Shown here piece after piece: positions 1 to 64,000 of a DNA stretch of 64,000 nt. The stretch spans positions 1 to 64,000 of the forward strand of contig JAAYIV010000035.1 of the NCBI GenBank assembly GCA_012523305.1. Reading direction: 5' to 3'. The notes beneath the pieces were generated by a model. It saw nothing but the letters and a program-made list of their open reading frames with translations. It was not told the origin of the DNA and ran no database searches. Both the position numbers and the translations under genes were made by a program. The number at the start of each line of letters is the position of its first letter. Within the stretch, counting starts at the first letter, position 1. Source of the DNA: Spirochaetales bacterium (GTDB taxonomy: Bacteria > Spirochaetota > Spirochaetia > Sphaerochaetales > Sphaerochaetaceae).

Positions 1-14
1 AGCTGTCCCAACCT

Positions 15-43
15 TTGCACGAACTAAAAAAAGAGGCTATAAT
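15..43 (+). promoter_or_regulatory. parE promoter, near-leaderless
   Basis: TTGCAC (15-20), a 17-base spacer and a perfect TATAAT (38-43). Only eight bases separate the -10 box from the parE ATG at 52, so transcription should begin at or within two bases of the start codon. There is no room for a ribosome binding site after the predicted start point. Confidence 0.7.
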
Positions 44-51
44 CGAAACCA

Positions 52-1869
52 ATGGCAACAAGAAAAACCCAGGCAGGCCCTGCCGCTTACGACGAGAGCA
101 AAATCCAAACGCTCAGTGCCCTCGAGCATATACGCTTGCGTCCGGGGATGTATATCGGACGTTTGGGGGACGGATCACATTTTGAAGATGGTATATATAT
201 TCTTCTTAAAGAAGTCATCGATAACAGTGTCGATGAATTCATTATGGAGTATGGGAATCGTATCTCTATTAAATTAGATGGTGACCAGATTCAAGTAAGG
301 GATTTCGGCAGGGGAATACCGTTAGGGAAAGTCATCGATTGCGTATCGGTAATCAACACGGGTGGAAAATTCAACGATGACGTGTTTCAATTTTCTGTCG
401 GGCTTAACGGAGTCGGGACCAAAGCGGTAAATGCACTTTCTTCTCGGTTCAGAGTCTGTTCTTATCGCGAAGGCCTTTTCTCAGAAGCTGTTTTCGAAAA
501 GGGAGAATTGATTTCTGAAAAGACGGGGACCACCGGCGAACCCAACGGAACCCTTATCGAATTTGTCCCTGATCATGACGAAGATCTTTTCAGTGATTAT
601 CATTTCGAGGAGAGCTTTGTCGAAGAGCGACTTTGGAATTATGCCTATCTGAATACTGGGTTGACACTTGAATACAATAAAAAGCTCTTTACCTCCAAAC
701 ATGGGTTGCTTGATCTTTTGGACAAACAGGTAGGCTCAGAAGCATTGTATACGACCATCTATCACAGAAACCATAGAATTGAATTTGCCTTTACCCATAC
801 GATGAATTACGGTGAATCCTATTTTTCCTATGTCAACGGGCAACATACCAGCGATGGCGGCACGCATCTTTGGGCATTCAAAGAAGGTATCCTCAAGGGA
901 ATCAATGAATTTTTCAAGAAGAATTATACCGCTCCCGATGTACGTGAAGGCCTTACCGGTGCTATTGCAATCAAGTTGCAAGATCCGCTCTTTGAAAGCC
1001 AGACGAAAAATAAACTGGGCAATACCGAAGTCCGCACATGGATCATCCAAGAAGTGAAAGAAGCCATAATCGATTTCTTGTTGAAGAATCCCGAAGAAGC
1101 AAACAAACTTTCCCAAAAAATCGCTAACAATGAAAAGCTCAGAAAAGAATTGGCTGCGGTGAAGGGCGCCGCCAGGGAAGCGGCTAAAAAAGTATCTATC
1201 AACATTCCGAAACTTAGAGACTGCAAATACCATTTGGGAACTCATGGAGAGAAAGGTGAGAAGTCGATGATTTTCCTGACCGAAGGATTATCTGCTTCCG
1301 GTTCTTTGGTCAGTGTGCGAGATGTGTATACGCAAGCGGTATTCAGTCTTAGGGGGAAAGTCCTTAATGTATTTGATAAGAAAAGGACTGAAATCTATAA
1401 GAATGAAGAATTGTACAATATGATGATAGCCTTGGGCTTGGAAAATGGAATAGAAGGCTTACGCTATGGGAAAGTGATCATAGCGACTGATGCCGATACC
1501 GATGGCTTTCACATTAGAAACTTGCTCATGACCTATTTTCTCAGTTACTTTGAAGAACTCGTTCTCGCTGGAAGACTGTTTATTCTAGAGACTCCGCTAT
1601 TCAGGGTAAGGAATAAACAAGAGACGACATATTGCTATACGGAAGCCCAACGGGATGAAGCCGTCAAGCGCTTGAGAGGACCAGAAGTTACACGGTTCAA
1701 AGGTTTGGGTGAAATTAATCCCTCTGAATTCCATCAGTTCATCAATGAAAGCATGCGTCTCATTCCCGTATCGATTTCCTCAACGAGTGAAATGCATAAA
1801 ACGCTTCAATTCTATATGGGAGACAATACCCCCGACCGGCGTGAGTTCATCATGGAGAATCTCAGGTAA
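52..1869 (+). CDS. parE: DNA topoisomerase IV subunit B (ParE/GyrB family)
   Basis: ATPase subunit of a type IIA topoisomerase, working with the ParC-like product that follows to decatenate or relax DNA. The 605 residues show the GHKL ATPase motifs (Glu54 and Asn58 in KEVIDNSVDEF, DFGRGIP at 84-90, GLNGVGTKAVNALS at 117-130) and a TOPRIM domain with Glu411 and the metal-binding DADTDG at 480-485. The length and the TQAVFSLRGKVLN and RFKGLGEINP segments resemble the short ParE type known from Bacteroidetes and spirochaetes rather than GyrB. The usual EGDSA motif reads EGLSA, with Leu413 in place of Asp. The stop overlaps the parC start by one base, so the two are translationally coupled. Which of gyrase or topo IV it forms is inferred; I favour topo IV. 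Confidence 0.9.
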   Translation: MATRKTQAGPAAYDESKIQTLSALEHIRLRPGMYIGRLGDGSHFEDGIYILLKEVIDNSVDEFIMEYGNRISIKLDGDQIQVRDFGRGIPLGKVIDCVSVINTGGKFNDDVFQFSVGLNGVGTKAVNALSSRFRVCSYREGLFSEAVFEKGELISEKTGTTGEPNGTLIEFVPDHDEDLFSDYHFEESFVEERLWNYAYLNTGLTLEYNKKLFTSKHGLLDLLDKQVGSEALYTTIYHRNHRIEFAFTHTMNYGESYFSYVNGQHTSDGGTHLWAFKEGILKGINEFFKKNYTAPDVREGLTGAIAIKLQDPLFESQTKNKLGNTEVRTWIIQEVKEAIIDFLLKNPEEANKLSQKIANNEKLRKELAAVKGAAREAAKKVSINIPKLRDCKYHLGTHGEKGEKSMIFLTEGLSASGSLVSVRDVYTQAVFSLRGKVLNVFDKKRTEIYKNEELYNMMIALGLENGIEGLRYGKVIIATDADTDGFHIRNLLMTYFLSYFEELVLAGRLFILETPLFRVRNKQETTYCYTEAQRDEAVKRLRGPEVTRFKGLGEINPSEFHQFINESMRLIPVSISSTSEMHKTLQFYMGDNTPDRREFIMENLR

Positions 1870-3872
1870 TGGCACATGCAGAAACTGTTTTCAAAGAAAA
1901 CTTCCTTGAGTACGCATCATATGTGATTAAGGACCGGGCGATTCCTGACATCATCGATGGGTTAAAACCGGTACAACGTAGAATCCTCCATTCACTGTTT
2001 GAGATGGATGACGGTAAATTCCACAAAGTCGCTAACGTTGTCGGGCATGCGATGCGTTATCATCCTCATGGTGATGCCTCAATCGGGGATGCCCTGGTCA
2101 ATCTCGCAAATATGAACCTGTTCATAGACAAGCAGGGTAACTTCGGAAATATCTATACGGGAGACGAAGCCGCAGCTCCGAGGTATATCGAATGTAGAGT
2201 CCTGCCGTTCGCGAAGAAAGTCCTCTATAATCCCGAATTGACCGAAATGGTTGATTCATACGATGGGCGGAACAAAGAGCCGGTAGTGTTCCCTGCAAAA
2301 CTGCCCATCGTTTTGATCCAGGGAACCGAAGGTATCGCGGTAGGCATGTCGACCCGTATCCTTCCCCATAATCTCATTGAAGTTATTGATGCCGTGGCAG
2401 CCGTCCTCAATGGAAATACATTTGAATTGTATCCTGATTTCCCAACCGGAGGACTGATGGATATTTCTTCCTATTCAAATGGAACGGGAAAAGTTTTGAT
2501 CAGGGCAAAACTTGATACCAAAGATCCCAAAAGGATAGTAATTGATGAGCTGCCGTATGGTGTTACGACGGACAAGATGATCAAGTCTATTGAAGATGCC
2601 GGGAAAAAAGGGAAAATCAAGATTGCGTCGATCAATGACTATACTGCAGAAAAAGCCAATATTGAGATCACATTGGCTCGTAATACCTATTCGAACGAAG
2701 TTGTCGATGCCCTTTATGCATTTACCGCTTGTGAACAATCCATAACTGTCAACCCGTTGGTAATTAAGGACAATATTCCCACTATCATGACAGTTGAGGA
2801 GATGATTCATTTTCATGCAAAACACCTCGTTGAAGTGCTCACGATGGAATTGCAATTACAAAAAGGACATCTGCTCGACAGATTGCACGCAAGGACCCTC
2901 GAAAGAATTTTCGTAGAGGAACGGATATATAAGCGAATCGAGCAAAAACGTACGCAAGAAGAAGTCGAACGGGCTGTAATAACCGGATTCAATCCTTTTA
3001 AGGAGCAGATTGCCAGAGATGTCACTTCCGAAGATGTCGAACGATTGTTAAAAATTCCCATCAGACGCATCAGTCTTTTTGATATCGAGAAGAACAGGGC
3101 GGAAATTGAAGAGATCAATGCAGAGCTTGAGAAGATCGAATGGAACCTCAACCATATAATCGATTATTCATTGGGATTTCTTGATGAATTGAAACACATG
3201 GTAGGCATCGAAAGCCATAAGCGGAAAACTGAAATCGGAAGTTTCAAGAAAGCTGATGTGCGAGAAGCTGCCGTTCGTGATCTCCCTCTCAGATATGATC
3301 CGGAAAACGGTTATCTCGGGTATGGATTGAAAAGCGGGAACGTGTTGCTTACGGTATCGCAATTCGACAGAATCCTGATTATCCAAAAAGAAGGGACATA
3401 TTTTGTTACCGATGTTCCTGAGAAACTGTTTGTTGGGAAGGCCTTGCGACATTGTGGTTTTGCGGATAAGGAAGAGTTGGAGGCTCTTGTCTTTACCATC
3501 ATCTACCAAGAGAAGAATCTTAAATATCTCTTTATCAAGCGTTGTAGGATTACCCAATTCATTCTTAATAAAACGTATGAGCTGCTTCCCGGTGACGATT
3601 ATAAATTATATACGCTCTCAACCCTTGATGATGCAAGGATCACTATTTTGTACAAGAAAGGGAAGGGATATAAAAACTTGGAAGATCGAACATATTTCTC
3701 CAGATTCTTGATCAAAGGTGTCAAGGCAAACGGAGTTCGTCTTACAACCAAGGAAGCCCAGTCTCTGCGGATAAAACATGAAGCCGACCCTCAAGCACAG
3801 CAAGCCGAACCCTCATTGTTTGCAGATATCGATCCGTTTGATGACACGGTAAAGGATCAGGAAGATGAATAA
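1869..3872 (+). CDS. parC: DNA topoisomerase IV subunit A (ParC/GyrA family)
   Basis: DNA-breaking and rejoining subunit paired with ParE. The catalytic tyrosine is Tyr106 in AAAPRYIECR, preceded by the winged-helix region YHPHGDASIGD (64-74). The N-terminal breakage-reunion domain and coiled-coil tower fill the first ~440 residues; the C-terminal part is short, giving 667 residues against 750-880 for classical GyrA/ParC, and I see no GyrA box, which argues for a ParC role. At the position of E. coli GyrA Ser83 the residue is Ala70, while the Asp87 equivalent (Asp74) is kept. The start codon overlaps the parE stop, and the 3' end overlaps the following pseudouridine synthase by eight bases. 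Confidence 0.9.
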   Translation: MAHAETVFKENFLEYASYVIKDRAIPDIIDGLKPVQRRILHSLFEMDDGKFHKVANVVGHAMRYHPHGDASIGDALVNLANMNLFIDKQGNFGNIYTGDEAAAPRYIECRVLPFAKKVLYNPELTEMVDSYDGRNKEPVVFPAKLPIVLIQGTEGIAVGMSTRILPHNLIEVIDAVAAVLNGNTFELYPDFPTGGLMDISSYSNGTGKVLIRAKLDTKDPKRIVIDELPYGVTTDKMIKSIEDAGKKGKIKIASINDYTAEKANIEITLARNTYSNEVVDALYAFTACEQSITVNPLVIKDNIPTIMTVEEMIHFHAKHLVEVLTMELQLQKGHLLDRLHARTLERIFVEERIYKRIEQKRTQEEVERAVITGFNPFKEQIARDVTSEDVERLLKIPIRRISLFDIEKNRAEIEEINAELEKIEWNLNHIIDYSLGFLDELKHMVGIESHKRKTEIGSFKKADVREAAVRDLPLRYDPENGYLGYGLKSGNVLLTVSQFDRILIIQKEGTYFVTDVPEKLFVGKALRHCGFADKEELEALVFTIIYQEKNLKYLFIKRCRITQFILNKTYELLPGDDYKLYTLSTLDDARITILYKKGKGYKNLEDRTYFSRFLIKGVKANGVRLTTKEAQSLRIKHEADPQAQQAEPSLFADIDPFDDTVKDQEDE

Positions 3873-4605
3873 CATCGGACAAAGGATCATATTCGAAGAT
3901 AATCACCTGATACTATTGAATAAACTCCCGGGAGAGCTTAGCCAAGGGGACAAGACCAACGATGCGACCATACTCGATGATGTGAAACTGTATCTAAAAC
4001 AAAAGTATAATAAGCCTGGAAACGTATATCTGGGAGTCCCTCATCGCCTTGACAGGCCATCAAGCGGAATCCTTGTGCTTGCAAAAACAGAAAAAGCGTT
4101 GGTGCGGATGAACGATTTGTTTAGGGATGACAATGCCGTAAAAAAAATCTATTGGGCGGTTGTTGATCGAGTTCCCCGGGAACCCGAGGGAGTGGTCACT
4201 CATTATTTGACACGTAATCCAACTAAGAACAAAACTACCGCTAGTATTCATGAACGCATTCAAAGTAAGAAGGCGTCGATGCGATTCGCTATAATCGGAG
4301 CTTCAAAAAGTTTTTTTCTGCTTGAGATTGAACTCATCACCGGGAGACAGCATCAGATAAGGGCACAACTGGCGGCGATGGGATCCCATATTAAAGGGGA
4401 TCTCAAATACGGAGCCGCACGATCCAATCAAGGTGGCGGGATTCACCTGCATGCCAGAAGTATTGCATTTGTTCATCCGATCAAGCAGGAATTACTCACC
4501 GTAACAGCAGCTCCCCCTGCAGATCCGGTATGGGATTATTTTGCTTCGCTTGTTGATCAGGGTACCCAATCAACGTGGACGATGGAACCGCAACAAAGAA
4601 AATAA
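3865..4605 (+). CDS. RluA-family RNA pseudouridine synthase
   Basis: Converts specific uridines in rRNA or tRNA to pseudouridine. The family signature PHRLDRPSSGILVLAKT carries the catalytic aspartate (HRLD) at about residue 60, and ITGRQHQIRAQLAAMG matches the second conserved block. At 246 residues it has the catalytic domain only, with no N-terminal S4 domain, so it looks like the short RluA/YjbO-like branch. The target position cannot be read from sequence. The ATG lies inside the end of parC, so it belongs to the parE-parC operon. It ends ten bases before the convergent REC-PEP-binding gene, and no terminator hairpin is visible between them. Confidence 0.85.
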   Translation: MNNIGQRIIFEDNHLILLNKLPGELSQGDKTNDATILDDVKLYLKQKYNKPGNVYLGVPHRLDRPSSGILVLAKTEKALVRMNDLFRDDNAVKKIYWAVVDRVPREPEGVVTHYLTRNPTKNKTTASIHERIQSKKASMRFAIIGASKSFFLLEIELITGRQHQIRAQLAAMGSHIKGDLKYGAARSNQGGGIHLHARSIAFVHPIKQELLTVTAAPPADPVWDYFASLVDQGTQSTWTMEPQQRK

Positions 4606-4614
4606 CTGTAGATG

Positions 4615-7569
4615 CTAAAAATGCGAATCGGTATTCGATGGTAGTACGATGCCAATTTTTTTACGCCCGTCGGCTTTCACCGTGAATGGTCTCGCTGCTC
4701 GTACATGCCTGAAGTGAGCTGATTCTTTGATTATCGGCAAACGATCGAATTGCGAGAAATCACACGATCCATCATCATAACTGGGATTGACTGTCAAATA
4801 AATCGTTCCCAACGAAGTGATGTTTTGGAAAAAGTGCGTTCCTTGGCTTGGCTCTACTTGAAATCCAGGCAGTCCTGTTTCAATTATAACAGCGGCTTGT
4901 GATATCTGTGCCCAAATCACGGGTATTCCCAACCACCGATCACTTGACCCTAATCGACCGGCAACAATGAGGATGTATTGACGGTCTTCTTCGATAAACG
5001 GAGCATTTATCATCTCAAGTTCCAATGCCATTTCTGAAGTGTGGGCTGTTTTGAATTCGGTCGACTTGATATAGACCACATCGGTTATTGAATTGACCTG
5101 ACCGTTGCCCATAACGTGGTTTGACCATACCCATGCATGCTCTTTCTCTTGAGTTGAGATATTCAGGTCCATCGACTCGGCTCCTGATACGATGGGTCTG
5201 ATCTGAAGAAGGCTGAATTCTGGCTTTTTCCAATCGGGCCTGTTCAGATTGACCGCAAACTCAATCTCAATCGGGACGTTCATCACTTTTTCACCAAATG
5301 AAAGAATATCCCTTATGATTCCAGCAATCGGGTGGCTATTGTATTTCAATATGCCATTGAAGGTAATAACCTTTGGTCCGTCGATTGATAGCTGGTCCAC
5401 CAAAGTCCCGGATTTTGCATCGTAAGTCGACCCGATATACCGTAACGTTTCAGGATGTTTTTCAGCTTCGGACAATGGTACCAATGCGAGATTCTCTGGA
5501 TTTCCTTCCGGTACATAAGGCTTGCTCATGTCCAATGCATAAAAATCCATTTGCGAACTTGATTCCAATCCCCCTAAGAATTGAAGATTCTTCTTTGGGT
5601 ATCTCGGAGAAAACCTGAATGCCATACCGTTATCTACGACAGCTTTTCCAAATCCGAAGCACAGCATGCCAACTCCATCTTCCGGTTTTTCATTTCCGAT
5701 AGGATAGAAATTCAAAGAGCGGGCAACACCGGAAAAGTTAGGATACCAATACTCACCATGGGGGCTTCCGATGATTTGTTGGATGATAACCCCCATCTTT
5801 TCTTCTTCGATCATATGATTGGTCGCTCGTTGGTACTCTTTGCTCTTGTTGTAAAAGGTCGATGCATATACACATTTGATTGCTTGTGCCAAAGCATGAA
5901 GACGTTCTTCGTCTGTGCCTTTATTAGGAAGCATACAGGTTTCATAGACACCTGCAAAAGGTTGGTTGTGAGAATCTTCAAGCAGACTTGAAGAGCGAAC
6001 GGCAATCGGAACTTTAATTACGCGGACGATAGCCTCAAGATCCAGCATCAGTTGTGAAGGTAGCGGTTTAGATAGAAATACTTTGCGGAGGTTTTCATCC
6101 GGAAGAGACGAACCTGCAATTTCCATCAAGTTATTTTCTTCGATGAATTGACTGAACAAGTCAGTGGATATCACTACCGTACGCGGGATCGATACATACA
6201 TTCCTTGGTATTTTTCAACGATATTGCCTTTGCGAAGCTGATAGTCAATGAAGGCCAGGCCGCGGCCTTTGCCTCCTAAGGACCCTGATCCTATACGAGT
6301 AAAGAATGATAGTTCGTCATAATTGTTTCTATTGAATTGAGCGATTACTCCCTTACCGATATTAAGGCGGTAATCTTTGATCATCTGAACAAGATGGTCT
6401 CTCAATGCTTCCGGATCTTTGTATTCTGCTACAGACAGAGGTCTGAAGAGATTGGCCAAAAAGTAATGGCTTCTGGCCTTTAGCCAACGAGAGAAATCAT
6501 TGTGATTCGAATGTGCGATGAAACAAGATATCGGGACTTTTGGCATAACGTGTTGAAGAGCTCGAAGATCTTCGGCCCGTGCCAATTCTTCTTTTGTTTC
6601 GCTATCCCTGAAAATGAACGGTCCGAATCCATAATGTTCGAAAACATATTGACGTAAATCATTCAACAAGGAAGGGCTCAGTTTCCAAATGAAAGCGGCT
6701 TCATGATCGTATGCTGTCTGGGCATTATCATATTTTGCTGATTGGATTAACACTGGCAAATCTGGGTCGTGGGCTTTAAAATGGCGAAGTAAATGGAATC
6801 CTGCGTAAGGATCATTCGAACCCTCCCTGTCAAAAGCAACATCGGTGATAATCCCAAGCACATGCTGTTTGAAAGTATTGTAAAGGTCCATTGCCTCTTC
6901 ATATGTCTTGGCCAAAAGGATTTTCGGACGCCCTCTCATCCGTAATGCAGTGGCCCACGGATTGAGCGCTTCGCTCATGCTTGAACGCGTCTGTTGGATA
7001 ATGCATGTATAGAGCAATGGTAAGAAAGACGAGTAGAACCGTACTGAATTCTCCACCAATATGATTACCGGGACCTGAGCCGTAGAGTTCGCGTCATGCA
7101 GAGCGTTCATTCGATCTTCGAGAAGTTTTATCATCGCGAGGAATATGTTGGGATTACCCTGCCAATAGAATAAATTATCAACACATTGTTTAACTTTTTG
7201 GTAAAAAAATGAGCTCATCTTTTTATTCGGAAGCGGAGACAACGCGATTAAAGGAATATGTGTAAATTGTGATTTTATTGCATTTGCAAGATCAAATACA
7301 GTAGTTTTCCCCAAATCAAGCATCGTTACGACAAGATCGAATTTTCCCGTATTCAATAGATGAATAACATCTTCAATGGTTCGTGCATGCGTTATTTTCG
7401 GAGGAGTGCTCAAACCGAGTTGAGTATATTCCTGAAAGAGGATTTCTTCGACCCGTCCGTCTTCCTCAATGAGGAATTGATCATATTCGCTGCAAATGAG
7501 AATTACATTATAGATGTGCCGTAGCATTAAGTTTTCAAAAGGGTCTTGAGTTGGAAGTAATCTGTACAT
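4615..7569 (-). CDS. Receiver-receiver-PEP/pyruvate-binding domain protein
   Basis: A 984-residue protein. Residues ~18-140 look like a receiver domain whose phospho-acceptor aspartate is missing (DLVVTM where DLVLLD is expected). Residues ~165-315 look like a second receiver that keeps the aspartate (GIITDVAF, ~243) and a conserved lysine (FIWK). From ~425 on comes the ATP-grasp PEP synthase/pyruvate phosphate dikinase N-terminal domain, with GSLGGKGRGLAF, PRTVVISTDLF and AVRSSSLLEDSHNQPFAGVYET. The swivelling phosphohistidine domain and the PEP-binding barrel of true dikinases are absent, so it cannot run the full reaction alone. I infer a phosphorylation-controlled ATP-grasp enzyme of unknown substrate. 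No Shine-Dalgarno precedes the ATG; a -10 box lies five bases upstream. An alternative start is the Met at residue 15. Confidence 0.75.
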   Translation of the reverse strand: MYRLLPTQDPFENLMLRHIYNVILICSEYDQFLIEEDGRVEEILFQEYTQLGLSTPPKITHARTIEDVIHLLNTGKFDLVVTMLDLGKTTVFDLANAIKSQFTHIPLIALSPLPNKKMSSFFYQKVKQCVDNLFYWQGNPNIFLAMIKLLEDRMNALHDANSTAQVPVIILVENSVRFYSSFLPLLYTCIIQQTRSSMSEALNPWATALRMRGRPKILLAKTYEEAMDLYNTFKQHVLGIITDVAFDREGSNDPYAGFHLLRHFKAHDPDLPVLIQSAKYDNAQTAYDHEAAFIWKLSPSLLNDLRQYVFEHYGFGPFIFRDSETKEELARAEDLRALQHVMPKVPISCFIAHSNHNDFSRWLKARSHYFLANLFRPLSVAEYKDPEALRDHLVQMIKDYRLNIGKGVIAQFNRNNYDELSFFTRIGSGSLGGKGRGLAFIDYQLRKGNIVEKYQGMYVSIPRTVVISTDLFSQFIEENNLMEIAGSSLPDENLRKVFLSKPLPSQLMLDLEAIVRVIKVPIAVRSSSLLEDSHNQPFAGVYETCMLPNKGTDEERLHALAQAIKCVYASTFYNKSKEYQRATNHMIEEEKMGVIIQQIIGSPHGEYWYPNFSGVARSLNFYPIGNEKPEDGVGMLCFGFGKAVVDNGMAFRFSPRYPKKNLQFLGGLESSSQMDFYALDMSKPYVPEGNPENLALVPLSEAEKHPETLRYIGSTYDAKSGTLVDQLSIDGPKVITFNGILKYNSHPIAGIIRDILSFGEKVMNVPIEIEFAVNLNRPDWKKPEFSLLQIRPIVSGAESMDLNISTQEKEHAWVWSNHVMGNGQVNSITDVVYIKSTEFKTAHTSEMALELEMINAPFIEEDRQYILIVAGRLGSSDRWLGIPVIWAQISQAAVIIETGLPGFQVEPSQGTHFFQNITSLGTIYLTVNPSYDDGSCDFSQFDRLPIIKESAHFRHVRAARPFTVKADGRKKIGIVLPSNTDSHF

Positions 7570-7574
7570 CGCGA

Positions 7575-7602
7575 ATCATAGTACCACGGATTTTAATCAC
7601 AA
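7575..7602 (-). promoter_or_regulatory. Promoter of the REC-REC-PEP-binding gene, leaderless layout
   Basis: Read on the minus strand: TTGTGA (7602-7597), 16 bases, TATGAT (7580-7575), then five bases to the ATG at 7569. No ribosome binding site is present. The -35 box is imperfect, so this is the weakest member of the leaderless set. Confidence 0.45.
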
Positions 7603-7760
7603 AGAAGATGGTCGCATATAACAAACTCCCAACTTTCCGTATGGGCGATGCCATTTTGCTCACAACTGTATATTTTACAAATATTGAAATATTAAGTAGA
7701 AAACTTGATGATTACATAAATAATAATTTATATATTTACATATACTACAATATATATGTA

Positions 7761-7789
7761 TTGACAATGAGGTTTGAGCCCTCTACACT
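7761..7789 (+). promoter_or_regulatory. gdhA promoter
   Basis: TTGACA (7761-7766), a 17-base spacer and TACACT (7784-7789), ahead of a ~65-base leader ending in a strong GGGGGAGGGA ribosome binding site. The ~100 bases before it (7660-7760) are very AT-rich with runs of TATA, which may act as an UP-like element; no other feature is visible between 7603 and 7861. Confidence 0.7.
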
Positions 7790-7861
7790 GGTGGGTAGCG
7801 TAATGTGGATTATAGCATGAAAATGCAAAAAGGTGAATTTTTTCCTGGGGGAGGGATAGAG

Positions 7862-9199
7862 ATGTACAAATTGGATTCGTTCATGGCAGATTTGGAACGG
7901 AGAAACCCGGCGGAACCAGAATTTATTCAAGCAGTGCGAGAGGTCATTGAATCAATTATTGATGTTGTGAATGATAATCCGGCATATATCCATACGAAAA
8001 TCCTTGAACGAATTACCGAGCCCGACAGGATATTCTCATTCAAGGTCGAGTGGGAAGATGATAATGGCGAGATTCAAATCAACCGTGGTTACCGAGTTCA
8101 GTTTAATAATGCGCTGGGGCCTTACAAAGGCGGGCTACGATTCCATTCTAGCGTTTCCTTGGGAACTTTAAAGTTCTTGGGATTTGAACAGACATTTAAA
8201 AACAGTTTGACGACACTTCCTATGGGAGGTGCGAAAGGCGGCTCTGATTTTAATCCTAAAGGAAAATCAGAGAACGAAATTTTACGTTTCTGCCGATCGT
8301 ACATGACAGAGTTGCAAAAATATATCGGACCGCAGACAGATGTCCCTGCAGGTGATATGGGGGTAGGGACGAGAGAGATCGGCTATCTCTATGGGCAGTA
8401 TAAAAGGATAAATAGTGAGAACACCGGTGTCATCACCGGTAAGGGCCGGGGTTGGGGAGGTTCGCTTGTCCGTCCTGAAGCTACCGGTTTTGGGGCCATG
8501 TATTTTGCAGATGAGATGGTAAAAGCAAACAACGATACCCTTGAAGGCAAACGGATCGCAATATCGGGATTTGGAAACGTTGCGTGGGGAGCCGTGATGA
8601 AAGCGTCAGCTTTGGGTGCGAAAGTTGTTACCATCAGCGGACCCGACGGTTATGTGCTGGATGAAAGTGGTATCAATACCCCTGAAAAATGGGATTATAT
8701 GCTGCAATTGAGAGCTTCTAACAATGACGTGGTAAAACCATTTGCCGATCGCTTTAAGGTACAATTTGTTCCCAAGAAGAAGCCATGGGAAGTTCCTGTG
8801 GATATGGTTTTCCCCTGTGCGATTCAAAATGAGCTGAATCTGGAAGACGCAAAGACGTTATTGGCAAATGGCGTGAAGTATGTGATTGAAACATCGAATA
8901 TGGGCTGCACTGCTGATTCCACAATATTCTTTCTTGAGCATAAAATCCCGTTTGGACCTGGAAAGGCTGCCAATGCGGGCGGAGTCGCAGTCTCCGGTTT
9001 GGAGATGACTCAAAACGCAATGATGATCAATTGGACAGCTGAAGAGGTTGATGTAAAACTTCATTCGATTATGAAAAATATCCATGATTCATGCGTGACC
9101 GAAGGCACGGGTAAAGACGGATATGTCAATTATGTGAAAGGAGCAAATATTGCTGGATTCAAGAAAGTTGCCAACGCGATGCTTGAACAAGGTTATTAA
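7862..9199 (+). CDS. gdhA: Glutamate dehydrogenase
   Basis: Reversible reductive amination of 2-oxoglutarate to glutamate in the cytoplasm; the main ammonia-assimilating or glutamate-oxidising step. The protein has the catalytic segment GPYKGGLRFH (substrate-binding lysine) and LPMGGAKGGSDFNPKG (catalytic lysine), then a Rossmann domain beginning at ISGFGNVAWGA. At 445 residues it matches the hexameric E. coli-type enzyme (447). I place the start at 7862 rather than the upstream in-frame ATG at 7805, because GGGGGAGGGA sits immediately before it and the shortened N-terminus aligns with the family. Coenzyme preference is not obvious from the sequence. It stands alone with its own promoter; no clear hairpin terminator follows. 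Confidence 0.93.
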   Translation: MYKLDSFMADLERRNPAEPEFIQAVREVIESIIDVVNDNPAYIHTKILERITEPDRIFSFKVEWEDDNGEIQINRGYRVQFNNALGPYKGGLRFHSSVSLGTLKFLGFEQTFKNSLTTLPMGGAKGGSDFNPKGKSENEILRFCRSYMTELQKYIGPQTDVPAGDMGVGTREIGYLYGQYKRINSENTGVITGKGRGWGGSLVRPEATGFGAMYFADEMVKANNDTLEGKRIAISGFGNVAWGAVMKASALGAKVVTISGPDGYVLDESGINTPEKWDYMLQLRASNNDVVKPFADRFKVQFVPKKKPWEVPVDMVFPCAIQNELNLEDAKTLLANGVKYVIETSNMGCTADSTIFFLEHKIPFGPGKAANAGGVAVSGLEMTQNAMMINWTAEEVDVKLHSIMKNIHDSCVTEGTGKDGYVNYVKGANIAGFKKVANAMLEQGY

Positions 9200-9256
9200 A
9201 CCTTTTTAACAGTATTTACATACCGGGTGACTCAGCTTGAATTGTATCGTGGGTTA

Positions 9257-9285
9257 TTGTTTCATTACTTGTTTGCCCATATAAT
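9257..9285 (+). promoter_or_regulatory. M42 aminopeptidase promoter, leaderless layout
   Basis: TTGTTT (9257-9262), 17 bases, perfect TATAAT (9280-9285), then six bases to the ATG at 9292. Transcription is predicted to start on or next to the A of the start codon. The six intervening bases contain no Shine-Dalgarno sequence. Confidence 0.65.
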
Positions 9286-9291
9286 GCCCCT

Positions 9292-10368
9292 ATGAAACAA
9301 CATTCAATCACGTTGATAGAACGTTTAACCCAGGCGAGCGGGCTTTCGGGGCATGAAAAAGACATCGGTGATATTTTCAGGAAAGAGCTCTCCGTATACA
9401 CCGATTTGATCGAGACGGATAACGTGGGCAATGTCGTGGCCACATTTGTCGGTACGAATCCCGAAGGGCCGGCAATCTTATTTGCCGCTCATCAAGATGA
9501 GATTGGGTTTATCGTTTCCGATATCCTTGATAATGGATTTTTACGAATCTTCAATATCGGAGGATGGAATACCGTGACCCTTCCTTCGTCTCCGGTAAAG
9601 GTACAAAATTCTGAAGGTAGAATGATCGACGGGATTATCGGTCAACTTTCTTTGCACTTCCTGAAAAAGGGAGCTACGCAACAAATTCCGGAATTGGAGG
9701 ACCTGTTTGTCGATATCGGTGCGTCATCTGCGGATGAGGTTCGCTTTCTGTTTCATATAGATATTGGGGCTCTTGTGGTACCGGTCGCACCCTTCAGTTA
9801 TGTAAAAGAAAAAGATGTGGTGATGAGCAAAGCCTTTGATGACAGAATAGGTATCGCTGCACTGATTGAAATCGGTAAGCGGATCGCACACGAAGAGCAT
9901 CAAGCAACCGTCATGTTGGCGGCGACGGTACAGGAAGAGGTCGGGACCCGCGGGGCAAAAGTTCTTGCAAATGCCTTGAATGCTGATATGGCGATAATTG
10001 TCGAGGGAGCTCCTGCCGATGATATCCCCGGAGGACCTTCACATCCACAGACTCGTGTAGGAAATGGTGCTCATGTCAGATTGTTTGATCCGACCCATAT
10101 CGGCCATCCCGGTTTGTTGCAACACATCGATGAAGTGGCTCATGAATCGAATATCAAGATCCAGAAAGCAGTCAGAAAGGGGGGAGGGACCGATGCTGTC
10201 GCTCTCTCGTTGGCGCAGAAAGGAATTCCTTCGGTAGTTACCGGTGTTCCCGTACGATACGCACACAGTCACAATTGTTTGATAAGTCTAAAAGATTATT
10301 TTTCGTTAATAGATTTGCTGGTAGGGATTTGTTTACATACAACCAAAACAGTATCTGTACATAGATGA
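9292..10368 (+). CDS. M42 family metallo-aminopeptidase
   Basis: Cytosolic tetrahedral-type aminopeptidase (TET/FrvX/YsdC family) that trims peptides left by the proteasome-like proteases. The two-metal ligands are visible: His and Asp in AAHQDEIGF, the bridging Asp in SKAFDDRIG, the Glu pair in TVQEEVGTRGA, and a C-terminal His in RYAHSHN. The 358 residues are the normal family length. An annotation as endoglucanase (cellulase M) is a common historical error for this family. It is preceded by a near-perfect promoter with no leader and followed, 157 bases later, by nrdJ, which has its own promoter. Confidence 0.88.
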   Translation: MKQHSITLIERLTQASGLSGHEKDIGDIFRKELSVYTDLIETDNVGNVVATFVGTNPEGPAILFAAHQDEIGFIVSDILDNGFLRIFNIGGWNTVTLPSSPVKVQNSEGRMIDGIIGQLSLHFLKKGATQQIPELEDLFVDIGASSADEVRFLFHIDIGALVVPVAPFSYVKEKDVVMSKAFDDRIGIAALIEIGKRIAHEEHQATVMLAATVQEEVGTRGAKVLANALNADMAIIVEGAPADDIPGGPSHPQTRVGNGAHVRLFDPTHIGHPGLLQHIDEVAHESNIKIQKAVRKGGGTDAVALSLAQKGIPSVVTGVPVRYAHSHNCLISLKDYFSLIDLLVGICLHTTKTVSVHR

Positions 10369-10395
10369 TATGAAAGTGCTTTAGAAGTTATATAT

Positions 10396-10443
10396 ACGCT
10401 ATATATAGTGTCATTAAGCTATGACACACGCTATACCTGTACA
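10396..10443 (+). promoter_or_regulatory. Tandem NrdR-box-like sites upstream of nrdJ
   Basis: Positions 10396-10411 read ACGCTATATATAGTGT, one mismatch from the NrdR box consensus ACACWATATATWGTGT. A second site at 10428-10443 repeats the left half (ACGCTATA) exactly 32 bases downstream, about three helical turns, which is the usual spacing of paired NrdR boxes. Its right half is degenerate. A 7-bp inverted repeat (GTGTCAT...ATGACAC, 10407-10426) lies between them. The pair sits just upstream of the nrdJ -35 box. Confidence 0.7.
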
Positions 10444-10450
10444 TTATGAC

Positions 10451-10479
10451 TTGCGTGCCGCTTGTAAATGTGGTATGTT
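10451..10479 (+). promoter_or_regulatory. nrdJ promoter
   Basis: TTGCGT (10451-10456), 17 bases, TATGTT (10474-10479), leaving a ~40-base leader that ends with GGGGGAAG before the ATG at 10526. The NrdR-like boxes end eight bases before the -35 element. Confidence 0.55.
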
Positions 10480-10525
10480 GGGATTCGGACCAACTATTAC
10501 ATAAATACTATTTTTGGGGGAAGTG

Positions 10526-13018
10526 ATGGCCACGGCGAAAAATACGCTCTCACCATTAGGGCGTAAAATATTTTTAGATCGCTATGCATTGAAAGATGCA
10601 AAAAAAGATACACTCAAGGTTGGAGACCTCGTGGTTGCCGTGAGTAATACTCAAACAGGACAACGTGAGATCGGGAATGTATTGGAACTCACCGGGGATG
10701 CTGTAAAGGTTAAGCTCAATGATGGGACCATTGTCGATACGACCAGGGAGAATGTTGATAAACCGGTAGAAACCGAACCTTCTCAGATGTTGGCCAGGGT
10801 TGCTCGGGGAATTTCCCAACAGGAGCACTCCGACAAACAACCGGCGTGGGAAAAAGAATTCAATTGGTTGCTTGAAGACTGGAAGTTTGTTCCAGGCGGA
10901 AGGATTCTCGCCGGTGCTGGGACTACCCAAAACCTCACGTATTTCAACTGCTATGTGATACCTTCGCCGAAAGATAGTCGTGGAGGTATTATTACTTCGT
11001 TGGGACAAATGACCGAAATCATGTCCCGTGGCGGTGGTGTTGGGATGAACCTCTCTTCACTGAGGCCGAAACACGCATACGTCAAAGGTGTCAATGGTCG
11101 TTCCAGCGGATCGGTTTCATGGGGAGCTTTATTCAGTTTTGTTACCGGTTTAATCGAACAAGGTGGTTCCCGTCGCGGTGCATTGATGCTGATACTTAAT
11201 GTATGGCATCCGGATATTCTTGATTTCATCAATAGCAAGCGAGAAATGGATAAGATCGTCAATGCCAATATAAGTGTCGGTATCACTGATGATTTCATGG
11301 ACGCTGTCAGGGCCGATGGTGATTGGACCACATGGTTCCCCGATACCAGCGATCCCGAATACAATAAAGTGTGGGACGGAGATCTCAATCGATGGAAATC
11401 ATTGGGTAAAAAAATTGTTCCCTATCAAACGATGAAAGCAAAAGAGATTTGGAATGCCATCATTGAAAGTGCCTGGGCTTCAGCTGAACCCGGAGTGTTC
11501 TTCATGGATCGCTACAATAAGATGTCCAATTCTTGGTATTACAGCTCAATCCAATGCACGAATCCATGCGGAGAGCAAGGATTACCACCTTGGGGTGTCT
11601 GTAATTTAGGTTCAATCAATCTGTCTCGTTTTGTAGAAGACAAGAAAGTGATGTGGGAAGATCTCGGACGAACTGTACAGGGCTCTGTACGGTTCCTTGA
11701 CGATGTGATTGACGATACACCTTATTTCTACGACGAAAATAAAGAGCGTCAGCAGTCCGAACGACGTATCGGATTGGGCACGATGGGCCTTGCCGATATG
11801 CTGATTAAAATGGAATTGGCTTATGGAAGTGACGAATCAATAACATTCATCGACCAGTTATATAAATTCATCTGTATCGAAGCGTACAAGGCAAGTGCTA
11901 AATTGGCAGTGGAGAAGGGACCCTTCCCCCTATTTGATGCTGAAAAATTTCTCCAGAGCGGATTCATGAAAATGATGCCAGAAGAAATTAGGTCCTTGGT
12001 CGCCAAAGATGGTCTTCGCAATGTTACGTTACTTACCCAGGCTCCTACCGGGACGACCGGAACAATGGTGGGGACAAGTACCGGAATCGAACCATATTAT
12101 TTCTGGGAATGGGAACGTGTAGGCCGAATGGGCAAGAATATTGAACGGGTTGCGGTATATGATGAGTGGGTCAAGAAGCACCCGGACGAAAAGAAACCCG
12201 ACTTTTTCGTATCAGCCATGGACCTTGCTCCAGAAGGGCATGTAAAAGTTCAGGCAGCAATCCAGCGTTGGGTTGACTCTAGTATCTCAAAGACCGGAAA
12301 CACTCCTGCGGATTACACTGTTGAACAGACCGGTAAATTGTATGAATTATTGTATGATTTGGGGTGTAAGGGTGGCACGACCTACAGGGATGGTTCGAGA
12401 GATTCCCAAGTATTAATTGCCAAAGACAAGAAAAAAGAAGAACCGAAAGTCATTTCTACCGATCCCAAACCACGGGTGAGGTCGACCGTATTGCACGGTA
12501 CCACCTATAGAAAGATGACACCGATTGGTACTGCATACATTACGGTAAACTGGGATGGGGGATCTGCTAACGAGCCGTTCGAAATCTTTATTAATGTGGC
12601 GAAGGTCGGTTCCGACGTGTCTGCCGATGCCGAAGGATTAGGAAGGCTGATCAGTTTAATTTTAAGAATGCCCAGTCCATTGACTCCGAAACAAAGGACT
12701 CAGGCAGTTATCGCCCAATTGCGTGGGATCGGCTCCGGACGACCGATGGGCTTCGGAAAAAACAAGGTGATGAGTCTTCCAGATGCTGTTGCTCAAGTAT
12801 TGGAAGAGCATTTGGGACTTGAACAATCTTCTGATGGATATCCTGAGCTTCCGGATGAAGGTGATGATTTGTATGGATCGAAACAATTTGATCTGGGTCT
12901 TGGCGACGAATTGTCCAACAGTATCACACCGGATATTTGTCCGATTTGTGGTAATGTGACTTTCGTGAATATTGAAGGTTGTAAAAAATGTTTCTCTTGT
13001 GGGCATAGTGAGTGTTAA
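10526..13018 (+). CDS. nrdJ: Adenosylcobalamin-dependent (class II) ribonucleotide reductase
   Basis: Reduces ribonucleotides to deoxyribonucleotides using adenosylcobalamin, so it works with or without oxygen. The 830-residue protein shows FVPGGRILAGAGT, GGGVGMNLSSLRP, the active-site NPCGEQG (cysteine and glutamate), and APTGTTGTMVGTSTGIEP. A C-terminal zinc-ribbon-like tail has CPICG...CKKCFSCG. An extra N-terminal segment of ~80 residues precedes the fold. I chose the ATG at 10526 over the upstream TTG at 10514 because GGGGGAAG is spaced correctly for it. Substrate level (di- or triphosphate) is not certain. NrdR-box-like sites upstream suggest repression when dATP is plentiful. No cobalamin riboswitch is visible. 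Confidence 0.92.
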   Translation: MATAKNTLSPLGRKIFLDRYALKDAKKDTLKVGDLVVAVSNTQTGQREIGNVLELTGDAVKVKLNDGTIVDTTRENVDKPVETEPSQMLARVARGISQQEHSDKQPAWEKEFNWLLEDWKFVPGGRILAGAGTTQNLTYFNCYVIPSPKDSRGGIITSLGQMTEIMSRGGGVGMNLSSLRPKHAYVKGVNGRSSGSVSWGALFSFVTGLIEQGGSRRGALMLILNVWHPDILDFINSKREMDKIVNANISVGITDDFMDAVRADGDWTTWFPDTSDPEYNKVWDGDLNRWKSLGKKIVPYQTMKAKEIWNAIIESAWASAEPGVFFMDRYNKMSNSWYYSSIQCTNPCGEQGLPPWGVCNLGSINLSRFVEDKKVMWEDLGRTVQGSVRFLDDVIDDTPYFYDENKERQQSERRIGLGTMGLADMLIKMELAYGSDESITFIDQLYKFICIEAYKASAKLAVEKGPFPLFDAEKFLQSGFMKMMPEEIRSLVAKDGLRNVTLLTQAPTGTTGTMVGTSTGIEPYYFWEWERVGRMGKNIERVAVYDEWVKKHPDEKKPDFFVSAMDLAPEGHVKVQAAIQRWVDSSISKTGNTPADYTVEQTGKLYELLYDLGCKGGTTYRDGSRDSQVLIAKDKKKEEPKVISTDPKPRVRSTVLHGTTYRKMTPIGTAYITVNWDGGSANEPFEIFINVAKVGSDVSADAEGLGRLISLILRMPSPLTPKQRTQAVIAQLRGIGSGRPMGFGKNKVMSLPDAVAQVLEEHLGLEQSSDGYPELPDEGDDLYGSKQFDLGLGDELSNSITPDICPICGNVTFVNIEGCKKCFSCGHSEC

Positions 13019-13025
13019 TTGATGA

Positions 13026-13060
13026 GTGAAGGTACCCGATCATAAGTTGGGTGCCTTCAC
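13026..13060 (+). terminator. Hairpin after nrdJ
   Basis: A 12-bp stem (13026-13037 with 13049-13060, one G-U pair) begins eight bases after the nrdJ stop. It is not followed by a T-run, so it may stabilise the mRNA end or need a protein factor to terminate. Confidence 0.5.
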
Positions 13061-13302
13061 AATAACAAGCATGCAATAAAAATTCGTTAGCTATCGATGT
13101 GTGTATGCCAAGCGTGGTATTTGAGACAAATGGGCCTTAGCTATGTACGCAAGCAACCGTACGAACACTTTTAAAGATTGAATTCGGTTTTGAATAATAA
13201 CCCTGTGTAATTTTTAGTTTTACTTGTAGAAATATAGGAATTTAGGATTATCAAAATACCATGTTATGGTAAGTATCTCAATCTGGAATATTACTGCGTA
13301 GG

Positions 13303-13331
13303 TTGCAAACCACAACTGATTACTGTATAAT
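13303..13331 (+). promoter_or_regulatory. nifJ promoter
   Basis: TTGCAA (13303-13308), 17 bases, perfect TATAAT (13326-13331). The ~240 bases between the nrdJ hairpin and this promoter are AT-rich; apart from a small inverted repeat TACCA...TGGTA near 13257-13271, I see nothing there. Confidence 0.75.
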
Positions 13332-13349
13332 ATTTAGTTGGAACTAAAT
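13332..13349. promoter_or_regulatory. Palindromic operator at the nifJ start site
   Basis: ATTTAGTT-GG-AACTAAAT, an inverted repeat with perfect 8-bp arms and a 2-base centre, starts immediately after the -10 box and covers the predicted transcription start. A repressor bound here would block initiation. It does not match the Rex consensus (TTGTGAA..TTCACAA type); the cognate regulator is unknown. Confidence 0.6.
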
Positions 13350-13400
13350 GATGTATCCTGAAGTGATGCACATGAAAATATTTATTTATGGAGTGTACAA

Positions 13401-16400
13401 ATGGGTAACAAGAAAATGGTTACTATCGACGGCAATACTGCTGCTGCGCATGTAGCTTACGCATTCAGTGAAGTCGCCGCAATTTATCCCATTACCCCCT
13501 CCTCTCCAATGGGGGAGTATGCGGATTCTTGGGCTAGCGTTGGTCGAAAAAACCTTTTTGGCCAGAAGGTTGATATTATTGAAATGCAGTCGGAAGCGGG
13601 AGCTGCAGGAGCAGTACACGGATCTCTCAGTGCCGGTGCGATGACCACAACATTCACTGCCTCACAAGGCTTGTTGTTGATGATTCCAAACATGCATAAA
13701 ATCGCTGGTGAAATGTTGCCGACCGTATTCCATGTTTCTGCCCGTTCGCTTGCTGCACAGTCATTGTCGATATTCGGCGACCACTCCGATGTGATGTCTT
13801 GCAGAAATACAGGATTTGCGATGACAGCTGCTTCAAGCATCCAAGAGACGATGGACTTAGCGCTCGTGGCACATCTTGCAACACTAAAATCTCAAGTACC
13901 GTTCCTTTCGTTTTTTGATGGTTTCAGGACTTCTCACGAAGTGCAGAAAGTTGAAGAAGTTTCATATGATGACATGAAACCTCTGATTGAAAATGAGTAT
14001 ATCGAGCAATTTAGAGCAAGGGCGCAACGTCCTGAAAATCCTCGCTTGAAAGTAGCGGCCCAAAATGAAGATGTGTATTTCCAAGGTCGTGAAACGGTCA
14101 ACCCGTACTATTCGGAAGTACCTGCAATCGTTCAGGACTATATGGACAAGGTCGCTGAGGTTACCGGACGTCAGTACCATCTTTTCGATTATGTCGGGGC
14201 ACCCGATGCAGATCGTGTGGTTATCGCAATGGGCAGCAGCGTGGACACCCTGGAATGGGCATCCCAATATCTTAATGCCAAAGGTGAAAAAGTTGGTGTG
14301 CTCAAGGTTCGTTTGTATCGTCCGTTCTCTGCAAAGGATTTTGTGGCTGCAATTCCTGAAACAGTAAAGAAAATTGCTGTTTTGGATAGAACAAAAGAGC
14401 CCGGTTCGCTTGGTGAGCCATTGTATCAGGATGTAGTGACCGCATTGGCACAGATTGGACGCACAGGCCTTACCGTTATCGGCGGACGCTACGGATTGTC
14501 GAGTAAAGATTTTACTCCTTCGCATGCCAAGGCCGTTTATGATCATCTTAATGACAAATGCTTCCACGATTTTACCGTCGGAATTACCGATGATGTGTCA
14601 CACAAATCAATTCCAGTCAAAGATGTTATCGATGTATCTCCAAAGGGAGTAGTGTCATGCATGTTCTGGGGACTCGGTTCTGACGGAACGGTCGGAGCAA
14701 ACAAAGATTCCATTAAAATAATCGGCGAAAATACCGACATGAATGCACAAGCTTACTTCTCGTACGACTCTAAGAAATCTGGCGGTATCACCATTAGCCA
14801 CCTACGCTTCGGGAAGAGTTCGGTGAATATGCCGTGGCTTATCGATAGTGCCGATTTTGTTGCTTGTCATAACCCTGCTTACATCGGTCGTTACGATATG
14901 CTTTCGCCGTTGAAGAAAGGCGGAGTGTTCTTGCTCAATTCACGCGTTTCCTCGGGCGAAGTATTCGAACATCTCACTGCTGACGAGCAGAAGCAGATCA
15001 TCGAGAAAAAGATTAAATTCTATAACATCGATGCATTGAAGATTTCTGAAGAAGTTGGTTTGGGGACCAGGATCAATACCGTCATGCAGGCTGCTTTCTT
15101 CAAGATTTCAGGTATTTTCCCTGAAGAGGAAGCAATTGCCCTCATCAAGAATGCCATTAAGAAAACATTCGGCAGGAAAGGTGAAGACATCGTCAAGATG
15201 AACTGGGCGGCAGTCGATGCGGCTTCTGCAGCGTTGGAAGAAGTGAAGATTCCCGCACAAGTCGGACAGTCATATGTTCCCAAAAGACTCATCGGCGAAG
15301 ACGCTGATGATTTTGCCAAAGATATCATCGAACCAGTGATGCATCTCAAAGGCAATTCAATCCCGGTTTCCAAGATGTCGTTCGATGGAACATTGCCTAC
15401 CAATACAGCCAAGCTTGAAAAACGTGGCGTAGCTCCGTTTATACCGCAATGGCTCAGTGAAAATTGTATCCAATGCAATCAGTGTGTCCAAGCTTGTCCT
15501 CATGCTGCCATCAGGGCGAAGCAGATTGATCCCAAAGATTTGGCACATGCTCCCGAAACATTTACCACACTCAAGTCAAATACCAAGAATACCCGCGATC
15601 TTAGGTTTAAGATTCAGGTTTATCCTGAGGATTGCCAAGGATGCGGCGTGTGTGTTGAAACATGTCCTGCAAAGACGAAAGCCCTTGCAATGAGTCCGAT
15701 TGCGGTCGAACGCGAACGTGGAGAGACTAAAAACGCAGAATTCTTCGAAGCTTTGCCGAACAATGTGCTCGATGGTGTTTCAGTCGATACAGTGAAGGGT
15801 ATGCAGTTCAAGCAACCGTTGTTTGAGTTCTCCGGAGCTTGTGCCGGCTGTGGTGAAACTCCTTACGTGAAGTTGGTAACCCAAATTTGTGGTGAACGGA
15901 TGATCGTAGCCAACGCAACGGGGTGTTCTTCAATTTATGGCGGAACCTTCCCGACAACTCCTTATGCCAAACGTGCGGACGGTCGTGGTCCGGCTTGGGG
16001 CAATTCCTTATTTGAAGACAATGCAGAGTATGGTTTAGGCATGCGTCTTGCGGTAGATAGTAATAGGCGGTTGTTGAAGGCTTCGGTAGACAGTCTTCTC
16101 GAGCTCGGTGTATCTGAAAATCTTGCAGAAGCATTCAAGAAGAATTTGGAGCTTTGGTCAGATAAGAGTGAGGCTTCCATTGAAGCACAAAACGCAACAA
16201 AAGCTCTTTTACCGAAAGCTCTTGCCAATGCGAAGCCAGAGACAAAAGCACTGCTTGAAAAGGTTGCTGAGTTACAAGACTACTTTAGTGAAAAAGATGT
16301 GTGGATTTTCGGTGGTGATGGTTGGGCTTATGATATCGGTTACGGTGGGGTAGACCATGTCGTGGCTTCAGGCAAGAACGTAAATATCTTGGTTCTCGAT

Positions 16401-16931
16401 ACTGAAGTCTACTCCAATACCGGAGGACAAGCTTCCAAATCTACACCGATTGCCGCTGTCGCAAAATTCGCAAATGCCGGAAAGCAGATTGGCAAAAAGA
16501 ACATGGGGTTCATGGTGATGAGTTATGGACATGTTTATGTAGCCTCGATTGCAATGGGAGCCAACCGCCAGCATGCGCAGAAGGCTCTGCAGGAAGCAGT
16601 TGCGTACAACGGACCGTCAATCGTATTTTGCTATGCACCATGTATCAACCATGGTATCGATATGAGCAAGAGCCAGCTTACTGAGAAACGGGCGGTTGAA
16701 GCCGGTTACTGGCCATTGTATCGGTATAATCCTCTTGCTGAAGAAGGCAAACGGTTCTCATGGGATACCAAAGATCCTTCGGCTGATTATATTGAATTTA
16801 TCAAAGGTGAACGAAGGTATACATCTCTTTATAAGACCAATCCTTCAATGGCTGAAGATCTATTCAAAATGGCCGAAGAGGATGCGAAGCGCAGGATGGC
16901 ATTCTACAAAAATCTCGGAACCATCATGTAA
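13401..16931 (+). CDS. nifJ: Pyruvate:ferredoxin (flavodoxin) oxidoreductase
   Basis: Oxidises pyruvate with CoA to acetyl-CoA and CO2, passing electrons to ferredoxin; the central step of anaerobic pyruvate use. The 1176-residue single-chain enzyme has all domains in order. The N-terminal pyrimidine-binding region begins AAHVAYAFSEVAAIYPITPSS. The gamma domain follows, with a bacterial ferredoxin domain carrying two [4Fe-4S] motifs (CIQCNQCVQACP and CQGCGVCVETCP), the proximal cluster cysteines CAGCGET, and the thiamine diphosphate site GGDGWAYDIGYGG...NTGGQ. The ribosome binding site GGAG lies ten bases before the ATG. It has its own strong promoter with a palindromic operator over the start site, so expression is probably controlled at initiation. 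Confidence 0.95.
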   Translation: MGNKKMVTIDGNTAAAHVAYAFSEVAAIYPITPSSPMGEYADSWASVGRKNLFGQKVDIIEMQSEAGAAGAVHGSLSAGAMTTTFTASQGLLLMIPNMHKIAGEMLPTVFHVSARSLAAQSLSIFGDHSDVMSCRNTGFAMTAASSIQETMDLALVAHLATLKSQVPFLSFFDGFRTSHEVQKVEEVSYDDMKPLIENEYIEQFRARAQRPENPRLKVAAQNEDVYFQGRETVNPYYSEVPAIVQDYMDKVAEVTGRQYHLFDYVGAPDADRVVIAMGSSVDTLEWASQYLNAKGEKVGVLKVRLYRPFSAKDFVAAIPETVKKIAVLDRTKEPGSLGEPLYQDVVTALAQIGRTGLTVIGGRYGLSSKDFTPSHAKAVYDHLNDKCFHDFTVGITDDVSHKSIPVKDVIDVSPKGVVSCMFWGLGSDGTVGANKDSIKIIGENTDMNAQAYFSYDSKKSGGITISHLRFGKSSVNMPWLIDSADFVACHNPAYIGRYDMLSPLKKGGVFLLNSRVSSGEVFEHLTADEQKQIIEKKIKFYNIDALKISEEVGLGTRINTVMQAAFFKISGIFPEEEAIALIKNAIKKTFGRKGEDIVKMNWAAVDAASAALEEVKIPAQVGQSYVPKRLIGEDADDFAKDIIEPVMHLKGNSIPVSKMSFDGTLPTNTAKLEKRGVAPFIPQWLSENCIQCNQCVQACPHAAIRAKQIDPKDLAHAPETFTTLKSNTKNTRDLRFKIQVYPEDCQGCGVCVETCPAKTKALAMSPIAVERERGETKNAEFFEALPNNVLDGVSVDTVKGMQFKQPLFEFSGACAGCGETPYVKLVTQICGERMIVANATGCSSIYGGTFPTTPYAKRADGRGPAWGNSLFEDNAEYGLGMRLAVDSNRRLLKASVDSLLELGVSENLAEAFKKNLELWSDKSEASIEAQNATKALLPKALANAKPETKALLEKVAELQDYFSEKDVWIFGGDGWAYDIGYGGVDHVVASGKNVNILVLDTEVYSNTGGQASKSTPIAAVAKFANAGKQIGKKNMGFMVMSYGHVYVASIAMGANRQHAQKALQEAVAYNGPSIVFCYAPCINHGIDMSKSQLTEKRAVEAGYWPLYRYNPLAEEGKRFSWDTKDPSADYIEFIKGERRYTSLYKTNPSMAEDLFKMAEEDAKRRMAFYKNLGTIM

Positions 16932-16955
16932 TGGATATCTAGTGATTGATGTTTT

Positions 16956-16974
16956 GGGGGGCTTTAAGCCCCCC
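16956..16974 (+). terminator. GC-rich hairpin after nifJ
   Basis: GGGGGGC (16956-16962), a 5-base loop and GCCCCCC (16968-16974), inside a run of nine C. It lies 24 bases past the nifJ stop. No T-run follows, so termination efficiency is uncertain. Confidence 0.5.
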
Positions 16975-16993
16975 CCCATTTATTCTGTGCTCG

Positions 16994-17273
16994 GTGTGAT
17001 CATCTAATATCCTGGGTATTAATGATAGCGCCAAGTACATAGCCAAAGGCTAGGGTGTCCTCATCTGAAGAGAGACGGGGGTACACTTCAGGCTTGACGA
17101 ACAGAAATCCCATCCGGCGTTCCCTGTCGGACAAGGTTGTAATACAAACTGAAATCTAAAGGTTATACGGAACCGGAGATGTACACTGACGAAAGATCGA
17201 ATACCCTATGGTAGTACGGTTCTGTGGGAGGCCGGATAAGCAAGTAAGACGCATCCTCCTCCCTGATTTCCTA
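16994..17273 (+). ncRNA. Group II intron-like RNA remnant
   Basis: A non-coding stretch between nifJ and the DUF4282 gene reads like structured RNA. Segments such as GATAGCGCCAAG (17024-17035), AGCCAAAGGCTAGGGTG (17041-17057), ATACAAACTGAAATCTAAAGG (around 17142-17162) and GTACGGTTCTGTGGGAGG (17214-17231) resemble, from memory, domain I and the domain V/VI junction of bacterial group II introns. A stem GGGAGG...CCTCCC (17226-17252) could be domain VI. There is no reverse transcriptase gene, a normal domain V 5' strand is not recognisable, and ~280 bases is far short of a complete ribozyme. If the reading is right, this is a decayed ORF-less copy. An unrelated structured RNA is the alternative. 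Confidence 0.4.
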
Positions 17274-17283
17274 GTACGCGTGA

Positions 17284-17312
17284 TTGACATTGGATGAGGG
17301 GGCAATTAGAAT
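17284..17312 (+). promoter_or_regulatory. Promoter of the DUF4282 gene
   Basis: Perfect TTGACA (17284-17289), 17 bases, TAGAAT (17307-17312), with a ~35-base leader to the ATG at 17349 that includes AAGGGGGCG as ribosome binding site. Confidence 0.75.
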
Positions 17313-17348
17313 TTTTCTACTTACTCTTGCTACATAAGGGGGCGCTTC

Positions 17349-17918
17349 ATGGAACAACGATGGAAAGGTTGGTTTGATTTCGGATATTTCCTTTCACCTA
17401 TCGTATACAAAGTACTATATATTTTCTGTTCGGTCGGTGTGGTAATTGGCGGAGCATACTATGTCTATGTGTCTTGGACAATATTCGACACTCTTTTAAA
17501 GGTAGGCGCAATCATAGGTATTTTGGTATCTCCCTTTATCGTTAGGGTATTGTTTGAATCTTTTTTGTTGTTATATCGAATCAATAATAACCTCACTGCA
17601 ATTGCAGATATGCTGGAACAGTGGCCACGACATGAAGCACCGCCGACAGACTATGCCCCGCCCAGAGTGATTCCTGTTCCCTCAAGACCGATACCCGTCG
17701 GCCCATCAAGCAAAACGGAATCTCGGAGGGACGAAAGACCAATAGTTCAATCCGATTGGGATATGCATGACAGACCGGTTCAAGAAAGAGAAGAAGTTCC
17801 CAAAGTTCCGGTTCAGACAGAACAGTCCGAAGCTTCGCTTCAAACTGAAGAACCTTTGGATTCAAAATCACGTAGGTTAGACGAAATCTTCAGCGCCCCG
17901 CCTGTCAGACGTCAGTAG
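17349..17918 (+). CDS. DUF4282-type membrane protein
   Basis: Function unknown. Of 189 residues, the first ~95 match the DUF4282 pattern: an aromatic start (WFDFGYFLSPIVYKVLYIF), two transmembrane helices (~18-40 and ~48-72), and RVLFESFLLLYRINNNL at the second membrane exit. The remaining ~95 residues are proline-rich and charged, with many Glu/Arg pairs, and are probably disordered in the cytoplasm. It has its own strong promoter. Its 3' end overlaps the convergent nitroreductase gene by 14 bases, so transcription of one may affect the other. No partner gene hints at a role. Confidence 0.75.
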   Translation: MEQRWKGWFDFGYFLSPIVYKVLYIFCSVGVVIGGAYYVYVSWTIFDTLLKVGAIIGILVSPFIVRVLFESFLLLYRINNNLTAIADMLEQWPRHEAPPTDYAPPRVIPVPSRPIPVGPSSKTESRRDERPIVQSDWDMHDRPVQEREEVPKVPVQTEQSEASLQTEEPLDSKSRRLDEIFSAPPVRRQ

Positions 17919-18714
17919 GAACATCTGGATGTAACCATCTGTCGACCATAACCTTTGCGGATCTATTCATCTCTTCCATGAAAGGACTCTGATGTTTACG
18001 GAAATAATAGTAATCTGAAATTGTCCCCGTATTGTTGAATGGAAGTCGTTTTTGGTTTCTCATTTGCTCTTCTTGTCGGCTATAAGCCTGTAGTAATTGG
18101 GGAAGATGTGGCTCGAGATATCTGTTTTCCATGAAAACATAATCAGTAGGCGGACGTAGCGATTGTGCTGATTTGGAGCCAAAACCATCCTTCGGATACC
18201 CAAATATAACCATAGTGGCGATTGCCGTGTGTGGCGGAAGATCAAGGAGTGTCGATGTTTTTTCATAATTCTCATACACATCCCCGATATAACATGATCC
18301 AAGACCATAAGCTTCTGCCGCGATGACCGCGGTTTGGGCGGCGATGATAGCATCGCTCATTGAAAGTAAAAAATCCCCCATTCCGATCTGACGCCACTGA
18401 AGTCCTTCTGATCTGCCTGTTTTTACCGAATTTGATTCATGGTAGTAATTAATCCATTTTGTCATATCAGCCAAAAAGACCCACACCATCGGAGCTTTTG
18501 CAATCATCGGCTGATTGTCACAAAGAACTGCCAATTCATCCTTGATGCTTTGGGATGTCACTTCTACGACAGAATAAAGTATCATGTTTCCTGCAGTAGG
18601 AGCTCTGAGAGTTGTCGCTTTGATTGCCTGTTTGACATGTTCTTCGATTTCTCGATCAGAAAACGAACGCAGGCTTCGTCGAGAGTTCAACAGTGTTATA
18701 GTTTGGTTATCCAT
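17905..18714 (-). CDS. Nitroreductase-family flavoprotein
   Basis: FMN-dependent NAD(P)H oxidoreductase of the NfsA/FRP-like fold. The opening NSRRSLRSFSDREI and LRAPTAGNMILYSVVEV are the FMN phosphate-binding blocks, and AAEAYGLGSCYIGDVYEN with ATMVIFGYPKDG are the later family motifs. At 269 residues it carries a C-terminal extension of ~70 residues beyond the core. The physiological substrate cannot be told; quinones, nitro compounds and flavins are all possible. GGAGG lies eight bases before the ATG at 18714. It is divergent from the MFS transporter, with a ~65-base shared upstream region. Confidence 0.85.
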   Translation of the reverse strand: MDNQTITLLNSRRSLRSFSDREIEEHVKQAIKATTLRAPTAGNMILYSVVEVTSQSIKDELAVLCDNQPMIAKAPMVWVFLADMTKWINYYHESNSVKTGRSEGLQWRQIGMGDFLLSMSDAIIAAQTAVIAAEAYGLGSCYIGDVYENYEKTSTLLDLPPHTAIATMVIFGYPKDGFGSKSAQSLRPPTDYVFMENRYLEPHLPQLLQAYSRQEEQMRNQKRLPFNNTGTISDYYYFRKHQSPFMEEMNRSAKVMVDRWLHPDVPTDV

Positions 18715-18779
18715 GCTTCCTCCATTTCATGCTGTACCTTCGCTACCGTATAGTATATTATGACGGAAGGATTGGCCAA

Positions 18780-20093
18780 ATGAAAAGTGTACGTGTTTAT
18801 AAGTACCGATGGGTAGTATTGCTCGCGATAATGTTACTTACAATCGCCTCGTCATTCCAATGGTTGGCGTTAGCTCCCATCTCAAGGGCTGCGATGCAGT
18901 TTTACAAAGGCCAGATACCCGAACGCTCTATTATCGGTCCTGACTTGTTGACTTTGATCCATATGGTGGTTTTTCTGATCGCCAGTATCCCCGCATCGTT
19001 CGTCATTGGTAAGATTGGATTGAAATATAGTTTGCGATTTGCAGCACTTCTTATCGCAGTTTTTAGCCTTATTAAGGGATTTGGTGCCGCAAATTTCAAT
19101 CTCGTACTGATTTCCCAAATAGGGTTGGCGCTAGCTCATCCGATAGTCTTCAACAGCGTTACCGCGGTTACCGCTCGTTGGTTTCCTTTACGGGAGCGAG
19201 GTTTCGCAACGGGTTTGGTCTCTTTTTCTCAATACCTTGGTTTGTTGCTGGTCATGATCATTTCTCCGCAATCGGTTGTTACCCGACCACAGGTGGAAAA
19301 TTACGGGCAAGGAATTGCTTCGCTCCTTTTTTGGTACGGAATCGCTACGGCAGTCATTTCAGCGGCTACGATTCTATTGTTTAAAGAGAAACCTGCGACC
19401 CCTGCATCCAATGAGCCGTATCATGAATATGGTTTTAGGACTTCTTATAGGATTTTGTTCCATAAAAAACATATGGCCGGATTGACGATTGTCTTCGGAT
19501 TGATTTGGGGATTGTTTATTGCATTTATTTCAAAGGTAGATGGAATTACCGCTCTCATCGGGATTGAAAATTCAAATGGGATAATCGGTGCGGTCCTGCT
19601 TATCGCCGGGATGCTGGGTTCGGTAGTCATTCCCGCGATTTCAGATTATACACGTAAACGCAAGAAGTACTTTATCATCAGCATAACCGGTATTTTTGTT
19701 GGGTTCATTTCATTCGCCGTAGCTCCTCTTATCGTAAATCTGATACCGGAAGGCGCAAGAATTATTGCGATCGTGTTTTCGGGCGTATTGGGATTCTTTT
19801 TCATGGGAGCGATTCCTTTGGGATTTCAGTATGCCTCGGAGCTAAGTTATCCCGCACCCGAATCTGCATCGCAAGGAATTTTGCTTCTCGGAGGATATCT
19901 GACAGGGACAATTGTATTGTTGTTCATGATCTTGCAAGGTGGAGCATATTTGGAAGCGGTATTGATAGCAAGCGTGGTATCCCTTTTCGCAACGTTCCTT
20001 GCAGCGTTCTTTATCAAAGAATCGCCCGTCATCATCACTGAAGACGAGCGATTGCGACAAGCTGTCGATAAAGAATTTGTTGTGCTTGAATAA
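18780..20093 (+). CDS. Major facilitator superfamily transporter
   Basis: A 437-residue inner-membrane protein with about twelve hydrophobic helices. The first-half loop reads GKIGLKYSLRFAALL (helix 2-3 motif) and the second half DYTRKRKKYF, as in MFS permeases. The substrate is not identifiable; the sequence resembles the oxalate/nitrate-like and uncharacterised MFS groups rather than a well-known sugar carrier. I set the start at 18780 because GGAAGG precedes it and the upstream 17 codons from 18729 have no ribosome binding site. TAGTAT/TATATT boxes at 18750-18760 could be the -10 region. It ends nine bases before the convergent hydrolase gene. Confidence 0.8.
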   Translation: MKSVRVYKYRWVVLLAIMLLTIASSFQWLALAPISRAAMQFYKGQIPERSIIGPDLLTLIHMVVFLIASIPASFVIGKIGLKYSLRFAALLIAVFSLIKGFGAANFNLVLISQIGLALAHPIVFNSVTAVTARWFPLRERGFATGLVSFSQYLGLLLVMIISPQSVVTRPQVENYGQGIASLLFWYGIATAVISAATILLFKEKPATPASNEPYHEYGFRTSYRILFHKKHMAGLTIVFGLIWGLFIAFISKVDGITALIGIENSNGIIGAVLLIAGMLGSVVIPAISDYTRKRKKYFIISITGIFVGFISFAVAPLIVNLIPEGARIIAIVFSGVLGFFFMGAIPLGFQYASELSYPAPESASQGILLLGGYLTGTIVLLFMILQGGAYLEAVLIASVVSLFATFLAAFFIKESPVIITEDERLRQAVDKEFVVLE

Positions 20094-20102
20094 AACAAAT
20101 CT

Positions 20103-21563
20103 TTACAGATCAAGTATCCAGCTGATGATATCATTGAGGACTATCGGTTCGATAGTAGTCTCAATTACACCGTATTCTTCGACAGATCCTGTCTGGGCTT
20201 GTTGGAAAAGATGGTTGAATCCTTCATAGACGATTGTCGTATAGGAGGTGTTCCCGCCTTTTGACAGTGCAGATTCGATAGCAGGCACATTCAGTTGGCT
20301 TGTTACTTGTGTATCTTTTGTTCCATTGAGGATCAATACCGGGACGTCAATTTGCTCTAGATACGGTGCGGGATCCAACTGTAAGAATGTCATGTACCAT
20401 GTAGAGAACAATACAGCTTTTTGGGCATCGATTGATTGAGCATCCATGCCAAAAGAAGCCAACATCGCCGAAATCTCTTCTTTTCTAGTCTCAAGGGGTA
20501 TGTTTTCATTGATCACGGTGTTGTAAATAGCAAGGTTCAATGCGACAACTTGGGCAATTGCAGCTTCCGGAGCTCCCTGTGCCAGCAATAGCGCTGTCGT
20601 TTGGGCCTCCAATACACTGATTCCATCAACTCCCGAGCCTGCCATAGAAATGATAAATGATACATCAGGATTCCGCGATGCAACGATCATAGCGACCAAT
20701 CCACCTTCGCTGTGCCCAATAATACCGATCTTATCGGGGTTTACGTACGATTGTTCTTTAAGATAATCAAATACGCTTTCGGCATCATCGGCAAAATCTA
20801 ATGTAGTTGCTTCTGATACATTGCCTTCGGATGCGGCAAAGCCTCTGTCATCATAACGAAGGACAACGATTCCGGCTCTCGTCAGCGCATCTGCAATGAC
20901 CAAGAACGGTTTGTGTTCCATGATCGTTTCATCTCTATCTTGGGCTCCAGATCCGGTAATGAGAATTACCGCAGGATATCGTCCGGGTTCTTTCGGTCTG
21001 GTTACTGTTCCCGCCAACGAAAATCCTTCTTTGGTTTGTATGATCGTTACATCTTCACTGATATATGGATACGGTGCCACAGGTTCTTGCATTTTTGCTT
21101 TTCTAATCTGGCCTTCAGGCATCCTTACAACAGTTAATGGGAATTCCATTCCCGATTGTGAGAAAATTCCTACGATACTGTCTTGTTTGTCAGACACAAC
21201 TGTTCCGGCGAATACTGCTGCGAGTGCAGTCATGTTGAAAGCAATCTCATTTGTTTGAACATCATACTTAACCGATTCAATCGGTAAGTTGGTTACTCCC
21301 TGTTGGGGAATGGATAGGGTTGCGCCGTAGGTTTCATCAGTTTGAGTTACATTGAATGCGAGTTTTAGTGGTGGATTGCCGCCGATAGACAATGCTCCTT
21401 CCCAATATCCTTCCAGTGACATATGTTCGGATTCTTCAGATAGAACACTCTCTGTCTCCGATAGTGTGACGATTTCTGCCCCGACTTCATCAACAGTAAC
21501 TGTTGCGCACCCTGTGAAGATTACCACAATCATGATTACGGCAATTATGATTAATCTTTTCAT
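20103..21563 (-). CDS. Alpha/beta-hydrolase lipoprotein
   Basis: Probable exported esterase or peptidase-like hydrolase anchored by lipid. The N-terminus is a lipoprotein signal (MKRLIIIAVIMIVVIFTGC, cysteine at residue 19). Residues ~50-150 form a beta-rich accessory domain (EGYWEGALSIGG...). The hydrolase core starts near 170: GSGAQDRDE (oxyanion region), the nucleophile elbow GHSEGG, an acid candidate LNGTKDT and the histidine GFNHLFQ. The 486 residues are typical for this two-domain family found in Bacteroidetes and spirochaetes. The substrate is unknown. GGGAG precedes the ATG. The rubredoxin gene lies upstream on the same strand, but a terminator separates them. Confidence 0.82.
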   Translation of the reverse strand: MKRLIIIAVIMIVVIFTGCATVTVDEVGAEIVTLSETESVLSEESEHMSLEGYWEGALSIGGNPPLKLAFNVTQTDETYGATLSIPQQGVTNLPIESVKYDVQTNEIAFNMTALAAVFAGTVVSDKQDSIVGIFSQSGMEFPLTVVRMPEGQIRKAKMQEPVAPYPYISEDVTIIQTKEGFSLAGTVTRPKEPGRYPAVILITGSGAQDRDETIMEHKPFLVIADALTRAGIVVLRYDDRGFAASEGNVSEATTLDFADDAESVFDYLKEQSYVNPDKIGIIGHSEGGLVAMIVASRNPDVSFIISMAGSGVDGISVLEAQTTALLLAQGAPEAAIAQVVALNLAIYNTVINENIPLETRKEEISAMLASFGMDAQSIDAQKAVLFSTWYMTFLQLDPAPYLEQIDVPVLILNGTKDTQVTSQLNVPAIESALSKGGNTSYTTIVYEGFNHLFQQAQTGSVEEYGVIETTIEPIVLNDIISWILDL

Positions 21564-21600
21564 TCTAAACTTCTCCCGTTGCGATTAATATTAAAGAAAA

Positions 21601-21621
21601 AAGGGCCGCGAATCGGCCCTT
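21601..21621 (-). terminator. Rubredoxin terminator
   Basis: Perfect 8-bp stem AAGGGCCG / CGGCCCTT (21601-21608 with 21614-21621) around a 5-base loop. Read on the minus strand it is followed by a T-rich run (TTTTTTCTTT when the stem's last T pair is included), a classical intrinsic terminator 20 bases past the rubredoxin stop. Confidence 0.8.
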
Positions 21622-21640
21622 TTATCATTGTCTTTTTGTG

Positions 21641-21805
21641 TTAATCTTCTGGTGAAAAATCAGATTTTGCAGCACCACACAAGGGGCAGATCCAATCATC
21701 GGGAAGATCTTCAAATGCTGTTCCAGGTTGAATTCCATTGTCAGGATCGCCTTCCGCGGGATCGTACACATAGCCGCATAAATCGCATACGTATTTCTTC
21801 ATCAT
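21641..21805 (-). CDS. Rubredoxin
   Basis: Small one-iron electron carrier of 54 residues, too short for routine ORF calling. The four iron ligands are in [15 protein letters not shown] (Cys7, Cys10) and [10 protein letters not shown] (Cys40, Cys43), with the conserved aromatic residues Tyr12, Tyr14 and Trp38. It probably delivers electrons to rubredoxin-dependent peroxide or oxygen reductases in an anaerobe. CGGAGGA lies eight bases before the first of two adjacent ATG codons; the second ATG (21802) is an equally possible start. It is a single-gene transcript ending at the hairpin at 21601-21621. Confidence 0.95.
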
Positions 21806-21892
21806 GTTCCTCCGTTAGGATCTTTGTTTTAGGATACAGCCCATTGGCAAAAAATGCAATGGGAAACGTTATTCAGGAGCTTTACAGGAGCT

Positions 21893-22858
21893 TTACTCAT
21901 ACAGTCCGATTATCGTTTTTAACATCTGGCAGAACCTTTTCCGATAGTTTGCGGGTTCTAGGATTTCTACCGCATCACCGCATTGGATAATCCGTAACAT
22001 CAGCTCAATAGAGTTTTCAGCTTCCATGCTACATATCAACGTTCCGTTCTCATCTTTCTCAAAAACCGGTGGAGTATGGTTGATAGGCCTGAACGAATTC
22101 AGTGCGGAACGTTCTCTGACTTTTAGGACCAATGGGATCATATCCAAAGCATCATAAGGTGAAGGAGCTTCAGGCCGTTGAAACGGTTTGAGGTTATCGG
22201 GAATGGTATATGTCTGATCCAAGATAACGGCATCGGTGATAGAAGAGATATCAATCGTAACAATCGCTGTGCTGTGTCGTAACCTTCCGGTTACGCTGAT
22301 TGGATTCCGACCGCTGTCATCTTCCCTGAATCCAATGAAATACGGAGCGAATTCCGTCTCTATTTGTTCATTGTCCTTGATATGCTGGATACGCACGATT
22401 TTTCCTGATACCCAAGAATCAATCAAAACCTCGAGGACAGAATTGAATGTACCGACACTGTCACGCCGTTTATACACTTCACGTTCGATTGAATCTGCCA
22501 AGGCAATGATATTTTCAGAGATCTTCGGTGCATATGAGTGCATGTTCATGGCAATTTTCCGAAGTCCGGAAGCAAGGTGCGGATTATGGAATTCAGCATT
22601 GGTTGCCAATATTTCAGCTGATAGATTGAACGCGAGACTCTCATACACGCTCAATGCAATGAGGTCTTCTCCTTCTTTTGGTTTGAGTTTGATGAGGTTG
22701 TTATCTTCATATATGTCTATATATTGCTTGAGCTCTTCAACATACCGACTGATTGTCGATCTATGAACTCCTAAACGACGAGCGATTTCTGATCTTCTCA
22801 ACCCTTCCGGATGGGAATGCAACAACAAATCGAGTTGTGCAACACGTTCTCCTTTCAT
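21893..22858 (-). CDS. WYL-domain transcriptional regulator
   Basis: A 321-residue DNA-binding protein. The first ~60 residues are a winged helix-turn-helix of HTH_11 type (LRRSEIARRLGVHRSTISRYVEEL). The central and C-terminal part carries the ligand-sensing WYL fold, although the exact W-Y-L signature is weak, plus a C-terminal extension. I start it at 22858, where GAAGGGAG precedes ATG; the longer reading to 22963 runs through the promoter. It is divergent from slyX. Paired TTGCAACAA repeats flank its promoter, suggesting autoregulation. Ligand and other targets are unknown. Confidence 0.82.
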   Translation of the reverse strand: MKGERVAQLDLLLHSHPEGLRRSEIARRLGVHRSTISRYVEELKQYIDIYEDNNLIKLKPKEGEDLIALSVYESLAFNLSAEILATNAEFHNPHLASGLRKIAMNMHSYAPKISENIIALADSIEREVYKRRDSVGTFNSVLEVLIDSWVSGKIVRIQHIKDNEQIETEFAPYFIGFREDDSGRNPISVTGRLRHSTAIVTIDISSITDAVILDQTYTIPDNLKPFQRPEAPSPYDALDMIPLVLKVRERSALNSFRPINHTPPVFEKDENGTLICSMEAENSIELMLRIIQCGDAVEILEPANYRKRFCQMLKTIIGLYE

Positions 22859-22881
22859 ATCGCTCCCTTCTATGCACCAAA

Positions 22882-22943
22882 TTGCAACAAACTCGATAAA
22901 GTATACCATGATATGTAAGGTTGGCAAGTGAGAATTGTTGCAA
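22882..22943. promoter_or_regulatory. Paired 9-bp inverted repeats and WYL-gene promoter
   Basis: TTGCAACAA at 22882-22890 and its exact complement TTGTTGCAA at 22935-22943 stand 53 bases apart, five helical turns. Between them lies the minus-strand promoter of the WYL regulator: TTGCCA (22927-22922), 16 bases, TATACT (22905-22900). One repeat lies just after the predicted start, the other just upstream of the -35 box. Confidence 0.55.
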
Positions 22944-22956
22944 ATTTTTTCACTAA

Positions 22957-22985
22957 TAGACAATACGGAAAAATTTGATTACATT
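22957..22985 (+). promoter_or_regulatory. slyX promoter, leaderless layout
   Basis: TAGACA (22957-22962), 17 bases, TACATT (22980-22985), then six bases to the ATG at 22992. No Shine-Dalgarno lies before the ATG. Both boxes are imperfect. Confidence 0.5.
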
Positions 22986-22991
22986 TTTAAC

Positions 22992-23195
22992 ATGCAAGAA
23001 AGAATGACGCGTGTTGAGATGAAGATTGCCTTCATGGAAGATACTGTAGAAACGTTGAACGCACTGGTTGCCGAACAACAGAAAATTATCGATGGGCTAT
23101 TGCTGAAAATCGAAAGGCTCGAATCGAAGATTTCTGATCTTGCAGAAATAGCGCCAGGCTTGTCAATTCCCAATAAAAAACCACCCCACTACTAG
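22992..23195 (+). CDS. slyX: SlyX family protein
   Basis: A 67-residue protein, almost entirely one coiled coil (MTRVEMKIAFMEDTVETLN onward) and ending in the family's proline-His-Tyr tail (KKPPHY). Molecular function is unknown; the family is widespread in Gram-negative bacteria. I place the start at 22992, where the SlyX pattern begins; no ribosome binding site precedes it, which fits a leaderless transcript. The last four bases overlap the convergent thioesterase gene. It is divergent from the WYL regulator and may be under its control. Confidence 0.82.
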   Translation: MQERMTRVEMKIAFMEDTVETLNALVAEQQKIIDGLLLKIERLESKISDLAEIAPGLSIPNKKPPHY

Positions 23196-23992
23196 ACCAG
23201 CGTATTTCGCAATGCCCATGTCGTATGTGCCAGGCTCACGATTTGGTCAGATCCATCAGGATGTATCCGTTTTACTACATGACAGAGCTTCGGATTTGCA
23301 GACTCTATCGTACCTTCTGAGAGTATTGTGGTTTCAATGTTAATCTGGTCGTTCCTATATGTTTCGGCCACATAGGAGATATCGATTTCAGACACCTTAT
23401 AGTTATCCCTGAATTCAAAGGGAAGGGAATCAAGCATCCAGGAAACATATGAAATATTATTTATATGTCCATTAAAATCAGCGTCTCCGTAGGTGACTGT
23501 CGGTGAGTACTCTGAAAATATCGGCAGTGAATCATCCACGGATTTCAACCTACCTATATCCGGATCTATTTCGAACGGGGTATGTTCACCGCTGAACGAT
23601 TCATGTATCAACGGATTGCGAGACGGTCTGTGAGTGGCCAAATCGACAACCATCCAATGGGAAATAGCTCTGAACAACTCTTTATCATTACTATCGGTGG
23701 CAATGGTAGTACGTGGATAATAAAATTTCCATGGACGTTGAGGCCATGTGGTCACCGTTAGGTCTTCAGGCCAAGACAGATACCGCATAATGGTTAGTTT
23801 TGTCCTGAGCAATAACCATGTCATCCCCATTTTTTGAAGTTGCGGGATACTCAGATCAAGTTTGTAGGCATGTAACCCGGCAGCTTCCTGTAAGATCTGA
23901 AGGTAATAGGTAAGGCGAGCATGATAGAATGGATCGACTTGGTAGCTATAAAGGGTTAGGGGTGCTTTGAATGTGGGCATGAAAACTGACAT
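23192..23992 (-). CDS. Acyl-ACP thioesterase
   Basis: Releases fatty acids from acyl carrier protein, in the bacterial branch of the plant FatA/FatB family. The 266 residues form a double hotdog: the first repeat is VDPFYHARLTYYLQILQEAAG, the second holds the catalytic block DADFNGHINNISYVSW, with the Asp, Asn and His expected of the family. Many anaerobes use such enzymes to adjust lipid composition or release free fatty acids. It begins 16 bases after rsmD and probably ends the dnaE-yggT-recG-rsmD operon. GCGAGAG before the ATG is a modest ribosome binding site; the Met at residue 5 is an alternative start. Confidence 0.85.
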   Translation of the reverse strand: MSVFMPTFKAPLTLYSYQVDPFYHARLTYYLQILQEAAGLHAYKLDLSIPQLQKMGMTWLLLRTKLTIMRYLSWPEDLTVTTWPQRPWKFYYPRTTIATDSNDKELFRAISHWMVVDLATHRPSRNPLIHESFSGEHTPFEIDPDIGRLKSVDDSLPIFSEYSPTVTYGDADFNGHINNISYVSWMLDSLPFEFRDNYKVSEIDISYVAETYRNDQINIETTILSEGTIESANPKLCHVVKRIHPDGSDQIVSLAHTTWALRNTLV

Positions 23993-24008
23993 TGAAAACT
24001 CTCGCTTA

Positions 24009-24560
24009 TTATTGGATTATGGTTGTTTGTCTCTGATAGAAACGAACCAATGACCTTCCATAGGCTCTTTCGTCATAAAATATGAGGTCTCCTATCTGAT
24101 CAGGCCATTGTTTTCGTTCCTCAGCAGGGTAATGAATGATGAAAAGGCCCTTTTCGTTCACCACTTGTTTCATGGCGATTAATTCAACCAATGTAACTTT
24201 ATGGGCAAACGGAAATGGAGGATCAGCGTATACGATATCATATGTCTGCTTCGCTTGATGGATAAACCTCTGTGCGGAGGTGACAAACAATGTGATAGGT
24301 TCCTCGACAAATGAGATATTTTCGATGATGGTTGCTCGTTTGCCTTTATCCAATTCGACCAAGTGTACCGGTGAGGCTCCTCTCGAGGCAGCTTCTATTC
24401 CGACTGCACCGCTTCCTGAAAACAGATCAAGGAATGAAAGATCTTCAAGATTCCCAAGGATTGCGAAGAGCGATGTTCTCATCCTATCCATCGCAGGTCT
24501 GATTTCTCCTGGCGGACATTTAACCGTTCTTCCACAATATTTACCGCCCGTGATTCTCAT
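24009..24560 (-). CDS. rsmD: 16S rRNA (guanine966-N2)-methyltransferase
   Basis: Methylates G966 of 16S rRNA. The 183-residue Rossmann methyltransferase opens with the family start MRITGGKYCGR, has RPAMDRMRTSLFAIL and the SAM-binding LDLFSGSGAVGIEAASRGA, and carries the catalytic YADPPF. Length agrees with E. coli RsmD (198). It follows recG after 76 bases containing short TATCAT repeats and no hairpin, so it could be read with recG or from a weak promoter in that gap. Confidence 0.92.
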   Translation of the reverse strand: MRITGGKYCGRTVKCPPGEIRPAMDRMRTSLFAILGNLEDLSFLDLFSGSGAVGIEAASRGASPVHLVELDKGKRATIIENISFVEEPITLFVTSAQRFIHQAKQTYDIVYADPPFPFAHKVTLVELIAMKQVVNEKGLFIIHYPAEERKQWPDQIGDLIFYDERAYGRSLVRFYQRQTTIIQ

Positions 24561-24636
24561 CGACTTATTATCCTTATCATTATCATTGTAAAAAAACGAT
24601 ATGATGAACAGTGAAAAAATGCAACCGTATAAGGAC

Positions 24637-26718
24637 TCACCCTTCCATTACTTTCTCTTCGAAAGGAGGAGCTACAAGCAAAACTCTTCGTAAGGTTTCA
24701 TGTTCAAGTTTTAGGAGTTCGGCATCGATTGCCACTACTTGATCCACGACAGTTTTAACTTGCGCTATCAAGGGCAGATCAGTCAACAGGTTTGCAAAAT
24801 GAAGTTTCAAGAATCCTGATTGTCGAGTTCCTGCGACTTCGCCGGGGCCCCTGATCAACAAATCCTGTTCGGCAATATAAAATCCATCGGTCGATTCTTT
24901 CATTACCATCAGCCGTTGTCTCGCTTCCTCGGTAAGATTCGATTCATATACTAAAAAGCAGTAAGATTGCAACGTGCTCCTACCGACTCGACCGCGTAAT
25001 TGATGTAGTGCGGACAATCCGAAACGCTCGGCGTGCTCGACGACCATGCACGTCGCATTCGGAATATCGATACCTACTTCAACAACACTGGTGGAAACCA
25101 GGTATGCCAGTTCTCCCTTTCGAAATCGTAAAAGAATATCGACTTTCTCATCCTCTGGCAAACGGCTATGGATCAACGCGGCAGGGATCCCGGGATATAT
25201 TTCTTTCGTGAGCATTTGGTACATCGATTCTACATCCCGTAATCCAGAATCTCCGGCTGAATCAATCCTTGGATAGACAAAATAAGCTTGATGACCCCTT
25301 GAGAATTCGACTTTGATCGCCGAATACATTCTCTCACGGCTTTGATTGGAGACCAGATATGTGATTATCGGCAGCCTTCCAATGGGCATCGTCTTGATGG
25401 TGGAGATATCCAAATCTCCGAATACCGTCAATGCCAATGTACGTGGGATCGGGGTTGCCGTCATCATCAATACATCGGGCGAACGGCCTTTTTCCAAAAG
25501 AGAAATACGTTGTACCACACCGAAACGTTGCTGCTCGTCGATAATGATGTATCGAAGTGCCGAAAAGAGCACATCTTCTGAAAAAAGCGCATGGGTTCCA
25601 ATAATTATATCGATTTCCCCGTTGGCAAGCGCCTTTATCAGGTTTTTCCGGGCTGTCTGATTTACTGATCCGGTAAGAAATGCGATTTTTATACCGAGTG
25701 GTTCAAGTAGCTGGGCCGCTTTCTCCGCATGTTGCCGGGCTAGCAACTCCGTGGGAGCCATGAAAGCTACTTGCCCATGATGTTGTATTGTCCTGAGAGA
25801 AGAAATCCATGCGACCAATGTTTTACCAGAACCGACATCTCCTTGGAGCAATCTGTTCATAGGGGATGGATTTATCATATCCTTGCGGATTTCTTGGAGA
25901 ACTTGCAATTGATCCTTTGTGAGTTCAAACGGTAATGCCGCGATGAATTTTTGCTCTAGCGTCGTTATGCTAACATCTGTTTCTGGTATATCCGTCCGAG
26001 CAGTCGCACTTTTTCTTCTTCCTATGAGTTGAAGATAAAACAATTCTGTGAATGCGAGAGTCTTGATTGCTTCATCCAATTCAGTTTTTGAATCCGGAAA
26101 ATGAAGCGTCCTCAATGCCTTGTCTGTGTTCATCAGAAAGTGTTCTTTGATAATATATTCTGGTAATTCGTTTTCAAACGCTTGATATTGTTCCAATAAT
26201 GCTGATACATCCCGGCGTACGATTCGTTGGGTAAGTAATCCTGCAAGAGGGTAGACCGGCAAGAATTTTCCAAAATCTCCAGGCATCGAACCGTCATGAG
26301 CTAAAGGAAGCATCTCAAATTGGCTGCTTTGCAATTCTTTGAAATTTCGTTGGAATTGGCCATAAAGGTAGAAAATTGAACCGACTCTCAATACTTTTTC
26401 AAGGAAATTTCTTCCGAAACACAATAAGGAAGCCTTTCCATCGCCTTCTGAACTGACATCCTTGACAATCACTTTTAAGGTTCTTTTATGCAAACCTCCG
26501 AAATAACTGTGGGCGACGACCTGAACGATCGTGTTTGCGTATTGACCATCACGCAAACCTCCGAGGGGAACAATTGCAGTTCTGTCTTCATATGTTCTCG
26601 GTGACAAGAGAAGCAGGTCCGAACACATGGAAACACCAAGGGAAGCATAGCTCTCAGCAACTTTTTTACCCACTCCCTTCAAAGAGGTGATTGGCATGTT
26701 AAGTTGGCGAACAAACAC
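24637..26718 (-). CDS. recG: ATP-dependent DNA helicase RecG
   Basis: Remodels stalled replication forks and Holliday junctions. An N-terminal wedge/OB domain (SLKGVGKKVAESYASLG...) precedes helicase motifs: Walker A GDVGSGKT at ~290, DEQQ box at ~392, TATPIPRT, and motif VI HQLRGRVGRS, then the C-terminal TRG region (RGPGEVAGTRQSG). The 693 residues are full length. The start is a GTG at 26718, preceded by AGAGGTT; the ATG seven codons later lacks a ribosome binding site. It begins ten bases after yggT, so the two are cotranscribed. Confidence 0.95.
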   Translation of the reverse strand: MFVRQLNMPITSLKGVGKKVAESYASLGVSMCSDLLLLSPRTYEDRTAIVPLGGLRDGQYANTIVQVVAHSYFGGLHKRTLKVIVKDVSSEGDGKASLLCFGRNFLEKVLRVGSIFYLYGQFQRNFKELQSSQFEMLPLAHDGSMPGDFGKFLPVYPLAGLLTQRIVRRDVSALLEQYQAFENELPEYIIKEHFLMNTDKALRTLHFPDSKTELDEAIKTLAFTELFYLQLIGRRKSATARTDIPETDVSITTLEQKFIAALPFELTKDQLQVLQEIRKDMINPSPMNRLLQGDVGSGKTLVAWISSLRTIQHHGQVAFMAPTELLARQHAEKAAQLLEPLGIKIAFLTGSVNQTARKNLIKALANGEIDIIIGTHALFSEDVLFSALRYIIIDEQQRFGVVQRISLLEKGRSPDVLMMTATPIPRTLALTVFGDLDISTIKTMPIGRLPIITYLVSNQSRERMYSAIKVEFSRGHQAYFVYPRIDSAGDSGLRDVESMYQMLTKEIYPGIPAALIHSRLPEDEKVDILLRFRKGELAYLVSTSVVEVGIDIPNATCMVVEHAERFGLSALHQLRGRVGRSTLQSYCFLVYESNLTEEARQRLMVMKESTDGFYIAEQDLLIRGPGEVAGTRQSGFLKLHFANLLTDLPLIAQVKTVVDQVVAIDAELLKLEHETLRRVLLVAPPFEEKVMEG

Positions 26719-26728
26719 GTGAGAACCT

Positions 26729-27331
26729 CTAGAATTTCAGACTTGATAACAAATTGGTCAAAACATTAATGATAATCGAGATAATTACAAAACAGGCAAT
26801 CACCGATATCAGGGCTGTTGTCACAATCTTTCTAGTTGAGGTTTCTTTCCCTCTGAATATTTTCTTTAGTATGAAGTCATACATTCCTGAAAGCCAACCG
26901 TCTAACATTGCGATATATTGTATTGATTGGGGGTTTCGGTTATAGCAAAGGTAGAGCCTAATAGCTAATAATACTCCAAGGAATCCAATTGCATAGGCTC
27001 CGGCAGACCACCAAAGTGATTGAAGAATCAAGGCAAGAGCGTACCCTAGTGTGAGATTTCCTGTAATCGCATAACGTTGTAGAATTCTTTGTACGATACT
27101 CAGTGCGATAAGTGCAAATAGCGGACTGAAATCAATCCTCCTGGCCTTTAAAGGGATCAGTCGCTTGAAAAATCCTAAAAATGGATCAACGAGTTTTCCC
27201 AACAAGTCAATAAATGGTCCGCCAGTTTGTTCTGTACCTGGTAAACGAATCCATTGAACTATGATCCGAATAATTACCAAGTAATAATAGATGGAAATGA
27301 AGAATGCCAATATTCGGGCGAATTCCCGCAT
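26729..27331 (-). CDS. YggT family membrane protein
   Basis: A 200-residue membrane protein with two YggT repeats, each with a pair of transmembrane helices, seen in IVQWIRLPGTEQTGGPFIDL...DPFLGFFKRLIP in the first. YggT proteins have been tied to osmotic tolerance and, in other phyla, to division or organelle placement, but no activity is established. A strong AGGAGGT precedes the ATG. It lies 17 bases after dnaE and ten before recG in one transcript. Confidence 0.85.
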   Translation of the reverse strand: MREFARILAFFISIYYYLVIIRIIVQWIRLPGTEQTGGPFIDLLGKLVDPFLGFFKRLIPLKARRIDFSPLFALIALSIVQRILQRYAITGNLTLGYALALILQSLWWSAGAYAIGFLGVLLAIRLYLCYNRNPQSIQYIAMLDGWLSGMYDFILKKIFRGKETSTRKIVTTALISVIACFVIISIIINVLTNLLSSLKF

Positions 27332-27348
27332 GGATTACCTCCTAGGTA

Positions 27349-30300
27349 CTAATCAAACCAGACTGAAGCGACCGCCTGATTTTCTTTAAGGTCAGCGATC
27401 AAATGTTCGTCATAACCGACAGAAAACTCTCTTGCCGCTCTTATGACTGTCGTTTTTGCATGTGCTTCTTGCTGCTGTTCCGTATGTAAAGTCGGTTCTT
27501 CCATGATATGGAGTAACACAGAACACGGACCTGAATATGTTATACATATATCTCGTAAATCGTGAAGTATTTTTTGATTGCACAAATCTTTTACTAAGGC
27601 TATATGAGCTTCCCTGACAGCTTCCGGTTCGAGTTTTTCCGGCTCAACAATATGTTCAATGATATAAGAGAGTTTATCTTGACGGGATTCAAACTTGCCT
27701 TTGAACCCGTATATGCCATCTGTTTTAATTGTTCCTTCGAAATCTTTATATATCTTAGGAAACACCACTGCTTCGATCGAACCGTTAAAATCAGAAAGTT
27801 GAAGGAACGCCATCCTATCACCCGAACCATTTTTCGTAATAATTTCCCGGAAGCTATTTACCATCGCAACAAGATTGACGGACCTGCCCTTAGGCAGTCT
27901 CTCCTGGTGTCCAAGATTGACGGTCACACACCGCTTGTGGACATCGCGATAAAAATCCATCGGATGACCGGACACATAGAATCCCAATAACTCACGTTCG
28001 GTATCAAGTTTTTCAAGCAATGTGGAATCCTCGACTTCGGTCATCTCAAATGTATCCAGAGAGGCTTCTTCTTCTGCATCAAACAGAGAGACTTGTCCAT
28101 ACATTTCATTCTCATGGCGTACTTGGACATACTTTACAGCTTGCTCTACATTAGCCAATAATGTAGGTCGATTGGTTCCCATCCCATCGAAAGCTCCCGC
28201 TTTTATCAAGGATTCGAGCAATTTGGAATTGAGCACCCTTGCTTCACACCGGTATAAAAAATCGATAAAGTTGGTAAAATGTCCGTTTATCGCGCGTTCT
28301 TTTAGAATACTTTCGACGGCAGCAGCCCCAACATTCTTAATCCCTTGCAGGCCATAGATGATTTTATTATCAGAGACATTGAAATGTTTATCCGAATGAT
28401 TTATCGATGGAGGTGAAATTGCGATTCCCATCGACTTGGCTTCATTGATATATAACGAAAACTTATCCGGATCATTTATTTCATTGGTAAGGTTCGCTGC
28501 CATGAACTCAGCAGGGTAGTTCGCTTTGAGATATGCCGTGCGATATGCAACGACTGAATAAGCTGCAGCGTGTGATTTATTGAAACCATAGCCTGCAAAT
28601 GGAAGCAGCATCTCGAAAATCCCCTCGGCCAACTGTTTTGAGTATCCACTTTTCTGTGCACCTTCAATGAAGCTGGCTTTTTCTTTTTCCATTACTTCAG
28701 CTTTTTTCTTACCCATTGCCCGACGTAACAGATCCGCGTGCCCCAATGAATACCCGGCTATTATTTGGGCAACTTTCATGACTTGCTCTTGATAGACGAT
28801 CACCCCATAGGTTGTTTTCAAAGGAGGTTCGAGATCAGGATGAAAATACTCGATAGGTTTCAATCCGTTCTTTGAGTCGGTGAATTTTGGGATATAGGCC
28901 ATTGGTCCGGGTCTGAAAAGTGCGTTCAAAGCAACCAGGTCTTCAATCGAATTCGGTTTTGCCTCTTTAAGGATGCGTTGCATGCCGGCACTTTCAAATT
29001 GGAAGACTCCCGCACTATCTCCCCGTGACAACATTTCAAAAGTGGCCGTGTCGTGTTCATCTATTTGCGTGATATCGAATGACGGATCTCTTTTCTTTAT
29101 CAAATCTTCGGTGTGTTTGATCAGTGTAAGCGTTTTCAAACCAAGAAAATCCATCTTCACCAATCCGCAACCTTCCAACATATCCATTGTGTATTGGGTG
29201 GAAACGGCTTCTGTTTTGGCATCCCAGTACAGTGGCACGTAATCTACAAGTTTCGTTTTCCCGATTACGACTCCAGCAGCGTGGGTTGAGATATGGCGGT
29301 TTAATCCTTCAAGGCGTTTTGCGACGTCAAAGAGTTCGGCGTAAATGCCGCCTTTCGCTACCAATTCTTGCAAATCGGGGGTAAATTCCAATGCTCCTTC
29401 AACGGACAACTTTCTTGGCTTTCCCGTCTCTTCATTCATAGGTAATTCGTCGGGAACCAAACCCACTATTCTCGTGGCTTCTGCGAAAGGGATATCCAAA
29501 GCTCGTGCTACATCTTTAAGAACAGCCTTTACCTTTAACGTACCGAACGTCGCAATCTGAGCTACTCTATCAGTACCGTACTTTCCTGTAACGTAATCTA
29601 TTACTTCCTGTCTGCGTTCGAAACAGAAGTCAATGTCAAAATCAGGCATCGATACCCGTTCGGGATTGAGAAACCGCTCGAACAGCAAATCATATTTGAT
29701 CGGATCGATATCGGTGATGGTCATGGCGTAGGCAACTATCGATCCTGCTCCGGATCCTCTTCCGGGGCCTACCGGTATATCATGTTGTTTTGCCCAATAG
29801 ATGAAATCCCATACTATCAAGAAATAACCGGTGAATCCCATACTGATAATTATGTCCAGCTCATAATCAAGGCGGTTTTGCAGCTCATCGGTTATCACGG
29901 GATAGCGTTTTTTCATACCATCATAGGCAATATGGCGTAAATACTCATCGGGGTTATCAAACTCCGGTGGTATTTGATAATCGGGTAATTGCGGTCCCGG
30001 CTGGCTTATCGTTACATTACATCGTTCGGCTATTTTTACTGAGTTCTCAATTGCTTCGGGAATCCAAGAAAACAATTCGGACATTTGTCCGGGACTTTTC
30101 ATATAGAATTCTTCGGTCTCGAATCTCATCCGATTCGTGTCGTTTTTTTTACGGTTCGTTCCGATACATAACACGATATCATGAGCATTGGCATCCGATG
30201 CTTCGATGTAATGGATATCATTAGTTGCCACGACAGGAATCCCGGTTTCTCGTGAAAGCTTTACCAAATCTTTGTTTACCGGTTTTTGGATCGCTATGCC

Positions 30301-30837
30301 GTGGTCTTGGAGTTCAAGATAGAATCGATTTCCATCGAAGATCGACGCATATGCTAAAGCACGTTCTTTCGCCCGATCGTAATTTCCTTCAGCCAACAGC
30401 GTCGGGATTTCTCCGGCCAGGCAAGCCGAGAGACAGATCAATCCTTTGTTGTGATTTCTAAGTAACTCGTCATCAATCCTTGGTTTATAATAGAATCCTT
30501 CAGTATAAGAAACAGAGTTGAGTACCATCAGGTTTCGATACCCTTCTTCGTTCATTGCCAACAGAATAAGGTGATAGTAGCGGGTATTGTTCGCTGTTGC
30601 TGTTTTTTCTGTGTGTGATTCCGGATTCACATAGAATTCACAGCCGACGATCGGATTGATTCCTGCAGCCTTACAGTCAATATAGAAGCGTAAAACTCCA
30701 AACATATTCCCATGGTCGGTGATGGCCAAATGTTTCATTCCGAATTGTTTTGCTTTTTCGATGTAGCGTTTTATCGGAGCTGCTCCATCAAGCAGTGAAT
30801 AGTCGGTATGGTTGTGTAGATGAATAAACTCGGGCAT
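27349..30837 (-). CDS. dnaE: DNA polymerase III alpha subunit
   Basis: Replicative polymerase of the DnaE type, 1162 residues. The N-terminal PHP domain opens with HNHTDYSLLDGAAP and keeps most metal-binding histidines (ITDHGN, NDIHY). The polymerase core includes GPGRGSGAGS and the catalytic PDFDIDFCFERR. A helix-hairpin-helix region (YGLQGIKNVGAAAVESIL) and an OB domain follow (NLVAMVNSFREIITKNG). The C-terminal region is short but normal. AGGAGGAGG precedes the ATG. Its own promoter lies ~25 bases upstream, and it leads the dnaE-yggT-recG-rsmD-thioesterase operon. Confidence 0.96.
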   Translation of the reverse strand: MPEFIHLHNHTDYSLLDGAAPIKRYIEKAKQFGMKHLAITDHGNMFGVLRFYIDCKAAGINPIVGCEFYVNPESHTEKTATANNTRYYHLILLAMNEEGYRNLMVLNSVSYTEGFYYKPRIDDELLRNHNKGLICLSACLAGEIPTLLAEGNYDRAKERALAYASIFDGNRFYLELQDHGIAIQKPVNKDLVKLSRETGIPVVATNDIHYIEASDANAHDIVLCIGTNRKKNDTNRMRFETEEFYMKSPGQMSELFSWIPEAIENSVKIAERCNVTISQPGPQLPDYQIPPEFDNPDEYLRHIAYDGMKKRYPVITDELQNRLDYELDIIISMGFTGYFLIVWDFIYWAKQHDIPVGPGRGSGAGSIVAYAMTITDIDPIKYDLLFERFLNPERVSMPDFDIDFCFERRQEVIDYVTGKYGTDRVAQIATFGTLKVKAVLKDVARALDIPFAEATRIVGLVPDELPMNEETGKPRKLSVEGALEFTPDLQELVAKGGIYAELFDVAKRLEGLNRHISTHAAGVVIGKTKLVDYVPLYWDAKTEAVSTQYTMDMLEGCGLVKMDFLGLKTLTLIKHTEDLIKKRDPSFDITQIDEHDTATFEMLSRGDSAGVFQFESAGMQRILKEAKPNSIEDLVALNALFRPGPMAYIPKFTDSKNGLKPIEYFHPDLEPPLKTTYGVIVYQEQVMKVAQIIAGYSLGHADLLRRAMGKKKAEVMEKEKASFIEGAQKSGYSKQLAEGIFEMLLPFAGYGFNKSHAAAYSVVAYRTAYLKANYPAEFMAANLTNEINDPDKFSLYINEAKSMGIAISPPSINHSDKHFNVSDNKIIYGLQGIKNVGAAAVESILKERAINGHFTNFIDFLYRCEARVLNSKLLESLIKAGAFDGMGTNRPTLLANVEQAVKYVQVRHENEMYGQVSLFDAEEEASLDTFEMTEVEDSTLLEKLDTERELLGFYVSGHPMDFYRDVHKRCVTVNLGHQERLPKGRSVNLVAMVNSFREIITKNGSGDRMAFLQLSDFNGSIEAVVFPKIYKDFEGTIKTDGIYGFKGKFESRQDKLSYIIEHIVEPEKLEPEAVREAHIALVKDLCNQKILHDLRDICITYSGPCSVLLHIMEEPTLHTEQQQEAHAKTTVIRAAREFSVGYDEHLIADLKENQAVASVWFD

Positions 30838-30858
30838 GCCTCCTCCTGAACAGAGGCC

Positions 30859-30887
30859 ATTGTAGCATAAGTAGACCTCATACGTAA
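30859..30887 (-). promoter_or_regulatory. dnaE promoter
   Basis: Minus strand: TTACGT (30887-30882), 17 bases, TACAAT (30864-30859), then ~20 bases including the AGGAGG ribosome binding site. It occupies the 63-base gap after the XDH-like FAD gene, so dnaE need not depend on that upstream operon. Confidence 0.6.
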
Positions 30888-30900
30888 CCTGTGTCCAGGG

Positions 30901-31788
30901 CTAACGCTCTGCTAAACTTTGGGTGTTCAGCTGATGCAATGCCATTTCAAAGATTCGCCTTACTCGTTCTTTTTGTAGTGCTGAAATAGTGGTGTTTGTA
31001 CTTTCAATAGCTTCAATAAGAACTTTGGCTATCCTTAGTATTTGCTGTGCAGAGAATGGGAGCATCGTTCCACGAGCTAATACCTCGATATCTTGGAACT
31101 GATGGAAGCCGCCATATGGTAAGGTCACACAAAAACGAAAGTTCGTAATAACCGACTGATTATATGAACAGACAAGGGTTAGCGATACGGTTTCATCTGG
31201 AATGACCATCGGATTGCCGGAGCAAAAGAAATAGGAGAAATCTTCGTGATCAAAACCCATCCTCACCCGAGTGATCACTTCGTTTTTCGCTATAAGGAGA
31301 CGACCGTTACGATCATATAACTTGCCCGTGGGAACCCATCTGGATTCTGTGTGCGGAGCGTCTAGTTTTTTCAATTCTATCTCAGTATTCAACACCGCCA
31401 ATGTCCCGGAAATTGCCAAACGGATATCAGGAGTACATAACGCACCCCCAATTGTCGCTTGTTTACGTACGATTCTGGTACCAAGTTCATGAAGGGTCTG
31501 AGTCAGGGGGTCGGGGACAATTTGCTTTCCAATCGAAGCCAATTGATTCAGCGTTACCATGGGTCCCACTTCAAGGTATCTGTCGGTTCTGTTGATTCTC
31601 TTAAAATCCGGAATCTCTCTCAGCGATATGATGTCGTAACTGTCTTTTGTCGGATAATAGTCATGCCTGCTCATGATGTATGTCCCACCGGCCCAATATA
31701 TGGCATTCCTAAATCTTGTGGCTGCGGATACGAGATCTCTCATTGTTTTTGGCACATGGATTGCTGGAGATCTAATTCCTTCGTACAC
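30901..31788 (-). CDS. XDH-family FAD-binding subunit
   Basis: Medium subunit of a xanthine dehydrogenase/CO dehydrogenase-type complex, 295 residues. The FAD-binding signatures are present: NAIYWAGGTYIMSR (usual AGGTDL position) and KQATIGGALCTPDIR (TIGG). The C-terminal CO-deh-flavoprotein domain follows, though weakly conserved. It would pass electrons from the [2Fe-2S] subunit to NAD or another acceptor. It overlaps the [2Fe-2S] gene upstream by 17 bases. The set's large subunit is unusual (see that entry), so the substrate is unknown. Confidence 0.8.
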   Translation of the reverse strand: MYEGIRSPAIHVPKTMRDLVSAATRFRNAIYWAGGTYIMSRHDYYPTKDSYDIISLREIPDFKRINRTDRYLEVGPMVTLNQLASIGKQIVPDPLTQTLHELGTRIVRKQATIGGALCTPDIRLAISGTLAVLNTEIELKKLDAPHTESRWVPTGKLYDRNGRLLIAKNEVITRVRMGFDHEDFSYFFCSGNPMVIPDETVSLTLVCSYNQSVITNFRFCVTLPYGGFHQFQDIEVLARGTMLPFSAQQILRIAKVLIEAIESTNTTISALQKERVRRIFEMALHQLNTQSLAER

Positions 31789-32284
31789 GTCTGCGCCTCC
31801 GGTAATTCGCTGCGGAATTGAAAATTTCTACAAGCTCCCGAGCATCCAGGCATGTGCATCTGTTCAAGCTCAATTCTTTGATAATGGTCTCATCTTCCAG
31901 ACTTGAATCGTTATCTTCCCCTTCGCTTGGCTTTCCAATCGTTCTGAGTAACGATTCGAATATCAGCGTTTTCGAAGGAAAGCACAGCGGGCAAGGTTGG
32001 CTTTTCGCATCTTCGTATGCACGTTCCAAATCATGCCAGAAACGGGTTTTTTTATAGCCTTCGAATGTGGTTATGTGTGCGTCGCGTAATCGAAAAGCGG
32101 GTATCAAACATGATAGGACGGCTTCATCATTCATCAACACCACGCAATTGCCACAATTGCCATCACGACATCTAGCATTAAACTGTGAGGATTCTACGTC
32201 TTCCATGAGAATCAGATTCAACGGTTTATTAGAATTAACCATGAGCAATGTTCGTTTGCCATCGATAAAGCATTCTATTTTCAT
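31772..32284 (-). CDS. XDH-family [2Fe-2S] subunit
   Basis: Small electron-transfer subunit, 170 residues, with two [2Fe-2S] clusters. All eight cysteines are present: plant-ferredoxin type C-x4-C-x2-C-x11-C (CRDGNCGNC...LSC) and a second site CPLC...CTC. The second site departs from the usual GFCTPG and CRCTGY sequences, reading CPLCFPS and RCTCLDA. It lies directly behind the large subunit (stop and start within one base) and overlaps the FAD subunit, which is tight coupling. Intact cysteines argue that the complex still moves electrons. Confidence 0.8.
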   Translation of the reverse strand: MKIECFIDGKRTLLMVNSNKPLNLILMEDVESSQFNARCRDGNCGNCVVLMNDEAVLSCLIPAFRLRDAHITTFEGYKKTRFWHDLERAYEDAKSQPCPLCFPSKTLIFESLLRTIGKPSEGEDNDSSLEDETIIKELSLNRCTCLDARELVEIFNSAANYRRRRRVRRN

Positions 32285-34267
32285 TCAATTTTCCCTAATA
32301 TAGGCGACAAGATCATCGCCTGTTATCGGTAATGAACTCACATCGTTATTCAAAGCTTGGCTCAATGCCGATGTTAGAGCCGCCATAACCATTCCTTTCA
32401 AAGCTTGATGGGCAGAACTAGGCGCAACAGTATGATTCTGATCTTCAATATAAATCTCTAAAGAAGATTCCCTGCCTTTTTCACTTGTGAACCTGGCATT
32501 ACATCCTAGCACAGCGGAGATAATCGCTTGTCTGCAAGATGCTTTCAAAGCTTCTTTGTCATGGGCATTCGCAAATGATAAATGACACCAGATATGGCGA
32601 ATATCAACTTGAAGGGTAACGGTGTTTACCTCTAGTTCCAAGACTAACGTTCCCCAATATCCACTGGAAAACAATGGTTCGGATGTTTTGATGACATCCC
32701 TTACGGTACATGATTCTATGATGGGCAATGGATCTTGGAACCTTCGTTTCTTTATCTTGCTACAGCAATATTGCAGCATTGCACATGTATGGGTAATATC
32801 TTCCATCAGTACATTGGGTCCACTGTCCAAAATTGTCGATGTATCACCCCGTATTATCTCAATAGAGCCTCCTTCCAATGCCAGTTCTTCTTTTATGATG
32901 GTACGCCATAGATCGGTTACATGATCAGGGCTAAGATGTCCGCAATGGACCATCACCCTGTTATTCGTATCAAGTTTCAAAGAAACAGAGTATCGATTCA
33001 AAAATGGAAAGGAAGCGCTGAATCCGCTAATTCCCGATGCACAGGCGATCCCGACACCTCGTGAATAGTTGATGAACGTCGACAGTGGATTGCGGACCCT
33101 CCTCTGAAGTTCATACACAGCATTGTGACGTGCGAAGTCACTGATAGTGCAGACTTCTCCGATAATATCACGTAATTTGGATAAAGGCAGAGTTTCAACT
33201 ATAGTAGATCGCTTATCATTGTCTTCATAATATTTTATCCGCCAGTTTGCCGGATTGGATTGGGAACCTTTTGCCAAGGCAGAAGCATGGGCTTCTGTTG
33301 AAAATACGGCGGCAGAATAACCGAGATCTCCAAAAAAATTGGCTGGAGGCGCATCTGATGTGTTGCAGATTATCTTAATCGAACATGCTTCCAATGGATA
33401 AAATGGAAGCAATCCGGCTTTCATCTGATTGGCCAATTCATCGGAAAATAATATGGTAGCACCGCACTCTATGGTTGCCACGATCTCTTCTGCGATTGGT
33501 CTGCTTTCAGCATCCAAAGCAGTCTTGCGTTGAATAGAAAAAGATGGTTTACAGGTGGGATACCTAGATCCTAACTGCACAGGACGTTTTGATTTGAGTG
33601 ATGCAATAGCTGCGATGCTTGCAAGAACTGACGAATTGACAAGGTGTTCATCTTTTGTCGTGTAGTAGGGTAAGGCTTGAACGACGATATCTTTTGGATC
33701 CTTTGCACATGCAGCGGCAACCGAATCAACCACATGGAATGGCCATTGAGTTGGCACTTCAATTCGTAATGCGGTATCTACGGTCGAGCAACGGGCATAT
33801 TTAACCATGAATTCTTGGGTGCATTCACGACGGTCTTTATATGTGCGTTCGAAATATGATGCAGCTTGTGTCGTTAACTGATGTAAGTTCCCCCAACCCG
33901 ATTCATAGACCTTCGGTTGTTGTTTCTCACTTCGGCCCAATGACGACGTATCCATACCCGGCAATTGGTATTCAACCTCAATCTCGCGAGCTTTGACCTC
34001 AACAGTTTCGGCATCGGGACCAAAAATAGCCAACATCGGTTGCCCGCGATATTCAATGGTTGAAGTGGAAAAAATTCTATAGGGTTCCCCCAGAACATCG
34101 ATTGTTTGGGATCCGGGAATATCTTTGGCAGTGATGACGAGAAAACGACTGTCCAGTTCTGGCAGCGTGGTTTTTAACACAATGCCGGAATCGATGGTCG
34201 ACCGTACTATTATCCCATGCAGCATTCCCGGTTTGAGTCCGGTTGGACGCTGAACTTTTTCTGCCAT
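32285..34267 (-). CDS. Divergent XDH-family molybdopterin-type large subunit
   Basis: About 660 residues with the xanthine dehydrogenase/aldehyde oxidase plan: an a/b hammerhead domain (ITAKDIPG...) then the large catalytic fold. The usual cofactor motifs are replaced. GGGFGGK is not seen. AFRGFG reads NFFGDLG. The GQG motif reads HLSPDHVT. The C-terminal GVGE with the catalytic Glu is replaced near APSSAHQAL. It is also shorter than the usual ~750. I infer that it may not hold molybdenum in the standard way. The start at 34267 has AAAGGGG upstream and fits the promoter; an ATG at 34288 opens a longer reading without a ribosome binding site. Confidence 0.7.
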   Translation of the reverse strand: MAEKVQRPTGLKPGMLHGIIVRSTIDSGIVLKTTLPELDSRFLVITAKDIPGSQTIDVLGEPYRIFSTSTIEYRGQPMLAIFGPDAETVEVKAREIEVEYQLPGMDTSSLGRSEKQQPKVYESGWGNLHQLTTQAASYFERTYKDRRECTQEFMVKYARCSTVDTALRIEVPTQWPFHVVDSVAAACAKDPKDIVVQALPYYTTKDEHLVNSSVLASIAAIASLKSKRPVQLGSRYPTCKPSFSIQRKTALDAESRPIAEEIVATIECGATILFSDELANQMKAGLLPFYPLEACSIKIICNTSDAPPANFFGDLGYSAAVFSTEAHASALAKGSQSNPANWRIKYYEDNDKRSTIVETLPLSKLRDIIGEVCTISDFARHNAVYELQRRVRNPLSTFINYSRGVGIACASGISGFSASFPFLNRYSVSLKLDTNNRVMVHCGHLSPDHVTDLWRTIIKEELALEGGSIEIIRGDTSTILDSGPNVLMEDITHTCAMLQYCCSKIKKRRFQDPLPIIESCTVRDVIKTSEPLFSSGYWGTLVLELEVNTVTLQVDIRHIWCHLSFANAHDKEALKASCRQAIISAVLGCNARFTSEKGRESSLEIYIEDQNHTVAPSSAHQALKGMVMAALTSALSQALNNDVSSLPITGDDLVAYIREN

Positions 34268-34292
34268 TTGATTAATGACCCCTTTCATATCA

Positions 34293-34349
34293 AAATTACC
34301 ATTTTGCTATGTCTAGCGCAATGGCAAAACCCGGTAAAGTAGGTATACT
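34293..34349. promoter_or_regulatory. Divergent promoters of the XDH-like set and ligA
   Basis: Minus strand: TTGCGC (34321-34316), 17 bases, TAATTT (34298-34293). Plus strand: TGGCAA (34322-34327), 16 bases, TATACT (34344-34349). The two -35 boxes abut, so the two operons are likely to compete or be co-controlled. The minus-strand start falls near 34288, which supports the internal start codon for the large subunit. Confidence 0.5.
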
Positions 34350-34386
34350 ATACGTCAGACGACACCGATAGGGAGGAACAGTATCG

Positions 34387-36447
34387 ATGGATATCGTCCA
34401 AGCGAAGAGAGAGTGGGAGCAATTAGCGCAACAACTAAGAGTGTGGCAATACGAATACTATGTTAAGGCCGCTCCTTCTATAAGCGATAGCGAATACGAT
34501 CGAGTATTTGATCGGTTGGTAGCGTTGGAACATGATTATCCCGAATTGAGTGTTGAAGATTCACCTTCCAAACGCGTCGGTAGCGATCTGGATTCCAGTT
34601 TCCCTGAAGTTTCTCATTCAATCGCGGTGTTAAGTCTCGACAAAGCATATTCGGATGACGCTGTTCTACAATGGATCGATCGATGTGAACAGAAAGGAAC
34701 GAGAGAACTTTCATTCGTCATTGAAGAAAAGATTGACGGTATCTCTATTGTTTTGTACTACGAAAAAGGAATCTTAAAACGTGCGGTAACCAGGGGGAAT
34801 GGTTTTGTTGGCAATGATGTGACAGCTAACATCAAGACGATTGGCTCGGTGCCGCTTTCCCTACCCGAAGAAATAGACATCGCAGTACGCGGAGAAATAT
34901 ATCTGGAGCGTGTTGATTTCGACCGGTTAAACAAAAACTCGGAACTCCCCTATGCCAATCCAAGGAATCTGGCAGCTGGAACCATTAGGCGTAATAAGAG
35001 CAGCGAAGTGGCTAAAGTCCCTCTGAAAATATTCGTCTATGAAGGGTTTTGGTCGAAAAGTGAGGAACAACCAACCCATCATGTACAGATTTTAACTGAA
35101 CTGATCAGATTGGGATTCAGAGTGAATCCATCTTTCGCGATATTTGCCAATACGGCGATAAAAGCTAAAGAATTATGTGGGAACATTGTTACGGGGAGTA
35201 CGATAACAGGTTCTTTTACCGATCTTGCCGATTATATCCATCACGCCACAACCAATCGCAAACATCTTGAGTACGATATCGATGGCTTGGTCATTAAAGT
35301 GGGAGAATTGGCCATGAGGGAACAGTTGGGATATACTGGACACCATCCTCGTTGGGCTATTGCTTTTAAATTTGAAGCTCCTGAGGCCTTGACTACGATC
35401 CAAGCCATAGATGTACAGGTAGGAAGAACAGGGAGAATCACACCGGTGGCAAGAGTCGAAAGCGTACCGATCGGAGGTTCTGTAGTCTCAAATATCACAT
35501 TACACAATCAAGACTACATCGACATGCTTGAACTTTCTTTGCAAGATGTTGTCGCCATATCGAAGAGAGGAGATGTTATCCCGGCAGTTGAGCGGGTTGT
35601 CGAAAAGAATTCATCAGGAAATAAGACTTGGAACATGCCAGCGCACTGTCCGGTTTGTCGTACCGCATTGATTACGAAAGGTGCCCATACTTTCTGTCCC
35701 AATACGGGTTGCCCCGATCAAGTTCTCGGCAGGATCATATTTTTTGTTGGTCGTGATCAGATGGATATTGCAGGGTTAGGCCCGGAAACCGTAAAATATC
35801 TCGTAGACAACCAATGTATCAAAGACATCGCCGATTTATATACATTTGACCCCGATCAACTTATTGGAAAAGCTGGATTTGGTGAGAAGAAAGTTGCATT
35901 GATCAAACAAGGATTGGCAGAGAGTAGACAAAAACCGTTTAAATATGTTTTGGTTTCATTAGGAATTCCTGAGTTTGGGAAGAAAGCTGTCGACTTGTTG
36001 ATTTCCAGTGGGATTTCTTCGATCGACAAGCTTTTGGCAATCGTTGATGCTGGCGATTCTGAACGATTGCTAGCCATTAAAGGCTTCGGACAGAAGACGG
36101 TCGATTCGCTGTTTGAATATCTTTCTGACCCGGTGATGCGTAAGAGAATCGAACAACTCCGAGAAGCACAGCTACAGTTTGAGCAAGGAAAGGAAACTGC
36201 TGGGCCAGCACAATCACACGTATTTTCGGGACAGACGTGGTGTGTCACCGGAAGTTTTGAGCATTTTTCACCTAGATCGCTTGCGCTTGAAGAAATTGAA
36301 AAGCGTGGTGGAAGGACAACCGGTTCAGTTACTGGTAAAACTACCCATTTATTGGCCGGTAGCGGAGCCGGTAGTAAGTTGGACCAAGCCCTAAAGCTCG
36401 GGATTACGGTTGTAGGTGAAGAAGATTTTATATCCTTGCTTGACTAA
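34387..36447 (+). CDS. ligA: NAD-dependent DNA ligase
   Basis: Seals nicks in replication and repair using NAD. Domain Ia (DSEYDRVFDRLVALE), the adenylation site with the reactive lysine K115 in EEKIDGIS, OB fold, a four-cysteine zinc finger (CPVCRTAL...CPNTGCP), helix-hairpin-helix repeats and a C-terminal BRCT domain (WCVTGSFEHF...) are all present in 686 residues, the standard length. GGGAGGAA precedes the ATG by eight bases. The aminotransferase gene follows after 17 bases with its own ribosome binding site, so they are probably cotranscribed. Confidence 0.96.
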   Translation: MDIVQAKREWEQLAQQLRVWQYEYYVKAAPSISDSEYDRVFDRLVALEHDYPELSVEDSPSKRVGSDLDSSFPEVSHSIAVLSLDKAYSDDAVLQWIDRCEQKGTRELSFVIEEKIDGISIVLYYEKGILKRAVTRGNGFVGNDVTANIKTIGSVPLSLPEEIDIAVRGEIYLERVDFDRLNKNSELPYANPRNLAAGTIRRNKSSEVAKVPLKIFVYEGFWSKSEEQPTHHVQILTELIRLGFRVNPSFAIFANTAIKAKELCGNIVTGSTITGSFTDLADYIHHATTNRKHLEYDIDGLVIKVGELAMREQLGYTGHHPRWAIAFKFEAPEALTTIQAIDVQVGRTGRITPVARVESVPIGGSVVSNITLHNQDYIDMLELSLQDVVAISKRGDVIPAVERVVEKNSSGNKTWNMPAHCPVCRTALITKGAHTFCPNTGCPDQVLGRIIFFVGRDQMDIAGLGPETVKYLVDNQCIKDIADLYTFDPDQLIGKAGFGEKKVALIKQGLAESRQKPFKYVLVSLGIPEFGKKAVDLLISSGISSIDKLLAIVDAGDSERLLAIKGFGQKTVDSLFEYLSDPVMRKRIEQLREAQLQFEQGKETAGPAQSHVFSGQTWCVTGSFEHFSPRSLALEEIEKRGGRTTGSVTGKTTHLLAGSGAGSKLDQALKLGITVVGEEDFISLLD

Positions 36448-36464
36448 AAAGGAGGAGTATCGTT

Positions 36465-37754
36465 ATGAATGAAGAAGCTGTAAAACTTGAACAAATTCTC
36501 AAACCGACACCATTTTATGAAGTTTTGTCAGTCTTTGGCCGGGCTGTCTATTTCCCGCAAGGGATAGTCGCCCAAAGTCTGCAGGCAGCGAAAGGCTCTT
36601 ACGCAGGTAATGCTACCGCGGGGGTCGCTTTGGAACACGGACATCATATGATCTTGTCTTGCATCAAAGAAGCTCTGCCGACTTTGGATGTGGACCGATC
36701 GGTATCCTATGCTCCAACGGCCGGAGTACTTGAACTACGGGCTGCATGGCGCGATGCTCTTGTTGAGAAGAATCCGTTGCTTGCACATAAGACTTTCACG
36801 TTACCGATCGTAACTGCGGGACTTACCCATGCACTATCATTAGCTTCGGATATGTTTGTAGATCCTGGTGACAGAATGGTGATTTTCCAACCGTCTTGGG
36901 ACAACTATGAGTTGATTTTCGGAGTGCAACACAGGGCAAACATTACCGGTTGCCCGATGTTTGAAGATGGTCGATTGGCTGTAAACGCACTGTATGAAAT
37001 GATAATGCATTGTCCTGAAAACAAAATTATCGTATTGCTGAACTTCCCCAATAATCCAACCGGTTATACTCCTACGGTTGAAGAAATGGGAAAATTGGTC
37101 GATGCATTGGTAGCATGTGCCGATGAAGGCAAGCGACTGGTAGTGATTACCGATGATGCTTATTTTGGGCTTTTTCACACTCCTGAGGCAGCTAAATTTT
37201 CGATATTCCAAGATCTTTGTGACGCTCACGAGCGAATCATCGCTGTTAAATGTGATGCAGCGACCAAAGAAGCTATGGTTTGGGGTTTTAGAATAGGGTT
37301 TATCACCTATGGGAATAAAGAGATGTCGTCTCAAGTGATGAATGCTATGATCCAAAAAACTATGGGGATAATCAGGGCCACCGTATCGAGCAGTTCTCAT
37401 GTTGGACAGAACCTTTTGCTTGAAGCGTTGCGCGATGGTAGATTCAAGACCGAAACAGCTGCCGTAGCAGCAGAGATGGCTGAGCGCCGAGATAGGGTGA
37501 GGATTGCTTTGAAAGGGCATAGAAGCGATGAAGACTTATTACGTCCACTTCCTTTCAATTCAGGATATTTTTTCTCACTTGTTTGTAAAGGCAATCCCGA
37601 AGAGTTGCGACAATATCTGTTAGAAAATCATGGCATCGGTACCATATCGTTGGAAGGCCGATATCTACGAATCGCTTACTCTGGCGTTGATCGTGAAGTT
37701 ATCGGGTCTGTCATCGATACGGTGTATCGTGGAGCTCGCTTATTGTGGAAATAA
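36465..37754 (+). CDS. PLP-dependent aminotransferase, class I/II
   Basis: A 429-residue fold-type I aminotransferase. The PLP-binding lysine is likely in DAATKEAMVWGFRIGF, with NFPNNPTGY and DDAYFGLF as the usual cofactor contacts. The GHHMILSCIKEAL...SYAPTAGVLELRAAWRD opening resembles clostridial and Thermotoga aminotransferases annotated as aspartate or aromatic amino acid enzymes; the amino donor cannot be settled from sequence. AAAGGAGGAG precedes the ATG. Its last ten bases overlap the ModE-like regulator, so the regulator is made by coupling. Confidence 0.85.
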   Translation: MNEEAVKLEQILKPTPFYEVLSVFGRAVYFPQGIVAQSLQAAKGSYAGNATAGVALEHGHHMILSCIKEALPTLDVDRSVSYAPTAGVLELRAAWRDALVEKNPLLAHKTFTLPIVTAGLTHALSLASDMFVDPGDRMVIFQPSWDNYELIFGVQHRANITGCPMFEDGRLAVNALYEMIMHCPENKIIVLLNFPNNPTGYTPTVEEMGKLVDALVACADEGKRLVVITDDAYFGLFHTPEAAKFSIFQDLCDAHERIIAVKCDAATKEAMVWGFRIGFITYGNKEMSSQVMNAMIQKTMGIIRATVSSSSHVGQNLLLEALRDGRFKTETAAVAAEMAERRDRVRIALKGHRSDEDLLRPLPFNSGYFFSLVCKGNPEELRQYLLENHGIGTISLEGRYLRIAYSGVDREVIGSVIDTVYRGARLLWK

Positions 37755-38155
37755 AATCAAAACTGTATCTTGTTGATGAAGAAGGCAACAAGTTTATGGG
37801 AATCGGTGTCCTTTGGCTACTCAAGAGCGTCACGACCGAAGGTTCTCTTAGATCTGCTGCCAAAAACTTGGGAATGTCATATACCAAAGCGTACCAAATG
37901 GTAGGTAACTTGGAAAAACGATTGGGTTGCCAAGTTGTTGATCGACGTAAAGGCGGGTCATTGCATGAAGGTTCCAGCCTTACGGAATTCGGAAAAGAAT
38001 TCGTCAACTTGTACGATGTATTTCAACAAGATGCAAAAGATCGACTGGCAGAGCCCTTTGATCAATTTGCTGTAAAATTACAAATATTGATGAAACGATA
38101 TGATATGGAGGATCGGCATGGAACAAAAAATAGATGCTCAGAAAAAGAAATATGA
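37745..38155 (+). CDS. ModE/LysR-type winged-helix regulator
   Basis: A 136-residue DNA-binding protein. LLKSVTTEGSLRSAAKNLGMSYTKAYQMVGNLEKRLG is the winged helix-turn-helix shared by ModE N-terminal and LysR-type regulators, and the following wing (VVDRRKGGSLHEGSSLTEFGKEFV) is the ModE-type form. No molybdate-binding MOP domain or LysR effector domain follows, so it is a stand-alone DNA-binding protein. The start is a GTG inside the aminotransferase gene, with GTGGAG upstream. Its end overlaps the phosphofructokinase start by 38 bases. A link to the nearby XDH-like genes is possible but only by proximity. Confidence 0.75.
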   Translation: MEIKSKLYLVDEEGNKFMGIGVLWLLKSVTTEGSLRSAAKNLGMSYTKAYQMVGNLEKRLGCQVVDRRKGGSLHEGSSLTEFGKEFVNLYDVFQQDAKDRLAEPFDQFAVKLQILMKRYDMEDRHGTKNRCSEKEI

Positions 38156-39464
38156 TTTTACGATTGCACATCTCGGGGATCCTAAGATTTCTTCTCCGAT
38201 CAAGATGTCTATCGATGCGGACGATGGCCTCGCGGATTATGTTGATGATCATCAGCGCATATACTACGGGATCGACGCTATCATCAATGATGATGGTGAA
38301 GAGGTCCCTCAATACCATGATACGGTTGAAGTTGCCGGTCCCCGAGAGAAGATTTATTTCAATCCTGCACATGTTCATGCGGCGATCGCCACATGCGGGG
38401 GCATATGCCCTGGATTGAATAATGTAATCAGGGCGGTAGTACGATGTTTCTGGTACCGGTACAATGTCAGGAGAATTTCTGGGATTAGGTTTGGTTATCG
38501 GGGACTGCTAAGAGAATCTCCATATCCGTTGATAGCTTTGGATCCCGATGTTGTTGATGAAATTCAAGAGAAAGGCGGAACAATTCTCGGCAGTTCTCGT
38601 GGTGGCGGGGACAAGGTTGAGGAAATCGTAGATTCATTGGAACGATTGAATGTAAATGTGTTAATAACGATTGGCGGCGATGGTACTTTACGAGGAGCAT
38701 GGGAAATCGGTGAGGAAATCCGCAAGAGAAATTTAAAAATCGCTGTTATCGGAGTTCCCAAAACAATCGATAATGATCTTTCTTTCATACAAGTTTCGTT
38801 CGGGTTCGACACTGCAGTAACAATGGCTGTCCCATCTGTCCGTGGAGCTCATAATGAAGCCAAAGGTTCGATAAATGGCATTGGTTTGGTGAAGGTCATG
38901 GGTAGAGAATCAGGTTTTATTGCTGCGCATACCGCGTTGGCACAAAGCGATGTCAACTTTTGTTTGATTCCTGAAAATCCATTTGATCTTGATGGTCCCA
39001 ATGGCTTGCTATCACACCTGAAGAAGAGAATTCTTGATAGGGGGCATGCGATAATTCTCGTAGCTGAAGGTGCTGGTCAACATCTGATACACAACACCGG
39101 AGAGAAAGATCCCTCGGGAAATAAAAAGTTCAACGATATCGGAGTGTTTTTGAAAGATGAAATCAGCAAGTTCTTTAAAAAGGAAGGAATCGAAGTAAAT
39201 ATGAAATATATCGATCCTTCCTATATCATAAGAAGTGCGGCTGCGAATTCAAATGATTCAATCTATTGTTCCAGACTTGGTGCTCATGCTGTTCATGCAG
39301 CGATGTCTGGGAAAACCCAAGCACTCATTTCCCTTGTAAACAATCGTTTCGTTCATATTCCTATAAAGGTTGCGGTTGCCGAACGAAATCATGTGGATGT
39401 TGAAGGAATTTTGTGGAGAGATGTGCTTGAAAATACCCGACAGCCGGCTTCGATGAAAAATTAA
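38118..39464 (+). CDS. 6-phosphofructokinase (448-residue, spirochaete second type)
   Basis: Phosphorylates fructose 6-phosphate in glycolysis. Blocks present are ATCGGICPGLNNVIR, IGGDGTLRGAWEI, the catalytic PKTIDND and GRESGFIA. The donor-deciding residues conflict: GGDGT has the glycine typical of ATP enzymes (GGDDS in PPi enzymes), but PKTIDND has the lysine typical of PPi enzymes. This mix is known in trypanosome and plant ATP-dependent enzymes and in the ~450-residue spirochaete paralogues (Borrelia BB0727 type). I favour ATP, without certainty. ATGGAGG sits before the ATG at 38118, which I prefer to the upstream ATG at 38100. An intrinsic terminator follows at 39640-39677. Confidence 0.88.
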   Translation: MEQKIDAQKKKYDFTIAHLGDPKISSPIKMSIDADDGLADYVDDHQRIYYGIDAIINDDGEEVPQYHDTVEVAGPREKIYFNPAHVHAAIATCGGICPGLNNVIRAVVRCFWYRYNVRRISGIRFGYRGLLRESPYPLIALDPDVVDEIQEKGGTILGSSRGGGDKVEEIVDSLERLNVNVLITIGGDGTLRGAWEIGEEIRKRNLKIAVIGVPKTIDNDLSFIQVSFGFDTAVTMAVPSVRGAHNEAKGSINGIGLVKVMGRESGFIAAHTALAQSDVNFCLIPENPFDLDGPNGLLSHLKKRILDRGHAIILVAEGAGQHLIHNTGEKDPSGNKKFNDIGVFLKDEISKFFKKEGIEVNMKYIDPSYIIRSAAANSNDSIYCSRLGAHAVHAAMSGKTQALISLVNNRFVHIPIKVAVAERNHVDVEGILWRDVLENTRQPASMKN

Positions 39465-39639
39465 CTCGATTTTACAGACCAAATTGTACCATTTCGGTAA
39501 AAATTGGAAAAAGTTGAAAAACACTCTTGAATTTTTTTTCATTAATCTGTATGTTCGTTGCGAAAGGAAAAGTGAACGGTACGTCACTTCCGAGTGTAAG
39601 GACCCCGTTTTACTTGCTTTTCATAACCTCCTTTTTGTT

Positions 39640-39677
39640 CCCCCTGGGTTTAACCTCCTTTTCCCCAGGGGGTTTTT
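39640..39677 (+). terminator. Terminator of the ligA-pfk unit
   Basis: Perfect 9-bp stem CCCCCTGGG (39640-39648) with CCCAGGGGG (39664-39672), then TTTTT. It lies ~175 bases past the pfk stop. The stretch before it holds one inverted repeat, AAGTGA...TCACTT (39570-39589), and no gene. Confidence 0.85.
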
Positions 39678-39726
39678 CTTTTTTAAAATAATGTGTATAC
39701 CGTCGATGGCGAAAGGAAGAGCCTAG

Positions 39727-40557
39727 ATGAATACTACATGTAACCTTATTGATCGTTTGGATGCCGCCATCGAAGTAGCACGGCTAGTGGGAACAAAACT
39801 TGAAGCGGCAGATTTATCACGTCGAGATGAAAACATTAAAGGACATAACGATATAGTTACCATCTATGACAAACTAGCAGAACACACCATTATCACCAGC
39901 CTACATGAAAAATTCCCTGATGATACTTTTTTTGGAGAGGAAGGCGGATCAGTAGAATTCGAACAGCACGACGAGAAGCTTTCATCCGGGCGATGGATTA
40001 TTGATCCGATCGACGGGACAGCCAATTTTACCAGAGGAATCAAAGAATATGCTGTGAGCATAGCATTTGAATTCGAGAAGAATTCTCCCGTGTTAGGTGT
40101 GGTCTATGCACCGAAACGGAATGAATTGTTTACCGCTGTTAAAGGACAAGGAGCTTTTCTTAATAACAACAAAATTCAAGTTTCAGATATTTCTGATCCT
40201 GCGCATGCAATGACGATATTTGCTTTTCCTTTTAGAAGGCATGATCTCTATGCTTCATTTTTACAGTATCTTCATCAAATTTTCCAGCAAACACATGATT
40301 TGCGTGATTTCGGATCCGCTGCCCTGCATTTGTGTTTTGTCGCGAGCGGGAAAGCAGAAGCTTTCGTGGAATATGCTCTCGGTTATTATGATATTGCCGC
40401 CGGCATGGTCATACTGCAAGAGGCTGGAGGATCCATTTCATCGTATGACCCATCGATACCTGTTGCTGAGAAATGCGATGTCATAGCAACCAATTCCCTA
40501 TTGCATGATTGGTATGTATCTACCGTGAGGAATAACTTACTGATCGCGCATTCCTAA
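39727..40557 (+). CDS. Inositol monophosphatase family protein
   Basis: Magnesium-dependent phosphatase of the SuhB/CysQ/FBPase-like superfamily, 276 residues. GEEGG (Glu ligand), motif A WIIDPIDGTANFTRG (Asp ligands) and motif B YYDIAAGMVILQEAGG are intact. Substrate could be inositol phosphate, a nucleotide 3'-phosphate or a sugar phosphate; the sequence does not decide. AAGGAAG precedes the ATG. Its last four bases overlap the 3' end of the convergent pgi gene. Confidence 0.85.
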   Translation: MNTTCNLIDRLDAAIEVARLVGTKLEAADLSRRDENIKGHNDIVTIYDKLAEHTIITSLHEKFPDDTFFGEEGGSVEFEQHDEKLSSGRWIIDPIDGTANFTRGIKEYAVSIAFEFEKNSPVLGVVYAPKRNELFTAVKGQGAFLNNNKIQVSDISDPAHAMTIFAFPFRRHDLYASFLQYLHQIFQQTHDLRDFGSAALHLCFVASGKAEAFVEYALGYYDIAAGMVILQEAGGSISSYDPSIPVAEKCDVIATNSLLHDWYVSTVRNNLLIAHS

Positions 40558-42137
40558 GAAAGCATGCGGATGAACGCTTTAAGAGCTTCGTCAGATTCTC
40601 CGCCTGCAAGTACTTTATTAGCCAATACTTTGCCTAGTTGGACACCCTCTTGATCAAATGAATTCAGATTCCATAAGAATCCTTGGAACATCACTTTGTT
40701 TTCATAATGGGCAAGCAGAGCTCCCAATGTCTCAGGTTCGAGTCTGTTCGCCCAGAGCAAACTAGAGTATCTGTTTCCCAAAAATCGTTTGTTTGCATTT
40801 TCATGGTCTCTTCCGCATGCGAATGCAACTATCTGGGCGATGAGGTTGGCAACGAGCTTTTTCTGGCTTGTGGAACCATCTGTTTCCACATCATTCAACC
40901 GTTGTGATTTGATAAATCCGATGAATTGTAAGGGAATGGTATCAGTACCTTGGTGCAACAGTTGATAGAAAGAATGTTGGCCATTGGTTCCAGGTTCGCC
41001 AAAGATTACCGGTCCCGTACCATAATCCACTGGCTTGCCGAAACGATTCACCTGTTTGCCGTTGCTTTCCATGTCGAGTTGTTGCAGATGGGCTGGGAAC
41101 CGTGAAAGGGCTTGTGAATAAGGAAGGACTGCGGTACTGGGCAGATGCAATACATTACGCAAATACACCCCTATCAGAGCGTCCATCATTGCAGCATTGT
41201 TCAATACATCTGGTTGTAAGGCATGCAAATCAGCATCATGTGCCCCTGCTAGAAAACGTTTGAATATATCGAATCCATACGCCAGGGAGAGCACCACGCC
41301 CCCGACAGCGCTCGTCGATGAATAACGGCCTCCGATGTAATCATCAATGAAAAATGCATCAAGAACATTCGATGAAGACGCTAGCGGGCTTGTCTTACTA
41401 GTTACTGCAACGATGTGTTTGGCTGCGACCAACCCTTTGATCTGTTTCGCATTCATCGCTTTTATTACGAATTCTTGATTGGTTAAGGTCTCTTGAGTTG
41501 TTCCGCTTTTTGATACGATGATGAATAGGGTTGACTCAAAATCGAGATCTTCCAATATCTCAGTAGGATCGTCAGGATCTACGTTAGAAATAAAACGGGC
41601 TTCCAAGATATCTGTACTTAATTCTACACAGTATCCTTTCAGTGCCAGGTAGAGAGCTCGAGGCCCCAAATCGCTTCCGCCTATGCCTATTTGAACCACT
41701 TTTGTGATATTCTTTCCAGTCGAACCTTTAATCTTGCCATTTCGTACAGCAGCTGAAAATGCTTCTATACGTGCTAGTTGTTCATGATAGAAGGCCCCTT
41801 TTTCTTCTCCGTCTGCATAAATAAGTTGATGGTTTCCCAACAGTTTTCCACGGGTAAGGTGATGTAATACCAGTCTCTGTTCACCGATATTCATTATTTC
41901 ACCGCTTATAAGAGCCGTATACTTTTCTATCAGTTGTTGTTCTTGTGCCAATTCGACAAATGTTTCGATGTGAGAATCGTCGATCGGCATGGCACCATAG
42001 TTATATGTAAGACCTCCACCCGCACTAATCGCAGCATGTGATATCCGAGAAGCCGTAAGCTTCGATTTCACATCAAAAGGAGTAAGTTTTGCTAATGCTT
42101 TGAAGGCTTTTGTTCCGTTGAGATTACTATAATTCAT
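40554..42137 (-). CDS. pgi: Glucose-6-phosphate isomerase
   Basis: Interconverts glucose 6-phosphate and fructose 6-phosphate. The 527-residue SIS-fold enzyme has the IGIGGSDLGPRALYLAL block, the phosphate-binding SKSGTTQETLTNQ, GGRYSSTSAVGG, and the catalytic EPGTNGQHSFYQLLHQG. Length fits the eukaryote/E. coli-like form (549). AAGGAGCTG precedes the ATG and a good promoter lies in the gap behind argR. Together with the nearby phosphofructokinase it covers two consecutive glycolytic steps. Confidence 0.95.
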   Translation of the reverse strand: MNYSNLNGTKAFKALAKLTPFDVKSKLTASRISHAAISAGGGLTYNYGAMPIDDSHIETFVELAQEQQLIEKYTALISGEIMNIGEQRLVLHHLTRGKLLGNHQLIYADGEEKGAFYHEQLARIEAFSAAVRNGKIKGSTGKNITKVVQIGIGGSDLGPRALYLALKGYCVELSTDILEARFISNVDPDDPTEILEDLDFESTLFIIVSKSGTTQETLTNQEFVIKAMNAKQIKGLVAAKHIVAVTSKTSPLASSSNVLDAFFIDDYIGGRYSSTSAVGGVVLSLAYGFDIFKRFLAGAHDADLHALQPDVLNNAAMMDALIGVYLRNVLHLPSTAVLPYSQALSRFPAHLQQLDMESNGKQVNRFGKPVDYGTGPVIFGEPGTNGQHSFYQLLHQGTDTIPLQFIGFIKSQRLNDVETDGSTSQKKLVANLIAQIVAFACGRDHENANKRFLGNRYSSLLWANRLEPETLGALLAHYENKVMFQGFLWNLNSFDQEGVQLGKVLANKVLAGGESDEALKAFIRMLS

Positions 42138-42172
42138 GTTGGCAGCTCCTTCTCGATTCTCTTGCTAAGAGC

Positions 42173-42201
42173 ATAGTACCCTACTGTCATCGGGTCGACA
42201 A
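42173..42201 (-). promoter_or_regulatory. pgi promoter
   Basis: Minus strand: TTGTCG (42201-42196), 17 bases, TACTAT (42178-42173), ~35 bases ahead of the ATG. It falls in the 91-base gap after argR, so pgi can be transcribed on its own. Confidence 0.6.
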
Positions 42202-42228
42202 TGAGCAAGAAAGATAAAAATGGAATTG

Positions 42229-42699
42229 TTATGCTTCGATTTCTGGAATTCTTAGTTTAAAGCTCTCGAGCAGATCTTCTTTTGTCATTCCCTCTCTCAG
42301 GATCACGAAAATAGTGTCGTCTCCAGCCAATGTCCCCAATATTTCTGGCAAGCCAAGAATATCCAAGGCAAAAGCGACACTATTGGCATGACCCGCTCTC
42401 GTCTTGATTACACCAAAATTTCCGCTGAATTCAATTGAAAGAACTCCGCGTCGCACATCTTGAATATAACTTTTCTCAGATTCTGAAATCAGATCGTTTT
42501 CTGGCAATGAATAATAGTACCCGGACCAACCATCGGAGATCTTACCGACCTTTAACATTTTCAGATCTCTCGAGAGGGTTGCTTGGGTTACATTGAAGCC
42601 TTCTTTGGATAATAGTTCCAATAGCATGTCCTGATTATCAATCCTATTGTTTTTGATCAAATCTTTTACGACGGAAAGTCTGGTATGGCGCTCTTTCAT
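42229..42699 (-). CDS. argR: Arginine repressor
   Basis: Arginine-responsive transcription factor, 156 residues. The N-terminal winged helix contains TQATLSRDLKML, the family's recognition helix; the C-terminal oligomerisation and arginine-binding domain has GTLAGDDTIFVILR with the paired aspartates. GGAGA lies nine bases before the ATG. Two palindromes over its promoter resemble ARG boxes and suggest self-repression. No arginine biosynthetic or catabolic genes are in the window. Confidence 0.93.
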   Translation of the reverse strand: MKERHTRLSVVKDLIKNNRIDNQDMLLELLSKEGFNVTQATLSRDLKMLKVGKISDGWSGYYYSLPENDLISESEKSYIQDVRRGVLSIEFSGNFGVIKTRAGHANSVAFALDILGLPEILGTLAGDDTIFVILREGMTKEDLLESFKLRIPEIEA

Positions 42700-42715
42700 G
42701 GCGTATCTCCAAAAC

Positions 42716-42751
42716 GAATAAATATTCTATCTGATTGTATGAATATACAAT
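42716..42751. promoter_or_regulatory. ARG-box-like operators upstream of argR
   Basis: GAATAAATATTC (42716-42727) fits the TGAAT-W4-ATTCA core of an ARG box with both outer bases changed. Eight bases away lies a perfect inverted repeat ATTGTAT-GAAT-ATACAAT (42734-42751). The first overlaps a plausible minus-strand -10 box (TAGAAT, 42729-42724). The remaining ~245 bases to lemA are AT-rich, with only a small hairpin at 42957-42978. Confidence 0.6.
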
Positions 42752-42996
42752 AGTTTGGTGTTGAATACAAGCTTTATGCATTGATTTCCAAACAGAACGT
42801 CGTATCCAAGAAGAAGATAGATCTTGATTTTCCCAGTTTGTAGCATATGCAAATACATATCAATTTTAGCTTTATGAATAAAGTAAAAGATACATATAGA
42901 TGTCATATTGTTCTAGACCTCGACAGTCTTTGAGTATATAGTATGCATTTAGATTGGATTGATTGTTTTTAGTCAATCTGAACGTGGGAGGTCAGT

Positions 42997-43545
42997 ATGG
43001 TGTGGTGGATTATTTTAGTAGTCGTTGTAGTGATTGGTCTTTATTTTGTTGGCGTTTACAACAAGTTGGTGCGGCTCAGGAACCAGAGTGAAGAATCTGA
43101 AGCAGCGATTGATGCTCATCTTAAAAAGCGCTATGACTTGATTCCAAATATTGTTGAAACGGTGAAAGGCTATGCGTCTCATGAAAAGGAAACGCTCACC
43201 GCAGTGATTGAAGCTAGGAATAAGGCGATGTCCGCGACGACACTAGCAGAGAAAAACGATGCTGCCAACGCGTTTAGTGCAACTCTAAAAACATTGTTTG
43301 CTTTGAGCGAAAGTTATCCTGATTTGAAAGCGAATCAAGGATTTTTGGATCTCCAATCGCAATTACAAAAGATCGAAAACGAATTGCTGAACGCACGCAA
43401 GTACTACAATGCAATCGTTAAAGATATGAATAACATGGTCCAGACCATACCCAGTTCGATTGTAGCTTCGATCACTCAATTCAAAAAACTTCCGTATCTT
43501 GAGATCGAAGAAGAAGCAAAAGCACAAGTAAAGGTGAAATTCTAA
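42997..43545 (+). CDS. lemA: LemA family protein
   Basis: A 182-residue membrane-anchored helical protein: one N-terminal transmembrane helix (~3-20), then RLRNQSEESEAAIDAHLKKRYDLIPNIVETVKGYASHE, the family core, and a helical bundle ending NNMVQTIPSSIVASI. LemA proteins have no settled biochemical role. The DUF2207 gene starts five bases after its stop, a pairing commonly seen with LemA, and the two probably work together. GGGAGG precedes the ATG. Confidence 0.9.
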   Translation: MVWWIILVVVVVIGLYFVGVYNKLVRLRNQSEESEAAIDAHLKKRYDLIPNIVETVKGYASHEKETLTAVIEARNKAMSATTLAEKNDAANAFSATLKTLFALSESYPDLKANQGFLDLQSQLQKIENELLNARKYYNAIVKDMNNMVQTIPSSIVASITQFKKLPYLEIEEEAKAQVKVKF

Positions 43546-43550
43546 CATTT

Positions 43551-45422
43551 ATGAAACGGATAATCCCTTTCATTTTCCTGTTGCTGTTTTTAGCAATTCC
43601 TCTTGTAGGAGCGGCAGATTCAGGGTATTCGATACGATCTTTTTCTTCTCAAATTGATGTTGCTTCGGATGGAACGTATCTTATCCATGAATCGATTTCG
43701 ATGGATTTTCACAAGGCGTTGCATGGGTTTTACCGAGTCATCCCCGTTGAATATCGATTCAATGATCCTGCACGGCAAGATATCAGGGTGCGGGTTTCAG
43801 GTATCAAGGCGAGCGAAAAATATCAGAGTTCCATCGAATCGGGATATCTGGTGCTCAAGGTGGGAGATCCTGACAGGACAGTTACAGGCAAGCAAGATTA
43901 TAGCATTTCATACCGCTATAACATCGGAAACGATAGGAATGAAGGGTATGATGCATTCTATTTCAATTTGATTGGCGAAGATTGGCAAGTACCGATAGAG
44001 ATCTATGAGTTTACGATTACGTTCCCTCATCCGATCAATGAAGAAAAAATTTGGTTTTATCGCGGATATTACGAATCAATTTCATCTGATGGAGTATGGT
44101 GGCAATTATCACAAGATAGACAAACGATTACCGGATATACCGATACATTGATGCCGGGTGAAGCTGTCACTTTACAAGTTGAGATGCCTGACGGGTATTT
44201 TGAACTGCAACCTGATTATCAAAAGATCGTCTCCAAGTTCAATTTTTGGGTGGCATTATGTGCCGTCTGCTTGGCCATTTTCCTGTGGATACGCTTCGGA
44301 AGAGATGAAGATTTGGTAGTAGTCACGCAGTTTGACCCGCCTGAAGGTATGTCACCGATGGATGTGGGATATATCATCGATGAAACATTGGATCCGCGAG
44401 ATATCACCTCCATGATTTTCTATTGGGCTGATAAAGGGAACCTGAGTATTATTGAAGACGACGGTAAATTTAGTTTTGTCCGGGGTAAAGATCCCGTCGG
44501 GGCTTCACCGTATGAGCAGCGATTATATAATGCTTTCTTCAAGAATGCTACGAACGGTGTGGTGAAAACTTCCGATCTTCAAGGTAAATTTTTTACCGAG
44601 TACCAAAAAATGGGCCCCTTGGTTTCAAGATACTACAGCGGTGCTCGAGCTCTTAGCAGTCCGAAATCACGAAACATCGCAGTATTAAGCGGTCTATTGA
44701 TTTTGATACCTGCATTGGGCTATGCGATAGCCCTTACGGCCAATGCCTTCGGACCGGCAACTTTTATCGCAGCTCTTTTTGCTATTGCAGTCGGTTTGTT
44801 ATTTGCTGTAATGACCCATCTGATCATGAGAATCTGGCATATCAGAAAACCGATCAGCAAGGTGTTATGGTTCATGGTCATGATTCTTATTGGGTTGATT
44901 GCCTGTGGAATATTGTCAATACCCGGATTGATAGCGTGGAATGATTATGATGTATCGATTATAGAAGCTGTCAAAGCGGTATTTACTATTGCTCCGATTA
45001 GTTTTTTTGCGATAATTACCCGTAAACGAAGTGAATTCGGGAAAAAATCTATAGAGGCTGTACTGGGATATAGAGAATTCATCGATAAAGTCGAAGTTGA
45101 TAAATTGAAGCGAATGATAGATGAAGATCCCGAGTACTATTATCACGTATTGTCGTATGCGATAGTCCTGGGATTAGAGAAAAAATGGGCTAAGAAATTC
45201 GACAACATCACCCTCGAACCTCCAAACTGGTACATGGGTAGGTATGATCTGTGGAATGCTATGTTTATTTCATCAATGTTATCACGTTGTAATACTGCAT
45301 TAGTGTCTTCGATGGTAACCATGCCAAAGTCGAGCCCCGGTGGACGGTTCGGCGGATCATCCTTTGGCGGCGGCGGATTCTCCGGCGGAGGGTTTGGTGG
45401 TGGGGGCGGAGGAGCCTGGTAA
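43551..45422 (+). CDS. DUF2207 membrane protein
   Basis: A 623-residue exported membrane protein of unknown function. A signal peptide covers ~1-22, followed by a large extracytoplasmic beta domain (SQIDVASDGTYLIHESISMDFH...GFYRVIPVEYRF). A transmembrane helix near 228-245, cytoplasmic domain, two helices near 380-440 and a pair near 445-490 follow. It ends with a glycine-rich tail (SSFGGGGFSGGGFGGGG then AW). It pairs with lemA. The glycine codons of the tail also appear to supply the ribosome binding site of the next gene, which starts inside its 3' end. Confidence 0.85.
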   Translation: MKRIIPFIFLLLFLAIPLVGAADSGYSIRSFSSQIDVASDGTYLIHESISMDFHKALHGFYRVIPVEYRFNDPARQDIRVRVSGIKASEKYQSSIESGYLVLKVGDPDRTVTGKQDYSISYRYNIGNDRNEGYDAFYFNLIGEDWQVPIEIYEFTITFPHPINEEKIWFYRGYYESISSDGVWWQLSQDRQTITGYTDTLMPGEAVTLQVEMPDGYFELQPDYQKIVSKFNFWVALCAVCLAIFLWIRFGRDEDLVVVTQFDPPEGMSPMDVGYIIDETLDPRDITSMIFYWADKGNLSIIEDDGKFSFVRGKDPVGASPYEQRLYNAFFKNATNGVVKTSDLQGKFFTEYQKMGPLVSRYYSGARALSSPKSRNIAVLSGLLILIPALGYAIALTANAFGPATFIAALFAIAVGLLFAVMTHLIMRIWHIRKPISKVLWFMVMILIGLIACGILSIPGLIAWNDYDVSIIEAVKAVFTIAPISFFAIITRKRSEFGKKSIEAVLGYREFIDKVEVDKLKRMIDEDPEYYYHVLSYAIVLGLEKKWAKKFDNITLEPPNWYMGRYDLWNAMFISSMLSRCNTALVSSMVTMPKSSPGGRFGGSSFGGGGFSGGGFGGGGGGAW

Positions 45423-46536
45423 TCTTGTAAAGGATAGGATTACCACATATATCAAGCAAGAATCCGTCCTTATTATTGCTTGGATATTGGCGCTCCTATC
45501 CATGATATATGTTCATCCCTCTGTTTCCTACTTACATTATTTGGACTATAAAGTTCTTGGATGCTTGTTGTCTTTGATGATAGTAGTGGCTGCTTTTAGC
45601 CGTATCAAATTATTCGATACGCTAGCGTATGCAATGTTAAAAAGAGTCAAAACAAACAGGCAGGTTGCCCTAGTATTGATCTCGATCACGTTCTTTATTT
45701 CAATGTTTGTCACCAATGATGTTGCCCTGATTACTTTTGTTCCATTTACGATAATCGTGTTTACTCTTGTCGGAGATAAAAAACCGATATTACCGATTGT
45801 CGTTTTGCAGACGGTCGCAGCCAATGTCGGTAGTTCTCTTACACCGATGGGGAATCCTCAAAACCTGTATATATATTCGCATTTCAATATGTCTGGCACA
45901 CAATTTTTCTTTACGATGCTTCCCTTGGTCATGGTAGGTGCTGTCGCATTATTACTGTTCCTATTGATAGTACCAAAAGGGGAAAGTACATTAGCGCTTC
46001 AACTAGATAAACCTGAAATCCCCTCGGTTACGAAAATCGTGTGGTATGTGGCTCTATTTGCAATAGCGCTCCTAGCGGTATTCAACGTGATGCCTTGGTA
46101 TGTATCGACAATAATCGTTATCGTATTGTCGAGAAAGGATGTGTTAAAAGAAATCGATTATTCTTTATTACTCACTTTCGTCGGGTTTTTTATCTTTGTC
46201 GGTAACTTAGCACGGATTGAATCGGTAAGGGAGTTTTTAGAGTGGTTGCTTGAAGGGAGGGTGTTCTTGACTTCTGTATTGGCAAGCCAGGTTATTAGTA
46301 ATGTTCCGGCTACGCTCTTATTGTCAAATTTCACAGAAGATGCCGCACAATTGCTGCTCGGTGTGAATGCAGGAGGATGTGGAACCTTGATAGCTTCTTT
46401 GGCCTCTGTTATTTCATTTAAATTTTTCAGTCGCCATGAGAGTCACGCTACATTCACCTATCTGTTGGTGTTCACCATGGTGAATGTGGTGATGGTATTA
46501 CTATTTATCGGCGTATGGGCATTATTCTTGCACTAA
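45400..46536 (+). CDS. ArsB/CitM-like anion transporter
   Basis: About 378 residues with roughly ten transmembrane helices, of the ion transporter superfamily that includes SLC13, CitMHS and ArsB/NhaD permeases. SITFFISMFVTNDVALITFVPF and QTVAANVGSSLTPMGNPQNLYIY are its two hairpin blocks, with the conserved Asn-Pro in the second. The transported ion cannot be named. The N-terminus is ambiguous: in-frame TTG 45394, GTG 45397 and GTG 45400 lie four to seven bases downstream of GGAGGG (45387-45392) within the DUF2207 gene; I chose 45400 on spacing. The bidirectional terminator at 46545-46577 ends the lemA unit. Confidence 0.72.
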   Translation: MGAEEPGNLVKDRITTYIKQESVLIIAWILALLSMIYVHPSVSYLHYLDYKVLGCLLSLMIVVAAFSRIKLFDTLAYAMLKRVKTNRQVALVLISITFFISMFVTNDVALITFVPFTIIVFTLVGDKKPILPIVVLQTVAANVGSSLTPMGNPQNLYIYSHFNMSGTQFFFTMLPLVMVGAVALLLFLLIVPKGESTLALQLDKPEIPSVTKIVWYVALFAIALLAVFNVMPWYVSTIIVIVLSRKDVLKEIDYSLLLTFVGFFIFVGNLARIESVREFLEWLLEGRVFLTSVLASQVISNVPATLLLSNFTEDAAQLLLGVNAGGCGTLIASLASVISFKFFSRHESHATFTYLLVFTMVNVVMVLLFIGVWALFLH

Positions 46537-46544
46537 GTATGGAA

Positions 46545-46577
46545 AAGAGGCTGTCACATATTCTGTAACAGCCTCTT
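46545..46577. terminator. Bidirectional terminator
   Basis: Perfect 10-bp stem AAGAGGCTGT (46545-46554) with ACAGCCTCTT (46568-46577). It lies between the convergent transporter and RRM genes; the minus-strand side is followed by TTTTCC, giving a better T-run than the plus side. Confidence 0.75.
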
Positions 46578-46601
46578 CATTGTTCAGGGTAGTAGTCGTG
46601 T

Positions 46602-46877
46602 TTAGTCGCGATAATTTCTCGTCGGCCGAGGTTTGGCAATCGCTTCGTTTACACGAAGGTTGCGTCCACCGACTTCTTTTCCATCGAGTTGGGAGATTGC
46701 AGCTTCAGCAGCAGCATCCTCTTCCATCTCAACAAAGCCGAACCCTTTCGGACGATGGGTTTCCCTGTCGATAATAATGTTTGCGCTCAATACGGTACCG
46801 TACTGTGCGAACAGTTCCCGAAGTTCCTCTTCGGTGGTGGCATAACTCATGTTGCCGACATAGATCTTCTTTGCCAT
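46602..46877 (-). CDS. RRM RNA-binding protein
   Basis: A 91-residue single RNA recognition motif. RNP2 is KIYVGNM near the start and RNP1 is KGFGFVEM at ~45-52; a short basic tail follows. Such small RRM proteins occur in cyanobacteria, spirochaetes and Bacteroidetes, often with a cold-response or mRNA-binding role, which is inferred here. GGAGG precedes the ATG by nine bases. A ~270-base AT-rich gap separates it from the divergent kinase-like gene; apart from that gene's promoter I see nothing in it. Confidence 0.92.
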   Translation of the reverse strand: MAKKIYVGNMSYATTEEELRELFAQYGTVLSANIIIDRETHRPKGFGFVEMEEDAAAEAAISQLDGKEVGGRNLRVNEAIAKPRPTRNYRD

Positions 46878-47112
46878 AAATCAGCATCCTCCACAGGCCT
46901 TTTGCCTGTTCTTTATAATTGCTTCATTTGGCGGCATGCTTGAGTCAATTTAATCGGTCTACGGGAATAGAAAAGACACGACACGAAACACTAGATTAAA
47001 AGAAACAGCTGCAACTCAAAAACGAAAGCACAATCAAGATATCACGCGGCATTCCAGCTGTCAATACTGTGACACAAGAGTGATTTATGTAAAATTAGGG
47101 TTGATTGAAATC

Positions 47113-47141
47113 TTGCGTAACTATGTTCTTTCCTCTATAGT
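47113..47141 (+). promoter_or_regulatory. Promoter of the VTE5-like gene, leaderless layout
   Basis: TTGCGT (47113-47118), 17 bases, TATAGT (47136-47141), then six bases (CGAGTA) to the ATG at 47148. The transcription start should fall on the start codon. The ribosome binding region is absent. Confidence 0.65.
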
Positions 47142-47147
47142 CGAGTA

Positions 47148-47819
47148 ATGAATGTAACAGGATTGATAGTTTCATTTGGCTTTATCCTACTTCTCCTAGC
47201 CATAGGAATTTTTATGGCAAAGAAGTTGCATATCGGTTCTGAAATCGTTCGAAAGTTTATCCATATTGGAGTTACCAACTGGTGGTTCATCTATCTTTGG
47301 GCTTTCGATGAAATCATCATCTCATTGATTGGACCGATTGTCTTTATCATGGCTAATGCAGCTGCCGTATTTACCGGTGCCGCAAACATCCTTGGTGTCA
47401 GTGATAAGAGACGGAATTACGGTCTTATCTATTTTCCGATATCTTTGTTTATTGTTATTGGCCTCATCCACCTAGATGTGTTATCTGAATGGGCTGCGAC
47501 CATAGGAGTGCTCACGATGGGGTATGCCGATGGTTTTGCTGCATTGGTGGGTAAAAAATGGGGGAAGGCCAAAAAGATGATCTTTGGCGGAGAAAAATCA
47601 TTCCTTGGTTCGCTTACTATATTCATCGTAACGTTCTTGATCGTTATTATTGTATCGTATTTTTATCAGATCGTAGGATTATGGTCATTCGGATGGTGGA
47701 TTAAAGCGCTTCTCATAGCAGCTACCGCCACTGTATTTGAGATGTGTACTCCTTGGGGCTTAGATAATCTGACTGTTCCCTTGGGAGCAGCTTTTACTTC
47801 AATGGTGCTGATGTCATGA
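47148..47819 (+). CDS. Phytol/dolichol-kinase-like membrane protein (VTE5 type)
   Basis: A 223-residue membrane protein with about seven helices, related to CTP-dependent polyprenol/phytol kinases and CDP-diglyceride synthase-like proteins. GSEIVRKFIHIGVTNWWFIY and MGYADGFAALVGKKWGK are the family's conserved blocks. In plants and cyanobacteria this family (VTE5) phosphorylates phytol. The substrate here is unknown; a polyprenol or other isoprenoid alcohol is plausible. Its stop overlaps the DUF92 start (ATGA), and DUF92 is the VTE6 family that adds the second phosphate in plants. Confidence 0.75.
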   Translation: MNVTGLIVSFGFILLLLAIGIFMAKKLHIGSEIVRKFIHIGVTNWWFIYLWAFDEIIISLIGPIVFIMANAAAVFTGAANILGVSDKRRNYGLIYFPISLFIVIGLIHLDVLSEWAATIGVLTMGYADGFAALVGKKWGKAKKMIFGGEKSFLGSLTIFIVTFLIVIIVSYFYQIVGLWSFGWWIKALLIAATATVFEMCTPWGLDNLTVPLGAAFTSMVLMS

Positions 47820-48637
47820 TACCTTCATTACAGACAGTTTTGATTGGATTGGGAATCAACCTTGTGTTGGCAATCGGGGCATGGTCGCTCCGATGGTTGT
47901 CTGTAAGCGGTGCGATTTCAGCTTTCATTATCGGAATATTCACCTTTTGGTTTACAAAAATTGACGGTTGGCTTCTTCTGATGTTGTTTTTTCTCACTGC
48001 AAATATTTTGGGTAAGATTTCTCGATCGGTCACAAAACAACTCGATTTGGGCATGCAAAAGAAAAGCGGCCGGCGAGATTGGGCTCAAGTAGTGGCAAAT
48101 GGAGGATTGGCTGCTGCCAGTGCACTTTTCTATGGAGCTAGCACAAGTAGGATGGCTTTGGTGATGTTTGGTTGTGCTGTTGCGGCAAGCACTGCTGATA
48201 CCTGGGCCGGCGAAGCAGGAATCTTAAGCAAAAAACCACCGATTTCCATCGCAACAGGAAAACCGGTTCCTCCCGGGCAATCCGGAGGAGTTTCTTTGCT
48301 GGGAACATTCAGTTCATTATTAGGATCTTTGTTGATCGGTCTTGCGTGGTATGGATCCTTTGCTGATTTTTCTGACTCATCATGGATTATGTGTGCATCA
48401 ATCATCGTAGTTTCTGGATTCCTGGGAAGTGTAGTCGACAGTCTGTTGGGTGCTACATTACAGGGACATTATTGGGACCCGGAAAAAAATAGAATTACCG
48501 AACATGACAACCGTGATTCGATGCCACTCGAATTATGTCGGGGTATCAGATGGATAGATAACGATGTGGTGAATTTCATTAGCAATCTCGTCGCTGTCCT
48601 CATCGGAATCATATTGACATTATTGGTCCCGAGATAA
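47816..48637 (+). CDS. DUF92 (VTE6/TMEM19-like) membrane protein
   Basis: A 273-residue protein with about six transmembrane helices. SGAISAFIIGIFTF, RDWAQVVANGGLAAASALFYG, the polar STADTWAGEAG and GKPVPPGQSGGVSLLGT are the DUF92 signature blocks. The plant member VTE6 converts phytyl phosphate to the diphosphate. The four-base overlap with the VTE5-like gene suggests that the pair acts in series on an isoprenoid alcohol. Glycerate kinase follows after ten bases. Confidence 0.82.
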   Translation: MIPSLQTVLIGLGINLVLAIGAWSLRWLSVSGAISAFIIGIFTFWFTKIDGWLLLMLFFLTANILGKISRSVTKQLDLGMQKKSGRRDWAQVVANGGLAAASALFYGASTSRMALVMFGCAVAASTADTWAGEAGILSKKPPISIATGKPVPPGQSGGVSLLGTFSSLLGSLLIGLAWYGSFADFSDSSWIMCASIIVVSGFLGSVVDSLLGATLQGHYWDPEKNRITEHDNRDSMPLELCRGIRWIDNDVVNFISNLVAVLIGIILTLLVPR

Positions 48638-48647
48638 TGGAGGCGAC

Positions 48648-49781
48648 ATGAAAAAATTTTTACTTATTCCCGATTCATTCAAAGGGACAATGAGTTCCAA
48701 AGAAATTTGCACCATCATGGAACGTACTATCTTACGTCATTATCCTGATGCCAGCATCACTTCAATCCCTGTAGCTGACGGCGGGGAGGGAAGTGTCGAC
48801 GCATTCTTAACTGCTTTGGGCGGTCGAAAAGTAGAAGCAGAAGTTTGTGGACCTTTCTTTGAACCGATGCGCGCATCGTATGGTGTGATTAATGACACCA
48901 CGGCAATAGTTGAGATGGCAGCGTGTGCGGGATTGCCTTTAGTAGGCGATCACAAGCGTCCGGATCTTGCGACAACATATGGAGTCGGGCAGTTGATTGC
49001 CCATGCGGCTTCGAATGGGAGTAAAAGAATAATTGTCGGTCTTGGTGGAAGTGCTACCAATGACGGTGGCGTGGGAGCCGCTGCCGCGGTTGGCATTCGA
49101 TTTTTCGACAGTAAAGATAAAGAATTCATTCCAACGGGTAGAACTTTAAGTGATATCCGCCGGATCGATACCAGTGGGAAAATTAACATTCTGGATGATG
49201 TTGAAATTATCACGATGTGTGATATTGACAATCCTTTATATGGAGAACATGGCGCTGCCTATGTGTTCGGCCCGCAAAAAGGTGCCGATGAGCAGATGGT
49301 CGAGTTGCTTGATAAGCAATTGAAGGTGTTGAGTGAGACGATCAAAGAACAACTGCACCTTGACGTGTCCGATATCCCGGGAGCCGGGGCCGCAGGAGGT
49401 ATGGGCTCTGCAATGGTAGCCTTTTTCAATTCATCGCTTAAAATGGGTATCGAAGTAGTCCTTGATACGGTCTCTTTTGATGTGTTGTTGGAAAATACCG
49501 ATATGGTGTTTACCGGAGAGGGAAAACTTGACACATCGAGCCTCAGGGGAAAGGTTGTCATAGGTATTGCAAAACGAACAAAGAAAGCCGATGTTCCTTT
49601 GATTGCCGTTGTCGGAGATATCGGAGACGATATCGACCAAGCGTATCAGTTAGGGCTCTCCGCGGTGTTTAGCATTAATCGTGTAGCCAAGGACTTTAAG
49701 CAAGTCATGAAAAGGGCTCCAAAAGATTTGGAACTGACCGTAGACAATATCATGCGTTTTCTACAACGTCTCGGTTGGTAA
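48648..49781 (+). CDS. Glycerate kinase
   Basis: Phosphorylates D-glycerate, feeding it into lower glycolysis. The 377-residue GarK-family fold begins IPDSFKGTMSSKEIC, with IPVADGGEGSVDAFL and VGLGGSATNDGGVGAAAAVG for the substrate and phosphate sites, and FTGEGKLDTSSLRGK near the end. Which phosphoglycerate (2- or 3-) it makes is not clear; GarK-type enzymes usually make 2-phosphoglycerate. TGGAGGCG precedes the ATG. The last 32 bases overlap the convergent polyferredoxin gene. Confidence 0.93.
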   Translation: MKKFLLIPDSFKGTMSSKEICTIMERTILRHYPDASITSIPVADGGEGSVDAFLTALGGRKVEAEVCGPFFEPMRASYGVINDTTAIVEMAACAGLPLVGDHKRPDLATTYGVGQLIAHAASNGSKRIIVGLGGSATNDGGVGAAAAVGIRFFDSKDKEFIPTGRTLSDIRRIDTSGKINILDDVEIITMCDIDNPLYGEHGAAYVFGPQKGADEQMVELLDKQLKVLSETIKEQLHLDVSDIPGAGAAGGMGSAMVAFFNSSLKMGIEVVLDTVSFDVLLENTDMVFTGEGKLDTSSLRGKVVIGIAKRTKKADVPLIAVVGDIGDDIDQAYQLGLSAVFSINRVAKDFKQVMKRAPKDLELTVDNIMRFLQRLGW

Positions 49782-50643
49782 ATACTTCTTTACCGTGTAA
49801 GATCGCATGATGTGGGCAAGCTTGTATGCAAGCACCGCAGCGTACGCAATCAGGACTGTTCGGTGTGTTATACACCGGGATATCCATCTTGCAAGTCTTT
49901 TGGCAAATAGTGCATTTCGTACAAGCACCCGTATCAATTTTGAACCGATAGAGAGCAACCGGATTAAAAAGCCCGTATATGGCTCCCAAAGGACAAATAT
50001 AGCGACAAAACGGACGCCATATTAGTAATGATAGAAGTACAATTGTTATTAAAATCACATTTTTCCATGCAAATAACCATCCTAGCGCACCACGTAATGT
50101 TGGGTTTCCCAATAAAAGTAACAACCCTGAAAGAGTTCCTGATGGACAGACCCATTTGCAGAACCATGGGGATCCTTGACCGAAAGTGTCCGTAATCATC
50201 ATCGGCAATATAATGACCAGCAGGACCAATATCACATAACGAAGAGTCCTGAGAATTCGTTCGCCTGATACCACTCGAATTTTTTTAACCTTCTTTGGCA
50301 AGGGGATTGCGTACAAAAGATCCTGTAATAAACCGAAAGGGCATAACCACCCGCAGTTAAATCTTCCGAATATCGCTCCAAATGAAATAACAGTTCCCGC
50401 AACATATGTGGAAACAGTGTGTGAACTAGAATTGAAGACTGCTTGTAACGATCCGATCGGACAAGAACCTAACGCACCTGGACAAGCATAGCAGTTTAAT
50501 CCAGGTACACATACGGATTTCAAATTCCCTTGGTAAATCTTACCGTTAAGGAATCCTACTATATAGGCGTTGGACAACAGTGCCCATATTATTTGGACTC
50601 GTAAACGAATCCAAGATAATGATTTTCCCAACAGCTTAGCCAA
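49750..50643 (-). CDS. 4Fe-4S membrane polyferredoxin (NapH/CcoG-like)
   Basis: A 297-residue integral membrane protein with about five helices and several cysteine pairs facing the membrane surface (CPGALGSCPIG, CGWLCPFG, CKWVCPSG, CRYICPLG). It ends with two classical [4Fe-4S] motifs (CTKCTICQKTCKM, CVRCGACIQACPHH). It probably passes electrons across or along the membrane, as NapH and related proteins do. The start is TTG at 50643, supported by GGAGTG eight bases upstream, and overlaps the small CXXC gene by eight bases. With TlpA it suggests a redox relay to the periplasm. Confidence 0.82.
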   Translation of the reverse strand: MAKLLGKSLSWIRLRVQIIWALLSNAYIVGFLNGKIYQGNLKSVCVPGLNCYACPGALGSCPIGSLQAVFNSSSHTVSTYVAGTVISFGAIFGRFNCGWLCPFGLLQDLLYAIPLPKKVKKIRVVSGERILRTLRYVILVLLVIILPMMITDTFGQGSPWFCKWVCPSGTLSGLLLLLGNPTLRGALGWLFAWKNVILITIVLLSLLIWRPFCRYICPLGAIYGLFNPVALYRFKIDTGACTKCTICQKTCKMDIPVYNTPNSPDCVRCGACIQACPHHAILHGKEVFTNRDVVENA

Positions 50644-50800
50644 GGCCGATACACTCCAGACAAATCAGCGTTGCTTTTTGGAGAACAATGGTCATTTCTT
50701 TAAAGAAAATGCCAACAGTTATGAGAAGTCCTCCAAGGATGAGTAAGATTATGGCTATTTTTGCACTGCTTTTAGCGTTTGTTCGACGAGAAGTTTCCAT
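50636..50800 (-). CDS. CD1871A-family CXXC membrane microprotein
   Basis: A 54-residue protein, easily missed. It has a basic start (METSRRTNAK), one transmembrane helix (~14-32) and a C-terminal CXXC in ICLECIGLG. This matches the small CXXC-containing family often found beside TlpA-type proteins and 4Fe-4S membrane proteins in anaerobes. It starts inside the 3' end of the TlpA gene in another frame and overlaps the polyferredoxin start, so all three are translationally coupled. A role in passing reducing equivalents between the two neighbours is an inference. Confidence 0.78.
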   Translation of the reverse strand: METSRRTNAKSSAKIAIILLILGGLLITVGIFFKEMTIVLQKATLICLECIGLG

Positions 50801-51315
50801 GCGGTTTTACTCCTGGCACCAACGTGGGTTTTTCCTATGACATTGCCATTACTATCAACAAAAAAAGTTTCCGGGACTGCCTGGACATTCCCGAGACGGG
50901 TTTTCATCAGATCCTCTGAAAGTAACAGATGCGGGTAATCAGCCTGTGTTTGGTTCACAATCTGAAGAGCCTTATCCACATTTATCAATTGCCCTGCTTG
51001 ATTCGGGTAAACGTCGGTTACTATACCGACAATTCCTACGCCTTTATCGCTGAATTCTCTCGATAATTCACCTAGCCCGGGCATTTCCTGTAAACAGGGG
51101 GGACAGAAGGTTGCCCATACATTGACTAAGGTGACGGTGTTTGCGGCAAAAATTTCTTGGTTTACCGTATTCCCCGCCAAATCGTAGGTAACGAAGGATT
51201 TGAAGGATTGTTGTTCACCTTCACCGGCAGCTGAAAGTTGTGTGAAACCGGTTGCGATTATCAGAAATATGATAACACTTGTTAGACGAATAATTGGTAT
51301 TGTTTTATTTTTCAT
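50755..51315 (-). CDS. TlpA-like thiol:disulfide protein
   Basis: A 186-residue exported thioredoxin-fold protein. A signal peptide covers ~1-30 (no lipobox cysteine), then the thioredoxin fold with active site FCPPC and the cis-proline region AVPETFFVDSNG. It would reduce or oxidise disulfides outside the cytoplasm, or feed electrons to peroxide defence. First gene of the TlpA-CXXC-polyferredoxin unit. A strong promoter sits six bases before the ATG and there is no ribosome binding site. Confidence 0.87.
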   Translation of the reverse strand: MKNKTIPIIRLTSVIIFLIIATGFTQLSAAGEGEQQSFKSFVTYDLAGNTVNQEIFAANTVTLVNVWATFCPPCLQEMPGLGELSREFSDKGVGIVGIVTDVYPNQAGQLINVDKALQIVNQTQADYPHLLLSEDLMKTRLGNVQAVPETFFVDSNGNVIGKTHVGARSKTAWKLLVEQTLKAVQK

Positions 51316-51321
51316 AGAGCG

Positions 51322-51350
51322 ATAATACCATGGAGTGTGCTAATCGGCAA
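51322..51350 (-). promoter_or_regulatory. tlpA promoter, leaderless layout
   Basis: Minus strand: TTGCCG (51350-51345), 17 bases, TATTAT (51327-51322), then six bases to the ATG at 51315. Same geometry as the promoters at 9257 and 47113. Confidence 0.65.
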
Positions 51351-51885
51351 GCGACTCCATAGCTTTGTCAGCAAGCGACGAGATAGTTTTATTTGGTTGT
51401 GATTTAATAATTTATATAATCTAAGGGGGATTATAATCCATCTGGATTAATGGTAATTTGGTATTGTTTTTCTTTTTGTTCTGAAAATCATACACAACAA
51501 GGATGAATATGCAACCAATAAACGATATCCACGTGACGTGTTCCTTCAATACTACCGCTGATACGTTTATAGCTACAATCGGGGGTATGTATATAGCGGG
51601 CTTTGATTTTCATACCCTAAGATGCTCGACCGAATAAGTCCATGTCATGAAACACACCGTACCGTTTCCTGATCCTAGAATTAAAAAAGAGCGAGAAAGT
51701 CGAGAAATTGAAATCTCGTATGTGTATGGAACAACCCATTGGGATGACCGATAGTAAAGTAAACAACATACCATAAATATATTTTCCTCGTTAGGGTGAT
51801 GATCGAGTACCTGTCAGTTCTGATTCGTATAAATAAGAAGGCCGTCCGACAGTAAGAAGCAGGGTTAAGATATCTCCTTCTGATG
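51351..51885. other. Non-coding decayed stretch
   Basis: About 535 bases between the tlpA promoter and the EamA pseudogene. I see no gene with recognisable features; the longest plus-strand frame starting near a ribosome binding site (51503-51637, 44 codons) resembles nothing I know. The sequence looks like degraded coding DNA. Confidence 0.5.
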
Positions 51886-52262
51886 ATAGATGGAGTTTGG
51901 ACATTCCGTTGGATATACCAGAACTACGCCGATGGTTGCGAACACGAATCCAAGAATTAATTGTCGGCCTATCTTCTTTTTCCTGGCAAAAAGGAGTGAA
52001 CAAAGTACTTTCATCAGCGATGTGGCAGGCACGATCATTCCAATATACGATGGTGAAGAAAAATCCACCGCGATGTTTTCAATTAGCTAGTATGCGGTTA
52101 TTCCAACAAATCCCGCACCTGGCAATAGTGCTTAAGCTTTCCAACGAATCGGTTGGTATGGAAGTCCTTTTATGGCAACAATGCTAGTGATGTGAACTGC
52201 GACATACCAAAGGGGACATCGAATGATTAAGATATCGAGGAAACTGAAAGTGTATAAAAAAA
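51886..52262 (-). pseudogene. EamA/DMT-type permease, C-terminal remnant
   Basis: One minus-strand frame reads like the second half of an EamA drug/metabolite transporter. A loop and helix end LLPGAGFVGITAY, then SYIGMIVPATSLMKVLCSLL, a KKKIGRQLILGFVF stretch and the last helix TIGVVLVYP. Two in-frame stops interrupt it: TAA at 52132-52134 and TAG at 52087-52089. No start or first half is recognisable between 52262 and the groEL promoter region. The gene is therefore broken and ageing. Confidence 0.6.
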
Positions 52263-52509
52263 TGTTTGTGGCGATGGATGTGGTGTTCCCACACTATTAT
52301 TGTTGTTCCGTCTGTGATGTGTGAGCTGAACGATGAATCGACCATACTGAGAACGTGTCGAAATTTCCTTTGAAACTACAGTAGTTCTTTGTGATTTTTG
52401 CATGAAGTGGTATGTTTTGATAAATTTTAGTTGTTTTCCTGTTGATGTTCCGTTTTTTTATTTGTATGTTACATATCGGTGACGGGATTGAGGTGTCCCG
52501 GCTACCCAA

Positions 52510-52525
52510 AGTCTGCGTGCAGACT
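52510..52525. promoter_or_regulatory. Inverted repeat upstream of groEL
   Basis: AGTCTGC-GT-GCAGACT, perfect 7-bp arms with a 2-base centre, 44 bases before the groEL ATG. No CIRCE element (TTAGCACTC-N9-GAGTGCTAA) is present. The repeat could be an operator or a leader hairpin. I cannot pick a convincing -35/-10 pair; TATATT at 52549-52554 is the best -10 candidate. Confidence 0.4.
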
Positions 52526-52565
52526 ATTACATGTAAAGAATACCATTATATTAAATGAGAGGTAG

Positions 52566-54212
<1,647 letters not shown>

Positions 54213-54240
54213 GTCATTCGCGATCGATTAATGATCAACT

Positions 54241-54270
54241 GGGACCGCTTCCGGGCGGTCCCAAATTTTT
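54241..54270 (+). terminator. groEL terminator
   Basis: Perfect 8-bp stem GGGACCGC (54241-54248) and GCGGTCCC (54255-54262), followed by AAATTTTT and a further T-rich stretch. The groEL transcript is monocistronic. Confidence 0.9.
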
Positions 54271-54409
54271 CTGTTTTTACTTGTTGGATTTATTAACAAA
54301 ATAACTATGAGATTATGTGGCTAATCCGATAGGCGGATTTCATTATTAGCGGCAGGTATGTGAAGACAATTTTCACTTGCTTACAGCCTGAGATCAAACT
54401 TGACTACTG

Positions 54410-54435
54410 CCGCCGTAACGTGCTACGTTAGGCGG
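54410..54435 (+). other. Hairpin upstream of yajC
   Basis: CCGCC-G-TAACGT (54410-54421) pairs with ACGTTA-GGCGG (54425-54435), an 11-bp stem with a one-base bulge and a 3-base loop. A TTGACT at 54400-54405 may be a -35 box. No T-run follows. It may be a leader structure of the yajC-secDF mRNA or an operator; nothing else is seen in the gap 54271-54474. Confidence 0.4.
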
Positions 54436-54474
54436 TGCGTATATTTCGATACCCAATAGAGAGGTTTGTATAGT

Positions 54475-54996
54475 ATGGATGCATTGCTGACCACCTTGGG
54501 AACCCAAGGGACCGCTGCAAGCGGAACGGCAAGCTCGACAGGATCGATGACAATGACGTTCATCACCTTCGGCCTGATCATTTTGATTTTCTATTTCCTG
54601 ATTATCAGGCCGCAGAAGAAGCGTGAGAAAGAAACAAAAAGCATGCTTGCTTCAATGAAGAAAGGCGATAAAGTCGTTTCAATTGGCGGTATTCGAGGAA
54701 CGATTGTTTCTGTGAAAGAATCAACTGTCGTTGTTAAAGTCGATGACAATACGAGGATCGAATTCTCAAAAAGTGCGATTGCTCAGATTCTTGACAGAAA
54801 AGCCGATGCTTCAGCTCCTGCGAAGGAAGAGAAAAGTTCTGTCGTAGAGGAAAAAGTCGAGAAGAAAGTCGAAAAAGTCGAAGCCCCTGCCAAGAAGAAA
54901 GGGCAAAAGGTTCCTGAAAAAGCAAAAGAACCGGTTGAAGATGCCGTAGTGGTTGATGAAAAGCCGGCGACTGAAGATACGAAAGAAACAGTTTGA
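54475..54996 (+). CDS. yajC: Preprotein translocase subunit YajC
   Basis: Small accessory subunit of the SecDF-YajC complex, 173 residues. One transmembrane helix (~28-46) ends in the family's FYFLIIRPQKKREKE. The compact domain MKKGDKVVSIGGIRGTIVSVKE follows. A Lys/Glu-rich tail of ~70 residues extends beyond the usual 110-residue protein and is probably disordered. The start at 54475 uses GAGAGG; an upstream TTG at 54466 is less likely. It starts the yajC-secD-secF operon. Confidence 0.92.
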   Translation: MDALLTTLGTQGTAASGTASSTGSMTMTFITFGLIILIFYFLIIRPQKKREKETKSMLASMKKGDKVVSIGGIRGTIVSVKESTVVVKVDDNTRIEFSKSAIAQILDRKADASAPAKEEKSSVVEEKVEKKVEKVEAPAKKKGQKVPEKAKEPVEDAVVVDEKPATEDTKETV

Positions 54997-55022
54997 GCTC
55001 ACACTGAGGCATGGAGAGAATC

Positions 55023-56750
55023 ATGAAAAAACGAGGGCGTTTGTTCATCGTTCTTCTGGTTATGGTGATATGTGGGATTTTTATTTATCCCACCATCAAA
55101 TGGTATGCATTTGTACCCCAGGAGACCAAAGATCTTGCTACCGGTTCCAAGACCCAAATCAGGGAGTATGCTAGAGGGCAGGCTTCACAAGGGTTGGACC
55201 AACTGAAAACGTTGGTAAAAAGTGATCCGGATAGCAAAGTGCCGGAGCAGTATGAATTTCTCGTCAGTACTGCAAAGGAAAATTACAAAACACTGGGAAT
55301 CGCGGTTCCCCGAACATGGACAGTCAAGTCTTTAATGCTTGGCTTTACTTCAGAACAGGCATTGTTTGATGCACTCGAAAGCTCTGTAAGAACAAAGCTT
55401 CTGGATTTAAAGAACTTAAGTACTAAAGTATTGCAACTTGGTCTTGATCTGCGCGGTGGTATGAGTATTTTGCTTGAAGCGGATCCGCAGGCATATGAAG
55501 AGAGAACAGGGAGCAAACTTACCGGCGAAAGGATCAAAGAGCTTCTTGAAGAAGACAGGGTGATTCTTAATGAACGGATCGACCAGTTTGGTGTGACCGA
55601 GCCCGATATCCGTGTCCAAGGAAGTGATCAGCTGTTGATTGAAATTCCGGGGGCTGCCGATCCTGAACGAGTCAACTCATTCTTAAAGGGAAAGGGTTCT
55701 CTTACGTTCCAGATGGTTGATCAGGAATTAACTACTCAGTTAAAAACATACTATGCTGAGAATCCGGGAGAAAAGTTCACCGGTACCGGTCAATTAAAGC
55801 AACCTGATTTCTTACCTGCCGGAAGAATCGCTGCAGGATACTATGTGAACGACCCATACGGTTTGGACGATCTTGAGGATGTGGTTGTCCTTCATGAGGA
55901 TATCGGATTGGATGGAATGCATATCACGGATGCTATTCCCAGTACGAATCCCGTCACCGGGCAGCCAACAGTCAATTTCCAGCTTGATGCTACCGGAGCG
56001 GTTATTTTCCACAGGCTAACCTCAGATAATATCAATGAACTCATGGCTGTGGTCCAAGATGGGAAAGTCAAGGCGATGGCTACCATCACCCAAGCTATTC
56101 GTGGCGATGTGCAAATCACCGGTTTTTCTACTCAAGAAGCAGCCGACTTGTCAATCGTATTGAAGACGGCAGCATTGCCGATTGAGTTGACAGTCGTGAG
56201 CCAACAGGCTGTTGGGGCTTCGTTGGGTGAAGATACCGTACAGGCAGGGTTGCTGGCGATTATCATCGGCTTGATGCTCGTGTTCCTGTTCATGATCGCT
56301 CTGTACAGTTCCAGCGGTCTGTTCGCTGACATTGCCTTGTTGCTCAATATCTTTATCATGATTTCAGTGCTTTCAGCTTTCAATCTTACCCTTACGTTAA
56401 CGAGTATCGCAGGGTTGGTCCTTTCCGTTGGTATGGCGGTCGATGCAAACGTAATCATTTTCCAACGAATTAAAGAAGAGCTTGCTGTCGGCAAAACTTC
56501 ACAGGCATCGGTAAAAGCCGGTTTTGCAAAAACATTCTGGACAATCATGGATGCCAATGTGACGACAATAATCGCGGCTCTTGTGCTTTCACAACTGGGA
56601 ACCGGTGCGATAAAAGGGTTTGCAAACACCTTGGCCGTAGGTATAGTGAGTTCGATGTTCTGTGCATTATTCGTTGTCAAGCTTATGTTTGACGCGAAAG
56701 TTGCCGGCAAACATCCTCGGCTGAAAATCAGCTGGAGGAGGGATAAATAA
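55023..56750 (+). CDS. secD: Protein translocase subunit SecD
   Basis: Uses the proton or sodium gradient to help pull proteins through the Sec channel. The 575 residues have an N-terminal helix, a large periplasmic P1 domain with the signature QLGLDLRGGMSILLEADPQ, and six C-terminal helices with SVGMAVDANVIIFQRIKEE. GGAGAG precedes the ATG at 55023, which I prefer to the ATG at 55011. Its stop overlaps the secF start (TAATG). Confidence 0.96.
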   Translation: MKKRGRLFIVLLVMVICGIFIYPTIKWYAFVPQETKDLATGSKTQIREYARGQASQGLDQLKTLVKSDPDSKVPEQYEFLVSTAKENYKTLGIAVPRTWTVKSLMLGFTSEQALFDALESSVRTKLLDLKNLSTKVLQLGLDLRGGMSILLEADPQAYEERTGSKLTGERIKELLEEDRVILNERIDQFGVTEPDIRVQGSDQLLIEIPGAADPERVNSFLKGKGSLTFQMVDQELTTQLKTYYAENPGEKFTGTGQLKQPDFLPAGRIAAGYYVNDPYGLDDLEDVVVLHEDIGLDGMHITDAIPSTNPVTGQPTVNFQLDATGAVIFHRLTSDNINELMAVVQDGKVKAMATITQAIRGDVQITGFSTQEAADLSIVLKTAALPIELTVVSQQAVGASLGEDTVQAGLLAIIIGLMLVFLFMIALYSSSGLFADIALLLNIFIMISVLSAFNLTLTLTSIAGLVLSVGMAVDANVIIFQRIKEELAVGKTSQASVKAGFAKTFWTIMDANVTTIIAALVLSQLGTGAIKGFANTLAVGIVSSMFCALFVVKLMFDAKVAGKHPRLKISWRRDK

Positions 56751-58066
56751 TGGCTAAACGCATATTCCAGACAACAAAATACCGGTTTCTTGCCCTAGCG
56801 TTGTCAGCGGCATTCCTTATTGCAGGAATCGTTGGATTCGTTGCATTCGGAGGATTCAATCTAGGAATCGACTTTCAAAGTGGTTTTTCTCAAAGTTTCC
56901 AGATTGCACCGGCAGTTCTTGAGTTGACCTATTCAGGTGATGAAACTGTCACCCTCGATGTGGTCGAATCAAATGTAACGCTCGTAGTCCGCAGCTCTAC
57001 GACGGGTGTGAAGTATCATGAATTTTCTACATCCGCTTATCCGACCGTACAGGATATTGCTTCGGCAATCTCAAATACTGTTAGTAATGTCCAAGCCAAC
57101 GCCTTGGCACCGCAAGCTGCTTCTTCAAGCATTATTTCAGGATTTGGCTTACCAGCGACATTGAGTACAATTCCGTTCAAGCTTAATGGTGCCAATACCG
57201 ATAGAAATGATTATGTCTCCATCAATGAAATCAGGGAAGTGTTGACCGAAGCTTCATTGGTACAGATCGTCGGTGAAGAGTATCGCCAGATATTCCAGGT
57301 CCGTTTGGGCAGTGATACGGGAGCAGGACAGGAAGAGATTGCGGCGATGGTATCCGAGAAGCTGAAAGCAGCTTTCGGGGATAGCAATATCGTCGTGCTC
57401 CAGACTGACTTCGTAGGACCAAAATTTTCTACGACTCTCGTCACCAGTTCAATCATTGCTGCTGTTGTTACCGTAGTATTGATTTTGCTCTATGTATGGT
57501 TCAGGTTTAAGATCAGTTATGCATTGGCAGCGATTATCAACCTTATACATGATATCTTGGCTTTGGTTGCGTTCATCATTTTATTCCAGCTTGAAGTTTC
57601 AAGTACTACCATTGCTGCGTTGCTGACGATTATCGGATATTCATTGAACAACGTTATTGTAATTTTCGACCGAATCCGTGAGAATCGTAAGATTATTAAA
57701 GATATGGATTTGTTATCGATGATCAATGTAAGCGTGAGTCAATCGTTATCCAGAACAATTTTTTCATCGTTAACCACCATGCTAGCTGTGCTTCCTTTGG
57801 CAATTCTCGCCTCAGGCTCAATCCAGTTGTTTGCTATCGAAATGGCCTTCGGAGTCGCAGTAGGTGCTTATTCAAGTAACTTCTTTGCACCAGCGATACT
57901 GTTCTGGACTACCAAACGTAAGGGTTTGCCGGTATCAAAAGCTTCGAACGGGGAAAAAGTTGCTCAATTTGAAGTTGTGAACGATGAAGAAGAAGCTCCT
58001 ATCGAAGACCTTTCTGTTCCGACAGTCGAGCGCAAGCTGAAAGGAAAACGGAAAGAAAAGAAGTAG
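56750..58066 (+). CDS. secF: Protein translocase subunit SecF
   Basis: Partner of SecD. The protein has the first helix, FNLGIDFQSGFSQSFQI (the GIDF-GG motif with one Gly changed to Ser), a long periplasmic insertion, and five C-terminal helices with TIIGYSLNNVIVIFDRIREN. At 438 residues it is longer than the usual ~310; the extra length is mostly the periplasmic segment (~45-165) plus a charged C-terminal tail. It is translationally coupled to secD. An intrinsic terminator follows 40 bases later. Confidence 0.93.
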   Translation: MAKRIFQTTKYRFLALALSAAFLIAGIVGFVAFGGFNLGIDFQSGFSQSFQIAPAVLELTYSGDETVTLDVVESNVTLVVRSSTTGVKYHEFSTSAYPTVQDIASAISNTVSNVQANALAPQAASSSIISGFGLPATLSTIPFKLNGANTDRNDYVSINEIREVLTEASLVQIVGEEYRQIFQVRLGSDTGAGQEEIAAMVSEKLKAAFGDSNIVVLQTDFVGPKFSTTLVTSSIIAAVVTVVLILLYVWFRFKISYALAAIINLIHDILALVAFIILFQLEVSSTTIAALLTIIGYSLNNVIVIFDRIRENRKIIKDMDLLSMINVSVSQSLSRTIFSSLTTMLAVLPLAILASGSIQLFAIEMAFGVAVGAYSSNFFAPAILFWTTKRKGLPVSKASNGEKVAQFEVVNDEEEAPIEDLSVPTVERKLKGKRKEKK

Positions 58067-58105
58067 GCTTAAAGCAATCGGTGTTCGATTATGTTGTTCC
58101 ACATG

Positions 58106-58145
58106 GCCGTCAGGTAGTATATACTGCACTGACGGCAATTTTTTT
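58106..58145 (+). terminator. secF terminator running into the ispH leader
   Basis: GCCGTCAG (58106-58113) pairs with CTGACGGC (58129-58136), with an inner stem GTAGTA/TACTGC, then AA and seven T (58139-58145). The T-run touches GGAGG, the ispH ribosome binding site. A possible promoter, TTGTTC (58094-58099) with TATATA (58118-58123), overlaps the hairpin, so ispH could be transcribed from within it. Confidence 0.8.
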
Positions 58146-58155
58146 GGAGGCTTTG

Positions 58156-59019
58156 GTGGAGATCATTCTTTCTGAAACATTGGGATTTTGTGTGGGGGTC
58201 CGACAAGTCGTCGATCTGGCACATGAATGTTTGAAGAAAGCATCACAAAAAAACATCCCGGCATATTCTATTGGATGGTTCATACATAATCAGCGTGTCG
58301 TTAAGCAACTATCAGAATTAGGATTGCGCCACATTGAACAACCCGAAGATGCACCAGCCGGTGTCGCTCTTGTAAGAGCTCACGGCATCACCGACGAGCT
58401 GAGAAACCGTTTTATTCAGGCTGGTTTTGAATTAATAGATGGAACATGCCGCAACGTGGAGTATTCTCAAAAGATCATCAGGGATGTCAATAAGGATGAT
58501 CATATCGTCATTGCCGGAATAGCTGGACATAGTGAAGTCACCGCTCTTTCCGGTGTCCAAGATAATGATGGCGTTGTCATTCCATCATTTGTCGTGCAGA
58601 ATACTCAAGATGTAAACAATTTGCCACATATTGGCGGTCGTTGGGTACTGATGACTCAAACGACGCTTCCCGCTTCTGAATACAAGAACATCCTTCAGGC
58701 AATGAAACAAAAATTCGGCGATTCGATGATTATCGGAAACCATTTGTGTGCCGGTGCGTTGAGAAGAAATAAAGCGTTGATTGATCTGTGCGGCCAAGTA
58801 GAAGCGGTCATCGTCGTTGGCGGTAAAAACAGTGCGAATACCACCGCGTTGGTACATCTTGTTGAGGACAACGGCTTGCCCGCATTTCATGTAGAATCAG
58901 CTGAAGAGGTAACCGAACAGATGCGATGTTATTCAATCGTGGGCCTGACCGCGGGGACTAGTACTCCCCAATCAGATATCGACGAAGTCTATAAAGCACT
59001 GAAAGGGGAAATGTTATGA
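58156..59019 (+). CDS. ispH: 4-hydroxy-3-methylbut-2-enyl diphosphate reductase
   Basis: Last enzyme of the MEP isoprenoid pathway, producing IPP and DMAPP. The three iron-sulfur cysteines are in GFCVGVRQV, DGTCRNVEYS and MRCYSIVGLTAGTSTP-type context, with RAHG and the TQTTL block. Note that the third conserved Cys region reads NHLCAGALRR. The start is GTG at 58156, with GGAGG five bases upstream; 287 residues is normal. A fourth role as a redox sensor target is suggested only by its companions, rex and msrC. Its stop overlaps the HAD gene start. Confidence 0.92.
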   Translation: MEIILSETLGFCVGVRQVVDLAHECLKKASQKNIPAYSIGWFIHNQRVVKQLSELGLRHIEQPEDAPAGVALVRAHGITDELRNRFIQAGFELIDGTCRNVEYSQKIIRDVNKDDHIVIAGIAGHSEVTALSGVQDNDGVVIPSFVVQNTQDVNNLPHIGGRWVLMTQTTLPASEYKNILQAMKQKFGDSMIIGNHLCAGALRRNKALIDLCGQVEAVIVVGGKNSANTTALVHLVEDNGLPAFHVESAEEVTEQMRCYSIVGLTAGTSTPQSDIDEVYKALKGEML

Positions 59020-59840
59020 ACCAGGTTGAACGATATTGTTCCTCGGAACAGTTATTGGAGATAATGAGAAATAAAAAGGCCTTCATTTGCGATATGGATG
59101 GAGTCATCTATCATGGCAATAAATTGCTCGAAGGTGTAGTTGATTTCGTTGAATGGCTCCAAAGTGAACATAAACAGTATCTTTTCCTTACGAACTCAAG
59201 TGAACGATCCCAGATGGAATTGCATTTGAAATTGAGACGACTCGGGCTTGAAGTGGATGTATCGCACTTTTACACTTCAGCCTTAGCCACAGCCGGATTT
59301 CTTGATTCGCAAATTTCGCATGGAACGGCCTATGTAATTGGAGAAGCGGGGCTTATCAATGCATTGTATGAGGCCGGTTATACTATGAATGACATAAATC
59401 CGGATTATGTTGTCGTCGGTGAATCCAGGACTTATAATTATGATACGGTGATCAAGGCAGCTAATTTAGTGACTAAAGGCGCGCGCCTCATTGGAACAAA
59501 TCCCGACTTGACAGGTCCGAGCGAATACGGCATCGTACCTGCGACCGGGGCATTGATTTTACCGATTGCCCGAACCGCCGGCGTAGAACCCTATTTTGTC
59601 GGTAAACCTAATCCGGTGATGATGCGACAAGCATTGAAACGGCTTAATAGCACAAGGGAGGACACGGCAATCATCGGAGATCGTATGGACACCGATATCG
59701 TAAGCGGAATAGAAAGCTCAATTGATACAGTGCTTGTTCTATCCGGAGTGTCCGATATGTCCACTCCAAATCGCTTTGCCTATCGACCGCGACTGATAGT
59801 CGATTCTGTCAAAACACTTGTCCCTAATGGAGGAAAATGA
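59016..59840 (+). CDS. HAD-family phosphatase, NagD-like
   Basis: A 274-residue class IIA HAD hydrolase. The nucleophile block FICDMDGVIYHGNKLL, motif II LFLTNSS, substrate-cap segment, lysine motif VGKPNP and metal motif IIGDRMDTDIVSGIESS are all present. Likely substrates are small phosphates such as glycerol phosphate, nucleotides or p-nitrophenyl phosphate; the sequence does not choose. The gene overlaps ispH by four bases and rex by four, so it is in the middle of a coupled operon. Confidence 0.88.
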   Translation: MNQVERYCSSEQLLEIMRNKKAFICDMDGVIYHGNKLLEGVVDFVEWLQSEHKQYLFLTNSSERSQMELHLKLRRLGLEVDVSHFYTSALATAGFLDSQISHGTAYVIGEAGLINALYEAGYTMNDINPDYVVVGESRTYNYDTVIKAANLVTKGARLIGTNPDLTGPSEYGIVPATGALILPIARTAGVEPYFVGKPNPVMMRQALKRLNSTREDTAIIGDRMDTDIVSGIESSIDTVLVLSGVSDMSTPNRFAYRPRLIVDSVKTLVPNGGK

Positions 59841-60490
59841 TGATTTCAATACCGACCATCAAACGATTCCCATCATATCTTCGGTTATTGCAATATTATA
59901 AAGAGAAAGGTTTTTCATGGATTTCCGCCACCACCTTAGCCGAGGATCTTGGTCTGACCGCCGTACAGGTGCGTAAAGACATGGCAGGTACCGGGGTAGA
60001 GGGAAAACCAAAAGTAGGCTTTGAAATTGCTCCGTTAATAGATGCAATCATGCAAAACCTCGGGTGGGATCAACCGACTGATGCAATTCTTGTAGGTGCG
60101 GGCCATTTGGGTGGAGCTTTGGCAAGGTATGAAGGGTTCGCAAGTTACGGATTACGAATCATTGCGGTGTTTGATAACGATCCTGTAAAAATCGGTATGA
60201 AGATCGGAACAATCACTGTACTGCCGATGAAAGAATTACGACAATATATCGATGAACATTCGGTACATATTGCGGTTATGGCTGTCCCTGCAGCGACAGC
60301 ACAGGAGTTGGCAGAAGATTTGGTCAGCTTCGGTATCAAGGCGATCTGGAATTTTGCTCCTAAAGATTTGAAGCTTCCCGCTTATGTGATTGTCCAACGG
60401 ACTGATCTGGCAACTAGTTTTGCGGTGCTCTCTGCAAAATGCAAACAACTACTTTCTTGCGGACAAAGCGCCAAAAATGAATTGGTTTAG
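59837..60490 (+). CDS. rex: Redox-sensing repressor Rex
   Basis: NADH/NAD-ratio sensor controlling fermentation genes. The N-terminal winged helix has FSWISATTLAEDLGLTAVQVRKDMA, and the Rossmann NAD-binding region AILVGAGHLGGALARYEGF follows. The 217 residues are full length. It is coupled to the HAD gene upstream and followed nine bases later by the msrC-type gene. Rex targets in this genome probably include fermentative genes, but the palindrome at nifJ does not match the known Rex consensus. Confidence 0.93.
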   Translation: MMISIPTIKRFPSYLRLLQYYKEKGFSWISATTLAEDLGLTAVQVRKDMAGTGVEGKPKVGFEIAPLIDAIMQNLGWDQPTDAILVGAGHLGGALARYEGFASYGLRIIAVFDNDPVKIGMKIGTITVLPMKELRQYIDEHSVHIAVMAVPAATAQELAEDLVSFGIKAIWNFAPKDLKLPAYVIVQRTDLATSFAVLSAKCKQLLSCGQSAKNELV

Positions 60491-60498
60491 GTAAGATA

Positions 60499-61002
60499 AT
60501 GGTCAAGTTAATAGAAAAAAGCGGTGACAGGACTTCGGACGATCAATTGTTTCTAAAAAGTCTTACAGCGCTACTTGAACCGAGTCAGCAACATATGCTT
60601 GTTCGAATTTCAACACTTGCCAATACGGCCTCATTATTAGCTAGTTATCTGGACCGGATCAATTGGGTCGGCTTTTATGTACGGTCAAACATCGATGGCG
60701 AAGATCTATTGCTACTCGGCCCCTTTTGGGGGAATCCTGCGTGTACCCGTATTCCTGTTGGTAAAGGAGTGTGTGGTCGTTGTTGTATCGCAAAAGAGAC
60801 GCAATTGGTTGAGGATGTCACTAAATTTTCTGGCCACATAACATGTGATACGGCAAGTAAAAGCGAATTGGTAGTTCCGATTTTCGTTGCAGATGAAGTT
60901 GTGGGGGTACTCGATATCGATAGTCCGCATACAAGTCGGTTTTCGAAAGAAGATGCCCGGTTCATAGAAGAAGTTGCCCGAATCATAGCTTTGCATTGGT
61001 AA
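60499..61002 (+). CDS. msrC: Free methionine-(R)-sulfoxide reductase (GAF domain)
   Basis: Repairs free oxidised methionine. The 167-residue GAF fold shows INWVGFYV, GPFWGNPACTRIPVGKGVCGRCC and TKFSGHITCDTASKSELVVPI, which hold the three catalytic cysteines of the family, and ends in VLDIDSP. AGGTAAG precedes the ATG. As the last gene of the ispH-HAD-rex unit it adds an oxidant-repair function next to a redox sensor. Confidence 0.9.
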   Translation: MVKLIEKSGDRTSDDQLFLKSLTALLEPSQQHMLVRISTLANTASLLASYLDRINWVGFYVRSNIDGEDLLLLGPFWGNPACTRIPVGKGVCGRCCIAKETQLVEDVTKFSGHITCDTASKSELVVPIFVADEVVGVLDIDSPHTSRFSKEDARFIEEVARIIALHW

Positions 61003-61028
61003 AAAACTTTCCATTCGTAATTAGCTTC

Positions 61029-61057
61029 TTGACAATCCTTCTATTCCTGAACACTAT
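61029..61057 (+). promoter_or_regulatory. thrS promoter
   Basis: Perfect TTGACA (61029-61034), 17 bases, CACTAT (61052-61057) as a weak -10; TATAGT at 61055-61060 is an alternative with a 20-base spacer. Transcription would begin close to the T-box stem I at about 61065. Confidence 0.55.
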
Positions 61058-61063
61058 AGTGTA

Positions 61064-61300
61064 AAAGGCGATGACGAAGACGAGTAGCCGGTGCAAACCG
61101 CCAGTGAGAGGATGTCCTTTCGATGTGAATCGATTGGGTGGGAGGCATCCGACGGTTCCCGGTGAATACCACTTTCGAGCCGTACGCTGAACGTTCTGAA
61201 AGGAATCAGTATGCGTTACCGTGCTTTCCCTGCGTGAACGGGACAATGAAGAGCTTGCAGGTATTCCTGCAGGAAGTAAGGTGGAACCGCGGGAACATGG
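61064..61300 (+). promoter_or_regulatory. T-box riboswitch (Thr) controlling thrS
   Basis: Leader that senses uncharged tRNA. Stem I begins around GCGATGACGAAGACGAGTAG (from 61069), the conserved purine-rich K-turn and AGTA region. The specifier codon is most likely ACC (61168-61170, threonine) in GTGAATACCACTTT; a one-base shift would read TAC (Tyr). The T-box proper, AGGTGGAACCGCGG, spans 61279-61292; its TGGA bulge would pair with a tRNA ending UCCA, as for tRNA-Thr with U discriminator. The thrS gene downstream fits. T-boxes are chiefly known from Firmicutes. Confidence 0.9.
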
Positions 61301-61371
61301 ACCTTCATGATCTCGTCCTTACCGAGTAGACCAATTGGTGTCGGGAAGGGCAAGAACATGGAGGTTTTTTT
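61301..61371 (+). terminator. T-box terminator/antiterminator region
   Basis: The 24-base arm 61301-61324 pairs with 61342-61365 through G-C, A-U and G-U pairs with a few mismatches, then TTTTTTT. The TCGTCCTT at 61313-61320, which would form the antiterminator with the T-box, lies inside the terminator arm, so the two folds exclude each other. The loop holds ACCAATTGGT (61330-61339). Confidence 0.85.
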
Positions 61372-61436
61372 ATTTCCTGCCGTCACAAGAATATGTATGT
61401 TGTAAGAAATCACCTATGGTGAAGGAGTAAAATACT

Positions 61437-63185
61437 ATGTCGAATACGCAAAAACAAGATGAACGATTATTGAAAGTTCGCCACTCCATGTCTCATGTGA
61501 TGGCCGAGGCTGTCCTCCAGATGTTTCCGACAGCCCAGATAGCCATCGGCCCGGCAATCGATAATGGCTTCTATTACGATTTTGATCTGCCAAGGGCGCT
61601 GACCCAGGAAGATTTGGATGAAATCACCGAGCGGATGAAACACATCATTAAAGAAGATAAAGAGTTTAAAAAAATAGTTATTTCAAAAGAAGAAGCACGC
61701 TCGATGTTCGCAGATCAAGTCTATAAGCTTGAATTGATCGATGCGATACCGGAAGGAGAAGAAATCTCCCTCTATAACCAAGGCGGGTTCACCGATCTCT
61801 GTCGCGGACCGCATGTCGCTTCGACAAAAGAACTCAATGGCGAGGCTTTCAAACTGCTCAATACGGCAGGAGCCTATTGGCGTGGAAAAGAAACCAACCC
61901 AATGCTGACCAGGATCTATGCAACGGCATGGACGAATCCGAAAGACTTACGCTTGTACCTTCAAAAATTAGAAGATATCGAGAAACGTGATCACCGGAAA
62001 CTCGGAAAAGAACTTGATCTTTTTAGCCTTCATGAAGAGGCCGGGCCAGGTTTGGTATATTGGCATCCGCGAGGAGCACGAATCCGCATGGCCATCGAGA
62101 ACTTCTGGAGGGAAGAACATTACAAGCATGGCTATGAGATGGTATTCACTCCCCATGTGGGAAAGTCTTGGCTCTGGGAGACCAGTGGTCACCTCGGTTT
62201 CTATAAAGAGAGCATGTACTCTCCGATGGAGATGGACAAAGCTGACTATTACACCAAACCGATGAACTGTCCGTTCCATATCATGGTGTACCGTAATTCA
62301 AAGCATTCATACCGTGAATTACCATTTCGTTGGGCTGAATTGGGAACTGTGTATCGATATGAAAAGGCGGGAGCGTTACACGGGTTGATGCGAGTCAGGG
62401 GGTTCACTCAGGACGATGCGCATATCTTCTGTACTCCTGATCAGATGGAATCTGAGATTGAAGAAGTTCTACGGTTCTCCTTGTATATGCTCAGATCATT
62501 CGGTTTCGAAGATATCAATGCATACCTTTCAACCAAGCCCGAAAAGAGTGTCGGGGATCCTGAGCGATGGGCAGCTGCTACCGAATCATTGAAGAAAGCC
62601 CTCGAATCAGAAGGCCTTGCCTATGAAATCGATGAGGGTGGCGGTGCATTCTATGGTCCGAAAATAGATCTGAAGATCAAAGATGCGATTGGAAGGGAGT
62701 GGCAGCTTTCCACTATTCAATTTGACTTTAACATGTCCGAACGGTTCAATATGACGTTTGTTGATAAAGATGGTGCTGAAAAGCGCATCTATATGGTACA
62801 CCGTGCACTTCTCGGATCGATAGAACGATTTTTCGGTGTCTTGCTCGAACATTACGCCGGTGCATTCCCTCCGTGGCTCTCGCCGGAACAAGTCTGTGTG
62901 ATTCCTGTTTCCGAAATATTTAATGATTACGCCCAAGAAGTACTAGTCGAGCTGAAGAAACACGGCTTGAGAGCATACCTTGATGATAGTTCTGACAGGA
63001 TGAATGCAAAAATTCGAAATGCACAGAACATGAAGGTTCCTTATATGCTTATCTTAGGTGAGCGTGAGATGCAGTCGAATTCGGTTTCTATCAGATATCG
63101 GAATGGGAAACAAGAAAACGGCGCGCCTGTGAATGATTTTATTGCTTCCGTGCTTGAAGTAGTAAAAGATAAGAAGCAATTGTAA
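61437..63185 (+). CDS. thrS: Threonyl-tRNA synthetase, TGS-less
   Basis: Charges tRNA-Thr. The 582-residue enzyme begins almost directly with the editing domain (RHSMSHVMAEAVLQMFP) and lacks the ~60-residue TGS domain seen in most bacterial enzymes, as in Borrelia-type enzymes. The class II core is complete: motif 2 FRWAELGTVYRYEKAGALHGLMRVRGFTQDD has its arginine in RVRG, zinc ligands lie in PMNCPFH and VHRALLGS, and the anticodon-binding domain ends the protein. GAAGGAG precedes the ATG. Expression is controlled by the T-box leader. Confidence 0.95.
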   Translation: MSNTQKQDERLLKVRHSMSHVMAEAVLQMFPTAQIAIGPAIDNGFYYDFDLPRALTQEDLDEITERMKHIIKEDKEFKKIVISKEEARSMFADQVYKLELIDAIPEGEEISLYNQGGFTDLCRGPHVASTKELNGEAFKLLNTAGAYWRGKETNPMLTRIYATAWTNPKDLRLYLQKLEDIEKRDHRKLGKELDLFSLHEEAGPGLVYWHPRGARIRMAIENFWREEHYKHGYEMVFTPHVGKSWLWETSGHLGFYKESMYSPMEMDKADYYTKPMNCPFHIMVYRNSKHSYRELPFRWAELGTVYRYEKAGALHGLMRVRGFTQDDAHIFCTPDQMESEIEEVLRFSLYMLRSFGFEDINAYLSTKPEKSVGDPERWAAATESLKKALESEGLAYEIDEGGGAFYGPKIDLKIKDAIGREWQLSTIQFDFNMSERFNMTFVDKDGAEKRIYMVHRALLGSIERFFGVLLEHYAGAFPPWLSPEQVCVIPVSEIFNDYAQEVLVELKKHGLRAYLDDSSDRMNAKIRNAQNMKVPYMLILGEREMQSNSVSIRYRNGKQENGAPVNDFIASVLEVVKDKKQL

Positions 63186-63215
63186 TGAATCGCAGAACGA
63201 AAAGGAGTGTTTGCC

Positions 63216-64000
63216 ATGAGTTATGATGCTGCTTTAAGTAGATTAAGAGAGATTGACAGTGAGTTGAACATGATTAGTCATATCGCAGCTGTGCTTTCAT
63301 GGGATCAGGAAACGGTTCCTCCTGCCGGCGCTGAAGAGCGAGCCGTCCAAATGGGTTGGGTAGAAACTCGGTTACATGAAATGATTACCTCGGATGAAAT
63401 GGGTTCGTTGCTCACTTCTTTGGGTGCGAGCGAGGAGCACGGTAGTGGAGATCCTTCGCTTGACGAGCACAGTAGTGCGTTGGTCCGGATTCTTTTTACC
63501 GAGTGGAACAGACAAAGAAAATTGGATGCGTCATTCGTGCGTGAATTCGCTGAGTTGACGGGAAGAGCTCACCGGATTTGGGCAGAAGCAAGACAGGCGG
63601 ATGATTTTTCACAGTACGCACCGACACTTGAACGAATAGTTGAGATGGTGCGTGAGAAATCAAGAAGGTTCGGATATGTCGACGATCCATATGATCCTTT
63701 GATTGATCGATTTGAACCCGGGACTACCACAGCTGAAGTCGCACAGCTCTTCGCTGCGATGAAAAAGGACCTTCTCTTTGTTTTGGATGCACTAAAAGAC
63801 CGAAGAGCAGCTGATGATGCTTTTCTCTACCAAAAGTATGCCCAAGACAAGATGGAGCAATTCAACAAAGAAATCCTTGAGACGATAGGTTTTGATTTCA
63901 ATCGAGGTGTAATCGGAATATCCACCCATCCGTTTACCACTAAATTGGGTGCGGATGATATTAGGTTGACAATCCGCTATACCGAACCGAATGTGACCAG
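63216..64000 (+). CDS. M32 carboxypeptidase (Taq type), 5' part
   Basis: First 261 residues of a zinc carboxypeptidase of the thermostable Taq/Pfu family; the gene continues past the window edge, so the HEXXH zinc site lies outside. Recognisable are MISHIAAVLSWDQETVPPAGAEERA, DDPYDPLIDRFEPGTTTAEV and GFDFNRGVIGISTHPFT, all family blocks. AAAGGAG precedes the ATG at 63216. It starts 30 bases after thrS and is probably cotranscribed with it. Confidence 0.88.
   Translation, partial: MSYDAALSRLREIDSELNMISHIAAVLSWDQETVPPAGAEERAVQMGWVETRLHEMITSDEMGSLLTSLGASEEHGSGDPSLDEHSSALVRILFTEWNRQRKLDASFVREFAELTGRAHRIWAEARQADDFSQYAPTLERIVEMVREKSRRFGYVDDPYDPLIDRFEPGTTTAEVAQLFAAMKKDLLFVLDALKDRRAADDAFLYQKYAQDKMEQFNKEILETIGFDFNRGVIGISTHPFTTKLGADDIRLTIRYTEPNVT

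Follow-up and report, generated by a model that had tools for sequence, protein, structure and literature searches.

A xanthine dehydrogenase-like complex of spirochaetes whose large subunit has lost the molybdenum site, with a possible role in oxidative-stress defence

What might a xanthine dehydrogenase (XDH) do once the residues that should hold its molybdenum cofactor (Moco) have gone? The question is raised by a 64,000-nucleotide stretch of DNA (the window) from a Sphaerochaetaceae metagenome-assembled genome that is 99.87% complete, in which a gene at 32285..34267 on the reverse strand encodes an XDH-like large subunit without Moco motifs, as judged from its open reading frame, homology, an AlphaFold2 model and a Foldseek search. 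The reading frame spans 34288..32285 (667 aa), and the start is probably at 34267 rather than 34288, given that homologues begin at an internal MAEK. On the same strand follow genes for a [2Fe-2S] subunit of 170 aa with eight cysteines (31772..32284), a FAD subunit of 295 aa with a GTG start and AGGT and TIGG motifs (30901..31788), DNA polymerase III alpha (dnaE, 27349..30837) and a membrane protein that we take from its sequence to be YggT-like (26729..27331). No gap separates the large subunit gene from the Fe-S gene, the latter shares 17 bases with the FAD gene and dnaE begins 63 bases further on, and because of this close packing the five genes likely form one operon, of which yggT would be the last. 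The NAD-dependent DNA ligase gene ligA (34387..36447, forward strand) diverges from it, and the layout points to the intergenic region (34268..34386) as the presumed operon promoter region.

Pfam recognises the large subunit poorly, with a weak match to PF02738 (E=2e-7, against about 1e-75 for canonical relatives) and a match to PF20256 that lies under the cut-off and covers part of the model only. Its family profile covers almost the full length of solved XDH-family large subunits (best E=1e-63), and an hhalign comparison of the family with canonical spirochaete hydroxylases keeps 667 columns in register at a probability of 100. The AlphaFold2 model (pLDDT 90, pTM 0.90) has a TM score of 0.82 to R. 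capsulatus XDH in Foldseek, and the fold and domain order of an XDH large subunit are present, so the original prediction was right that the overall plan is kept.

The molybdenum site is another matter. In an alignment to four canonical Mo-hydroxylases of spirochaetes, of which two belong to the window's own genome, the protein has PANFFGDLGY at the AFRGFG position, PYYTTKDEHL at that of GGGFGGK, HCGHLSPDHV at that of EMGQG and APSSAHQALKG at that of GAKGVGE. The replacement of AFRGFG, GQG and GVGE and the lack of GGGFGGK had all been predicted. The catalytic glutamate, GluB730 in R. capsulatus XDH (for its role see PMC2671166), has gone with the last of these, and neither the Gln loop (GQEHFYLE) nor the GGxxQGLG loop is preserved. 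A shifted Glu, GQG or other relocated Moco motif was sought by motif and profile-profile alignment and none was found, the profile-profile alignment being in register throughout. With the three-subunit XDH, nicotinate dehydrogenase and CO dehydrogenase family (1jro, 1rm6, 3hrd) the window's trio has in common the fold, the domain plan, a subunit with two [2Fe-2S] clusters and a FAD subunit, whereas its large subunit lacks the Moco loops, the catalytic Glu and the AFRGFG arginine found in the family of R. capsulatus XDH (1jro), 4-HBCR (1rm6) and NDH (3hrd), is about 100 residues shorter and belongs to a clade that is present where Moco genes are absent. Taken together, the motifs, the genome-wide Moco profiles and the phylogeny strongly support the loss of the molybdenum site and support a role other than that of XDH.

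Could the protein nonetheless be a working if atypical molybdoenzyme, with Moco held by the replacement residues? The XDH fold is kept, and the host encodes two intact hydroxylases and an XdhC-like protein, so that Moco may reach the cell. Against this, every Moco-contact loop is replaced, MoaA, MoaC and MoeA were not found in the window's genome or in nearly all of its family, and 43 genomes have a match to the family profile but neither MoaC nor a canonical hydroxylase, and we regard the idea as very unlikely. The survey of host Moco genes, which the original prediction had put forward as a check, found none of these three in the window's genome but is not decisive by itself. Sphaerochaetaceae genomes without moaA, moaC and moeA carry intact canonical hydroxylases, and two further hydroxylases of the window's genome (L031 and L032) retain the Moco motifs, so we rejected the stand-alone argument that a host without Moco must have a Moco-free trio.

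Because the Sphaerochaetaceae hosts carry such enzymes, the argument rests instead on genomes without them. Among 149 genomes of the class, 115 had a match to the family profile and 67 a MoCoBD_1 match at E<1e-50, taken as the sign of a canonical Mo-hydroxylase. Forty-eight of the 149 matched the family profile but had no canonical MoCoBD protein, and 43 of these were also without MoaC; the 48 include one genome (G081) that the tree places beside the canonical clade. Besides that genome, 19 of the 48 were read in sequence and the Moco motifs were lost in all 19. Among these is a closed genome of 1,139,633 bp (G093), in which the trio is present and MoaC and canonical hydroxylases are not. The canonical Mo-hydroxylases of the window's genome (G000; L031 at 3265-6153 and L032 at 1-1878) have intact motifs, as have those of other Sphaerochaetaceae genomes. 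One of these enzymes sits in a gene cluster resembling one for purine degradation, and an XdhC-like protein occurs as well. In hosts without moaA, moaC and moeA these enzymes may be orphan molybdoenzymes, or the cells may scavenge Moco.

The large subunit is no isolated oddity but a member of one clade restricted to the Spirochaetota. Homologues occur in 56 of 61 relatives, and when two degenerate peptide patterns were run against 84,980 species, each represented by a single genome, 110 encoding stretches came back, of which the 80 kept all belong to Spirochaetota (Sphaerochaetaceae, Treponema, Breznakiella, Brucepastera and others). Wherever the contig is long enough to show it, essentially all of the 80 named loci have the order large subunit, Fe-S, FAD. 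In a tree whose canonical sample was only eight spirochaete sequences, and from which Borrelia was left out, the degenerate large subunits are monophyletic with respect to the canonical ones at a support of 0.99-0.998, also when the motif columns are removed. A match to profile A3 is insufficient for membership, as a canonical XDH (L142) also scores well, and the PF02738 threshold and a reading of the motifs were used as well. One candidate (L138, from G081) was dropped since it retains both EMGQG and KGIGE and branches next to the canonical clade. This large subunit (G081:C54) is intermediate in character, with EMGQG and GGKGIGE kept and GGGFGGK and AFRGFG not, its genome has no MoaC match, and there is no Fe-S subunit match beside the large subunit gene.

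Every clade member examined has lost Moco loops, although to a graded extent. Large subunits of the Treponema/Breznakiella type have lost GGGFGGK, the AFRGFG arginine and GQG and keep the Gln loop (GIQEHWYSEP) and often PKGIGEL, which contains the Glu, whereas those of Sphaerochaetaceae are without all the loops. Since the Treponema/Breznakiella types have lost the molybdenum-binding loops while the Gln loop, and in many cases the Glu, is still there, the loops whose loss is common to all members were the first to disappear.

The losses could be taken for the decay of a neutral relic or pseudo-operon, as cofactor sites have indeed been lost progressively. We find this scarcely credible given the intact frames, the gene order conserved across many families and reduced genomes, and the low dN/dS of the three genes (0.03-0.28 over 14 close pairs, similar to dnaE), which also led us to reject a pseudogene. 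The trio is under purifying selection.

What then is selected? The two smaller subunits were predicted to keep their cofactor sites, and in the window they do. The Fe-S subunit has cysteines at positions 39, 44, 47, 59, 98, 101, 143 and 145, the eight expected by sequence for two [2Fe-2S] clusters, and all eight are kept in 95 of 98 homologues. The FAD subunit matches FAD_binding_5 (8e-19 in Pfam) and retains AGGT and TIGG, the binding motifs being supported by both sequence and fold. Elsewhere these sites have eroded. The Fe-S subunit has lost the four cluster II cysteines in the closed 1.14-Mb genome G093, seven of the eight cluster cysteines in G063 (L124, where the frame is open and adjoins the large subunit and FAD partners) and one cysteine in G106, and the FAD GG-T motif is missing in G070 and G082. 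Despite the loss of cofactor sites the genes remain open at the eroded loci (L119, L124, L125/L129), and the trio is still complete in most of these genomes, the Fe-S gene of G082 not being recovered by the ORF call. The prediction of an intact electron path joined to a changed active site therefore stands in part. The site has changed and the path looks intact in the window's lineage, judging by its cofactor motifs, but an intact path is not what the family as a whole is kept for. As the trio stays under selection in relatives that lack one or both Fe-S clusters or the FAD motif, its function family-wide probably does not need a complete electron chain from FAD to the pocket.

The main rival to the reading that we prefer bears directly on this chain. 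The trio could be a repurposed oxidoreductase whose pocket binds another substrate or cofactor, with electrons passing between the pocket, the two [2Fe-2S] clusters, FAD and NAD(P)H. Throughout the Sphaerochaetaceae the eight cysteines and the FAD motif are kept, and the former P-loop (YAPHDEML), AFRGFG (FFGDLGYS) and DSGP loops lie at the 83rd-88th conservation percentile with a new consensus. This pattern suggests that the three re-conserved loops form a site with a function of its own and not mere scaffolding. As the original prediction had suggested, the altered site may accommodate another ligand, or it may have a purely structural or sensory role. The Gln and GQG loops, however, are among the least conserved columns (15th-20th percentile), and the trio persists in relatives where cluster II, both clusters or the FAD motif have gone, so that we consider a repurposed oxidoreductase possible but not probable.

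A clue to function comes from more distant relatives. The Fe-S profile also matches Borrelia-like genomes, in which a trio of consecutive genes lies one gene from ligA and just before ptsI. Its Fe-S subunit (E=1e-19) has lost the cluster II cysteines and kept CxxC...CxC, its FAD subunit (E=2e-24) has lost AGGT and TIGG, and Pfam gave no match above threshold for any of the three proteins. The large subunit, of 617-629 aa, aligns to the family by hhalign with 536 columns in register (P 93.7, E=2e-7), whereas a plain HMM scores it at no more than 4.4 bits, the best of 500 shuffles reaching 0.4. The Fe-S and FAD genes have dN/dS values of 0.08-0.14 and the large subunit gene has values of 0.30-0.37; for comparison, those of ptsI are 0.13-0.16 and that of ligA is 0.25.

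From the ligA/ptsI context we take this trio (L151-L153) to be bb0554-bb0556 of Borrelia burgdorferi. It has the same three-gene order near ligA as the window, with the Fe-S and FAD subunits recognisable and the large subunit detected by profile-profile comparison, but has lost cluster II cysteines and FAD motifs that the window's form keeps. The identification is almost certainly correct, resting on this context together with the remark that bb0554-bb0556 have 'limited homology to carbon monoxide dehydrogenase' (PMC5333916). In the same study these genes were found in both the H2O2 and the TBHP Tn-seq screens, pooled, and bb0554 and bb0555 are listed in a larval-tick Tn-seq screen (PMC6516651). 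In a review the cluster is called xdhACB and described as a xanthine dehydrogenase that plays a part in resistance to ROS (PMC10566445); it cites Phelan et al. 2023, the title of which describes a putative xanthine dehydrogenase as critical for survival in ticks and mice.

These observations favour, at a probability of roughly 0.5, a trio that is a molybdenum-free, non-hydroxylase heterotrimer derived from XDH, with a redox-related protective role that is most likely directed against peroxide or oxidative stress. The complex would descend from an enzyme of the xanthine dehydrogenase/aldehyde oxidase type, and its large subunit would keep the fold and its part in assembly while being unable to bind molybdopterin or hydroxylate a substrate. 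It may act by binding a partner or ligand around the large subunit and the adjoining cluster I site, the large subunit serving as the binding platform. FAD and cluster II would then be optional modules that the window's lineage has, probably in working order, and that others can do without. The re-conserved loops of the Sphaerochaetaceae count against a mere platform. For the window's own trio we infer the peroxide or oxidative-stress role by analogy with a published phenotype that is known only from the putative Borrelia orthologue, and the transfer is uncertain given that the sequences are very divergent and the Borrelia large subunit is matched by profile-profile alignment alone. More speculatively still, a molybdenum hydroxylase may have become a peroxide-defence complex free of metal-pterin before the class radiated, with the Sphaerochaetaceae pocket then rebuilt (FFGDLGY, HDEML) for a different ligand or redox cofactor fed by the FAD/2[2Fe-2S] chain.

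Much of the background to this is already known, including the XDH family itself, the Borrelia genes with their stress phenotype and putative XDH label, and XDH-like proteins orphaned from Moco genes (PMC6147048). That 2018 survey reported hundreds of organisms with orphan XDH/DMSOR-type proteins but no Moco pathway, and found no sequence feature to mark metal-independent forms. The spirochaete clade supplies such features, a gene-order signature and, via Borrelia, a phenotype. In the open-licence literature we found no report of a spirochaete-wide clade, of ordered loss of the Moco loops or of any argument ruling the Borrelia proteins out as molybdenum enzymes. By implication, the 'xanthine dehydrogenase' reported to matter to Lyme spirochaetes in ticks and mice probably does not use molybdenum chemistry to oxidise xanthine, and what is worth measuring changes accordingly. 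If our reading is true, a whole enzyme complex would have been retained after the loss of its catalytic cofactor, with intermediate stages still visible.

The neighbouring genes offer a further alternative, in which the trio is a factor in DNA replication or repair, as its dnaE operon, its ligA neighbour and an arginine-rich Fe-S tail might imply. Of 81 loci, 31 have dnaE downstream of the trio and 32 have ligA upstream, the dnaE linkage being kept in other spirochaete families and the ligA adjacency in Sphaerochaetaceae. The tail is basic in most homologues (median five R/K in the last 14 residues) but weak or absent in some, and the neighbours differ at many loci of the Treponema type (NusG-like, nucleotide-sugar genes, and downstream a gene that we read from its sequence as aroB), and we judge such a role unlikely. 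In the window the tail reads RRRRRVRRN (31772-31820), and we know of no counterpart in canonical subunits.

The linkage of DegT to the trio is weak evidence of function because the two are separable in both directions, DegT being absent from Sphaerochaetaceae with the trio and the reverse holding in G047. A partnership with a deoxysugar dehydrase of the E1/E3 type was rejected on the same separability, and also because the DegT proteins linked to it retain their PLP lysine. We take G093, from its gene context, to be T. pallidum and its large subunit to be TP0080, labelled a 'quinoline 2-oxidoreductase', for which we found nothing relevant in the open-licence literature. Its trio resembles that of the window in gene order and in the loss of the Moco loops, but has no cluster II cysteines and lies beside CapD and DegT genes rather than dnaE and ligA. 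Conserved NusG-like, CapD-like and DegT genes lie directly upstream in many Treponema-type loci and in L033, L119 and L139, and even the 1.14-Mb genome retains CapD and DegT.
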